A DNA stretch of 48,162 nucleotides from Eubacteriales bacterium (GTDB lineage: Bacteria; Bacillota; Clostridia; Lachnospirales; Lachnospiraceae). A program made the position numbers and the translations under genes. The DNA lies in the NCBI GenBank assembly GCA_030524715.1, contig JAUNGB010000035.1:1-48162 (forward strand), given 5' to 3'. The notes under the pieces are model-generated. The model saw only the letters and a program-made list of their open reading frames with translations, made no database searches and was not told where the DNA came from. Below are positions 1-48,162 of the stretch, in pieces; positions within the stretch are counted from its first letter, which is position 1; every line of letters begins with the position of its first letter.

Positions 1-56
1 ACAGTAACTATGCGAATTTCAGCAGTTGATGCTGTTGCTCCGTGAATAATTCAGGT

Positions 57-233
57 TTATTTTTTTATTTCTTTTTCACCTTCATCTTTTTTACCCTTTT
101 GGGGCGGCATGCCGTTCAGAAATTTACTTAACTCGTCGGCGGATTTATGGATTTTTTTCAGATGTCTGCTTATCTCCTTATGATCGTAATTAAACTGGGT
201 AATGATGGTTTCCAAACGCGGTATCCTTTTCAT
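57..233 (-). CDS. Small charged protein of unknown function
   Basis: A 58-residue product beginning MKRIPRLETI and ending in a lysine/glutamate-rich tail. It has no signal peptide or membrane segment. A helical amphipathic middle (HKEISRHLKKIHKSADELSK) is followed by a flexible charged C-terminus. I chose the ATG at 233 because GGGAGG lies four bases upstream; an in-frame ATG at 257 would add eight residues but has no ribosome binding site. It reads in the same direction as trmB, about 290 bases downstream of it, with a terminator-like hairpin between them. I do not recognise the family. It could be a genuine small Lachnospiraceae protein or a fortuitous reading frame; the ribosome binding site favours a real gene. 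Confidence 0.5.
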   Translation of the reverse strand: MKRIPRLETIITQFNYDHKEISRHLKKIHKSADELSKFLNGMPPQKGKKDEGEKEIKK

Positions 234-352
234 AAAGCCTCCCGTGATCATAAACATTCAAGACTCGCTGCGGACATTGGCATTCCGCTTTTCTGCATGC
301 TCGTGCAGGTTTACTTTGCCAAGTTCCCGGCAGTTATAAGCTGTTTGTTGAT

Positions 353-383
353 CCATAGCCTTGCAGCCATTGCAAAACTATGG
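353..383. repeat. Palindromic intergenic element, copy 1
   Basis: Outer arms CCATAG and CTATGG enclose inner arms TTGCA and TGCAA, so the element can fold on either strand. The first 23 bases match 47262-47284 with two mismatches. The rest of 234-513 holds no gene that I can support. Confidence 0.45.
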
Positions 384-513
384 TGTGCAGAGCAACCCCA
401 AGCATCTTACTATATTATATAGGGGTTTCTGAAAAAGGTTCACTGACGTCATACAGCTCCGCCAAATGAACATGCAAGCATATCCGCTTGGCTCGTTGCC
501 CGCAGGAATAAAC

Positions 514-535
514 CCGGGGCGCGTCAGCGCCCCGG
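514..535 (-). terminator. Hairpin at the end of trmB with the stop codon in its loop
   Basis: A perfect 9-bp GC-only stem (CCGGGGCGC / GCGCCCCGG) with a 4-base loop that contains the trmB TGA. The trailing sequence on the minus strand is GGGTTTATTCC, so the U-tract is weak. It may act as a terminator or as a 3' end stabiliser. Confidence 0.6.
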
Positions 536-1195
536 TATTCTGCGCGGTCTGCCCACAAGCTTACAGATGGGATTTCCCATGGCGGAAAATTTTTCTTCAT
601 ATTCTGTCATGACATTTCCCGCCGACATTGCAGTATCATGATGAAGGTCGAAGGTATGGCACAGCAGCTCCCAATCCGCTTCTTTTATCTCTTCAAGGGA
701 AAATTCAAATAAATCCCGGTTATCCGTCTTAAACTCTACAATACCGTCCTTCGCGAGAATCTTCGCATACCGATCAAGAAATTCCCGGGAAGTTAATCTG
801 CGTTTGGCATGACGGGCTTTTGGCCATGGATCAGAAAAGTTCAGGTAAATCCTGTCAACCTCCTGTCCGGCAAATATCTCCGGAAGAAGCCTGGCGTCCG
901 TACGCATAAAGAACAGATTGGGAAGCATTATCCCTGCTGCCTCAAGCTCTTCTCTTTTCTGCAGTGCACGCAGCAGAACGCTGTCATACATCTCAATGCC
1001 AACATAATTAATTTCCGGGTGCAGCCTTGCCATATCCATCAGGAAACGCCCCTTGCCCATTCCAACCTCGATATGAAGAGGCTGCTTCTCGGGAAAAACG
1101 GCTGCCCAGGTTCCTTTATGCGCTTCCGGGTCATGAATCACATAAGGACTTTCCAAAATTGCATTCTTTGCTCCTGGTATATTTCTTAATCTCAT
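524..1195 (-). CDS. trmB: tRNA (guanine-N7-)-methyltransferase TrmB
   Basis: The enzyme methylates N7 of G46 in the variable loop of tRNAs using S-adenosylmethionine. The 223-residue protein shows the SAM-binding motif EVGMGKGRFL and the following acidic residue in GIEMYD. It also has the family signature NFSDPWPKARHAKRRL and a C-terminal TEYEEKF segment that lies near the substrate site in the family. The start is set at the ATG at 1195 (MRLRNIPGAK) because GGAGG sits five bases upstream; an in-frame extension of 12 residues to 1231 lacks a ribosome binding site. Length and motif order are normal for Firmicute TrmB. It lies downstream of the GH3 gene on the same strand with a short gap, so it may be partly co-transcribed, but there is no functional link. 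The identification is secure. Confidence 0.96.
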   Translation of the reverse strand: MRLRNIPGAKNAILESPYVIHDPEAHKGTWAAVFPEKQPLHIEVGMGKGRFLMDMARLHPEINYVGIEMYDSVLLRALQKREELEAAGIMLPNLFFMRTDARLLPEIFAGQEVDRIYLNFSDPWPKARHAKRRLTSREFLDRYAKILAKDGIVEFKTDNRDLFEFSLEEIKEADWELLCHTFDLHHDTAMSAGNVMTEYEEKFSAMGNPICKLVGRPRRIPGR

Positions 1196-1277
1196 AGTGT
1201 CCTCCGTTTTGTAAATAATTACACTATACATGCTTTCCGCGTTTCATGCAAGATGAAATTACCAGATTGCAAAGCGT

Positions 1278-3428
1278 TCAGAACAGCCCCAAAGAAACCT
1301 CCGTCTCGCAGCAGATATCCTCCGCCGATTTCCCCGCATAAATCTGATAGGTTCCTTTTTCTGTCACATATGTATTTTCTTTCTCATCAAAATACATAAA
1401 TGCCGACGGCTCCAGTTCAATTGCAGCGGTCTTTGTCTCCCCCGGTGCAATAGAAAGCTTGATAAATCCACACAGTTCCTTTGACGGACGGTCTATAGCG
1501 GAGTTCTTTTTGCCCACATAAATCTGTACCGTCTCTTTACCTTCTCTGTCTCCCGTATTTGTTATGTCCACAAAAACCATGATTTTTCCATCGCGAGCTT
1601 CCGCCTTCAGGTTCCCATAGGCAAAATCCGTATAGGAAAGTCCATATCCAAAGGGAAACAGAACTTTTTTTCTTTTTGTGTCGTAATAACGGTATCCCAC
1701 ATATATGCCCTCCGTATATTTCACTTTTTCACCTCCGGGAAACTCTCCCACACAATGAGCAGGGCAATCTGTGTAAACGATCGGAAATGTCTCCGGCAGC
1801 CTTCCGGAAGGATTTATCTTTCCGAAAAGTACCTCTGCAAGCGCGGTTCCCCCTTCCATTCCTGCATACCAGTGCCACACAAGAGAAGCCGCTTTATCCA
1901 CCCACGGCATCTCCACAGGGGAACCTGACGCAATGACCACAACAGTGTCCGGTCTTACAGAAAGAAGGTCTTCAATAAGAACATCCTGTCCATAGGGAAG
2001 CTTCATATCCGGCCTGTCATGTCCCTCCAGATCCTGAAGATGGTTCTGTCCTCCTACAAAGATAACCATATCAAAGCTTTCATCTGCCGCTAGCTTCAGA
2101 GCCTCTTCCCGGAGCCGGGCCTGCTTCTCCAGGAGAGCCGCATCTTCGTTTCGCAGGATCCCAGTGCTTCCGCCGCCATTTTCCAGACTGTCTGCCTGCC
2201 AGTTCACACTATCTTCCACAGACTTCATATCATCTGCAAAATACCCTTCCGCGAAAACAATTTCCGCATTTCCCCCAAGCAGCTTCCTGATCCCCATCAA
2301 TGGAGAGATCTCATACAATGCTTTAATCTCTGCGCTTCCGCCGCCATTGGAATGAAGCCTGTTTCCATTGTCTCCGATAACAAGAACCTTTTTGGTCTTT
2401 TCCGCACAAAGAGGAAGTTTTCCTACGTCATTTTTCAAAAGCACCACGGACTCGCGCGCGGCCTCCAAAGCTGTCATTCTGTGTTCCGGCGTATTATACG
2501 CGCCCGGCTTTCTTTTCTCATCCCCCATTTTATGAAGACGGAACAGCATTCTGAGGATATTTTTCACCTTCTCATCAAGAAAAGCTTCTTCTATCTCTCC
2601 GTTTTCCACTGCTTCCTTCAATGGCATAGCCATACAGTATTCATCGAAATTATTCTCCACTGACATCTCAATATCAAGGCCGCTTTCGGCAGCCTCTTTT
2701 GTATTATGGACAGCGCCCCAGTCAGAGACTACCATACCGTCATAGCCCCATTCCTTTCTGAGGATTCCGTTGAGAAGCCTTTTGCTTTCACAGCAATGCT
2801 CGTTTTTGTAGCGGTTATACGCGCCCATAAGGGAATAGGGCTTTCCTGCTTTAACCGCCTTCTCAAAGGCAGGAAGGTAAATTTCCCGAAGAGCTCTCTC
2901 GCTTACCTCCACTTCTACCCAAAGCCGTTCCGTCTCCTGGTTGTTAAGGGCAAAATGCTTCACACAGGCCGCTGTATCTGCAGTCTGGATTCCCTGGATC
3001 AGCGGTACCGCCAGTTCTCCTGTCAGATAAGGATCCTCGCTCATATATTCAAAGCTCCTTCCGCAAAGAGTGCTCCTTTTAATATTGATTCCGGGCGCCA
3101 GTATCACGTCCTTTCCTCTGGCTCTTGCTTCCTCGCCAAGCACCTTTCCCGCTTCATAGGCAAGCTGCCGGTTCCATGTGGCCGCCAGCGCACTGTTGCT
3201 TGGAAGATAGGTAACATAATCATCACTGTTTCCAACCGCCACCCAGCGAGCATTTTCAAACTCATTACGAACCCCCATAGGGCCATCGGACATGGTCACG
3301 GCAGGAATTCCCAGACGTTCTACACCCTTTGTGCGAAAAAGTCCGTCCCCGTGAATCATGCCGATTTTTTCTTCCAGTGTCAACTCAGATACCAGCTTCT
3401 CAATTTTTTCTTCCATATTTCTATCCAT
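1278..3428 (-). CDS. GH3 beta-glucosidase
   Basis: A 716-residue family 3 glycoside hydrolase expected to release glucose from the non-reducing end of beta-glucans or oligosaccharides. It has an N-terminal TIM-barrel domain with KHFALNNQE and the nucleophile motif GMVVSDWGAV (Asp236). The alpha/beta sandwich domain follows, with GGQNHLQDLEGHDR and FPFGYGLSYTDF. A C-terminal fibronectin III-like domain starts near residue 615. There is no signal peptide, so it acts in the cytoplasm. The start is the second of two adjacent ATGs; GGGGAGG lies six bases upstream, and longer in-frame extensions lack such a site. It is downstream of the GH31 gene with a gap of about 110 bases and the two probably share a transcript. 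The likely job is removing glucose from cello- or xylogluco-oligosaccharides after xylose removal. Substrate specificity is inferred. Confidence 0.93.
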   Translation of the reverse strand: MDRNMEEKIEKLVSELTLEEKIGMIHGDGLFRTKGVERLGIPAVTMSDGPMGVRNEFENARWVAVGNSDDYVTYLPSNSALAATWNRQLAYEAGKVLGEEARARGKDVILAPGINIKRSTLCGRSFEYMSEDPYLTGELAVPLIQGIQTADTAACVKHFALNNQETERLWVEVEVSERALREIYLPAFEKAVKAGKPYSLMGAYNRYKNEHCCESKRLLNGILRKEWGYDGMVVSDWGAVHNTKEAAESGLDIEMSVENNFDEYCMAMPLKEAVENGEIEEAFLDEKVKNILRMLFRLHKMGDEKRKPGAYNTPEHRMTALEAARESVVLLKNDVGKLPLCAEKTKKVLVIGDNGNRLHSNGGGSAEIKALYEISPLMGIRKLLGGNAEIVFAEGYFADDMKSVEDSVNWQADSLENGGGSTGILRNEDAALLEKQARLREEALKLAADESFDMVIFVGGQNHLQDLEGHDRPDMKLPYGQDVLIEDLLSVRPDTVVVIASGSPVEMPWVDKAASLVWHWYAGMEGGTALAEVLFGKINPSGRLPETFPIVYTDCPAHCVGEFPGGEKVKYTEGIYVGYRYYDTKRKKVLFPFGYGLSYTDFAYGNLKAEARDGKIMVFVDITNTGDREGKETVQIYVGKKNSAIDRPSKELCGFIKLSIAPGETKTAAIELEPSAFMYFDEKENTYVTEKGTYQIYAGKSAEDICCETEVSLGLF

Positions 3429-3537
3429 CATTTTCCTCCCCGGCAAATTGCTCTTACCCTTCATTTCACTCACAACAACGCTCTTTTCGATGTACATATC
3501 AGTCAACCCGTTTCCATATATCAGTCGGCAGGGCAGC

Positions 3538-5877
3538 TCATTTCTCGCACACAAACTCTCCGCCTTTTTCCAATCTGATCACACAGTCATTGCCTTTCAT
3601 CTCAAAATCAGCCCCCTGCACAGATTTGATCTGCGTATTCACAAGAACAATGGTGCATGGTTTCTCTGCCGTCACCTGTACGGATATTTTTCCGTTTTCG
3701 CTGACCATAACCGCTTTTGTTTCTTCTGTCTGATCCATACCATAGACGACTGTCTCTGTCATTTTGCCCTCTGTCAATGCATACGCTTTCATGACCACAT
3801 CCTGCGCATAGTCATAATCCGGCCTGTCGCCGCGGTTCCCCACGGCGATCAGGCTGTTCTCTTTTGCAAATACAGGAATACACAGATATCCGCAGTCCTC
3901 CTGATACCATCTGCCGCCTTCCTTTACCTCGCCGGTAAGATAATGGGTCCAGATTCCTTCCGGCAGATAGTAAACAGCTTTGCTGTCTTCATTAAAAATC
4001 GGTGCAACCAGAAGAGAATCTCCAAACATATACTGCTTGTCAAGATAAGCGCAATTAGGGTCCTGTGTAAATTCTAAAACCATGCTGCGCATCATCGGCA
4101 CGCCTGTTCTGGATGTTTCAATAGCATTTCTGTATAAATAAGGCATCAGCTTTGCTTTTACCTCGGTAAAATAGCGCACAACCTCAACAGCCTCTTCATC
4201 ATAAGCCCATGGTACACGATAAGAGGTGCTTCCGTGCAGTCGGGAATGGGAGGACATCAGGCCAAAGGCCGCCCATCTCTTATAAACATCGGCAGTAGAG
4301 GTATTTTCAAATCCTCCGATATCATGGCTCCAGTACCCGAAGCCGGACATCGTAAGGGAAAGGCCGCCTCTGAGGCTCTCTTCCATGGAAACATAATCCG
4401 ACCAGCAGTCGCCGCCCCAATGTACAGGGAATTTCTGTCCGCCTACTGTTGCGGAACGTGCAAACAGCACAGCTTCTCCCTTGCCGCGTTTCTCTTCCAG
4501 AAGCTCATATACGCATTTATTGTATAAATAAGTATAGTAATTATGCATTTTCTGCGGATCAGAACCATCTGCATACACACAGTTTACAGGAATTCTCTCG
4601 CCGAAATCTGTCTTAAAACAGTCCACTCCCATATCAAGCAGCACGGCCAGCTTTTCCTGATACCACCTGTATGCCTCTTTATTGGTAAAATCCACAATGG
4701 CCATTCCAGGCTGCCACATATCCCACTGCCACACATCCCCGTTGGGGCGTTTAATGAAATAGCCTTTTTCCATCCCCTCTTTAAAAAGCGCAGACTCCTG
4801 TCCGATATACGGATTGATCCATACGCAAATATTCACGCCTTTTTCCTTAATACGGCGCAGCATCCCCTCCGGATCCGGAAATACACGGCTGTCCCAGATA
4901 AAGTCACACCAGTGAAACTCCTTCATCCAGAAACAATCAAAATGAAACACCCGAAGATTGATTCCCCGCCGGAGCATTCCGTCAATAAAACTCATCACTG
5001 TATCTTCGTCGTAATTAGTAGTAAAAGATGTAGAAAGCCACAGTCCAAAGGTCCAGGGCGCCGGAAGCGACGGCTTGCCTGTAAGGTCTGTATATCTTGT
5101 AAGAACCTCTTTCATGGAAGGCCCGTTAATAACAAAATAATCCAAAGCTTCCCCCGGTACGGAAAATTCAACCTTTGATACCTGCTCTGTAGCGACCTCA
5201 AAGGATACCTTTTCCGGATGATTCACAAATACACCATAACCTCTGTCTGTAAGATAAAACGGAATATTTTTATAGGACTGTTCTGTGCTTGTACCGCCAT
5301 CCTCATTCCAGATATCCACGGACTGTCCGTTTTTTACAAATGCGCCGAACCGCTCCCCAAGACCGTACACATGCTCATTGACAGAGAGGCCAAGCTGCTG
5401 TCTCATATATGCTTTTCCCTCCGGATCCATATCATAGGCTGTGCCTGTCCAGTCGGTGCGCATATATGCAAGGTCACGTTTTGTACTTTCCGTAAGAAGC
5501 TTTCCGTCTCTCTCATAGCTCATGGCCCATGTTTCTTTATGAATGCGCAGCGAAAGGCTTCCGCTTTTTACGATCACCTCATCTTCTGTCTCACAGAACT
5601 CCCCTTTAAAATCCTCGTTGAAATTCAGCTCAAACGCAGGTTTCTTTTCCTGTATTCCCAGATAATGGCTCACCTGAACACGGATCATCTCAGGGGCGGG
5701 TGTTGTAATGCGCACAGTCAAATTGATCCCGCCAAGAGTATCGCCTCTTTTTACGATCCGATGGGTGGGCGCACAGATAACCGCTTCCTTTTCCGAACAC
5801 TTTACAAAATATACTTCCTGCGGCGCAAAGCATTCAATCCCTTCCTTTTGCAGCCAGCAACCATTTCCAAATTTCAT
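3538..5877 (-). CDS. GH31 alpha-xylosidase (YicI-like)
   Basis: A 779-residue family 31 hydrolase, matching the length of E. coli YicI. The nucleophile motif KTDFGERIP places Asp424, and the acid/base motif HWGGDCWSDY places Asp490. Their 66-residue spacing equals that of YicI (Asp416/Asp482, from memory). The KTDFGERIP form is typical of alpha-xylosidases rather than alpha-glucosidases, so the expected reaction is release of xylose from the non-reducing end of xyloglucan oligosaccharides such as isoprimeverose. No signal peptide is present, so it is cytoplasmic. AGGAGC lies upstream of the ATG. It is divergent from the sensor-kinase gene and leads a GH31-GH3 unit. Specificity is inferred from motifs. 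Confidence 0.94.
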   Translation of the reverse strand: MKFGNGCWLQKEGIECFAPQEVYFVKCSEKEAVICAPTHRIVKRGDTLGGINLTVRITTPAPEMIRVQVSHYLGIQEKKPAFELNFNEDFKGEFCETEDEVIVKSGSLSLRIHKETWAMSYERDGKLLTESTKRDLAYMRTDWTGTAYDMDPEGKAYMRQQLGLSVNEHVYGLGERFGAFVKNGQSVDIWNEDGGTSTEQSYKNIPFYLTDRGYGVFVNHPEKVSFEVATEQVSKVEFSVPGEALDYFVINGPSMKEVLTRYTDLTGKPSLPAPWTFGLWLSTSFTTNYDEDTVMSFIDGMLRRGINLRVFHFDCFWMKEFHWCDFIWDSRVFPDPEGMLRRIKEKGVNICVWINPYIGQESALFKEGMEKGYFIKRPNGDVWQWDMWQPGMAIVDFTNKEAYRWYQEKLAVLLDMGVDCFKTDFGERIPVNCVYADGSDPQKMHNYYTYLYNKCVYELLEEKRGKGEAVLFARSATVGGQKFPVHWGGDCWSDYVSMEESLRGGLSLTMSGFGYWSHDIGGFENTSTADVYKRWAAFGLMSSHSRLHGSTSYRVPWAYDEEAVEVVRYFTEVKAKLMPYLYRNAIETSRTGVPMMRSMVLEFTQDPNCAYLDKQYMFGDSLLVAPIFNEDSKAVYYLPEGIWTHYLTGEVKEGGRWYQEDCGYLCIPVFAKENSLIAVGNRGDRPDYDYAQDVVMKAYALTEGKMTETVVYGMDQTEETKAVMVSENGKISVQVTAEKPCTIVLVNTQIKSVQGADFEMKGNDCVIRLEKGGEFVCEK

Positions 5878-5953
5878 ATTATATAAGCTCCTTTTTCACT
5901 TTTCTGTTATAATTTGGCAGCTCTTAAGCAGCCCATATTCCTAACACGCTCTG

Positions 5954-5989
5954 ATTATAACGGAAAAAAATTCATTTTAATACCGTCAA
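5954..5989 (-). promoter_or_regulatory. Possible promoter for the GH31-GH3 unit, atypical spacing
   Basis: On the minus strand there is a perfect TATAAT (5954-5959). The only good -35-like hexamer, TTGACG (5984-5989), is 24 bp away, too far for a normal sigma-A promoter. This could be an activator-dependent promoter, fitting control by the adjacent YesN-like regulator, but that is inference. Confidence 0.35.
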
Positions 5990-6040
5990 GATTCGATATG
6001 AATTACTTTAATTTTTAGACCTTTACCCGGTGTGATTTCA

Positions 6041-6069
6041 TTGCAAAACAGTTATTTTTTCTGTATACT
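6041..6069 (+). promoter_or_regulatory. Sigma-A promoter for the two-component genes
   Basis: TTGCAA, a 17-bp spacer and TATACT lie about 110 bases upstream of the sensor-kinase start. Of the 5878-6175 intergenic region, this and the opposing GH31 signals are the only sites I can support. Confidence 0.65.
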
Positions 6070-6175
6070 TAAACACAGACAGGCATTCCCCCGCGTAAAG
6101 GGGACATTCGTACAACATTAAGCAGAAACACGCTCTGGTATCATTACATAATAAGCAGGAAGGGGGAGAAATTCT

Positions 6176-7975
6176 TTGAGTGCAAAAAAGTATCCGGCGT
6201 CTGTCTTCAGCCGCCCCAAGGTACAGAAACAGCTTGTCACTATTTTTATCATAGTGCTTCTGATTCCTGTCACCTTCTGTATCTTTATACTCAGACAATC
6301 AAACCGCTCCTTAAACGAGCATTACCAGGAACAGACAGCATCCGATAACCAAAGGGTGAAGTCTATTATGTTCGATGTAACCACCAATATATATAATGCA
6401 GCCGAAAACCTGGCGTCCGACCAGGAGCTTCTGGAGCTTCTCTATACGGATTACTCCTCCTGGGACGAGGTACGCCGGGCGGTGGATCAGTACAAAGGAA
6501 TTTACAATATCCTGGCCAGAGACACCTCCGTTTCCTCTATCAATATATATACCTTAAATGAAACTATCGGTGATTACTCTTATTTCCATACGGTCACAGA
6601 GGATATTCAGAAGAAAGACTGGTATCTCAAAGCCTCCCGGACTCCTTCCGTATTCTGGGAGACAAGACACCGGACCGATACCCATCATAACATGTACTGG
6701 GAACTTAACCTGTACCGAAGGATTCCCCTTCCCCAAAACGGAAGCTTCGCAGTCATGAATATTACCGTAAGCGACAATTACCTGAAAAACCGTATTGACA
6801 ATACAACCATGGAGGCAATCCTCACTGTCAACGAAAATCCTGTTTTCTACAGCAGTGAAAAAGCCTTTACGGGAAATGGCTTTCCTCTGGAAATTGATTC
6901 CTCCGCTGCGTCTTACAGCTATTCGGGGGATCTGGAATTGAGAGGAAAAAAGGTCACAGCCTCCGTCAGTACGCTGGTTCCTCTGAATTCCGACGACCGC
7001 CTGTATATGCTCTCCTATGACCCGGATGCTCCGGCCCACGTCAGGTCTGTCCTGATGACCTACATCTGGATCACAGCCGCTGTCATAGTGATCCCCTGTA
7101 TTCTGTTTCTGGTTTATTCCTGGTATTTCAGCGGAAGAATACTGATGCTTCGAAAGGCTATGTACCAGGCAAGCCATGGAAATTATGATATTATGGATTC
7201 TTTTACTGGAAATGATGAAATTTCCGAAACATTCCTTGATCTTCGTACCATGATCGACGAGATCAAGTCCAAAGAAGCCGAGATATATACCGCCAAAATC
7301 AGAGAGCAGGAAATCATTAACCGCCAGCAGCAGATGGAATTCAAGGTTCTGGCCAGTCAGATCAACCCTCATTTTCTGTACAACACATTGGAGACAATCC
7401 GCATGAAGGCTTTCACCGCCGGAGACAGAGAAGTAGCCACGGCAATTAAGCTCCTTGGCAAATCACTGCGCTATGTACTTGAAAATACCGGCACTGTTTC
7501 CATTCCGCTCTCTAAAGAGCTGGATTATATCCATACCTATATTTCTATTCAGAAGCTGCGCTTTGGCAGCAGATTTGATTTTGAAGAGGACATTCAGCCG
7601 TCGATAGACCTGACGGAATATAAAATTCTTCCGTTGATGCTCCAACCCATTGTGGAGAATTCCATTTCCCACGGACTCGAAGGTATAGAAACCGGCGGAC
7701 ATATCCTTCTGGAGATATACGAACTGGAGCCGTTCCTCTATATATGCATCTCCGATAACGGAAAAGGTATGACAGATGAGGAACTGAAGCATCTCCGCCA
7801 GAGAATCAATACCAGGGACGAAACCCGGACCAGGAGTATCGGACTCTCCAATATTAACCATAGATTACAGCTTTGTTATGGCGCCGAATGCAGGCTTCAG
7901 GCAGAAAGCACCGTTGGTATCCGAACTGCTTTCACGCTGAAGCTTCCGCTTAATAAGATCAGGGAGGAATCATAA
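6176..7975 (+). CDS. YesM-like membrane sensor histidine kinase
   Basis: A 599-residue sensor kinase. A short cytoplasmic start is followed by a membrane helix (about residues 20-42), a large extracellular sensing domain (about 45-295), a second helix (about 298-322) and a HAMP-like linker. The His_kinase-type phosphoacceptor QINPHFLYNTLE contains His399. The HATPase domain shows QPIVENSISHGLEG, DNGKGM and IGLSNINHRL. This architecture is the YesM class, usually paired with YesN-type AraC response regulators for extracellular oligosaccharides. Translation begins at TTG with AGGGGGAG eight bases upstream. The stop is one base before the regulator start, so they form one operon. Its ligand is unknown; the neighbouring glycosidases suggest a hemicellulose oligosaccharide or a binding-protein complex. 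Confidence 0.93.
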   Translation: MSAKKYPASVFSRPKVQKQLVTIFIIVLLIPVTFCIFILRQSNRSLNEHYQEQTASDNQRVKSIMFDVTTNIYNAAENLASDQELLELLYTDYSSWDEVRRAVDQYKGIYNILARDTSVSSINIYTLNETIGDYSYFHTVTEDIQKKDWYLKASRTPSVFWETRHRTDTHHNMYWELNLYRRIPLPQNGSFAVMNITVSDNYLKNRIDNTTMEAILTVNENPVFYSSEKAFTGNGFPLEIDSSAASYSYSGDLELRGKKVTASVSTLVPLNSDDRLYMLSYDPDAPAHVRSVLMTYIWITAAVIVIPCILFLVYSWYFSGRILMLRKAMYQASHGNYDIMDSFTGNDEISETFLDLRTMIDEIKSKEAEIYTAKIREQEIINRQQQMEFKVLASQINPHFLYNTLETIRMKAFTAGDREVATAIKLLGKSLRYVLENTGTVSIPLSKELDYIHTYISIQKLRFGSRFDFEEDIQPSIDLTEYKILPLMLQPIVENSISHGLEGIETGGHILLEIYELEPFLYICISDNGKGMTDEELKHLRQRINTRDETRTRSIGLSNINHRLQLCYGAECRLQAESTVGIRTAFTLKLPLNKIREES

Positions 7976-7976
7976 A

Positions 7977-9527
7977 ATGAAAGTTCTTATTGCAGATGAT
8001 GAAGTAGTTGTACTGGAAGGACTGAAATATATTATTGACTGGGAAAATCTTGGTTTTTCCATCTGCAGCCAGTCAAAAAACGGAGAAGAAACGCTCGAAA
8101 AAATCCTGCGTCTCCAGCCAGATCTGGTTCTTCTGGATATTCGTATGCCCAGGCTTTCAGGAACTGAGATTGTACAGATTGCCAGAGAAAACGGCTTTCG
8201 GGGACATTTTATCATCTTAAGCGGCTATTCGGATTTTTCCTACGCGCAGACAGCCATTAAATACGGAGTGGATTTTTACCTTACCAAGCCTATTGACGAA
8301 GAAGAACTGGAAAATGCGGTGCTCACAGTGAAAAAACAGATTGAAGATGAGCGCAAATCCGCCATGACCTTAAACCAATACCGGGAAAACGCCAGAGATA
8401 CCATTATCCGCAGCCTGCTTACAGGCAGCTTCAAGGATATTTCCAGCCTTAATCTTACGGATCTTCACCTGTCCACAGACATCTATCAGGTAGTTATGTA
8501 CGAGCGTTTTACCCAGGATCCCTTCCAGGTTACCTGGGATTTTGCAGAGCTTCTCCGTGTCACCAACCAGGATCATAATTCCTTTGACCATGTAAGTCTG
8601 GAACGAAGGGAGGTTATCCTTCTGAAGGGAAGCTTCGCCCTTGATCGCTTTGAAAGGCTGCTTAGCCACTATCATGTAAATCCTCAAAAGGGATCCCCTC
8701 TGGATTCCCTGTTTCTGACCTATGGACGCAGGGTATACAGACCGGAAGATATCACTTACTCCTACGAGGATGCCTGCGCTCTTCTGGAAAGGCGTTTTTT
8801 CTGCGAACACAATCAGCATGTGCTGGGTTATGAAGCTCTTCCTTCCGCCGGGGAACTGACCTATCGTGTAACAGATGAAGAAGCCAGCCGTTTTTCCTCT
8901 CACCTGACAGACTATATTCAGACCCAGAACCGCAGATGTATTGTCGAGGAACTTGGAAATATACGAAAAAATCTGTACTATTGTGCAGACCAGATTCCTG
9001 CCATTAAGAGATTTCTTATTGATATCTATCTTCAGATCAGGCAGAAGATCTCCCAGGTTTACGTCAATATACAGATCCCCTTCTGCACAAATTCCGCTAT
9101 GATCGACTCCATTGACAGTAAATTTTATCTGTATGAGATCCTGAATCTCTTAAATGAACAGTTTGAAATGTGCATGAATGCCATTGGTTGTCCCTCAAGC
9201 GACACGATCATGGATGATATCCTTCACTATATCAACTATAACTATATGGAAAACCTGAAGCTTGAAACTATTGCGCCGCTTTTTGGATATAACAGCGCTT
9301 ATCTCGGTAAAATATTTACGAAAAAAGTGGGGGAAAGCTTTAATTCCTATCTGGACCGTATCAGGATCGACCATTCCAAGCTGCTCCTGAAAGATGAAAG
9401 CCTGAAGGTCTATGAAATTGCTGAACGGATCGGATACAAAAATGTAGATTATTTCCACAAAAAATTCAGGAAATATGTAGGCCAAAGTCCCGCAGAATAC
9501 AGAAAAACCGCAGGTCTTCAGAAATAA
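7977..9527 (+). CDS. YesN-like response regulator with AraC-type DNA-binding domain
   Basis: A 516-residue regulator. The N-terminal receiver domain contains the acidic pair IADDE, the phosphorylation site LVLLDIRMP (Asp54) and the conserved lysine in FYLTKPIDEEEL. The middle (about residues 130-400) is the variable linker of this class. The C-terminal 100 residues are two helix-turn-helix units of the AraC family, including LETIAPLFGYNSAYLGKIF and IAERIGYKNVDYFHKKFRK. It starts one base after the kinase stop. It is expected to activate the surrounding glycan genes, since most single-copy AraC regulators of this type act on adjacent transport and hydrolase genes. The target sites are not identifiable by eye. 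Confidence 0.94.
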   Translation: MKVLIADDEVVVLEGLKYIIDWENLGFSICSQSKNGEETLEKILRLQPDLVLLDIRMPRLSGTEIVQIARENGFRGHFIILSGYSDFSYAQTAIKYGVDFYLTKPIDEEELENAVLTVKKQIEDERKSAMTLNQYRENARDTIIRSLLTGSFKDISSLNLTDLHLSTDIYQVVMYERFTQDPFQVTWDFAELLRVTNQDHNSFDHVSLERREVILLKGSFALDRFERLLSHYHVNPQKGSPLDSLFLTYGRRVYRPEDITYSYEDACALLERRFFCEHNQHVLGYEALPSAGELTYRVTDEEASRFSSHLTDYIQTQNRRCIVEELGNIRKNLYYCADQIPAIKRFLIDIYLQIRQKISQVYVNIQIPFCTNSAMIDSIDSKFYLYEILNLLNEQFEMCMNAIGCPSSDTIMDDILHYINYNYMENLKLETIAPLFGYNSAYLGKIFTKKVGESFNSYLDRIRIDHSKLLLKDESLKVYEIAERIGYKNVDYFHKKFRKYVGQSPAEYRKTAGLQK

Positions 9528-9538
9528 TCCTCGCGGGC

Positions 9539-9631
9539 GAGTGTTAAACGGCAGTAAAGCATTCCCCATACCCACCGCTTAGAGCTCTGCGCACCTGAAG
9601 CGGTGGGATGCTTATCCGCGTTTAAACACTC
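9539..9631. terminator. Large palindrome between convergent genes, likely two-way terminator
   Basis: A nested inverted repeat. Outer arms GAGTGTTAAACG (9539-9550) and CGTTTAAACACTC (9619-9631) pair with one bulge. Middle arms AAGCAT and ATGCTT and inner arms CCCACCGCTT (9571-9580) and AAGCGGTGGG (9598-9607) are perfect. It fills the gap between the regulator and the convergent GH42 gene and runs into the GH42 stop codon. Its inner part resembles the hairpin at 26284-26327 (shared TTCCCC and TGAAGCGG). Confidence 0.6.
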
Positions 9632-11637
9632 TCCAAAATCATAACATCCTTGGGCTTCATTTCCACCTCACTGCCTGCCGGATAAAAAATTCCTGTAAGA
9701 AGGTCAGTTCTTTCATCCTTTACCACACAAGTAACCGGACGGTTGTTATGATTCAACACAAACAGGTAACCTTTTTCTCCTTTAAACCGCTCTGTGGCTT
9801 CCACGCCTTCCGGCGCCTTAAGGACAGGCAGGATTCCCTGCTCTTCCAGAATATTCCGCAGGAAAACCTTATAAAACTCTTTTGAAGAGCGGGTTCCCAT
9901 ATAATAAGCCTTTCCTTTTCCAAACCGGTTCACAGTGATTACCGGAGTATCCGCATAAAAATCCTTCTGATAAACAGCCAGCTCCTTCGCGCCCTCCAGA
10001 TGCATGATATCGCACAGAAGAGCTGCCGGATATTCTTTTCCCTCATACAGGAAACGATTGGTCATATCCGGAGGCAATGCATCTGACTCCTCCACCCAGA
10101 TACCCAGGATATCCCTCAATTTTCCCGGATACCCGCCTGTGATCACAAGATCATGCTCATCCACATATCCGCTGAAAAATGTGGTAATAAAAGTTCCTCC
10201 CCCGTTCACAAAGCTTCTGATCTTTTCATCATAGCCGCCCTTTGTCATATAAAGGATCGGCGCAATTACCACATCATACTTTTTCAGGTCGTCTTCTGTT
10301 CCAATAATATCTACTGCATAATTCTGTTCTTCCAGAGCCTGATAATACAAAAATACCTCATCCAGATATTTCAGATCGCAGCTTGGCCCTGCGGAATACT
10401 CAATTCCCCACCAGTTATCCCAGTCCACAAAAACAGCCGCCCTTGCGCAGCTTACCGCGCCAAGTGTTTTGTCTCCCAGTTTCTTCAGTTCCTGTCCCAG
10501 CGCCTGGATTTCCCGGAATACTCTTGTATTCTCTGTTCCCGCATGGTCAATGACAGCCCCATGATATTTCTCACAGGCGCCGATACTTCTTCTCATCTGG
10601 AAAAACATTACCGCGTCCGCACCGTGAGCCATGGCCTGGTAACTCCAAAGCCGCATGACTCCCGGCCGCTTCAACGCGTTATAGGAAAGCCAGTTGGTCA
10701 CACTTGGAGTCTGCTCCATAAGTACAAAAGGCTGTCCACCCTTAATTCCCCTCATCAGGTCGTGATTCATGGCAATTCTGGAGTATGGATCTTCATTTGC
10801 AGGATAATTGTCCCAGGAGATAAAATCCATGGCTTTTGCCCACATCTGATAATCAAGAGGTTTATAAAATCCCATAAGATTCGTTGTTATTTTCGCATCG
10901 GGAATCACAGATTTAATCGCGTCATATTCGGCTTTAAAGCACTTCAGCATTCCCTCTGAATTAAACCTTCTGTAATCCAGAGAGATTCCCTGAAATGTAG
11001 TTCTGTTTTCCTCAAAATGCTCGCTTAGAAGATTCGGCAGGACAATTTCGTCCCAGTCATAAAACGTATGGCCCCAAAAAGCCGTATTCCACGCCCTATT
11101 CAAATGATCTATGGTCTTGTATTTCTCTTTCAGCCACTGTCTGAAAGCCTTTTCGCAATTATCACAGTAGCATTCCCCTCCATACTCGTTGCATACGTGC
11201 CATCCCACGATACATTCTCTGTTCCCATAGCGCTCTGCCAGCTTCCTTGCCAGCAGTACAGAATATTTCTGATAGGTCGGGCTGTTCTGGCAGGAGTTAT
11301 GACGGCCTCCGAATTTATGCTTCCTGCCGCTGAAGTCCGTTCGGAGAATATCGGGATGCCTCTTAGCCATCCATGCCGGGTGGGCTGCAGTGGAGGTTGC
11401 CATACACACCTTTAATCCGTTTTTCTCCACCAGATCCATAATCTTGTCAAGCTTACTGAAATCATAGGTGTTCTCATCAGGCTGGAGAGCCGCCCAGGAA
11501 AATACGTTCAAGGTTACAATATCAATTCCTGCCAGCGCCAGAAGGCGCATATCCTCCTCCCATATTTCTTCAGGCCACTGCTCCGGATTATAGTCTCCTC
11601 CATAAAGGATTTTATTTATTCTCTCGTCATTAATCAT
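9622..11637 (-). CDS. GH42 beta-galactosidase
   Basis: A 671-residue family 42 beta-galactosidase. The N-terminal barrel starts with the family hallmark YGGDYNPEQWP. The acid/base is Glu151 in WHVCNEYGG and the nucleophile is Glu308 in FVLMEQTPS. Four cysteines (Cys116, 156, 158, 161) match the structural zinc site found in many GH42 enzymes. The trimerisation domain (about 390-600) and a small C-terminal beta domain complete the protein. There is no signal peptide. It follows the solute-binding-protein gene on the same strand, after a strong hairpin. The AGGAG site lies about 16 bases upstream of the ATG, which is longer than usual. In this locus it would remove beta-galactose side chains. 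Alternatively it could act on beta-galacto-oligosaccharides generally. Confidence 0.94.
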   Translation of the reverse strand: MINDERINKILYGGDYNPEQWPEEIWEEDMRLLALAGIDIVTLNVFSWAALQPDENTYDFSKLDKIMDLVEKNGLKVCMATSTAAHPAWMAKRHPDILRTDFSGRKHKFGGRHNSCQNSPTYQKYSVLLARKLAERYGNRECIVGWHVCNEYGGECYCDNCEKAFRQWLKEKYKTIDHLNRAWNTAFWGHTFYDWDEIVLPNLLSEHFEENRTTFQGISLDYRRFNSEGMLKCFKAEYDAIKSVIPDAKITTNLMGFYKPLDYQMWAKAMDFISWDNYPANEDPYSRIAMNHDLMRGIKGGQPFVLMEQTPSVTNWLSYNALKRPGVMRLWSYQAMAHGADAVMFFQMRRSIGACEKYHGAVIDHAGTENTRVFREIQALGQELKKLGDKTLGAVSCARAAVFVDWDNWWGIEYSAGPSCDLKYLDEVFLYYQALEEQNYAVDIIGTEDDLKKYDVVIAPILYMTKGGYDEKIRSFVNGGGTFITTFFSGYVDEHDLVITGGYPGKLRDILGIWVEESDALPPDMTNRFLYEGKEYPAALLCDIMHLEGAKELAVYQKDFYADTPVITVNRFGKGKAYYMGTRSSKEFYKVFLRNILEEQGILPVLKAPEGVEATERFKGEKGYLFVLNHNNRPVTCVVKDERTDLLTGIFYPAGSEVEMKPKDVMILESV

Positions 11638-11674
11638 ACTGTACTCAACTTTTCTCCTTTTTTAGTAATCCGGA

Positions 11675-11703
11675 AACAGGGTTCCCGTAAAGGGCACCCT
11701 GTT
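11675..11703 (-). terminator. Hairpin between binding-protein gene and GH42 gene
   Basis: Arms AACAGGGT and ACCCTGTT with inner CCC/GGG pairing. There is no U-tract on the minus strand, so partial termination or mRNA stabilisation of the binding-protein segment is more likely than full termination. Confidence 0.55.
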
Positions 11704-11733
11704 CTCTATTTTACATCTTAATATTATCACGGA

Positions 11734-13698
11734 TTATTCTTCAGCTTCAACATCATCTGTGGCTGTATCTGCTGTTGTATCATTCTCTGCTGCTGTATCT
11801 GCTTTATCGTCTGCTGCACCATCTGCTGCTGTATCTGCTTTATCGTCTGCTGCTGTTTCAGTTGCAGCATTGCCATTCTCAGCTTCATAGGTTTCTACAA
11901 CCTCTACACGGGCATCGTTCTGCGCTTTCGCACATTCCATATCATATTCAAGAACCTTCTCATAATCCAGTCCTTTTAAGGTTGTCTGCATTTCATCAAG
12001 AAGAGAATTAAATTCATCTTCATCAGAAGCAAATACCATCTTCCATGAATACTCAACGATAGACGCTTTACACTGTCCGCGAAGCGTTGTGATCTGAGAA
12101 TCCTCTTCAGGCACTACATATCCGCTTCCGGGAGCAACAAGGATTTGATTGTTATCAGCAAGATAATCCATCGTCGTCTGTGCACCCATCTTTTCCTGCC
12201 AGTCTTTTGTAAGCTCTGATGTCTGGCTTTCCAGAACAGAATCCCAGGTTGTATAGTCATAGCAGATACCTGTATTCGGATCAGAGTCAAGCTGATTCAC
12301 CGCCTTGTAGTTCAATGCAGATACGCCGTCCTTCCAGGAACCGCCGCCCCATTCATCAGGTACGTTGACTGCTTCTCCGTACAGCGCCTGTTTCCCGAAA
12401 TCTGTCAATACAGGCTGCCCATCCTGTACTTCCCATGTCAGCCCTTCCGGTCCGCAGGTGTTTGCTGTCTGCGCGCAGGAATCCATTACCCCTTCCGGAG
12501 AATACAGCCAGTCAATAAAGTCTGCCATTCTCTGGGGATCCTCCGCCTTGCTTCCGATCATAATACAGCAGTTCTGCGCATTACCGTTTACCTGACATCC
12601 GTAGGAGAAAATGGTTTCGTCTTTTACAGGAACAAACATGAAACCCTTGCCCTCCGTCTTATTTGCTTCTGTATTGTAAGCGCCCTGTCCAAGCCATGCA
12701 TATGGAGCAAAAAGAATCTGTCCATCCTGATATTTTGTAAACAGAGTATCATAGTTCTGTGTTGTGGATTCCGGATCCACAAGGCCCATCTGATTTGCAT
12801 CAAAAAGGAATTTCAGGGATCTTATATAAGGAGAATCTGACTCGATCAGGCTCTGGTAGTCAGAACCATCTGCCTTGGCAAGAACAAATCCGATTTCATC
12901 ATATCCGTAAAGGGAAGCTTCCGGCTTCGCATTTGTCATCAGGTTTCCATCCCAGTCCTTAAACAGAGAGATCGCATAGGTTTTTTTGCCGCTGTCACTT
13001 TCAGGTACGGATTCCTGCATTTTCTGAAGGACAGGAAGAAGGTCTTCCAGTGTATTTACTTCCGGATATCCCGCTGCCTTATAAGCATCCCATCTCACAT
13101 ATACACCATAGTTTGGTTCCAGACCCTCAGATGAGGTTGTGGGGGAATTGCTGGAAACCTCGGAAGGAATGGCATAAATTCCGTCCTCTTCCACCAGCTC
13201 CGCTGTTTTTTCAATAGCGCTGTCATAACGATGAATGTTCTCCTTGTCCTTCAAAAGATCTGTCATATCCATAACAAGGCCCGCGGTCACAAGGTTCTGG
13301 AGACGTCCGTTGGCTGCGCCCGTAATGATAATATCGCCAAGGTCGCCTGCTGCGGATCTTGTCTGGAAAAGGGTATCTCCTCCTCCTGCCACATTGGGAG
13401 CAATAATATTCAGTTCCATATTAAATTTATCTTTTACGATTTTTGCAAACCATCCGGACTGGATACCCTGATAGTTTGACTGGCTGTCAAATACATCCAC
13501 AGTAATAAAATCTTCATACTGGGAATCAGATGCATCCCCCTGCGGCGCCTCGCCGCTGTCTGCAGTTTCTGTAGTTCCTGCTGCCTTTTCTGTTTCCGAA
13601 GACGCACTGTTCTCTGAGCCTTTATCTGAGCCGCAGCCTGCAAAAGCAGTCGCTGCCAGCAAAGCGCTTAATATAACGCTGATAACTTTTTTCTTCAT
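11734..13698 (-). CDS. ABC transporter solute-binding lipoprotein
   Basis: A 654-residue extracellular sugar-binding protein. It has a type II signal peptide with the lipobox AFAGC, making Cys21 the lipid-anchored first residue, followed by a serine/glutamate-rich linker and a family 1 solute-binding fold. Size and pairing with LplB- and YtcP-like permeases place it in the large LplA/YtcQ-type group that serves complex oligosaccharides. The last 45 residues are a low-complexity acidic tail with a 12-residue unit (ADDKADTAADGA) repeated. In DNA, a 32-base identical block occurs at 11786-11817 and 11822-11853, a 36-bp period. GGAGG lies ten bases before the ATG. By context it delivers hemicellulose oligosaccharides to the permeases; the ligand is inferred. 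Confidence 0.93.
   Translation of the reverse strand: MKKKVISVILSALLAATAFAGCGSDKGSENSASSETEKAAGTTETADSGEAPQGDASDSQYEDFITVDVFDSQSNYQGIQSGWFAKIVKDKFNMELNIIAPNVAGGGDTLFQTRSAAGDLGDIIITGAANGRLQNLVTAGLVMDMTDLLKDKENIHRYDSAIEKTAELVEEDGIYAIPSEVSSNSPTTSSEGLEPNYGVYVRWDAYKAAGYPEVNTLEDLLPVLQKMQESVPESDSGKKTYAISLFKDWDGNLMTNAKPEASLYGYDEIGFVLAKADGSDYQSLIESDSPYIRSLKFLFDANQMGLVDPESTTQNYDTLFTKYQDGQILFAPYAWLGQGAYNTEANKTEGKGFMFVPVKDETIFSYGCQVNGNAQNCCIMIGSKAEDPQRMADFIDWLYSPEGVMDSCAQTANTCGPEGLTWEVQDGQPVLTDFGKQALYGEAVNVPDEWGGGSWKDGVSALNYKAVNQLDSDPNTGICYDYTTWDSVLESQTSELTKDWQEKMGAQTTMDYLADNNQILVAPGSGYVVPEEDSQITTLRGQCKASIVEYSWKMVFASDEDEFNSLLDEMQTTLKGLDYEKVLEYDMECAKAQNDARVEVVETYEAENGNAATETAADDKADTAADGAADDKADTAAENDTTADTATDDVEAEE
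11786..11853 (-). repeat. 36-bp period in-frame repeat in the binding-protein tail
   Basis: Two copies of a 32-base identical block begin 36 bases apart (11786 and 11822). The period is twelve codons, so the reading frame is kept and copy number could vary without disrupting the protein. Confidence 0.85.
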
Positions 13699-13810
13699 AT
13701 TAATAAAACCTCCGTTGTGATAAACTTAGTCAAGCAGATTTTTACGATTCCTTTGCTGCTTATTCATAGCCGGATAACCTGCTCCGGTTAAGCTGTTCAG
13801 TATCTTTTTC

Positions 13811-13859
13811 ATTATAACAACATGATAACTATAATAACATTATAACTTTTTATTATAAC
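13811..13859. repeat. Three copies of ATTATAAC upstream of the binding-protein gene
   Basis: ATTATAAC occurs at 13811-13818, 13839-13846 and 13852-13859. On the minus strand each reads GTTATAAT and contains a -10-like hexamer. It may hold an internal promoter for the binding-protein gene, but I see no convincing -35 element. Confidence 0.4.
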
Positions 13860-13860
13860 A

Positions 13861-14787
13861 TCAGCCTTTAACAGAACCGATCATAATACCTTTCACGAAG
13901 AATCTCTGGAACATCGGATAGATGAACAGGATCGGAAGTACTACGATAACAGAAACTGTCATACGTATGGATGTCGGCGTCTGCTGGGTAGCTACGGCCG
14001 CCATATTCAGAGCGCCTCCGGCACTGTTCTTAACCATAGCCGCAAGGGAGCTTGCCTGGTTAATATAAGTATACAGGAGATACTGTAAAGAATAAAGCTT
14101 CTGATCCGTAATATAGATCAAAGTATCCTGGAAAGAGTTCCACTGTGCAACTGCCGCAAAAATAGCAACCGTTGCCATGATCGGTGTACATGCCGGCAGA
14201 ATAATTCTGCAGAAAACCGTCATAGTTCCCGCACCATCGATCTCCGCCGCTTCCTGAAGAGCTTTTGGAATGGACTCTACATATGTCTTTACCAGAATGA
14301 TATTAAAGGGTTGTACAATTGCCGGAAGAACATATACCCAGAAGGTGTTTGTCAGATGAAGTGTTTTCATCGTGATAAACATCGGGATAAGTCCTGCATT
14401 AAAGTACATGGTGATCACCATGAAACGGTACCAGAATTTTCTGCCCCACATTCTTTCCTGTGTAAACATAAATCCAAGAAATGCAGAAGCCAGTACTGTA
14501 CATACGGTACCCAGAACCGTCCTTGCCACGGAAATAGCAGCCGCTGTGGGCAATCCGCTTAACTGAAGTACCTGTTTATAATTCTCAAGGTGAAGTCCCC
14601 TGGGAATAAAATTAATCAGGCCATTGGCACTTAAATCATTGGCGCTGATGGTATTAATGATCAGATAATAAAAAGGATACAGGCAAATCAGTGTAAGAAG
14701 TCCAAATAATGTATAGTTAAACACATTAAAGATCTTGTCGGAAGTCGATAGAGGACGCTTATTTTCTTTATATACTACTTTTTTCAT
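13861..14787 (-). CDS. Sugar ABC transporter permease, YtcP/MalG-like
   Basis: A 308-residue inner-membrane permease with six predicted helices. The conserved cytoplasmic EAA loop (QEAAEIDGAGTMTVFCRIILP) contacts the transporter ATPase. The C-terminal sequence QRFFVKGIMIGSVKG is typical of the YtcP branch. It lies between the other permease gene, 17 bases upstream, and the lipoprotein gene downstream. No ATPase gene is in the window, so a shared MsmX-type ATPase encoded elsewhere probably energises the importer. This is usual for such Firmicute transporters. Confidence 0.94.
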   Translation of the reverse strand: MKKVVYKENKRPLSTSDKIFNVFNYTLFGLLTLICLYPFYYLIINTISANDLSANGLINFIPRGLHLENYKQVLQLSGLPTAAAISVARTVLGTVCTVLASAFLGFMFTQERMWGRKFWYRFMVITMYFNAGLIPMFITMKTLHLTNTFWVYVLPAIVQPFNIILVKTYVESIPKALQEAAEIDGAGTMTVFCRIILPACTPIMATVAIFAAVAQWNSFQDTLIYITDQKLYSLQYLLYTYINQASSLAAMVKNSAGGALNMAAVATQQTPTSIRMTVSVIVVLPILFIYPMFQRFFVKGIMIGSVKG

Positions 14788-14804
14788 TTTCTCATTCTCC
14801 TTCC

Positions 14805-15746
14805 TTATACGATTGATTCTCCACGTGTTTTCTTGGAAACAAAGTTAACAATAAACAAAAGGGTTACGCTGACAATACTCTTCAACATACTGATAGCCGT
14901 TGCCAGTGAAAGGCTTGCGCCTGTCATACCGATGTTATATACATACAGGTCAAGAACCTGGATGTGCGCCTTGTTAAATGAGTTCTGGAATACGAAATAC
15001 TGATCCATACCATTATTCAGGAAGTTCGCCACAGAGAGCATCAGCATTACAAAATATGTAGGAAGCAGAGCAGGAAAAGTAATGTGGCGCATAAGCTGGA
15101 ATCTGTTGGCTCCGTCTACTCTTGCTGCTTCATATTGCTCCTGATCGATTCCTGTAATAGAAGCCAGATACATAATCGCACCCCAGCCAAGACCTTTCCA
15201 TGTATTCCACAGAAGCATGGAAAGCCAGGTGTGTGAATCGCTGTCCAGGAATTTCAGCGGCTCTGTAATGATTCCCAGATTCTGCAGCAGAGTGTTTACC
15301 ATACCTGTGTTGGAAAACAGACAGAACGCTACGGAATAAACCATAACCCAGCTGATAAAGTTCGGCAGTGTCGTCAATGTCTGTACCACTGTCTTGAACC
15401 ATTTGCATTTGATCTCATTCAGCAAAATGGCAAAAAACAGCGGGAGCATGGAAGTCGCGATTCCCAGTAAGCTCATGGCAAAGGTATTCTTCATTACCTG
15501 AATCATCTGAGCAACCTGGGTTTCGTTTCCAAACAGCATTTTAAACCACTGCAGCCCTACAAAAGAGCATTTACTTAAAGGAAGCGGAGGTTTGTAATCA
15601 TAAAACGCATAAATCCAGCCGTGCAGCGGGAAATAAGAAAACAAAAAGCAAAGTACAAGGAACGGCGCGATCATTAACGTGAGCTTTTTGCTTGTTTTTG
15701 GGCCTCGCTTCTTTGCGGTGTTTACCGCGGATGTCGGTTTTGACAT
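14805..15746 (-). CDS. Sugar ABC transporter permease, LplB/MalF-like
   Basis: A 313-residue inner-membrane permease with about six helices and the EAA motif YEAARVDGANRFQLMRHITFP. The N-terminal MSKPTSAVNTAKKRGPK is basic and cytoplasmic. Two adjacent ATGs (15749 and 15746) follow AAGGAGGGAGAA. I favour the second, eight bases after GGAGG, but the first is possible. Longer extensions to 15818 would run through the palindromic leader and are unlikely. It is the first gene of the permease-permease-lipoprotein-GH42 operon, which has its own promoter at 15858-15886. Confidence 0.93.
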   Translation of the reverse strand: MSKPTSAVNTAKKRGPKTSKKLTLMIAPFLVLCFLFSYFPLHGWIYAFYDYKPPLPLSKCSFVGLQWFKMLFGNETQVAQMIQVMKNTFAMSLLGIATSMLPLFFAILLNEIKCKWFKTVVQTLTTLPNFISWVMVYSVAFCLFSNTGMVNTLLQNLGIITEPLKFLDSDSHTWLSMLLWNTWKGLGWGAIMYLASITGIDQEQYEAARVDGANRFQLMRHITFPALLPTYFVMLMLSVANFLNNGMDQYFVFQNSFNKAHIQVLDLYVYNIGMTGASLSLATAISMLKSIVSVTLLFIVNFVSKKTRGESIV

Positions 15747-15765
15747 CATTTCTCCCTCCTTCTTA

Positions 15766-15810
15766 TTCAGCAGCATGCAATCCGTTAAAGCTGATATTCG
15801 CATTACGCTT
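15766..15810. repeat. Dispersed repeat, copy A, in the transporter operon leader
   Basis: This segment resembles 35818-35860: both begin TTCAGCAG, contain GCAATC, then GTAAAGC or GTTAAAGC, then GATATTCGCATT and end CGCTT. Copy A also lies in a longer palindrome, with arms CAGCAGCATGCA (15768-15779) and TGCATGCTGCTG (15830-15841). It would form a stem just upstream of the permease ribosome binding site. Confidence 0.6.
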
Positions 15811-15857
15811 CGCTGCATCTCATGAACACTGCATGCTGCTGCCTTTGAAATTATGAA

Positions 15858-15886
15858 ATTATGGTAGCATTAATTTTCAGAGGCAA
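15858..15886 (-). promoter_or_regulatory. Promoter of the transporter operon
   Basis: On the minus strand TTGCCT, a 17-bp spacer and CATAAT precede the permease gene by about 110 bases. The imperfect hexamers fit a regulated promoter. For the plus-strand gene, a TATAAT at 16015-16020 with a weak TTGTTT 15 bp upstream is the only signal seen in 15887-16051. Confidence 0.55.
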
Positions 15887-16051
15887 ATACTGCAAAAATT
15901 TTACACGCTGCATGGAAAATTTAGGATTATCCGGAAGTGAAAATAAAAATCACTAATTTTTAATGTATCTGAGATATTATTTTTACTGTAGATTTGTTTC
16001 ACCTGAATTACTAATATAATATTGAATATTATTGAAGCGGAGGTTTTTTAT

Positions 16052-16684
16052 ATGAAATTTAACCCGGAAGGCCCGTTCTTTGAATTTATGAATACTTTGG
16101 CCGCATTTATAGGCTTGAACGTTTTGTTTCTTATCACATGTCTTCCTGTTGTAACTATCGGTCCGGCTCTGACTGCATTGTACACGGTTACTCTTCAGGA
16201 AGCCCGAAAAGAACACGGCTACATTTTTTCCACATACCTGAAGGCATTTAAAAGGAATTTTCCACAATCTGCAGCCGCTTTCCTCCTTCAGATGGTACTT
16301 ATGCTGGTTTTTCTCTTCAACGCATTCTTCTGGGGAAATCAGGGCACTGTAACCGGTAATATCATTCTTTTTGTAATCACTGTGCTTCTTGTTATTCTTG
16401 CCCTATCCTTTTTGTATACCTTTCCTCTTCTGGCAAGGTTTGAGAATACGCTGAAACAGACGCTGCAAAACTCTATTTCCATAGCAATTGTAAATCCCCG
16501 AATCACCCTGGGGCTTCTTGCTGTTCAGGTGGTATGTGTTCTTCTCTGTGCTATTGTGCCCCAGGCAAAAATATTTATGCTGCTCCTTGGATTTTCTTTT
16601 CTGGCTTACTGTAATTCACTCTTATTTAATAAGCTTTTTTCTTCATACGAATCCGGCGAAAATTCCAAAGAGAAGGCGTATTGA
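16052..16684 (+). CDS. YesL-like (DUF624) membrane protein
   Basis: A 210-residue protein with five or six hydrophobic helices, beginning MKFNPEGPFFEFMNTLAAF. The motif NVLFLITCLPVVTIGPALTALY is the hallmark of the YesL/DUF624 family. These small membrane proteins sit beside YesM/YesN and LplB/YtcP transporter genes in many Firmicutes; their molecular role is not established. I chose the ATG at 16052 because GGAGG lies eight bases upstream; the upstream in-frame start at 16022 has none. It is divergent from the transporter operon and precedes GH94 on the same strand. Confidence 0.88.
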   Translation: MKFNPEGPFFEFMNTLAAFIGLNVLFLITCLPVVTIGPALTALYTVTLQEARKEHGYIFSTYLKAFKRNFPQSAAAFLLQMVLMLVFLFNAFFWGNQGTVTGNIILFVITVLLVILALSFLYTFPLLARFENTLKQTLQNSISIAIVNPRITLGLLAVQVVCVLLCAIVPQAKIFMLLLGFSFLAYCNSLLFNKLFSSYESGENSKEKAY

Positions 16685-16725
16685 TGAAATACCAGGATAA
16701 ATCAGACCCGCCCACGAATCTTAGG

Positions 16726-16764
16726 GTGAGTTTGAAAATTCATTCCCACCATTTTCAAACTCAC
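16726..16764 (+). promoter_or_regulatory. 14-bp inverted repeat in the leader of the GH94 gene
   Basis: GTGAGTTTGAAAAT (16726-16739) and its perfect complement ATTTTCAAACTCAC (16751-16764) surround an 11-base loop. There is no U-tract, so it is not a classical terminator. It lies between YesL and GH94 and could be an operator, an RNA stem limiting read-through, or a processing site. Confidence 0.5.
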
Positions 16765-16817
16765 TCTGGTGTGGAAGTCATCTCACATTTGATACATTTA
16801 TAAGGAGGATATCACAT

Positions 16818-19253
16818 ATGAAATTCGGACACTTTGATGATAAGAACAAGGAGTATGTCATTACCACTCCCCAAACACCGCTTCCATGGATTAACTATCT
16901 GGGAAATGAGAACTTTTTCTCTCTCATTTCCAACACCTGCGGCGGTTACTCTTTTTACAGAGATGCCAAACTGCTCCGTCTCACCCGCTATCGATATAAC
17001 AACGTCCCGGGTGACAACAACGGAAGATATTATTATATCAAGGACGGGGAAACCATCTGGAATCCTGGCTGGATGCCCACGAAAACATCGCTGGATTCCT
17101 ATGAATGCCGACATGGACTTGGTTACAGCCGTTTTCTTTCTTCAAAAAATGGTATCTCTGCTGATTTCACAGCATTTGTACCACTGCGCGAAAACTGCGA
17201 GATTAATCGTCTCGTCCTTACCAATCATACAGATGAGGTGAAAACTCTGACCCTTACTTCCTATTTGGAATTTTGTTTCTGGAATGCCATGGATGATATG
17301 ACCAACTTTCAGAGAAACTTAAGTATCGGCGAGGTAGAAGTCACCGGCTCTGAAATCTATCATAAAACAGAATACCGTGAACGCCGCAACCACTATGCCG
17401 TTTTTTCCGTAAACGCCACCGTGTATGGCTTTGACACAAGCCGTGACGATTTCCTGGGTTCATTCAATGGTCCTGATGCCCCGGATACCGTTCTGCGCGG
17501 TACTCCTGGCAATACTGTGGCAAGCGGCTGGGCAGTGATTGGTTCTCATTGTCTGAAAATCACCCTGAAACCTGGAGAAAAAAGATCCTTCATTTTCCTC
17601 TTAGGCTATATCGAAAATCCGGAGAACGAAAAATGGGAAGCTCCTGGTATTATCAATAAAAAGCCAGCCAGAGAAATGATTTCCCGATACAGAACAGACG
17701 AACAGGTGGACGCCGCTCTGGCTGACCTTTCCTCCTACTGGGAAAAACTGCTTTCCCGCTTTACCCTTGACTGTACGGACAAAAGGCTTTCCCGTATGGT
17801 AAATATCTGGAACCAATATCAGTGCATGATTACCTTTAATATGTCCCGCTCCGCTTCTTATTATGAGTCCGGCACTGGCCGTGGCATGGGCTTTCGTGAT
17901 TCCTGTCAGGATCTTCTTGGCTTTGTCCATATGATTCCTGACCGCGCCCGTCAGCGGATTTTGGACATCGCCGCCACTCAGTTTGAGGATGGCAGTGCAT
18001 ACCATCAATATCAGCCCTTAACCAAGAAAGGAAATCTTGATATTGGAAGCGGCTTCAACGATGATCCGCTCTGGCTCATCGCCGGAACTTCCGCTTACTT
18101 AAAGGAAACCGGAGATTTCTCCATTCTGGACGAAATGGTAGACTATGACAATGATCCCTCCAAAGCACGTCTGCTTTTTGATCATCTGTGTCGTTCCTTC
18201 CACTACACGGCCGAACACCTTGGTCCACACGGACTCCCCCTCATAGGACGCGCAGACTGGAATGACTGCCTCAATCTGAATTGTTTTTCCAAAAATCCCG
18301 GTGAGTCTTTCCAGATTACAGGACCCTCTGAAGGACCTGTCGCAGAATCTGTATTTATTGCAGGGATGTTTGTGAAATACGGAAAAGAGTATGCAGATAT
18401 TGCCGGTCACATTGGAAACCGGGAAGAAGAAGCTTTCGCAAAAGCTTCTGTTGACAAAGTATATCAGGCTGTTTTGGATGCAGGCTGGGATGGCGACTGG
18501 TTTCTGCGTGCGTATGATGCAAATGGCGACAAAGTTGGTTCCAAAGACTGCAAAGAAGGTAAGATTTTCATCGAATCGCAGGGTTTCTGTATTCTTGCCG
18601 GTATAGGCGTAAAAGAAGGGCTGGCAGAAAAGGCACTCATTTCAGTGAAAAAATACCTTGATACAGAATACGGCATCATGCTTCAGCAGCCCCCTTACTC
18701 TAAATATTATCTGAACCTTGGCGAGATATCCTCCTATCCGCCAGGATACAAGGAAAATGCCGGGATTTTTTGCCACAATAATCCATGGATTTCCATTGCT
18801 GAAACTATAGTCGGACATGGCGACCGCGCCTTCGAGGTATATAAAAAGACCTGCCCTGCATACATTGAAGATATCAGTGAAATTCACCGCACGGAACCTT
18901 ATGTATACTCGCAGATGGTTGCCGGAAAAGATGCCCCGCGCCATGGCGAAGCAAAGAACAGTTGGCTTACCGGAACTGCTGCCTGGACTTTTTTCAATGT
19001 TTCTCAGTATATTCTGGGCATCCAGCCGGAGTATGACGGCCTGACCATCAATCCATGCCTTCCAAATCATCTGGATGAACTTCACATCACCCGGTATTTC
19101 CGGGATGCCTGGTACAATATTCATATACAGAACCCGAACCACGCAGAAAAAGGAGTTTCCTCCCTTAAGGTGGACGGCGCTGCCCTCCCTGGCTGTTTTA
19201 TTCCCTTCCAGAAAGGCAAGAGCAGCTATGAGGTAGAGATTATTATGGGGTGA
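16818..19253 (+). CDS. Cellobiose phosphorylase (GH94)
   Basis: An 811-residue phosphorylase that converts cellobiose and phosphate to alpha-glucose 1-phosphate and glucose, saving ATP. Its length and sequence closely resemble the Clostridium thermocellum enzyme as I remember it: the N-terminus [18 protein letters not shown], the segment [10 protein letters not shown], and [14 protein letters not shown]-type motifs (here [14 protein letters not shown]). The general acid is expected at Asp483 in [11 protein letters not shown]. It is cytoplasmic, with no signal peptide. TAAGGAGG lies upstream of the ATG. It completes the locus by processing the beta-1,4-glucan backbone after side-chain removal. 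Other GH94 activities (cellodextrin, laminaribiose or chitobiose phosphorylase) are less likely given the similarity. Confidence 0.96.
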
Positions 19254-19254
19254 C

Positions 19255-19284
19255 ACATTATACATCCACAGCATGCGCTTGTCT
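19255..19284. repeat. Exact 30-bp repeat at the left edge of the restriction island
   Basis: Identical over all 30 bases to 26209-26238. Here it directly follows the GH94 stop codon. Read on the minus strand it carries TATAAT with CAGACA 17 bp upstream, so it could fire an antisense transcript into the GH94 3' end. Confidence 0.9.
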
Positions 19285-19303
19285 GTCCCTGCAACACAAA
19301 AAT

Positions 19304-19327
19304 CCCAGAAACCTTGCGGTTTCTGGG
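19304..19327 (-). terminator. Copy of the tuf terminator, now ending the island operon
   Basis: Stem CCCAGAAACC / GGTTTCTGGG with a TTGC loop, followed on the minus strand by ATTTTTG. It would stop leftward transcription from the island before GH94, and it may also end GH94 transcripts from the other side. Confidence 0.85.
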
Positions 19328-19384
19328 GTATCTTACATTTGGTCACAAGTTATCCTGCGATAACAAATCCATATTTAGATTGGA

Positions 19385-19439
19385 TTATTCGATGATAGAA
19401 GCAACACGGCCTGAGCCTACAGTACGTCCGCCTTCACGG
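19385..19439 (-). pseudogene. tuf 3'-end fragment
   Basis: It encodes [17 protein letters not shown] and a stop, identical in protein sequence to the end of the intact EF-Tu at 26472-27665. The three coding differences (GAA/GAG, ATC/ATT, GGC/GGA) are all synonymous. It therefore derives from a functional tuf allele and not from a decayed copy of the neighbour. The fragment stops abruptly at 19439. Confidence 0.92.
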
Positions 19440-19559
19440 TATCAGAATGGCGTGTTGCAGAAAATAAATGGTTATTTTTCGTTCATTTTGTGCGAAAAAA
19501 TACGGATTTTCCACTGCGTCCGTGTGGTTTTTGGGGATTTTGTTATCATGGTGTTATCA
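19440..19559. other. Left end of the island, non-coding
   Basis: AT-rich sequence between the tuf fragment and the stop of the GmrSD-like gene. TTATCAT occurs twice near 19540-19558 and there is a weak CCAC/GTGG stem. I see no gene, integrase site or clear terminator other than the one in the repeat. Confidence 0.5.
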
Positions 19560-21290
19560 TTACCCTTCAATAATATTGTGATACATAACTTCTGCAATAC
19601 ATTTTGTTCGCTCCACAATCTCTTTTTCTCCCCATTCCACTTTATCCTTATTTTCATCCACAAATCTTTTTACCGTTGCATATTGAGATTCTGGATATCG
19701 TGCCATTTTTAACTCAAACTTTTTATTAGACAACTCATTATTTAGTTGTTCTCCTAATGGTAATAAATTTCCTATCATACCTACATACTCTGTTTCAACT
19801 GATTCTGGTAAGATGTGTTCTATTGTAAATGAATTTGGCACCAACTCGTTAGAGGAATAATATGTATCCAATTTTTTCAAAATATACTTTACCAACTTTT
19901 TATCTTTTTCTTTTGTTGATGTATATTCAATTTTTTCAAATTGCTTTTCAAAGATACTATAGTCGGGTATTCCTTCTTTCAAGTCAGTAATCAAATTATT
20001 AATGCAATCAGCACTCTCCTTTTTACTTGTACAATTTCTTAATTGTCTTGCATATGACGAATATCTACGTTCAAGTCCAGATGGTCTACTTGAGCAAACA
20101 GCAGTAAATATAAAATGATAATGCTCCAAATAAACTAATATCTTTTTAAAATTTTTAAAGGATATTAATTGAGATTTTTTCATCTCAAACAGTGCAAGTA
20201 AAAAGATTCTAACTTGTGATACATTAAAAATACTAAAACTTTCTAAACAATTGTATATAAACAGTTCTTCTGGTTGCGTCCAATCTTCTCTCTTAGGTGT
20301 CGCTATTAAAGAATATTGCTTAGCTTCGTTTTCTAGTGAATTAATAAACTTTGTATATTCTTCAATTGTACGTGGTATAGTTTTATTAAAATTATATACC
20401 AGTTTTCTTGTCGTTGATAAACTATATTTTGAAAGCCAAAAATGTCTATAGAATATGTTTATATCCAAATCTATGCAATTTTTCAAATTTTTCTTTATTT
20501 CTTTCCATTTTTCTACCGCATAATCCAACGGCTCATCTTCCGTTAAGATACTAAACAATGAATTTTTAATCATATCTACCGGTGCCAAATCTTTTCCTTT
20601 TGAATTTAACACCTCAAAAATAGTATATGCATCGTCTAGACTTTTTACTGTAACATAAATAACCTTACATTTTAAAATTTGATCTCTAAATGCTTTCAAA
20701 GCATCCAAGTAACTTATATCTCCTGATCCAGAATTATTATCTCTAATATTTTTTATTAAAACAGTTTCTTTTAACTGTCGATCAAAGAAATTATATGCAT
20801 TCAGTATCCTTTTTTCTTCATTTGTCTCAGGTATGGCATTAAAATCTATATCTTTTTGTTGAATTCTTCTTTGAAAAAACGGTTTAGGATTTTCATTTAC
20901 TAGTTTCGCATATGGATTTCCGTCATTATCTTCTCCCATTACATTCAAGTGTGTCTTCTCGCTCAATTTTTCTTGCCCTAATTCTTTAAATTTTTGAGCC
21001 AAAACAGCAAATGCAATAGTAAAAGTCATTAATCGTTGTTGTCCATCTACTACCAAGCGTTCTATTTTATTAGTATCATCATCATCACCGACTAATACTA
21101 ATGAACCAATAAAGTAATCATTTGTAGAAAATACACCCTCTCTAATATATATATTTTCTATAAGATCTTCATATATTGTTTGTAACTCTTCATTTTCCCA
21201 CGCATATTCTCTCTGAAATCTAGGAATTACATATTTTCTTTGCACTCGCAGTGCATCATCTATACTTTTAGGTACTGATGTCAAATCCAT
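19560..21290 (-). CDS. GmrSD-like DUF262/DUF1524 restriction protein
   Basis: A 576-residue protein. The N-terminal DUF262 (ParB/GmrS-like nucleotidase) domain shows VIPRFQREYAWENEELQ and the signature VDGQQRL (Asp82 to Leu87). The C-terminal DUF1524 HNH-type nuclease domain shows TIEHILPES near residue 488 and GNLLPLGEQLN with NKKF beyond. Single-chain fusions of these domains form the GmrSD family of type IV, modification-dependent restriction enzymes, several of which block phages with modified cytosines. AAAGGA precedes the ATG. It is the last gene of the methyltransferase-endonuclease operon, starting 22 bases after the endonuclease stop. The target modification is unknown. Many DUF262 proteins have other or undefined roles. 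Confidence 0.88.
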   Translation of the reverse strand: MDLTSVPKSIDDALRVQRKYVIPRFQREYAWENEELQTIYEDLIENIYIREGVFSTNDYFIGSLVLVGDDDDTNKIERLVVDGQQRLMTFTIAFAVLAQKFKELGQEKLSEKTHLNVMGEDNDGNPYAKLVNENPKPFFQRRIQQKDIDFNAIPETNEEKRILNAYNFFDRQLKETVLIKNIRDNNSGSGDISYLDALKAFRDQILKCKVIYVTVKSLDDAYTIFEVLNSKGKDLAPVDMIKNSLFSILTEDEPLDYAVEKWKEIKKNLKNCIDLDINIFYRHFWLSKYSLSTTRKLVYNFNKTIPRTIEEYTKFINSLENEAKQYSLIATPKREDWTQPEELFIYNCLESFSIFNVSQVRIFLLALFEMKKSQLISFKNFKKILVYLEHYHFIFTAVCSSRPSGLERRYSSYARQLRNCTSKKESADCINNLITDLKEGIPDYSIFEKQFEKIEYTSTKEKDKKLVKYILKKLDTYYSSNELVPNSFTIEHILPESVETEYVGMIGNLLPLGEQLNNELSNKKFELKMARYPESQYATVKRFVDENKDKVEWGEKEIVERTKCIAEVMYHNIIEG

Positions 21291-21312
21291 TTTTTTGTAT
21301 CCTTTCTCTATA

Positions 21313-23313
21313 TCAAATTATTATCTTTATTGTCTCAGAGCAAGATAATGAAATAATTGTATTTTTAAACGCAATAACATAAGCATATATCATTCCTTCT
21401 CCAAAACGATCATGATTCACTTTTCTTCCATCGGAATCAACACTTAATTCCTCTGGGATTTCGTTCAGATAAGGAAATTTAGCAGATTTTGTTTGACAAT
21501 TCGGCAAACTCACTTCAATAGCTATTACCTGACCTTTTCCAGCAACTGGACTATACACCAATGCTCCAGGTGAAATTACCTGATTTTTTTCTTTTCCCAA
21601 AAGACTTTTATGTTGTTCCATTCTACTTATCTTTTCGTTGATCGCAGTACCTATATACGCCTTCCATCCCGGTGCATTTAGAATATCTCTTCTGGTTTCA
21701 CACAGTAAAATCAATTCCCGCAGTTTTTCCGGATTAACATGACCAGTTCTAAACATTGCCATAAAATATTCTCTATATTGTGCCAATGTTAACGGAACAA
21801 TATCCAATCTCTGCTTTACATCTCCTCGTGCATACCAAATTCCATGTCTAAATGTTTCTGCCGTATTTGTATCTATTTTTACTGCAATAAATATTCCGTA
21901 TACAGGCTTGTCATATTTTAAAACTGCATCAGATACATGCCTTCTTACAGGTTCTCCCTCCATTGCTTCCTGGCGTGATGACGTTGACATAGTAACTTCT
22001 GTTAAAATAGTAAAGTCATTAAACTCACAATATAAGTCACCTTTTCCGCCACCGGCAGCAGATACTGGAAAAAAATCAGAATCCAGTTTAAATCCTCGTA
22101 CTTCATACGGTTTGTTGACCATATGGTCTATAGCTAAGGATGCTCTCCATAAAATCCATTCTAAATATGCCGGAGTTTCATCTTTTGGCACCTCAATGAC
22201 ATTGTCATCATCATATGTACGCTTTCCACCGCCTTTGATCAACAGTTCCATATAATCTGCTATTTCTTGCCATTGATTACATTGTTCTTTCGCATATTGA
22301 ATTTCATCTGTTTGAGATAGTATATTTTCCAAACGCTGTCTGGCAATATTGATTTCTGCTGCGGTGTTTAATGGAAGATCAGAAACATCAAACAAAATCT
22401 GTCTACCCTTCATCTGTTTCATCAGGTCATTCAATAAAGCTTTAGCAGTATCCACATTATCCGTTGGTAATTCTGCTCCTTTACATAATCGCTTATATTG
22501 AATCAGTATTGATTCTTCATTCGATGTTGATTTTGCCAATTTTTCAGCCAGAATATGCTTAGCCGGAGTAATGATCATTCCTCTTCCTTTTCGTTGTAAT
22601 ACCCCTGAAATACGTAAGTACCGCATATTCATATCACTATAATCAAGAAAATTATCTGCTTTCTTATCATAGTATTTTCCACGTTCCGCAACTTCTTTCC
22701 TATCAAAATTGCGCTTTGACGGAGCTAGTTTTCTACGAGTACGCAAATCCAGAATATTATCCACAATATCTCCAATTGAATAACTCGGATTTGTCGTATG
22801 CCCCCATAATGCAAACTCTATTCTGGTAATCTCTGAACTTCCTGTCCTCTTCTCTAACTCTAGCATAATCGCCAATATCCACCGCAAAGGGGAGAAATAA
22901 GATTTTCCATCTGGCATAATAAATTGCTCAACACTCAATGCTCTTAAGTAACATTCTTGCACTGCCGGATATGTATCTGCTTTTAAGAAAGTACGACCAA
23001 ACGGTGTTATATCATCTAAACTCCCCAATTTGTCCTGCTCTCCATCTTTTTTCTTTATTTGTGGATAGATAAATCCATTTTTTGAAAACATTAATCGCCA
23101 TTTCCGAGCATGACTACCAGATATATCTTTTCCAGCTTCATTTTGAATGATTCCACGATCATTAAGGAAATTCATAAAACCAATCTCATTCTCTTTTCCA
23201 CGGAGCTTTCCCACATATGGCGAATTCGCAAAAGCTTTAAAGCCTTCCTGTATTCTATTTGGATTTCGTAATCCAGTATTTCCTACTAACCAAATCTCTA
23301 TTTTTTCTTCCAT
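21313..23313 (-). CDS. AlwI-family type IIS restriction endonuclease
   Basis: A 666-residue endonuclease resembling the AlwI family (relatives include PleI, MlyI and BstNBI), which cut a few bases to one side of an asymmetric site. The N-terminal half (IGFMNFLNDRGI, SYFSPLRWILAIMLELEKR) is the DNA-recognition part in this family. The catalytic core is GKGDLYCEFNDFTILTEVTM, with candidate metal ligands Asp426 and Glu439, followed by the conserved MEGEPVRRHV. R.AlwI recognises GGATC; whether this enzyme does is unknown. Its start overlaps the end of the fused methyltransferase gene by 16 bases, so the two are translationally coupled, with modification made first. The assignment rests on remembered family motifs. 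Confidence 0.82.
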   Translation of the reverse strand: MEEKIEIWLVGNTGLRNPNRIQEGFKAFANSPYVGKLRGKENEIGFMNFLNDRGIIQNEAGKDISGSHARKWRLMFSKNGFIYPQIKKKDGEQDKLGSLDDITPFGRTFLKADTYPAVQECYLRALSVEQFIMPDGKSYFSPLRWILAIMLELEKRTGSSEITRIEFALWGHTTNPSYSIGDIVDNILDLRTRRKLAPSKRNFDRKEVAERGKYYDKKADNFLDYSDMNMRYLRISGVLQRKGRGMIITPAKHILAEKLAKSTSNEESILIQYKRLCKGAELPTDNVDTAKALLNDLMKQMKGRQILFDVSDLPLNTAAEINIARQRLENILSQTDEIQYAKEQCNQWQEIADYMELLIKGGGKRTYDDDNVIEVPKDETPAYLEWILWRASLAIDHMVNKPYEVRGFKLDSDFFPVSAAGGGKGDLYCEFNDFTILTEVTMSTSSRQEAMEGEPVRRHVSDAVLKYDKPVYGIFIAVKIDTNTAETFRHGIWYARGDVKQRLDIVPLTLAQYREYFMAMFRTGHVNPEKLRELILLCETRRDILNAPGWKAYIGTAINEKISRMEQHKSLLGKEKNQVISPGALVYSPVAGKGQVIAIEVSLPNCQTKSAKFPYLNEIPEELSVDSDGRKVNHDRFGEGMIYAYVIAFKNTIISLSCSETIKIII

Positions 23314-25220
23314 ACATCCTCTCCATTAAATCCGACAAATAAATATTCCTGTACCTTATTCCGATTTGTCTTAGCATGTTTTTGATTTCCAAAAGAATAT
23401 GTGTAATCTATAGGAACTACTTCCACATGCTCTTTGTACTTAGACATAAGTGCAACCATTTCATCTTGTGTAGGTTGACTATTTGAAGAATATGATACAA
23501 TCAAAATGCTACCCGAAAACTTCTTGAACAATTTATCAAATGCATCTGCAGCACCTTTTCTGGTTGAAAATGGAGTAGGATATGACTTAAATTTCTTTGT
23601 TACCGTATTCTCTTGTATTTCTACTCCTTTCCAATCTCGTGCCAGCCCTTCAACAAAGTGGTATCTTCGCACATATTCGTTGTCTGACAACGGAGAGTAA
23701 TATGGCGGATCAATATACACTAAATCCGGATGTTTCATTTTAACTTCCATTGCATCACCATGCTTGGATTTATTTTCGCATCCGTTATCAAAAATTGCAT
23801 TATTGATGCTTTCCACCGCTTCCAGGAACTGTTGTTCTAAAGATTTCTGTAAATCTTTTCGACCATCATTATATCGATCTCCTGTATATGTAAAAATCCC
23901 CCTTGGTCTTTTCTTTGTGCAAGCTCTAATCAACGCTGACATCGCAATTGCTTTTTTATACTGATCTCTGATTCCAGCAATATTAGTTCGTAAAATATCT
24001 ATCAGTCTGTTTTCTTCATCTTTATAGTATAATCCCTGAAACGTATTTTCTACAAAATGATCAGATTCCTTTTTTTCAATCAGTAATTTTTCCGCTTCCT
24101 CTAAGGGCAATGTCACCTTATTATTCTCCACCATTGCTTTAGTAAAAGTTGCTGACATCGCCATATAGTCATTACTGATCACAGTCTTTCCCTGCGCCTT
24201 AAACATATATCCCACAATTCCAGAACCCGAAAATAAATCTACTACTGTATTAAAATTAAACTGTGAAGCTACCGCCCAAATTTGTGGTAATAATTTGCTT
24301 TTCGAGCCCATATACCTGGTTGCCGGATATTTCGCTACCTGCTCTGGCAAAGGTTTCGGAACTATTTTTAGCATTGACTTCTGCTTTGGTAATATATCTA
24401 CAATGATGTCTTCGCCTTTTCTTTTACTTCCATTGCAGGAAATATATCTTTTGGTTTGAATAACTTCAATTTTATAATCCGCATATAACTCATGAACCAA
24501 TGGATGATTAGAATTAGTCAATATTACATGGCATCCTAATTCCTGCAGCCTTTTAACTTCATTTGCCAATTCCACATGATCTTCTTCATAAAATTGTTCC
24601 TTTGTGTATCTCTTAAAATCAGAATATTCTGAAATCGGCAAATACGGTGGATCTAAAAATATAAAATCTCCCGGTTCTGCATATTCTTTCAATACCGATA
24701 AATAATCGCCACATGTTATAATAGCTTTTTTCAATACCTCTGAAGCAGCATATAAAGCCTCCTCATCACAAAATTTCGGTGCTTTATATTTTCCATATGG
24801 AACGTTAAACTGTCCTTTCTTATTAACACGGTATAAACCATTAAAACAAGTTTTATTCAAATAAATAGTTCTTGCTGCAGCTTCTTCTTTTTTTAACTTA
24901 AGCCAATCTAAAGAACGCACCTCGTAAAAATCTTCTTTAGTATTTTTATATTTTCTTAAGAAGGCAATAACACTCTCTACGTTATCGGCAACCTGCTGAT
25001 ACACATTAATCAATTCTGGATTGCTGTCTGCAATTACCGCTTTATCCGGACTTAACGCAAAAAACAATGCCCCTCCGCCAATAAATGGTTCTATATATTT
25101 TCCATATTTTTGAGGAATTTTAGGCATGATATCACCTAACATCTGAGTTTTTCCACCAGCCCATTTCATAATTGGCTTCGCCTGTATATGTTTTTCTTTT
25201 TTTAAAACTTGTTCCATCAT
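23298..25220 (-). CDS. Fused double D12-class DNA adenine-N6 methyltransferase
   Basis: A 640-residue protein with two complete Dam-like methyltransferase domains. Domain 1 (about residues 1-280) shows MKWAGGKTQML, the SAM motif FIGGGALFFAL and catalytic FLDPPYLP near residue 191. Domain 2 (about 295-640) shows RYMGSKSKLLP, DLFSGSGIVGYMF and catalytic YIDPPYYSP near residue 500. Two adenine methylases in one chain are expected for a type IIS system with an asymmetric site, one for each strand, as in M.FokI. It protects host DNA from the adjacent AlwI-like enzyme. Two adjacent ATGs (25220, 25217) follow GAAGGGAAAAAGG; the first is given. It leads the methyltransferase-endonuclease-GmrSD operon from a promoter at 25339-25367. 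Confidence 0.92.
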   Translation of the reverse strand: MMEQVLKKEKHIQAKPIMKWAGGKTQMLGDIMPKIPQKYGKYIEPFIGGGALFFALSPDKAVIADSNPELINVYQQVADNVESVIAFLRKYKNTKEDFYEVRSLDWLKLKKEEAAARTIYLNKTCFNGLYRVNKKGQFNVPYGKYKAPKFCDEEALYAASEVLKKAIITCGDYLSVLKEYAEPGDFIFLDPPYLPISEYSDFKRYTKEQFYEEDHVELANEVKRLQELGCHVILTNSNHPLVHELYADYKIEVIQTKRYISCNGSKRKGEDIIVDILPKQKSMLKIVPKPLPEQVAKYPATRYMGSKSKLLPQIWAVASQFNFNTVVDLFSGSGIVGYMFKAQGKTVISNDYMAMSATFTKAMVENNKVTLPLEEAEKLLIEKKESDHFVENTFQGLYYKDEENRLIDILRTNIAGIRDQYKKAIAMSALIRACTKKRPRGIFTYTGDRYNDGRKDLQKSLEQQFLEAVESINNAIFDNGCENKSKHGDAMEVKMKHPDLVYIDPPYYSPLSDNEYVRRYHFVEGLARDWKGVEIQENTVTKKFKSYPTPFSTRKGAADAFDKLFKKFSGSILIVSYSSNSQPTQDEMVALMSKYKEHVEVVPIDYTYSFGNQKHAKTNRNKVQEYLFVGFNGEDVWKKK

Positions 25221-25338
25221 GCCTTTTTCCCTTCGATCTCTGTTTTATTTCCATGTTATCACTAATTTCACAATTTTTTATAACTAACTGCCATATTTTA
25301 ACCTCTAAATCAATTTTCTAAGATATTGCCATAATGTT

Positions 25339-25383
25339 ATTCTATCATGTGATTTCAGTGGTATCAATACTAATTTCAGTGGT
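25339..25383 (-). promoter_or_regulatory. Methyltransferase promoter overlapped by a paired operator-like repeat
   Basis: On the minus strand TTGATA, a 17-bp spacer and TAGAAT form a promoter (25339-25367). The 11-mer ACCACTGAAAT occurs twice in direct orientation (25352-25362 and 25373-25383), exactly 21 bp apart. One copy lies in the spacer and the other just upstream of the -35. That is two helical turns on the same DNA face, as expected for a dimeric or cooperative repressor. The rest of 25221-25455 is AT-rich without a gene. Confidence 0.6.
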
Positions 25384-25455
25384 CGCAGACTTTTATTCAA
25401 ACTTTTGTTCTCATTTGCAAAACTTACTCCTCAGCCACTAATGAACTCTCCCATA

Positions 25456-26184
25456 TCAGTTTAATTTTTCTAAGACGAAAATATACTCATGTGCTAACAT
25501 TAAGAATTTTCGTTCTTTTCCCTCCCAATAATCTGCTGATCGACAATTGTGCTGTTCCTTTATAATGATTTCTTTAAGTTTAAATCCGGCATCTGTAAAT
25601 TTCTGCATAGAACTCATTCCCAAAGGCATCACATACCCTTTTTTTCGTATATCCCCAATCATAAATGCACATATTCCCTGCTTCTTTAATACTCTATATG
25701 CTTCTCTTGCGATTTGCTCCAACACCTTCAAAAATTCCTCATATTTTAAATGTGAAATATCTCCCGGAATATCTTTACTATATTTTATAATATCCGCATA
25801 AGGTGGATGAGTACAAACAAGATCTATACTTTCATTTTTTATAAACGATAAATTGGCTGCATCTCCCTGTTTTGTGAAGATTTTTGACTTTTCCTGACAA
25901 GTAAAATTAAGATTTGTATTAGATAATTTGACGGCTTCAGAATTTATATCAACGCCGATAGCATTTCTTCCTAATAGTTTTGCCTCAATCAATGTTGTAC
26001 CGCTGCCTAAGAATTGATCCAATATCCAATCATTTTTCTTTGAATACCGTGTAATAAGGTTTCTGGGAATGTACGGAGACCAGTTTCCCCTGTATTTTCC
26101 CGAATGTGTAGCCCAATTCCCTCTTTCCGGGAAAGACCATATTGTTGTATCTTCTAATTTAAATTTTTCTGGTGCTTCTCTTAT
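25456..26184 (-). CDS. Small DNA methyltransferase with ATA at the start position
   Basis: A 242-residue site-specific DNA methyltransferase. The N-terminal part WSFPERGNWATHSGKYRGNW and the SAM motif DQFLGSGTTLIEAKLLGRNA are followed by GVDIN and the catalytic-type motif CTHPPYADIIKYS. The histidine in place of the usual Asp, Asn or Ser before PPY is notable. The frame is open to an in-frame TAA at the edge of the 30-bp repeat, with no ATG, GTG or TTG before the N-terminal motifs. AAGGAGAG lies eight bases before an ATA codon (26182-26184), exactly where ATG would be expected. The next usable codon, TTG at 26022, would remove 54 residues and the start of the SAM domain. Either the gene is crippled by ATG-to-ATA change or ATA works weakly. 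It has its own promoter. Target base is unknown. Confidence 0.75.
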   Translation of the reverse strand: MREAPEKFKLEDTTIWSFPERGNWATHSGKYRGNWSPYIPRNLITRYSKKNDWILDQFLGSGTTLIEAKLLGRNAIGVDINSEAVKLSNTNLNFTCQEKSKIFTKQGDAANLSFIKNESIDLVCTHPPYADIIKYSKDIPGDISHLKYEEFLKVLEQIAREAYRVLKKQGICAFMIGDIRKKGYVMPLGMSSMQKFTDAGFKLKEIIIKEQHNCRSADYWEGKERKFLMLAHEYIFVLEKLN

Positions 26185-26208
26185 AGAAATCTCTCCTTCC
26201 TTTTTTGA

Positions 26209-26238
26209 ACATTATACATCCACAGCATGCGCTTGTCT
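26209..26238. repeat. Exact 30-bp repeat at the right edge of the island
   Basis: Identical to 19255-19284. In this copy the repeat supplies nearly all of the promoter for the small methyltransferase. Confidence 0.9.
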
Positions 26239-26239
26239 A
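26211..26239 (-). promoter_or_regulatory. Promoter of the small methyltransferase gene
   Basis: On the minus strand TAGACA, a 17-bp spacer and a perfect TATAAT lie about 27 bases upstream of the ATA codon. The sequence coincides with the 30-bp repeat, so the promoter is part of the duplicated edge and not of the island core. Confidence 0.75.
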
Positions 26240-26371
26240 CAAAAATATTTCAACTGAGCGGTTAGATGTTCTCATAATCACCCTCATTCCCCTGTTTAAT
26301 GCTTTACGAACTTGAAGCGGGGAATGATTCTCTATATGCAAATTATGTTATGGGTACATTAAATGATTACT
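26239..26371. mobile_element. 133-bp insertion with hairpin, present only in the right repeat
   Basis: The 30-bp and 155-bp repeat blocks are adjacent on the left side (19284/19285) but here are separated by 133 bases. The stretch holds a stem TCATTCCCC (26284-26292) and GGGGAATGA (26319-26327). CT is found at both junctions. It resembles a small non-coding palindromic element; alternatively the left copy lost it. No coding sequence is seen. Confidence 0.45.
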
Positions 26372-26526
26372 GTCCCTGCACCACAAAAACCCCAGAAACC
26401 TTGCGGTTTCTGGGGTATCTTTCATTTGGACACAAGTTATCCTGCGATAACAAATCCATTTTCAGATTGTATTACTCGATAATAGAAGCAACACGGCCTG
26501 ATCCTACAGTACGTCCGCCTTCACGG
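26372..26526. repeat. Right 155-bp direct repeat: end of intact tuf plus terminator
   Basis: The counterpart of 19285-19439. This copy is joined to the complete tuf gene. Confidence 0.92.
26390..26415 (-). terminator. Intrinsic terminator of tuf
   Basis: A perfect 11-bp stem (CCCCAGAAACC / GGTTTCTGGGG), a 4-base loop and a following TTTTTG on the minus strand. It ends the str operon. Confidence 0.93.
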
Positions 26527-27665
26527 ATAGCGAAGGTAAGACCCTGGCTCATAGCGATCGGGTGAATCAGCTCGATTGTCATTTCGATGTTATCTCCAGG
26601 CATGCACATTTCTGTTCCTTCCGGAAGGTTGCAGACACCTGTTACGTCTGTTGTTCTGAAGTAGAACTGCGGACGATAGTTGTTGAAGAATGGTGTATGA
26701 CGGCCACCTTCATCTTTTGTCAGAACGTAAACCTGAGCTGTAAATTTGGTATGGCAGTTAAGTGTTCCTGGTTTGCAGAGAACCTGTCCTCTTTCGATTT
26801 CGTTTCTCTGAACGCCACGAAGAAGAGCGCCGATATTGTCACCAGCCTGAGCTTCGTCAAGAAGTTTACGGAACATTTCGATACCGGTTACAACTACTTT
26901 ACGTTTTTCTTCTTTGATACCAACGATTTCTACTTCTTCAGATACACGAAGAGTACCAGCCTCTACACGGCCTGTAGCAACAGTACCACGGCCTGTGATG
27001 GAGAATACGTCCTCAACAGGCATAACGAAAGGTTTGTCAGTGTCACGCTGCGGATCCGGGATATACTCGTCAACTGCGTTCATCAGCTCAAGGATCTTGT
27101 CGCCCCATTCGCCGCTTGGATCTTCCAGAGCTTTCAGAGCGGAACCCTGGATGATCGGTGTGTCATCGCCCGGGAAGTCATACTCTGTTAAGAGTTCACG
27201 GATTTCCATATCTACCAGTTCAAGAAGCTCTTCATCGTCTACCATGTCGCATTTGTTCATGAATACTACGATGTAAGGAACACCTACCTGACGGGAAAGA
27301 AGGATGTGCTCTTTAGTCTGAGCCATAACACCGTCTGTAGCAGCAACAACAAGGATAGCACCGTCCATCTGAGCAGCACCAGTGATCATGTTCTTAACGT
27401 AGTCAGCATGTCCTGGGCAGTCAACGTGTGCGTAATGTCTGCGTTCTGTTTCATATTCAACGTGTGCGGTAGAAATTGTGATTCCACGTTCTCTTTCTTC
27501 CGGAGCTTTGTCAATGTTATCGAATGCAACTTCCTGACCAAGACCTAATCTTTCATGAAGAGTTTTGGTGATAGCTGCTGTTAAGGTTGTTTTACCATGG
27601 TCAACGTGTCCAATGGTACCAATGTTACAATGCGGTTTTGTTCTCTCAAACTTAGCCTTTGCCAT
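26472..27665 (-). CDS. tuf: Elongation factor Tu
   Basis: The 397-residue GTPase carries aminoacyl-tRNA to the ribosome. GTP-binding motifs [18 protein letters not shown] and NKCDMVDD are intact, and domains 2 and 3 follow to the usual end [17 protein letters not shown] lies before the ATG. It closes the rpsL-rpsG-fusA-tuf cluster and has its own promoter in the 135-bp gap after fusA, which fits the high demand for EF-Tu. Its last 55 bases and terminator are duplicated 7 kb away at 19285-19439. Confidence 0.99.
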
Positions 27666-27739
27666 TTTAAAATGTCCTCCTTAAAATTTCGCTCTTTCTA
27701 TCAGAGCATATTCTTTCAGTTATAGACTTGCTATTTTTG

Positions 27740-27768
27740 ATTATATTGCAAATCATGGATATTTGCAA
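27740..27768 (-). promoter_or_regulatory. tuf promoter with internal inverted repeat
   Basis: On the minus strand TTGCAA, a 17-bp spacer and TATAAT. The -35 and spacer form an inverted repeat TTGCAAAT / ATTTGCAA with a 7-base centre, which could be a regulator site or chance. Confidence 0.75.
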
Positions 27769-27800
27769 GTGTTTTTAAAATTTATCAGTAGGAAACCAAA

Positions 27801-29924
27801 TCAATCCTTCTTGGAAAGAACCTTTTCCTGTACGGACTTCGGTACTGGTTCGTATTTTTCAAAGAACATGGAGTAGTTACCACGGCCCTGTGTTCTGGAA
27901 CGCAGGTCTGTCGCATATCCGAACATCTCGGAAAGCGGAACAAATCCACGAATCATCTTGCCGCCGCCGATATCATCCATACCTTCGATACGTCCACGGC
28001 GGGAGTTGATATCGCCGATAACGTCGCCCATGTAATCCTCCGGTGTAGTAACCTCGACCCTCATGATAGGCTCAAGAAGAATCGGAGATGCCTTGTGCAT
28101 AGCATCCTTAAATGCAAGAGAACCTGCAATGTGGAATGCCATTTCGGAAGAGTCGACTTCATGGTAGGAACCATCGTATACATTTGCGTATACGCCGACT
28201 ACAGGATATCCGCCAAGAGTACCTGCCTTCATAGCCTCTTCAATACCTTCTCCCACTGCCGGGATATATTCCTTCGGAATAGCGCCGCCGACAACAGTGG
28301 ATTCAAACTTGTACAGTTCTTCTCCATTGGCATCCATAGGCTCAAATTTAACTTTACAGTGACCATACTGTCCACGGCCGCCGGACTGTTTTGCGTACTT
28401 GCTGTCCACATCAACAGCCTTGGTGATGGTTTCTTTATAAGCAACCTGAGGAGCGCCTACGTTAGCCTCTACTTTAAATTCACGAAGCAGACGGTCAACG
28501 ATAATCTCCAGATGCAGCTCGCCCATACCTGCGATGATAGTCTGTCCTGTATCCTGATCTGTATGTGCGCGGAAGGTCGGGTCTTCTTCAGCAAGCTTTG
28601 CCAAAGCTTCTCCAAGTTTGCCCTGCCCGGCTTTTGTCTTAGGTTCAATAGCCAACTCGATAACCGGTTCCGGGAATTCCATGGATTCCAGGATTACCGG
28701 ATGCTGGTCGTCGCAAATAGTATCACCGGTTGTGGTGAATTTGAAACCGATTGCTGCAGCGATATCTCCGGAATATACCTTATCCAGCTCCATACGCTTG
28801 TTAGCATGCATCTGAAGGATACGTCCTACACGTTCCTTCTTGTTCTTTGTGGCGTTCAATACATAAGAACCGGAGTTCATAGTACCGGAATATACACGGA
28901 AGTATGCCAGCTTACCAACAAATGGGTCTGTCATGATCTTGAATGCAAGTGCGGAGAACGGTTCTTCATCAGAAGAATGTCTCACGATCGGATTGCCGTC
29001 CAGATCGGTACCCTCGATAGCCGGGATATCGGTAGGAGCAGGCATAAACTCAACGATCGCATCCAGAAGCTTCTGTACGCCTTTGTTTCTGTAAGCAGTA
29101 CCGCAGCAAACAGGAACAGCAGCGCATTCGCAGGTTGCCTTACGAAGAACAGCCTTCAGCTTGTCAACAGTAGGCTCTTCACCTTCCAGATATTCCATCA
29201 TTAAGTCGTCGTCCAGCTCACAGATCTTCTCTATAAGCTCTGTATGATAAAGCTCTGCATCATCCTGCATATCTTCAGGAATATCAACGATAGAAATGTC
29301 TTCACCCTTTTCATCATTGTAGATGTAAGCTTTCATTTCGAACAAGTCGATGATTCCTTTGAATTCATCTTCTTTTCCGATTGGCAGCTGTAAGCAGATT
29401 GCGTTTTTGCCCAGACGGGTCTTGATCTGTTCTACAGCTCCGTAGAAGTCCGCACCCAGGATATCCATCTTGTTGATGAATGCCATACGAGGTACGTTAT
29501 AGGTGTCAGCCTGACGCCATACGTTCTCAGACTGAGGCTCTACGCCGCCCTTTGCACAGAAGACGCCAACAGCGCCGTCCAAAACACGAAGAGAACGCTC
29601 AACCTCTACTGTAAAGTCAACGTGTCCCGGGGTATCAATAATGTTGATACGATGTTCCAGGGCACCTGGTTTTGCCTTGCAGTTTTCCTGCAAAGTCCAG
29701 TGACAAGTAGTCGCGGCGGATGTGATCGTAATACCTCTTTCCTGCTCCTGTTCCATCCAGTCCATGGTAGCAGTACCTTCATGGGTATCACCGATTTTAT
29801 AGTTAACACCTGTATAATAAAGGATACGTTCTGTAAGAGTTGTCTTACCCGCATCGATATGAGCCATAATACCAATGTTTCTGGTTCGCTCAAGCGGATA
29901 TTCTCTTCCTTCTTTTCCAGCCAA
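27801..29924 (-). CDS. fusA: Elongation factor G
   Basis: The 707-residue translocation GTPase. It shows the GTP-binding motifs [23 protein letters not shown] and NKMDILG, and the full five-domain length of a canonical EF-G. The start codon is TTG (29922-29924, giving [10 protein letters not shown]), with AAGGAGG eight bases upstream; no ATG is available nearby. The gene begins 17 bases after the rpsG stop and is co-transcribed with it. Confidence 0.98.
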
Positions 29925-29941
29925 TGGATTTTCCTCCTTGA

Positions 29942-30466
<525 letters not shown>

Positions 30467-30622
30467 CTATTGTATGTTCGCACTGGTAATGGTCCTATAT
30501 TTTACCCGCAACCGACAGGGTATATGGAATAACCGTACAAATCTATAGTCTCCGGAAATACTTCGGATGATAATGCGTTGAAACCTCTCTTAAGCTCTCT
30601 GCGCTGTAAGGTCTACGGGAAC

Positions 30623-30684
30623 CTTCTCAATTGCTTTACAATCGAGAAGTATCGAAAACCTTTCCGCTATGCTACAAGGTTTTC
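30623..30684 (-). promoter_or_regulatory. Two hairpins in the rpsL-rpsG gap
   Basis: Just after the rpsL stop, GAAAACCTT (30654-30662) and AAGGTTTTC (30676-30684) pair perfectly. Next, CTTCTC-ATTG and CAAT-GAGAAG (30623-30649) form a second stem with one mismatch. There is no U-tract on the minus strand. They could be a regulatory leader for S7 or mRNA processing sites. Confidence 0.4.
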
Positions 30685-30685
30685 T

Positions 30686-31105
30686 TTATTTTTTAACTTT
30701 AGGTCTCTTAGCTCCGTATTTGGAACGAGCCTGTTTTCTGTTAGCGACACCTGCGGTATCCAGTGTACCTCTGATGATGTGGTATCTGGTACCAGGTAAG
30801 TCCTTAATCCTTCCTCCACGAATAAGTACAACGCTGTGCTCCTGAAGGTTGTGACCTTCTCCTGGGATGTAGCTTGTTACTTCGATACCGTTGGAAAGAC
30901 GAACTCTGGCGATTTTTCTAAGAGCAGAGTTAGGTTTCTTAGGGGTAGCAGTTTTAACTGCTGTACAAACACCACGTTTCTGCGGTGCAGACTGCTCTAC
31001 TGCTTTCTTTCTTAAAGAGTTGTAGGTTTTCTGCAGAGCCGGTGCTGTGGATTTTTTAACAGCGGTCTGGCGTCCTTTTCTGACTAACTGGTTGAATGTT
31101 GGCAT
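30686..31105 (-). CDS. rpsL: Ribosomal protein S12
   Basis: The 139-residue decoding-site protein. [26 protein letters not shown] and the [11 protein letters not shown] loop are canonical, and the TPKKPNS loop has the lysines of the streptomycin-sensitive form. It is the first gene of the str operon, transcribed from the consensus promoter at 31213-31241. Confidence 0.99.
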
Positions 31106-31212
31106 TCCATTTCACCTCCCGATTTATTCTCCATAGATCCCTATGGGGTTGTGCGGTTGCTATTCTCATTTGTACGCACAAAAAAATCTGCGTTTCTTTT
31201 GCACGCCTGCTC

Positions 31213-31241
31213 ATTATATCCTTTAAAAATAAGGCTGTCAA
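31213..31241 (-). promoter_or_regulatory. Consensus promoter of the str operon
   Basis: On the minus strand a perfect TTGACA, 17-bp spacer and perfect TATAAT, about 110 bases before rpsL. The leader contains a short stem CCATAG/CTATGG near 31132-31147. Of the 31106-31431 gap, this and the opposing promoter are the recognisable sites. Confidence 0.93.
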
Positions 31242-31305
31242 GGGATTTCTCACGATTTTTTCCGGATTTTTCATGGTTTTAACAAACTATTCATAGTCGG
31301 AACGA

Positions 31306-31334
31306 TTGCATTTTTTATTTTCCTTCATTATAAT
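31306..31334 (+). promoter_or_regulatory. Promoter of the amidase gene
   Basis: TTGCAT, a 17-bp spacer and TATAAT, about 100 bases upstream of the amidase ATG. Confidence 0.8.
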
Positions 31335-31431
31335 ATGTATATCAGATGTGGAATGATCGGCAGTATTCCTGAATAGTCAAAGCGTTGCGTTAAGAAAGAA
31401 TCATAGTTTATCAAACGAAAGGATTATAGTT

Positions 31432-32424
31432 ATGAAAAAGCCAAACAACCTGATGGCTGTCATTCTGTTTTTCACCGGAATCCTCTGCATTGCTTTCCTT
31501 CTTTTTTTCAGCTATGACACCCTGCAGAGGATCACAGCCACAGAAAAGGATTTAATAAGCGCTATGGAGCCTGTTCAGAAAAGACAGCAGGAATTAAAGG
31601 AAGATGAAGAAAGCATCACTGAAGCCCTGGAAGAAAAGCAGTCGCAGATCCAATATGCAAAACAAAAGGCTGCCGCCCAGAAGCAGAAGGACACACAGGA
31701 ACGCGCTCCTTCGGCTGAGGATTCCGAGGAAACAAAGCCTTCTGTTTTCAGTCAGGCAAACAGTTCTGATACCTTCACGGCTTCCAACGGGCACATCGTG
31801 GGAATCGACCCCGGACATCAGAGCTATGAAATTGATATGAGCGACACTGAGCCCAACGGTCCCGGATCCTCAGAAATGAAAGCGAAGGCAAGCACGGGAA
31901 CCCAGGGTTCTTATACCGGCGTCCCGGAATACCAACTGAATCTGGATGTTTCCCTTAAACTGCAGAAGCTTCTGGAACAGAGGGGCTATCAGGTCGTCAT
32001 GACAAGAACGGATAATGAAACCGCCATCAGCAATAAAGAACGTGCGGAGTACGTTGCCGCCCAGGGTGCGGAAATCTGTGTCCGTATCCATGCCAACGGT
32101 GATGATTCCCCATCCACCTCCGGCGCCCTTACAATGGCTCCCTCTCCGGATAACCCGTATGTTTCCCAGCTTTCACCGGAATCCACAAGGCTTTCCGGCT
32201 GTATTCTGGATGCCTACTGTGCTGCTACAGGTTTCAGGAAAATCGGCGTGCAGTACTATGACAATATGACCGGACTGAATTGGAGCACAATTCCGGTAAC
32301 CATTCTGGAAATGGGATTCATGACCTGCGAAAGCGACGACCGGCAGATGAATGATCCGGAGTTTCAGGACACCATGGCAAGGGGAATCGCAGACGGAATT
32401 GATGCCTATTTCAATAATAATTAA
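31432..32424 (+). CDS. Membrane-anchored N-acetylmuramoyl-L-alanine amidase (Amidase_3)
   Basis: A 330-residue cell-wall hydrolase that cleaves the amide bond between muramic acid and the stem peptide. An N-terminal membrane anchor (residues 8-26) is followed by a coiled-coil linker rich in Glu, Gln and Lys (about 34-95). The zinc-dependent Amidase_3 domain follows, with candidate ligands and catalytic residues His129 (GIDPGH), Glu166 (PEYQLN), His220 (RIHANG) and Glu293 (ILEMGFM). AAAGGA precedes the ATG. The next gene starts 13 bases later and has the same anchor-plus-coiled-coil layout, so the two probably act together at the envelope. Confidence 0.93.
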   Translation: MKKPNNLMAVILFFTGILCIAFLLFFSYDTLQRITATEKDLISAMEPVQKRQQELKEDEESITEALEEKQSQIQYAKQKAAAQKQKDTQERAPSAEDSEETKPSVFSQANSSDTFTASNGHIVGIDPGHQSYEIDMSDTEPNGPGSSEMKAKASTGTQGSYTGVPEYQLNLDVSLKLQKLLEQRGYQVVMTRTDNETAISNKERAEYVAAQGAEICVRIHANGDDSPSTSGALTMAPSPDNPYVSQLSPESTRLSGCILDAYCAATGFRKIGVQYYDNMTGLNWSTIPVTILEMGFMTCESDDRQMNDPEFQDTMARGIADGIDAYFNNN

Positions 32425-32437
32425 AGGAGTAGTCTCT

Positions 32438-33514
32438 ATGAATAATCAAGATATGCAGCCCAAAAAGCCTGTCTTTTTATATGTTGTGATCGTTGTACTG
32501 GCGCTGGCCCTTGCCGCCATGGGGGTACTCACCTATTTTTCCATGGACAGGCTGGCAGCCCTCCAGACACGTGTTAATGAATTGCAGCAGACGGTACAGG
32601 AAATTTCTGATTCAGCTTCTGCGATCAGCCAGAAGGCAGCCCAACTGGAACAGCTTATGGAAGAGGAACAGGCTGCTGTTCAGGAAAGCGAATCGCAAAA
32701 CGAGAATACCGCATCCCAGGAAGAGGGTACGATATCTCCCTCTCACGAACAGACCTTTACCGACAACACGGACGAAAGCATGGATCAGCTTTTAAACCAG
32801 GTTCAAACGCTTCTTCCTCAGAATAACGGAACATGGTCTGTTTATGTGTGCAATCTCCTGAAGGATTCTGACGGCGCTATAAACGACCATCCCATGCAGG
32901 CGGCAAGCCTGATCAAGCTTTTTATTATGGGCGCTGTGTGTGAAAACTATGATGTGCTTGCCCAGCAGCACGGAACCGACAGCCTGGACAGTAACTTAAA
33001 CTCCATGATCACCGTAAGCGATAACGAGGCGGCCAATACTCTTGTAAACTGGCTTGGAGGCGGCGACGACGCCGCAGGAATGGCAGCGGTAAATGCATTC
33101 TGTCAGAAACACGGATACAGCAATACCTCCATGGGACGCCTTCTGCTGCAAAGCAATGAAAGCGGCGAGAACTATACCTCTGTTTCTGACTGCGGACATT
33201 TCCTGAAGGAAATCTACCGGCAGAGCAACGGCACTGAATCCGGTTCTCTTGCCCGCGCCGAAAACATGTATTATCTCCTCAAAATGCAGGAGCGACGTAA
33301 TAAAATACCTGCAAATCTGCCGGAGGGTGTCCATGTAGCCAACAAAACAGGCGAATTGGATACTGTGGAAAATGACGCCGGCATCATCTACGATACAGCC
33401 AAGGGCATTGATCTGGTCGTATGCTTTATGTCCGAAGGCCTTACCGATACAGCCGCCGCACAGAGCAGCATTGCAGAAAATGCCAGATGTATATACGGAT
33501 ACTATAATGAATAG
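32438..33514 (+). CDS. Membrane-anchored class A beta-lactamase-like serine hydrolase
   Basis: A 358-residue protein with an N-terminal membrane helix (about 12-34), a coiled coil (about 38-85), a Ser/Glu-rich linker and a C-terminal serine beta-lactamase/PBP-like fold. The active-site triad of motifs is present: S157-L-I-K160, S194-D-N196 and K303-T-G305. I do not see a clear class A omega-loop ExxLN motif, so D,D-peptidase or transpeptidase-like cell-wall activity is at least as likely as antibiotic hydrolysis. The start is the ATG at 32438, preceded by AAAGGAG. It forms an operon with the amidase and is followed by a strong hairpin. Confidence 0.85.
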   Translation: MNNQDMQPKKPVFLYVVIVVLALALAAMGVLTYFSMDRLAALQTRVNELQQTVQEISDSASAISQKAAQLEQLMEEEQAAVQESESQNENTASQEEGTISPSHEQTFTDNTDESMDQLLNQVQTLLPQNNGTWSVYVCNLLKDSDGAINDHPMQAASLIKLFIMGAVCENYDVLAQQHGTDSLDSNLNSMITVSDNEAANTLVNWLGGGDDAAGMAAVNAFCQKHGYSNTSMGRLLLQSNESGENYTSVSDCGHFLKEIYRQSNGTESGSLARAENMYYLLKMQERRNKIPANLPEGVHVANKTGELDTVENDAGIIYDTAKGIDLVVCFMSEGLTDTAAAQSSIAENARCIYGYYNE

Positions 33515-33524
33515 AGTCTTAAAT

Positions 33525-33551
33525 AAGGCGCCCCGAAAAACGGGGTGCCTT
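33525..33551. terminator. Hairpin between convergent genes
   Basis: Arms AAGGCGCCCCG and CGGGGTGCCTT with an AAAAA loop (TTTTT on the other strand) and one G-T wobble. It lies between the beta-lactamase-like gene and the opposing 410-residue gene and can serve both, although U-tracts are short. Confidence 0.75.
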
Positions 33552-33563
33552 AACAATAATCTT

Positions 33564-34796
33564 CTAATTTTTACCCTCTTCCGCTTCCTCATAGGACATC
33601 TCCCATATTTCCGCAAACACTGCAAGCGGACAATCCGTAAGCAGGCACATCAGAAGAAAGCATTCATAGGGATTTACAATATAGATTTCACTCATCCCGC
33701 ATCTCTGGAGAATTTCCTGAATTTCATCCAGAAAATGACGATACCTTGTATACGGATCCTCATCTTCCATCTCCTGGGAAACGATAAAAAATTCCAACGT
33801 GATCAGGTCAAAACGTTCCACCGGAAATTTATGGTTCAGAATACTGTTGATCCTCTGTCTGCTGAACCTCTTTTGGCTGAAATGCCTGGCCAGGATAGAA
33901 GCGGACATTTTTTTCAGGTTGCCCATCTTATTGACCGGAATGCCGCTGCATATCACCTTTTCCACATCAGAGGCAGAAATATCTTCGGCTGTCCACACCT
34001 TATCCCGTTTCTTTTCCTCTTCATCCTTTTGGTACATGGCAGCAATTATTTCCTTTGTATGGGTAAGAAGCTTCATAAACTCCTGAAAAGCCCGGCTCTT
34101 TTCGGACATGGGGTCATCCGTCCCGGCCTTTACATATGCAAGGTACTCCAGAAGCTTTTCTTCCGTATCCAGACACAATCCTCCCGCATAAACTCTGGCA
34201 GCATCCTGATAACAGGGATTCGGCTCTAAGGCTGCGTATTTCTGCTTCAATTCTTCCGCCTGATGATATCCTAGCTGTTTAAAATAGCAATACCAGTAGA
34301 TTACCTCGTCCGGATTACGAAAATCAAAATCCTGCTCCCGCAGGACTCTGGTAAGGAAATCCGATACATCCTCCACACTCATGCGAAGCCCAAATCCCAG
34401 AAGGAACACTGTTTCACGCTTCACAGAAGCCTGATTCAGCCAGTTGTTAACAAGGGAAGTAAGCTTGGTGGAGGTCGGATTCATAGATTTCGGCGTATAG
34501 GTTTCATGAAAGGATTCTATTACAATATCACGGTAAACATCCTGCGTAACCTCGCTAAACGGCTCCTCCAGGCCTGCACGCTCATAAATGTAGCGTTTCA
34601 GATGATCCCCAAAGGATACCAATTCCATTTCTTTATATAAATAATGAAAAATCACATCCGCGTCTTCATCCTCAAATCCGTCAAGGCTTACCACCTGGCG
34701 GAATCTCTGTGCTGCTTTTCTCGTAAATTCATAATCCTGCACAGAATCAAAAGCCACGGTCTGTTCAAAATCCAAATCCTGCATCCGATTTTTCAC
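33564..34796 (-). CDS. Unrecognised 410-residue protein downstream of the kinase and phosphatase
   Basis: I do not recognise the family. The protein is soluble, acidic and mostly helical, without signal peptide or membrane segment. Notable segments are FLLGFGLRMSVEDVSDFLT (about 135-155), EVIYWYCYFKQLGY and a C-terminal hydrophobic stretch VNPYECFLLMCLLTDCPLAVF. The start is GTG (34796), seven bases after AAAGGAGGG; an upstream ATG at 34835 has no such site. It is the last gene of a probable kinase-phosphatase-unknown operon. It could be a substrate or effector of the kinase; the threonine in DFEQTVAFDS near the N-terminus is one possible site, which is speculation. Confidence 0.75.
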   Translation of the reverse strand: MKNRMQDLDFEQTVAFDSVQDYEFTRKAAQRFRQVVSLDGFEDEDADVIFHYLYKEMELVSFGDHLKRYIYERAGLEEPFSEVTQDVYRDIVIESFHETYTPKSMNPTSTKLTSLVNNWLNQASVKRETVFLLGFGLRMSVEDVSDFLTRVLREQDFDFRNPDEVIYWYCYFKQLGYHQAEELKQKYAALEPNPCYQDAARVYAGGLCLDTEEKLLEYLAYVKAGTDDPMSEKSRAFQEFMKLLTHTKEIIAAMYQKDEEEKKRDKVWTAEDISASDVEKVICSGIPVNKMGNLKKMSASILARHFSQKRFSRQRINSILNHKFPVERFDLITLEFFIVSQEMEDEDPYTRYRHFLDEIQEILQRCGMSEIYIVNPYECFLLMCLLTDCPLAVFAEIWEMSYEEAEEGKN

Positions 34797-34870
34797 GGAA
34801 AACCCTCCTTTATCCTGTGTATCCTGTCTGTCCATCCGGCCTGCATTTCTTCTATACAGGCCCGTTACTG

Positions 34871-34966
34871 TCCTTCTATCCTTTATACGGACTGCCCTGT
34901 TGTCCTTCCAGTCCTTATACGGACTGCCCTGCTGTCCTTCCAGTCCTTATACAGACTGCCTTGCCG
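34871..34966. repeat. Three tandem 32-bp repeats carrying hairpins
   Basis: Units at 34871-34902, 34903-34934 and 34935-34966. Units 2 and 3 begin TCCTTCCAGTCCTTATAC and unit 2 has a perfect stem CAGTCC / GGACTG (6-base loop), with one or more mismatches in units 1 and 3. The array overlaps the last codons of the phosphatase gene and fills the gap before the 410-residue gene. Confidence 0.9.
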
Positions 34967-35771
34967 TTTTTCTGCGTCCCATCCATTGGAGGAAACGGTT
35001 CTTTTTTTCCTGCTCGGCAATCTCGCATAAAATAATCGTCACATTATCTTTTCCGCCTTTTTTCAGAGTGCGCTCCAGCAAAAGCTCCACAGCCTCATTA
35101 ACCGGTATTTCCCTTGTAAGGATATCGGCAATTTCTCCGTCGGAAAGCATATCTGTCATTCCGTCCGAGCAAAGAAGATAGCGGATTCCCGGCATACATT
35201 CCATCTCCACAACAGAAGGCTCCAACGCCATGCTCTCCTCCGGAATCCCCACATACTGGGTCAGAGGCGCTTTTCCAAACATACTGCTCTTCAGAACATG
35301 ATCCGTAGAAATCTGCCGGAACTGCCCGTTCCATGCCTGATAAATCCGGCTGTCCCCAAGATTGCAGGCATACGCGGACTCTGCGCTGAAAGCAACCATA
35401 GCGGCAGTGCTTCCCATGCTTCTGATCCTGTTTTTGATACTGTAGTCACAGACCGCATGGTTCATACTTTTACAGCTCTCTATTAAATACTGTTCCAGTT
35501 CTTTTTTTATGTCTGCTTTATGCTGCTGGTAATATTTACCGCAGGCATCAGCGGCAAGATAAGCGGCTATCTCTCCGCAGCTTTCCCCGCCCATCCCGTC
35601 AAAAACCGCAAGCACCGGCAGTTTATTCTGGGAGGTGCTTCCTGCATGCACTCCCCCTGTTCCCTGGTTCTCGGCTTGCATGGTCTCTCCGCAGCACCAA
35701 AAATTATCTTCATTATTGGCACGCACATTTCCTGTGTGGCACGTATATGCATATGCAATCTGATAAGCCAT
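34947..35771 (-). CDS. PP2C-type Ser/Thr protein phosphatase
   Basis: A 274-residue metal-dependent phosphatase. The PP2C motifs are complete: RANNEDNF near residue 20, VFDGMGG, STAAMVAF, NLGDSRIY, LCSDGMTDML and GGKDNVTIIL. A basic tail (MGRRKTARQSV) follows the fold, and its last codons lie inside the 32-bp repeat array, so its length may vary between strains. GAGGTAGACC precedes the ATG. It should reverse phosphorylation by the upstream kinase, the usual PrpC/PrkC-like pairing. An insertion of about 15 residues (ENQGTGGVHAGSTSQ) after the first motif is unusual. Confidence 0.95.
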   Translation of the reverse strand: MAYQIAYAYTCHTGNVRANNEDNFWCCGETMQAENQGTGGVHAGSTSQNKLPVLAVFDGMGGESCGEIAAYLAADACGKYYQQHKADIKKELEQYLIESCKSMNHAVCDYSIKNRIRSMGSTAAMVAFSAESAYACNLGDSRIYQAWNGQFRQISTDHVLKSSMFGKAPLTQYVGIPEESMALEPSVVEMECMPGIRYLLCSDGMTDMLSDGEIADILTREIPVNEAVELLLERTLKKGGKDNVTIILCEIAEQEKKNRFLQWMGRRKTARQSV

Positions 35772-35817
35772 GGTCTACCTCTTCTTTTCATTTTACTTAT
35801 ATTTATTACTGCAGTTA

Positions 35818-35860
35818 TTCAGCAGAAAGCAATCGTAAAGCGGATATTCGCATTCCGCTT
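35818..35860. repeat. Dispersed repeat, copy B, in the phosphatase leader
   Basis: Similar to 15766-15810. Here AAAGCGGA and TCCGCTTT form an 8-bp stem around TATTCGCAT. As with copy A, it lies just upstream of a minus-strand gene. Confidence 0.6.
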
Positions 35861-35904
35861 TGGTACATGCCCTGGTACATCGCTGTACTGGTATATCCTG
35901 CGCT

Positions 35905-37707
35905 CTAACCTTCCTCTTTATAGCGCACGGAGCGGTCCCAATATGTAGCTCCCCTGGTTACATATTCCTCATTGTCCGTTTCACTATCATGGCAGACATT
36001 GTTCTGATCTATCCACCGGATCAATTCGCCGTTTTTATAATAATAATAATCGGCCATCACCTCGCCGTCTGCCAAACCGGATATAATGTTGCCATTTGCC
36101 CAGATGTATGCAAAGAACAGTTCCCCGTTCCAGTAATAATATTCTTCGTAATAGCCTTCTTCGGATACAACAGGATAAACCAGTACTTTTATGAGATCAT
36201 TCTGATCATCCCGGTACCAGAGAATGCCCTCATCCGGAGTCCCGTCAAAATAATTCAGGTTTTCTTCTATATAGGTGGCCTGTTCTTTGATAACCTGGAG
36301 TTCCTGATACAGCTCCTGCTTATCTTCTCCCACATCCATTGTCAGGCCTGAAGTTTCCCCCGATGCCTGATAATAAGAACCGTCGTCCAGCAAAAGCCGG
36401 ATGAAAATTGCAGAAACAATGCAGACTGCAATCCCCATAACAATTACTGCAATCAACAGCGGCAGGCTTCCCGACTCTTTTTTCTTTTTATTACGGCTGG
36501 TCCTGGGTACATTTCTTATATTGTCCTGCCTGGACGCCTCCTGTTTTTGCAATATACTGCGGGATGGCGGCTTCTCCTTCTGAGATGCATTGCGCTGAAC
36601 AACCCGTTTCTGGTCTGTTTCCCGCTGGACGGAAACATATTTCCGGGAATTTTTCGTTTCTCCCTTCACCAGTTGGGAAGGAATACACCTTTGTGTCTTT
36701 TCCCCGGAAACATCCAAAACATCTGAAGAATACCCGTCCAAAGCTCCTGGCGCCGCTCCCGGATCATTTCCATTTCCTGAAAGCCTTCCGCCTCCGCCGT
36801 CCCTGACTCCTTCCAGAGCTTTCCGGAATTCTCCGGCATTTTTGTAACGTTCAGCAGGATCATAGGCGCATGCTTTTAAAATCACCTCCGCCAGGTCCTT
36901 TCCCGCGTCTACAGGCGGAGAGAGAGGTTCCCCCGACATTCTCCGCGCAAGGGCATTTTCTTTATCTCTATATGTAATCAACTGCTTTTCCAGATTCAGA
37001 AAGGGCAGTCTGTTATGATTCCGCAGTTTATATAAAACAATTCCCAGGGAATAGATATCCACACGGCAGTCATACTGCTCTCCCCTGTACATTTCCGGAG
37101 CCATATAGGAATAGGTTCCTTTTTTGGAAAAGCCGCTCATACTGCGTTCCAGTTCCCGGGCAATTCCGAAATCTCCAAGCTTAAACTCTCCAAATCTTGA
37201 GACAAATATATTCTCTGGCTTGATATCTCTATGAATGATATTCTGCATCTGACAGTATTCAAGAGCCTTGCACAGATCAATCCCCAGTCTGATAACCTCC
37301 GCCTCATCCATCTGCTTCTCCGCGCAGTAATCCATGAAGCTTGTCAGGCATTCCATTCGGATATAAATGTCCCATCCAATATCATCCAGATATTCTACAA
37401 CCTTATAATCCTCAACAGACACCACATGGGAATTTCCCCGGAAGTATTCCATTGTGCTGACTTCCTGGATACATTCCTCCACCAGGCCCTGAAAATACGC
37501 TCTCGCAGACTGGTCGCTTCCACTCTCGGAACGGACGCTGTTTAATTCACTTTGGCTGGAAGGTATGGTAATCACTTTAATTGCGGAGTAAAAAGTCGTG
37601 TCTTTTTCAGAGCGCTGTGCCTTATACACTTTTCCAAAGGAACCTTCACCAATTTTCTCGATGATCTTCCATTCCGGCCATACCGAAACCGGCAATTGCT
37701 TATCCAT
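35905..37707 (-). CDS. Transmembrane Ser/Thr protein kinase without PASTA repeats
   Basis: A 600-residue kinase. The N-terminal Hanks-type domain (about 10-300) has GEGSFGKVYKA, catalytic Lys44, HRDIKPEN (Asp161), DFG (Asp179) and APEMYRG. A basic, Ser-rich juxtamembrane linker (about 300-412) is followed by one membrane helix (about 414-440). The outer domain (about 445-600) is Tyr/Glu-rich with NGEL motifs (YYWNGELFFAYIW and YYYYKNGELIRWI). The PASTA repeats of PrkC-type kinases are absent, so it probably senses something other than free muropeptides. I chose the ATG at 37707 because GGAGGAG lies just upstream; a 10-residue extension to 37737 has no site. It is followed by the phosphatase after a 133-base leader. 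Confidence 0.93.
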   Translation of the reverse strand: MDKQLPVSVWPEWKIIEKIGEGSFGKVYKAQRSEKDTTFYSAIKVITIPSSQSELNSVRSESGSDQSARAYFQGLVEECIQEVSTMEYFRGNSHVVSVEDYKVVEYLDDIGWDIYIRMECLTSFMDYCAEKQMDEAEVIRLGIDLCKALEYCQMQNIIHRDIKPENIFVSRFGEFKLGDFGIARELERSMSGFSKKGTYSYMAPEMYRGEQYDCRVDIYSLGIVLYKLRNHNRLPFLNLEKQLITYRDKENALARRMSGEPLSPPVDAGKDLAEVILKACAYDPAERYKNAGEFRKALEGVRDGGGGRLSGNGNDPGAAPGALDGYSSDVLDVSGEKTQRCIPSQLVKGETKNSRKYVSVQRETDQKRVVQRNASQKEKPPSRSILQKQEASRQDNIRNVPRTSRNKKKKESGSLPLLIAVIVMGIAVCIVSAIFIRLLLDDGSYYQASGETSGLTMDVGEDKQELYQELQVIKEQATYIEENLNYFDGTPDEGILWYRDDQNDLIKVLVYPVVSEEGYYEEYYYWNGELFFAYIWANGNIISGLADGEVMADYYYYKNGELIRWIDQNNVCHDSETDNEEYVTRGATYWDRSVRYKEEG

Positions 37708-37853
37708 ACATCTCCTCCTTCCATACCTTTCCTCCATTATACAAAAATTCTACCATAAATGATAGGTCTGTCTGTATTTTTCTTTTTACTTCCAAAAGTT
37801 CCCTGTATATGCTTACTGGCATATCATATAATCTCCCACGTAAACACATTTTT

Positions 37854-37953
37854 ATAAAAGCAAGTCTGGTATAAAAACGTGCTTACTATAAAAACAAGTC
37901 TGCTGTAAAAACAAGTTTACCATAAAAACGAGTTTGCTGTAAAAATTAATCCT
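37854..37953. repeat. 17-bp tandem repeat array upstream of the kinase gene
   Basis: Five in-phase 17-base units (37854-37870, 37871-37887, 37888-37904, 37905-37921, 37922-37938) share ATAAAAACAAGTYTGCT as an approximate consensus. A partial sixth unit reaches 37953 and a degenerate one precedes. The array lies in the 378-bp gap between the kinase start and the rpoC terminator. No gene or clear promoter hexamers are visible elsewhere in that gap. Confidence 0.88.
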
Positions 37954-38007
37954 ATATATACAACACGACTCTGACGTGTCAAAAGATTCACAATTTCAGA
38001 AAGGCGA

Positions 38008-38044
38008 AAAAAATATCCGCCATACCATTACTGATATGACGGAT
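38008..38044 (-). terminator. Intrinsic terminator of rpoBC
   Basis: Stem ATCCGTCATA / TATGGCGGAT with one G-T pair and a 10-base loop, followed on the minus strand by TTTTTTT. Confidence 0.92.
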
Positions 38045-38085
38045 ACTTATCATTTTATTTCAGATATTCTTATAATTTATTTGAT

Positions 38086-41000
38086 TTATTCTATTTCTTC
38101 GTCCATAATGGGCTCTTCGTCAAGGTCTTCTTCCATTTCCCCGGCATCAGCATCAGCCTCTGCGTCTGTATCAGCCTCTGCATCTGTATCAACACCAGCC
38201 TCTTCCTCTTCGGAAGCTGCAGGTTCCTCGTCCTCCTTGATTTCCTCCGGCTCCTCAAATTCTTCCTCTTCCGGCATTCCGGTATCAAGAGCAATATCGC
38301 TGTATCGCTTCAATCCGGTTCCTGCAGGAATCAGCTTACCAATGATGACATTCTCCTTCAGGCCGATAAGCTTATCAACCTTGCCCTTAATAGCAGCCTC
38401 TGTCAGAACCTTGGTGGTTTCCTGGAAGGACGCTGCGGACAGGAAGGAATCTGTCGCCAGAGACGCCTTGGTAATACCGAGCATGATCTGCTTGCCCTCT
38501 GCAGGCTCTTTTCCTTCTTTTATCAGAGCTTCGTTGACTTCCTCGTAATCCAGAACATCCACCAGAGTTCCTGGAAGGAAATCTGTATCTCCGTTGTTCT
38601 CGATACGGATCTTTTTCAGCATCTGACGGACAAGCACTTCGATATGCTTATCGCTGATATCCACACCCTGAAGACGGTATACACGCTGTACCTCGCGGAT
38701 CATATAATCCTGTACCGCACGGACGCCCTTGATTCTCAGGATATCATGAGGATTTACGCTTCCTTCTGTCAGCTCGTCGCCGGCCTCAAGCATCTGACCG
38801 TCCGTAATCTTTACACGGGAACCGTACGGGATCAGATAAGTCTTGGAATCGCCTGTCTCCGGATCCGTAACGATGACTTCGCGTTTCTTCTTGGTATCGT
38901 TGATCGTTGCAACACCTTTGATCTCAGTAATGATGGCAAGACCTTTGGGCTTTCTTGCCTCAAAAAGCTCTTCGACACGAGGAAGACCCTGTGTGATATC
39001 GCCGCCGGCAACACCGCCGGTATGGAAGGTACGCATGGTCAACTGGGTACCTGGCTCACCGATGGACTGAGCCGCAATGATTCCTACAGCCTCTCCAACC
39101 TGCACCGGCTCGCCGGTCGCCATGTTTGCGCCATAGCATTTCGCGCAGACACCGGATTTACATTTACAGGTCAGGATGGTACGGATCTTTACCTTATCGA
39201 TAGGACCGCCTGTTTCGCTGACGCCTTCGCTCATAATACGCGCCGCACGCTTAGGCGTGATCATATGGTTCGCTTTAACAAGAACCTCTCCGTCCTTGTT
39301 TGTAATGGTATTGCATGAAAATCTGCCTGTAATACGCTCCTTCAGGCTTTCGATCTCTTCCTTGCCTTCCATGAACGCCTGTACATACATACCGGAAATC
39401 TCAGATCTATCCTCACAGCAGTCTGTCTCGCGGACGATCAGCTCCTGGGAAACGTCAACCATTCGTCTTGTCAGGTAACCGGAGTCCGCTGTACGAAGCG
39501 CTGTATCAGACAGACCTTTACGTGCGCCGTGGGCAGACATAAAGTACTCCAATACGTCAAGACCCTCACGGAAATTGGATTTAATAGGCAGCTCGATGGT
39601 GTGGCCGGTCGTATCTGCCATCAGACCTCGCATACCCGCAAGCTGTTTAATCTGTTTATCGGAACCACGGGCGCCGGAGTCAGCCATCATAAAGATGTTG
39701 TTGTACTTATCAAGACCGGTAAGCAGAGCCTTGGTAAGCTCATCGTCCGTCTTTTTCCAGGTATCCACAACCTCTTTATATCGCTCTTCCTCAGTGATCA
39801 GACCACGCTTATAGTTCTTGGTAATCAAATCCACAGTCTCCTGAGCGCTTTTGATCATCTCAGGCTTCTGGGGCGGCACGGTCATATCAGAAATAGATAC
39901 GGTCATGGCGGCACGTGTGGAATATTTGTAACCGGTGGACTTGATCGCATCCAGTACCTCAGCGGTCTTGGTAGCGCCATGGGTATTAATAACCTTTTCC
40001 AGAATCTGCTTCAACTGCTTCTTACCTACCAGGAAATCCACCTCCAGGAGAAGCTCGTTGCCCGGTACGCTTCTGTCCACAAATCCCAGATCCTGGGGAA
40101 GAATTTCGTTAAACAGGAAACGTCCGAGAGTGGATTCTACATTACCCGTCAGAACAGTTCCGTCCGACATGGTCTTTGAACACCGGACAGTAATCCTGCT
40201 CTGTAAAGTGATCGCCTTATTTTCGTAGGCAAGAATCGCCTCGTTAACACTCTTAAAGAACTTGCCCTCGCCTTTATTTCCCGGTCTTTCCTGAGTCAGG
40301 TAATAAATACCAAGGACCATATCCTGGGAAGGAACGGCTACAGGACCACCGTCTGACGGCTTCAGCAGGTTATTTGGCGACAGCAGGAGGAAACGGCATT
40401 CTGCCTGCGCCTCTACGGACAGAGGAAGATGGACCGCCATCTGGTCGCCGTCAAAGTCTGCGTTAAACGCAGTACAAACCAATGGATGAAGCTTGATCGC
40501 TTTACCCTCTACAAGGATCGGCTCAAATGCCTGGATGCCCAGACGATGCAGTGTAGGCGCACGGTTCAGCATTACCGGATGCTCTTTGATAACGTCCTCC
40601 AGAACGTCCCAGACAGCCGGCTCCAGCTTCTCTACCATTTTCTTTGCATTTTTGATATTGTGGGAGGTTCCGTTGGCTACCAGTTCTTTCATAACAAAAG
40701 GCTTGAACAGCTCGATCGCCATTTCCTTTGGAAGGCCGCACTGGTAAATCTTCAGCTCCGGCCCTACGACGATAACGGAACGTCCGGAATAGTCAACACG
40801 CTTTCCTAACAGGTTCTGACGGAAACGTCCGGATTTACCTTTCAGCATATCAGAAAGGGACTTCAGCGCTCTGTTTCCGGGGCCTGTGACAGGACGGCCG
40901 CGGCGTCCGTTGTCTATAAGGGCGTCTACCGCTTCCTGCAGCATACGCTTCTCGTTGCGGACAATAATATCCGGCGCGCCAAGCTCCAGCAGTCTTTTCA

Positions 41001-41829
41001 GACGATTGTTACGGTTGATAATCCTTCTATATAAATCATTTAAATCAGAGGTCGCAAAACGTCCGCCGTCCAACTGTACCATTGGGCGGAGATCCGGCGG
41101 GATAACCGGAATCGCATCCATGATCATCCACTCCGGACGGTTGCCGGACTCACGGAAGGATTCCACTACCTCCAGACGTTTGATAATCCTGGCACGCTTC
41201 TGTCCCGTTGCATCCTTTAATTCTTTTTTCAGCTCTTCGCTGTCTTTCTCCAGATCTATAGCTTCCAGAAGCTCTTTAATGGACTCAGCGCCCATTCCTA
41301 CGCGGAAGTTATAGCCATAGGATTCTCTGGCGTCCTGGTATTCCTTTTCTGTCAGTATCTGCTTGTACTGCAGGCCGGAATCTGCCGGATCCAGAACAAT
41401 ATAGTTCGCGAAATACAGGACTTTCTCCAATACTCTTGGAGATAAGTCAAGGATTAAGCCCATACGGGAGGGAATTCCTTTAAAATACCAGATATGGGAT
41501 ACAGGGGCGGCCAGCTCGATATGTCCCATACGCTCTCTTCTTACAGATGACTTCGTAACCTCTACGCCGCATCGGTCGCAGACAACGCCTTTGTAACGGA
41601 TCTTTTTGTACTTTCCACAGTGGCACTCCCAGTCCTTGCTCGGCCCGAAAATTCTTTCGCAGAAAAGCCCGTCTTTTTCAGGTTTCAAGGTACGGTAGTT
41701 GATGGTCTCAGGTTTTAAAACCTCGCCTCTTGACCACTCTCTGATTTTATCAGGGGACGCCAGTCCAATCTTGATGGCATCGAAAGTCATTGGCTGATAT
41801 GATTCATTGGTATTGGTTGGTTCTGCCAT
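38086..41829 (-). CDS. rpoC: RNA polymerase beta' subunit
   Basis: A 1247-residue largest subunit of RNA polymerase. The catalytic motif [16 protein letters not shown], the N-terminal zinc site (CHCGKYKKI and VCDRCGVEV) and the second zinc site ([15 protein letters not shown] region) are present. The C-terminal 60 residues form a strongly acidic low-complexity tail with a DTDAEA-type repeat. The start is the ATG at 41829 ([10 protein letters not shown]), nine bases after AGGGG; an in-frame extension to 41871 would overlap rpoB. It is 16 bases downstream of the rpoB stop and ends at a strong terminator. Confidence 0.98.
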
Positions 41830-41845
41830 GTATTCTTTCCCCTTT

Positions 41846-44800
41846 CTATTCTTCCTCAAAGTTTTCATCAAAATCTATGAAATCGTCTTCCTCGTCGTCC
41901 TCTTCCTCGTCTACATCCACAAGCTCGTCGCCGTCAAACTCCTGTCTGGTATAGCCGTGTCTTCCGAAGGATTCCTCGTCTCTGGAGCCTCTGCTGTCTC
42001 CCTCGATAACGGAACGCAGATCGGTCTCGCCGTAATCCACACTCTCCATGATCTCGACTTCCGTCTGGTCCTCCCTTAAAACCTTGACATCCAGACCCAG
42101 TGACTGAAGCTCTTTGAGCAATACCTTGAAGGATTCCGGAATACCCGGCTCAGGAATATTGTCGCCCTTAATGATCGCTTCATAGGTCTTCACACGTCCC
42201 ACAACGTCGTCGGATTTTACAGTAAGGATTTCCTGCAGGGTATAGGAAGCGCCATATGCCTCCAGAGCCCAAACCTCCATCTCTCCGAAACGCTGTCCGC
42301 CGAACTGTGCCTTACCTCCCAACGGCTGTTGGGTAACCAGGGAGTATGGACCGGTGGAACGTGCATGAATCTTATCGTCTACCAGATGATGCAGCTTCAG
42401 ATAATGCATGTGCCCGATGGTAACCGGACTGTCGAAATATTCTCCCGTACGTCCGTCACGGAGGCGTACCTTACCGTCTCTGGAAATGGGCACGCCCTTC
42501 CACAGCTCTCTGTGGTCTTTATTGTCGTCCAGATACTGCATTACATCCGGTGCTAAAATATCTTTGTATTTCTCACGGAATTCTTCAAAATCTTCCGTAT
42601 TTACATAGTCATTGGCAAGCTCCAGGGTATCCTGGATATCGTTTTCGTTGGCGCCGTCAAATACAGGAGTCGAAACATTAAAGCCAAGCGCCTTGGCAGC
42701 AAGGCTTAAATGGATCTCCAGAACCTGACCGATATTCATACGGGACGGCACGCCCAGAGGATTCAGTACGATATCCAACGGACGTCCGTTAGGCAGGAAC
42801 GGCATATCCTCTACAGGAAGCACACGGGAAACAACACCCTTATTGCCGTGACGTCCGGCCATCTTATCACCTACGGAAATCTTACGTTTCTGGGCAATAT
42901 AAATGCGGACGGACTGATTAACGCCCGGGGACAGCTCGTCGCCGTTTTCTCTTGTAAATACCTTTGCGTCCACAATGATACCGTATTCGCCGTGAGGAAC
43001 CTTCAGGGAAGTATCACGTACTTCTCGCGCTTTCTCTCCGAAGATGGCGCGGAGCAGGCGTTCCTCTGCCGTCAGCTCAGTCTCACCCTTTGGAGTTACC
43101 TTACCAACCAGAATATCCCCGGCGCGTACTTCCGCACCGATACGGATAATACCACGTTCATCAAGGTCTTTCAGAGCGTCGTCGCCCACACCCGGTACGT
43201 CTCTTGTGATCTCCTCCGGTCCAAGCTTGGTATCACGGGCTTCCGCCTCGTATTCTTCAATATGGACAGATGTATAAACATCATCCTGTACTAATTTTTC
43301 ACTTAAGAGAACCGCATCCTCGTAATTATAGCCTTCCCAGGTCATGAACCCGATCAGCGGATTCTTGCCGAGGGCCAGCTCGCCATTGGAGGTGGACGGG
43401 CCATCCGCGATGACCTGTCCCGCTTCTACATGCTCACCCTGGAACACGATAGGCCTCTGATTATAGCAGTTGCTCTGGTTACTTCTTAAAAACTTTGTCA
43501 GATGGTAATCATTCTTGGTTCCGTCGTCATTCTTAATGCTGATGTCAGTGGATGTGGAACGAAGGACAGTTCCGGCCTTTTTCGCAACAATGCAGACGCC
43601 GGAGTCCACTGCCGTCTTAGTCTCCATACCCGTACCGACAACCGGAGCCTCCGTAGTCAGAAGAGGCACAGCCTGACGCTGCATGTTGGAACCCATCAGA
43701 GCACGGTTGGCGTCGTCATTCTGAAGGAACGGGATCAACGCCGTTGCCACAGAGAACACCATCTTCGGAGATACGTCCATGTAATCAAACATATGTCTCT
43801 CGTATTCCTGCGTCTCTTCACGGAAACGGCCGGATACGTTCTTACGGATAAAGTGTCCCTCTTCATCAAGCGGCTCGTTGGCCTGTGCTACATGGTAATT
43901 ATCTTCCTCATCCGCCGTCATATAAACTACCTGCTCCGTTACACGCGGATTAGACGGATCGGATTTATCGATCACACGGTACGGCGCCTCTACAAAGCCG
44001 TACTGATTAATCCTCGCATAGGATGCCAGAGAGTTGATAAGGCCGATGTTCGGACCTTCAGGAGTCTCAATGGGGCACATACGCCCGTAATGGGAGTAGT
44101 GGACGTCTCGTACCTCGAATCCGGCTCTGTCTCGGGACAGACCGCCTGGGCCCAAAGCGGAAAGACGTCTCTTATGAGTCAACTCGCCAAGAGGGTTGTT
44201 CTGATCCATGAACTGGGACAACTGGGAAGAACCGAAAAATTCTTTTACCGCTGCAGTTACCGGCTTGATATTGATCAGGGACTGCGGGGAAATATTCTCG
44301 GAATCCTGAGTAGTCATACGTTCACGGACAACTCTCTCCAGTCTGGAAAGGCCGATACGGTACTGGTTCTGCAGCAATTCTCCTACAGAACGGATACGAC
44401 GGTTGCCCAAATGGTCAATATCATCGTCGTTTCCAAGGCCATATTCCAGATGCATGTTATAGTTAATGGAAGCCATAATGTCTTCCTTGGTAATGTGCTT
44501 TGGAATCAGATCATGGATATCTCTGCGGACTGCCGCTTTGATATCGTCAAGATTTTCATTTTCTTCCAGAATTTTTTCGAGGACAGGGTAATATACTAAT
44601 TCTGTAACACCCATTTCCTTTGGATCAGCATCCACATAATTGCGGATATCCACCATCATGTTGGACAGAACTTTAATGTTGCGTTCCTCTCCCTGAATCC
44701 AGACATAAGGAACAGCCGCATTCTGGATCGTGTCTGCCAATTCTCTTGTTACAACCGCTCCACCTGCCGCAAGGATCTCTCCTGTAGACGCATCCACAAC

Positions 44801-45691
44801 ATCCTCCGCAAGCTTGTGCCCTACAATACGTTTATTAAAGTGAAGCTTCTTATTAAATTTATATCGTCCGACTTTTGCAAGGTCGTATCTTCTTGGGTCA
44901 AAGAACATTGCCATGATCAGGCTTTCCGCGCTTTCTACTGCAAGCGGCTCACCCGGTCTGATCTTCTTGTATAATTCCAGAAGACCCTCCTGATAGTTTG
45001 TGGAAGTGTCTTTGGAAAAGCTTGCCAGGATCTTCGGTTCCTCACCGAACAATTCTACGATTTCTGCATTGGTGCCGATACCCAGGGCACGAATCAGCAC
45101 AGTGATCGGAACCTTTCTGGTTCTGTCCACACGCACGTAGAATACGTCGTTAGAATCTGTTTCGTATTCCAGCCATGCGCCTCGGTTAGGAATTACGGTA
45201 CTGGAAAATAACCTTTTACCAACCTTGTCATGTGCAATGGAATAGTAGATTCCAGGGGAACGTACTAACTGGCTTACGATGACACGTTCTGCACCGTTGA
45301 TGACAAACGTACCTGTTTCGGTCATTAACGGCAAATCTCCCATGAAAATCTCGTGTTCGTTGATTTCTTCTGTCTCTTTGTTAATCAGTCGCACTCGAAC
45401 CTTCAAAGGTGCGGCGTAAGTTACGTCACGTTCTTTACACTGCTCGATGGTATATTTTGCATCCTTCTCGTCAAATGTAAAGTCGATGAATTCCAGGCTG
45501 AGCTTTCCGCCGTAATCTGCAATTGGAGAAATATCATCAAATACTTCATTTAATCCTTCGTCGAGAAACCACTGGTAGGAATCTTTCTGGACTTCAATCA
45601 AATTCGGCATTTCCAGGACTTCTTTTTGTCTCTGGTAACTCATACGCATGCTTTTTCCAGTTTTTACAGAACGAATTCTGTTTTTTTCCAT
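41846..45691 (-). CDS. rpoB: RNA polymerase beta subunit
   Basis: A 1281-residue catalytic subunit of RNA polymerase. The rifampicin-pocket region reads [29 protein letters not shown], the sensitive-type sequence, written here in two overlapping parts: [15 protein letters not shown] and [14 protein letters not shown]. Other landmarks are [12 protein letters not shown] and [13 protein letters not shown]. An acidic C-terminal tail ends [12 protein letters not shown]. The start is the ATG at 45691 ([10 protein letters not shown]), preceded by AGGGGTG; a 32-residue extension to 45787 lies in the leader. It is transcribed from its own consensus promoter. Confidence 0.98.
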
Positions 45692-45785
45692 TGACGTTTC
45701 ACCCCTGTTATTTTTATTTATTACCGCATGATCCTGCTCGTCATTTTGATAAGTAGGCATATCTTGCCATAATATAGCATTCTTC

Positions 45786-45814
45786 ACTATAGCACACCAA
45801 AATCAAGATGTCAA
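45786..45814 (-). promoter_or_regulatory. Promoter of rpoBC
   Basis: On the minus strand a perfect TTGACA, 17-bp spacer and TATAGT, about 95 bases before the rpoB start. So rpoBC can be expressed apart from rplJL. The 45692-45992 gap otherwise holds only the rplL terminator and AT-rich sequence. Confidence 0.9.
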
Positions 45815-45933
45815 CAAATTTTAATTTTTAATTTTCATAAAATTTTTATAAAGATTTTTGTGAAGAATCAATATGCATGGCTGACAAAACGGTACTGTTC
45901 GCACCTGCGGTACAAACAGCAACGCATTCAACG

Positions 45934-45964
45934 AAAAAGCAGGAATGCCCATAGACATTCCTGC
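45934..45964 (-). terminator. Terminator after rplL
   Basis: Stem GCAGGAATG / CATTCCTGC (9 bp) with an 8-base loop and a TTTTT tract on the minus strand. It separates rplJL from rpoBC, fully or in part. Confidence 0.9.
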
Positions 45965-45992
45965 GTAGATTCCTGAATAATTGATGTCAGAA

Positions 45993-46364
45993 TTATTTAA
46001 GTGTAACCTTAGCGCCTTCAGCTTCAAGTTTAGCCTTAATGTCTTCTGCTTCTGCTTTGGATGCTGCTTCTTTAACAACCTTCGGAGCGCCGTCAACAAC
46101 TGCTTTAGCTTCTTTTAAGCCAAGGCCGGTAACTTCACGAACCACTTTAATAACCTTAACCTTGTTAGCGCCAACCTCTGTCAGCTCTACATCAAATTCA
46201 TCTTTCTCTTCTGCTGCTTCAGCAGGGCCTGCTGCTGCAACTACAACGCCTGCTGCTGCAGATACGCCGAATTCTTCTTCGCAAGCTTTTACTAATTCAT
46301 TTAACTCTAATACGGATAATTCTTTGATTGCCGCAATAAATTCTTCTGTTGTTAATTTTGCCAT
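45993..46364 (-). CDS. rplL: Ribosomal protein L7/L12
   Basis: A 123-residue stalk protein. The N-terminal dimerisation domain ([20 protein letters not shown]), the Ala/Gly-rich hinge and the C-terminal factor-binding domain ([20 protein letters not shown]) are all present. The start is the ATG at 46364, after GGAGGG; the upstream in-frame ATG at 46430 lies in the gap after rplJ. Several copies bind L10 to recruit translation GTPases. Confidence 0.98.
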
Positions 46365-46451
46365 TTTAATTTCCCTCCATATAATAGATTTTATTTTCTT
46401 CTTCCCGTTCTGTATGCGGGATAAATTCATGAATGGGCCTGTGCCTGTAAC

Positions 46452-46973
46452 TTAAGCCTCAGCGCCTTTTGCAGCGATTGCTGCTTCTGCTCCGCCAGCT
46501 TCTGCAACCTGATTAAGAACACGTGCCAGGTTGGTAATCGGAGACTGGATGCTTCCAAGCAATTTGCCAAGAAGTTCTTCTCTGGATGGAATCTGAGAAA
46601 GAGCCTGGATGCCTGCCTGATCGTTGTAATTGCCTTCAACAACACCAGCGATGAGCTCTAATGCCGGATACTGTTTTGCATATTTTGCAAGGATTCTTGC
46701 CGGTGCAGTTGCATCTGTGGTGGAAATTGCCAGAGCATTGGTTCCTTCCAGATGCTTGCAAAGGCTTTCGCAGTCTGTTCCAGCAAATGCACGGTTCATC
46801 ATAGTGTTTTTGTAAACTTTATAATGAATACCGGATTCTCTTAACTCCTTACGAAGAATAGTATCCTGCTCAACAGTAAGACCACTGTAGTTAACCAGAA
46901 CTACGGCCTGTGCGTCTTTAATGCTGTTTGCGATTTCTTCTACGATTGGTTGTTTCAGTTCTACTTTTGCCAT
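46452..46973 (-). CDS. rplJ: Ribosomal protein L10
   Basis: A 173-residue stalk base protein that anchors L7/L12 to 23S rRNA. AKVELKQPIVEEIANSIKDA and VVLVNYSGLTV are typical. The start is the ATG at 46973 with GGAGG eleven bases upstream; an in-frame GTG at 46985 overlaps the ribosome binding site and is unlikely. The leader (47063-47174) has the L10-binding structure for autoregulation. Confidence 0.98.
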   Translation of the reverse strand: MAKVELKQPIVEEIANSIKDAQAVVLVNYSGLTVEQDTILRKELRESGIHYKVYKNTMMNRAFAGTDCESLCKHLEGTNALAISTTDATAPARILAKYAKQYPALELIAGVVEGNYNDQAGIQALSQIPSREELLGKLLGSIQSPITNLARVLNQVAEAGGAEAAIAAKGAEA

Positions 46974-47062
46974 GAAATGGTACACCTCCTTATAGATTTT
47001 GATTTACCGCCGTCGCTAATGAGAATATTCCATACACAGAAAAGCCCGTATACAAAATAAAA

Positions 47063-47174
47063 AGGTCTGACTGCATGACAATCAGACCTTGTGTAATCCT
47101 ATCAGAATACTAAGTCCTCGGCAGGCGTTTTTATCCTTATGCCTTACGGCACCTGCTGTCTTCGGCAGCGTTCC
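47063..47174 (-). ncRNA. L10 leader with transcription attenuator
   Basis: The leader of rplJ contains the conserved L10-binding pattern: GCTGCCGAAGACAGCAGG, GTGCCGTAAGGC and CCTGCCGAGG in order on the minus strand. It is followed by a perfect 9-bp attenuator stem AAGGTCTGA / TCAGACCTT (47063-47091) with a TTTTATTTT tail. Binding of L10 (with L12) is known to end transcription early when the protein is in excess. Confidence 0.93.
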
Positions 47175-47179
47175 AAAAT

Positions 47180-47208
47180 ACATTATCATGTTTTCCCAGA
47201 TATGTCAA
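47180..47208 (-). promoter_or_regulatory. Promoter of rplJL
   Basis: On the minus strand TTGACA, a 17-bp spacer and TAATGT, just upstream of the L10 leader. Confidence 0.8.
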
Positions 47209-47261
47209 GGACTTTTTTTCGTTATGGATTTCTTTTTTTAGGGCTATTATACGTTGTTAGC

Positions 47262-47286
47262 CCATAGCCTTGCAAACATTGCAAGG
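47262..47286. repeat. Palindromic element, copy 2, after upp
   Basis: A perfect stem CCTTGCAA / TTGCAAGG (47268-47286) with a 3-base centre. The first 23 bases of the element (47262-47284) match 353-375 with two mismatches. It may terminate upp transcription, although no U-tract directly follows. Confidence 0.55.
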
Positions 47287-47311
47287 CCTGGGAGTGAACA
47301 GTAACGGGTTC

Positions 47312-47941
47312 TTATTTGGTTCCGAAAATACGGTCGCCTGCGTCGCCGAGTCCCGGGCAGATATAAGCGTGGTCATTAAGGTCTCGATCCAGATGGCCGC
47401 AGTAGATCTGAATATCCGGATGAGCCTCGCGAAGCCTTTTCAGGCCCTCCGGCGCTGCGATAATGCACATGAACTTAATGTTCTTTCCGCCTTTCTGCTT
47501 GATAAAGTCTACCGCTGCTACTGCCGAGCCTCCGGTTGCAAGCATAGGATCTACCACAACCGCGATTCTCTCATCAATAGATTCCGGCAGCTTACAGTAG
47601 TATTCATGAGGCTCATGAGTCTCCGGGTCACGGTAAAGCCCGATATGTCCTACCTTGGCGGAGGGTACAAGGGTAAGAATACTGCTTACCATTCCAAGTC
47701 CGGCACGGAGCACCGGGATAACCGCAAGCTTCTTTCCTGAAATCATAGGAGTCATACATGTCTCCAGCGGAGTGGTTACCTCAACATCCTCTGTAGGAAG
47801 ATCCCTTAAAGCTTCATACCCCATAAGAATTCCAATCTCCTCCACGAGCTTACGAAATTCATTGGTACCAGTATTCTGGTCACGAAGCATGGAAATTTTG
47901 TGCTGGATCAGCGGGTGATCCATAATGTATACTTGTTCCAT
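47312..47941 (-). CDS. upp: Uracil phosphoribosyltransferase
   Basis: A 209-residue salvage enzyme that makes UMP from uracil and PRPP. The PRPP-binding motif [12 protein letters not shown] and the C-terminal uracil-binding region [13 protein letters not shown] are intact, and length is standard. AGAGGAACAG lies before the ATG. Its position next to rplJL is not functionally linked as far as I can see. It has a separate promoter upstream. Confidence 0.98.
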
Positions 47942-47987
47942 AACTGTTCCTCTGTTCCTTTCTTATCTGTTGTTGGGATGCATTTAT

Positions 47988-48020
47988 GTTACTGTTTGAA
48001 CCGTAGGTATGGACAGCAAC
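47988..48020 (-). promoter_or_regulatory. Stem in the upp leader
   Basis: GTTACTGT and ACAGCAAC can pair on the minus-strand RNA with one G-U wobble. It lies between the upp promoter and gene. It does not resemble a PyrR site that I can confirm. Confidence 0.35.
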
Positions 48021-48039
48021 ACATTTATTTCTGCTCCTT

Positions 48040-48068
48040 ATTATAGTATAAATACCGCATATACAAAA
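48040..48068 (-). promoter_or_regulatory. Probable upp promoter
   Basis: On the minus strand a perfect TATAAT with a weak TTTTGT 17 bp upstream. Beyond it, to the window end, I see no gene. Confidence 0.55.
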
Positions 48069-48162
48069 GAGATTTTTCACATAAAATAAATTTTTATGAT
48101 TATAAAGGTTACTATTCACGGGAGGGGGGAAGGCATTTCCGTTTCAACTTTGCCAGAATTTT

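Follow-up and report, generated by a model that had tools for sequence, protein, structure and literature searches.

The locus raises the question of how a block of AT-rich restriction genes came to lie between two copies of the 3' end of tuf. Self-comparison of the window (i.e., the whole stretch of 48,162 nucleotides analyzed here) placed core tuf-end positions at both flanks of the island, in two direct copies that differ by 10 mismatches over 157 bp rather than the 155 bp given in the original prediction (self-BLAST E 2e-63). The displaced copy encodes 17 residues and a stop codon and carries 3 synonymous changes relative to the resident end, with the same protein sequence, just as had been predicted, and the GC content of the island (33.5% for positions 19440-26238 vs 45.9% for the window outside 19251-26526) likewise agreed with its description as AT-rich. 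The host assembly comprises 5.28 Mb in 210 contigs with 5% estimated contamination, and because the window is one whole contig of it, misassembly of the window itself is a residual possibility. From the comparisons that follow, the island is very probably what is left of the right-hand part of an integrative mobilizable element (IME), belonging to a family with tyrosine integrases that are directed at the final 17 codons of tuf.

Table 1. Features of the island and its flanks (window coordinates)
Feature	Position	Strand	Remark
Displaced tuf 3' end, attR position	19283..19439	-	Cut point as in 27 compared partial ends
30-bp repeat copy 2, putative scar	19255..19284	-	Between displaced tuf end and stop codon of gene 16818-19253
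Element right end	19440..19559	-	77-91% identity over 125-133 bp to right ends of nine other loci
Putative integrase arm site TGATAACACCATGATAACA	19541..19559	-	At -120 from crossover, as in IntB elements
GmrSD-family protein, 576 aa	19560..21290	-	Also matches PADLOC HEC-06 / Orf5 models
AlwI-family restriction endonuclease, 666 aa	21313..23313	-	RE_AlwI profile 4-439 of 441
D12-class adenine methyltransferase MTase1, 640 aa	23298..25220	-	PADLOC type II MTase model, residues 13-631
Second methyltransferase MTase2, N6_N4_Mtase	25456..26208	-	First in-frame ATG/GTG/TTG is TTG at 26022
30-bp repeat copy 1, promoter-like TAGACA-17-TATAAT of MTase2	26209..26238	-	By-eye alignment with region 5' of MTase2 in L044, L051, L167 and L168
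131-bp segment in place of element's left end	26239..26369	-	REP-like hairpin 26281-26333, dispersed in genome
Resident tuf 3' end (last 17 codons, stop, terminator), attL position	26370..26526	-	Tuf-side copy of direct repeat
tuf, EF-Tu 397 aa, target gene	26472..27665	-	Sole full copy found in assembly

The cargo is a predicted AlwI-like restriction-modification system, with full-length matches to both the endonuclease and the methyltransferase models (MTase1 spans positions 23-643 of 643 of PADLOC MTase_II, PDLC03261). The claim that no recombinase remains held for tyrosine recombinases, to which it is limited here: none of 33 PF00589 matches across the assembly fell on the window's contig and the window had no match to any of five integrase types taken from its relatives (E 1e-15). 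Similarly, Mob_Pre and MobA_MobL relaxase queries found no match within the window. By these queries the island has neither the integrase nor the relaxase of its own that mark an IME and is, like a CIME, without integration and transfer genes.

Extra partial tuf 3' ends were noted in 17 of 64 genus genomes (22 copies), all starting at query positions 44-46, and in the compared loci 35 matches (27 distinct sequences) began at these positions, with the EF-Tu C-terminus kept in 25 of the 27. The tuf ends that flank the window island are cut at this same constant position. Left out of the count were 15 matches with other starts, of which one (L059) begins at a contig end while the remainder, besides L043 and L073, are parts of the terminator or inverted terminator matches. 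Both L043 (start 69) and L073 (start 77) reach into tuf codons, and other cut positions may occur. In relatives, a tyrosine integrase lies behind tuf with a displaced tuf end, identically cut, 4.6-12.8 kb beyond. In 17 genus genomes that have 4.5 kb or more of sequence behind tuf, displaced ends and matches to the five integrase types were both absent. These findings support the prediction of integration at the tuf 3' end with replacement of the gene end. The genus sample comprised one genome per species, and the best pair of occupied and empty sites is between other species, G074 and G078, with tuf and the integrase of G074 outside the contig compared.

Two observations had been named in advance as arguing against insertion, a partial tuf end without an island and an island without a tuf fragment. 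The first was nearly seen in G010 (L077), in which a partial end lies just 0.8 kb behind tuf and the island is almost gone, a state read as further decay. As to the second, in G409 and G217 the AlwI cassette lies away from tuf with no tuf fragment, and is therefore not tied to this gene; insertion at the tuf 3' end is still supported by the compared sequences.

Of the 17 GTDB loci in which the placement of integrase homologs was decidable, 16 have tuf 1.1-2.9 kb upstream, the exception being a Listeria integrase of 30% identity that is not behind tuf. Among 397 family genomes, a set that overlaps the former, 20 of 27 listed matches at 48% identity or more lay no farther than 11 kb behind tuf (17 of the 20 within 3 kb), the other 7 being on contigs without tuf or with no tuf found; among 26 further genomes with best matches of 40-47%, one has a listed match within 11 kb of tuf. 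In the integrase tree, a branch with support of 98/100 parted 18 same-strand tuf-associated integrases (plus 1 undecided) from 20 off-tuf. A gene order with the integrase in place is that of L051, i.e., IntB, MobPre (Mob_Pre relaxase, a MobV type), TnpV, MTase2, other cargo, GmrSD and tuf end. On viral contigs, no IntB relative was confirmed and no IntA- or IntC-type junction was found, while one contig has an IntB-type junction close to its end. Plasmids gave no match to the island, and 4 plasmid records carry integrases of 36-45% identity.

An arm-like motif occurs at both -120 and +230 in IntB elements. In the window it was found at -120 only, the right end thus being of IntB type while the +230 partner of the left end is missing. 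The left motif is likewise missing from all five integrase-less islands with IntB-type right ends (the window, L033, L038, L167 and L168), and also from L062, although this locus bears an integrase. Comparison of sequences shows a recurrent site with a constant cut, an integrase clade at tuf, a conserved right end and, in the window, a missing left end. The window island is a left-truncated remnant, not an intact insertion, and seems to be stranded without the genes needed for movement.

It is unlikely, by comparison, that integrase-less islands are functional, non-autonomous CIMEs that excise and move given a tuf integrase from a second element in the cell. Consistent with such mobility, the same integrase-less cargo lies behind tuf in three genera. 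In G225 and G375, of different genera, tuf is followed by MTase2-MTase1-AlwI and a displaced end; their left junctions are unlike that of the window, and the IntB, Mob_Pre and TnpV queries gave no match there. The cargo has moved horizontally, since MTase1 is more alike between the window and these genomes (94-95% protein identity) than is EF-Tu (87-88%). Arrays combining integrase-bearing and integrase-less units also exist (G028), and in MT839393.1 (deposited as Bacteriophage sp., human feces) an IntB-type right end is joined to an IntA left end via a tuf end, as expected from a composite circle. However, this fecal contig is equally explicable as a chromosomal tandem, the left motif is missing in 5/5 integrase-less islands with IntB-type right ends and the left junctions of the window, L167 and L168 differ from one another, which fits separate truncations. 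Moreover, the window's genome yielded no homolog of IntB at E 1e-60, with 4 of the 25 initial candidates scored, and 31 PF00589 matches above cut-off lie on its other contigs.

A good deal less probable still is an origin without any site-specific recombinase, whether by tandem duplication or by homologous, Campbell-type recombination of a circle that bears a foreign tuf end. The window's two tuf ends are each other's closest relatives, the resident end being closest to the displaced end (94%) and not to any IntB-borne end, and the 30-bp repeat likewise occurs twice. Yet homologous recombination alone would not be expected to give a constant cut in 27 distinct partial ends, nor right ends that are conserved and carry a motif at a set distance, nor integrases beside tuf. 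Given this closeness of the resident end to its displaced counterpart, the left junction is something other than a simple attL. A Campbell-type circle, as originally suggested, is not needed to explain the insertion, but exchange between homologous sequences may have altered that junction. Likeness of resident and displaced ends was also considered as a mark of integrase-less islands and is not relied on, being inconsistent across loci: identity is high in the window, L038, L041, L074 and roughly L167, not in L168 or L042, high again in integrase-bearing L034 and intermediate in L053 and L076.

The 30-bp repeat had been noted beside the tuf repeats. The two copies are indeed exact, with no further copy in the assembly when up to 3 mismatches were allowed, but they are placed unequally, one abutting the displaced tuf end and the other lying 131 bp (26239-26369) off the resident end. 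As an att core the repeat was rejected, since copy 1 is promoter-like and aligns upstream of MTase2 in relatives. The 131-bp segment matched none of the element left ends, and its dispersed part is the REP-like hairpin. The gene at 16818-19253 (presumably GH94-like) was rejected as a synteny anchor, being beside tuf in none of the matches listed for other genus genomes.

That the partial end derives from a normal second copy of tuf by decay, the restriction genes having come to lie in between by coincidence, is effectively refuted: some bacteria do have two tuf genes, but the partial ends comprise the last 17 codons only, share one cut position and are preceded by element right-end sequence, and the assembly holds no second full tuf.

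On the preferred reading of a remnant IME, integration would be catalyzed by integrases of the tuf clade, so that the tuf end brought in by the element completes the gene while the former end is displaced to the opposite flank. Deletion or replacement of the left end would then have removed the integrase, relaxase and TnpV genes, leaving the AlwI-type restriction-modification and GmrSD genes behind tuf, and the second 30-bp copy would be a rearrangement scar, most simply of a second, deleted unit of the island. More speculatively, and with low probability, the tuf 3' end may be a docking site across Lachnospiraceae for two or more tyrosine-integrase lineages of separate origin, at which genes for defence pile up in tandem arrays and integrase-less restriction islands move between genera on a borrowed tuf integrase.

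A puzzling repeat thus becomes a mapped attachment site in an essential and highly expressed gene whose last 17 codons are swapped with the protein end preserved; IMEs at conserved genes restore the gene end. Together, site, integrase clade and tandem arrays offer a handle for finding and delimiting islands in common gut bacteria, several of which carry genes for restriction or another form of defence, and they point to a place where genetic tools might be integrated in Blautia and its relatives.

Among the open-licence papers listed, titles and opening lines of abstracts gave no recognizable report of tuf as an attachment gene. The string tuf is absent from the available portions of PMC5704250, PMC12884075, PMC8138268, PMC5357655 and PMC4701971, as is the whole word from that of PMC3826726, and in that of PMC10269605 tufA is named solely as a virulence gene near an ICE attR in Brevundimonas; the TIGER/Islander database (PMC12424338), judged from its partial description, may already contain such islands. 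An IME decayed to a CIME-like remnant is of a kind already known, the general mechanism of IMEs, accretion and decay to CIMEs being established. Like a CIME, the window island has cargo between two tuf-end repeats and no tyrosine integrase or Mob_Pre / MobA_MobL match; unlike one, it is missing the left arm-like motif, and its attL is therefore at best the core part. Firmicutes IMEs such as IMESag-rpsI pair a tyrosine integrase with a MobV relaxase. As far as excerpts of PMC5704250 and PMC5357655 describe them, they integrate at conserved genes that include rpsI, rplL and guaA, those of streptococci averaging 10 kb (PMC5357655). To that extent the tuf elements resemble IMESag-rpsI-type IMEs in site-specific integration at a conserved gene, integrase plus Mob_Pre relaxase and tandem accretion, and differ in the target tuf, an integrase clade found in Lachnospiraceae and a window copy without integrase and relaxase. 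Salmonella genomic island 1, which sits at the 3' end of trmE according to PMC8409611 and PMC6531882, differs in hosts, target gene, mobilization system and cargo but is likewise mobilizable and likewise placed at a protein gene's 3' end.

The two copies of the tuf 3' end (last 17 EF-Tu codons, stop and terminator) at the borders of the AT-rich restriction island (GC 33.5% between the repeats vs 45.9%) differed at 10 of 157 bases, and the three differences in the coding part were all at synonymous sites. Two copies of the exact 30-bp repeat were found in the whole assembly. These results bear out the original prediction of an island flanked by both repeats, with a displaced tuf end carrying only synonymous changes. 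The claim that no recombinase remains held for tyrosine recombinases, PF00589 giving zero matches on the window contig and 33 (31 over the cut-off) on other contigs of the assembly.

Features of the island and other repeats of the window
Feature	Position	Strand
Resident tuf end	26370-26526	
Displaced tuf end	19283-19439	
30-bp repeat, copy beside MTase2	26209-26238	
30-bp repeat, copy beside displaced tuf end	19255-19284	
Stop codon of neighbouring gene	19251-19253	
Right end of element	19440-19559	
Methyltransferase (MTase2)	25456-26208	minus
D12-class methyltransferase, 640 aa (MTase1)	island	minus
AlwI-family endonuclease	island	minus
GmrSD-family protein	island	minus
REP-like hairpin repeat, ~60 bp	26281-26333; 9554-9626; 6069-6100 (weak)	
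56-bp direct repeat, 82% identity, unrelated to island	15763-15818; 35815-35868	

The REP-like hairpin repeat was dispersed in the window genome (at least 14 matches among 86 candidates), and 11 of the 64 genus genomes carried it, G029 with eight matches.

The tuf-end query was run on 61 genomes (the window's own and 60 relatives) and then on 64 genus genomes, own included. Additional partial tuf ends beginning at query positions 44-46, the constant cut, were found in at least 17 of the 64 and amounted to at least 22 copies; these counts are lower bounds, as 44 genomes gave some tuf-end match and no more than 12 candidates were scored in some. Among fetched loci, 35 matches (27 distinct sequences) began at this cut, and 15 with other start positions, two of them (L043 and L073) overlapping tuf codons, were tallied apart. 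The 27 shared the same beginning save for a few base changes (CGTGAAGG, CGTGAGGG or CGCGAGGG), preceded by non-tuf sequence of, by eye, about six types. The EF-Tu C-terminus was kept in 25 of the 27, the others having an early stop (L077) or a substitution (L079). In L077 (68-984, from G010) the end with the premature stop lies just 0.8 kb behind tuf, and this locus appears to be an almost completely collapsed island. In L043 (16411-17856, from G027) a Tn916-type integrase adjoins a 31-bp tuf-end match cut at a different position, and may represent a third targeting lineage.

Integrase-bearing elements were seen behind tuf in relatives. L034, an example with an integrase of type IntA, carried, in order from tuf, an HTH regulator, a tyrosine integrase (Phage_integrase, Arm-DNA-bind_4 and SAM-like domains), an AAA_25 ATPase, a Mob_Pre relaxase, TnpV, cargo with no obvious defence gene, and a tuf end. 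An integrase with Mob_Pre, and mostly also TnpV, was likewise present in IntB and IntC elements, the three integrase types being 55-61% identical pairwise. Cargo typing, performed with two partly shared sets of ten chosen proteins and not meant as a census, identified a C5-methyltransferase with Vsr-like and AriA-like genes (L058), a C5-methyltransferase, type II endonuclease and AAA_21 protein (L072), a MATE transporter (L053) and a GmrSD_N gene (L049). A search of the GTDB collection with IntA yielded 21 loci. Twenty of these came from gut Clostridia, for the most part Lachnospiraceae going by record titles (two typed only as "uncultured bacterium" and "Clostridia bacterium"), and the remaining one from Listeria (30% identity, no tuf at the locus). 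The tuf 3' end lay 1.1-2.9 kb upstream of the integrase in 16 loci; in four (L051, L056, L057 and L059) the contig stops 0.5-4 kb upstream of the integrase, two of these contigs beginning within the tuf-end match. Recurrent partial ends and integrases behind tuf support the proposed integration at the tuf 3' end with replacement of the gene end.

Association with tuf followed integrase relatedness. At E 1e-60, IntB matched 134 of 397 family genomes (a count that overlaps in genomes with the GTDB search and is not independent of it), of which 50 were searched for EF-Tu. Among the matches listed at 48% identity or more, 20 of 27 were on the tuf contig no more than 11 kb downstream (17 at 0.9-2.9 kb, three at 5.3, 9.6 and 10.3 kb) and seven were on contigs without tuf, which in one genome was not found. 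Where the best match was 40-47%, one of 26 genomes (G239) had a listed match within 11 kb of tuf (6.8 kb), this group including G104 and G111, uninformative with tuf at a contig end; in a few others the integrase was on the tuf contig hundreds of kilobases off. Two genomes of the higher-identity group (G350 and G388) had an extra integrase of 40-44% identity on the strand opposite to tuf, 90-250 bp away. A tree was built from 44 representatives (excluding near-copies, IntD, IntE and fragments shorter than 200 residues). Its labels were assigned by hand, also for five integrases that follow an internal tuf end and three located 5-10 kb from tuf, and its off-tuf rows were picked from the search list. 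A branch with 98/100 support separated 18 same-strand tuf-associated integrases and one undecided from 20 off-tuf, three opposite-strand and one undecided; the Listeria integrase branched off at the root with a very long branch. The opposite-strand integrases (L073, L119 and L125, from G083, G350 and G388), which lie 90-120 bp from the tuf stop, formed their own group (100/98), so that tuf targeting probably evolved at least twice.

The window island appears to be a truncated member of this family. Its right end was 77-91% identical to those of L072, L033, L058, L062, L051, L078, L038, L055 and L053. The motif TGATAACACCATGATAACA (up to three substitutions), a putative integrase arm site, occurred at -120/-121 from the crossover in IntB-type right ends and at +230 in left ends of IntB elements (240 in L052, 241 in L060), and was absent from the IntA and IntC elements checked. 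The right copy was present and the left absent in the window, L033 (second unit of G028), L038, L167 and L168, and likewise in integrase-bearing L062. L051, recorded as Hominisplanchenecus faecis, with IntB, Mob_Pre, TnpV, MTase2 (87% identical to that of the window), another methyltransferase with an endonuclease, a GmrSD-like gene (22%) and a tuf end in this order, represents a fuller version with related cargo.

Ten of the 397 family genomes, counting the window's own, had a match to the AlwI-like endonuclease (E 1e-40), and MTase1 (E 1e-80) was found in none of the 63 other genus genomes. Five of the nine other AlwI-positive genomes (all except G163, G407, G389 and G428) were examined. The tie between restriction cargo and tuf fragment stood for G225 and G375, where MTase2-MTase1-AlwI follows tuf directly and is accompanied by the right arm and by a displaced end of the gene, but not for G409 (cassette 36 kb from tuf, no tuf end) or G217 (no tuf or tuf end within the 20 kb seen); in G127 the cassette was on a short contig without tuf. 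At E 1e-10, neither the integrases IntB, IntD and IntE nor Mob_Pre and TnpV matched the G225 and G375 islands. The gene preceding the right arm was GmrSD in the window, a 743-aa gene in G225 and a 579-aa gene in G375, and left junctions differed by eye (a TnpV 3'-end-like stretch in G225, unrelated sequence in G375, a 131-bp segment with the REP-like hairpin in the window). Between the window and G225 or G375, MTase1 was 94-95% identical and EF-Tu 87-88%, which suggests horizontal transfer of the cassette.

The 30-bp copy beside MTase2 has the form TAGACA-17 bp-TATAAT and aligned by eye with the sequence preceding MTase2 in L044, L051, L167 and L168, and on these grounds it appears to be the MTase2 promoter. 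At tuf-end divergence (10/157) the chance of zero mismatches in 30 bp is 0.14; both copies may therefore date back as far as the tuf-end repeat. Most simply, the copy that separates the displaced tuf end from the neighbouring stop codon would be left from another unit of this island, whose deletion ran as far as that gene. MTase2 lacked a usual in-frame start codon (26150-26210), the promoter-adjacent ATG, which follows a run of A, being shifted by one base from the reading frame here and in L051 and lying in frame in L044 and L167; the gene may be phase-variable or use a rare start codon.

The best pair of occupied and empty sites was between other species: the genes that come after tuf in G078 (families c0, c12 and c13, among which a sigma factor and a MerR-like regulator were recognised by eye) stand in G074 beyond the displaced tuf end (69-78% nucleotide identity in pieces, with an additional gene pair in G074), on a contig that lacks that genome's own tuf. 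MT839393.1, an unverified linear contig of 4,318 bp deposited as Bacteriophage sp. from human feces, carries an IntB-type right end, a tuf end and an IntA left end (97.7% identical to L044) in this order (L152, 1-430), which fits either an excised composite or a chromosomal tandem.

The insertion model is thus supported. Relative to the literature searched, tuf as target gene and its integrase clade are apparently new, and the system is of a known kind, that of IMEs decaying into CIME-like remnants.
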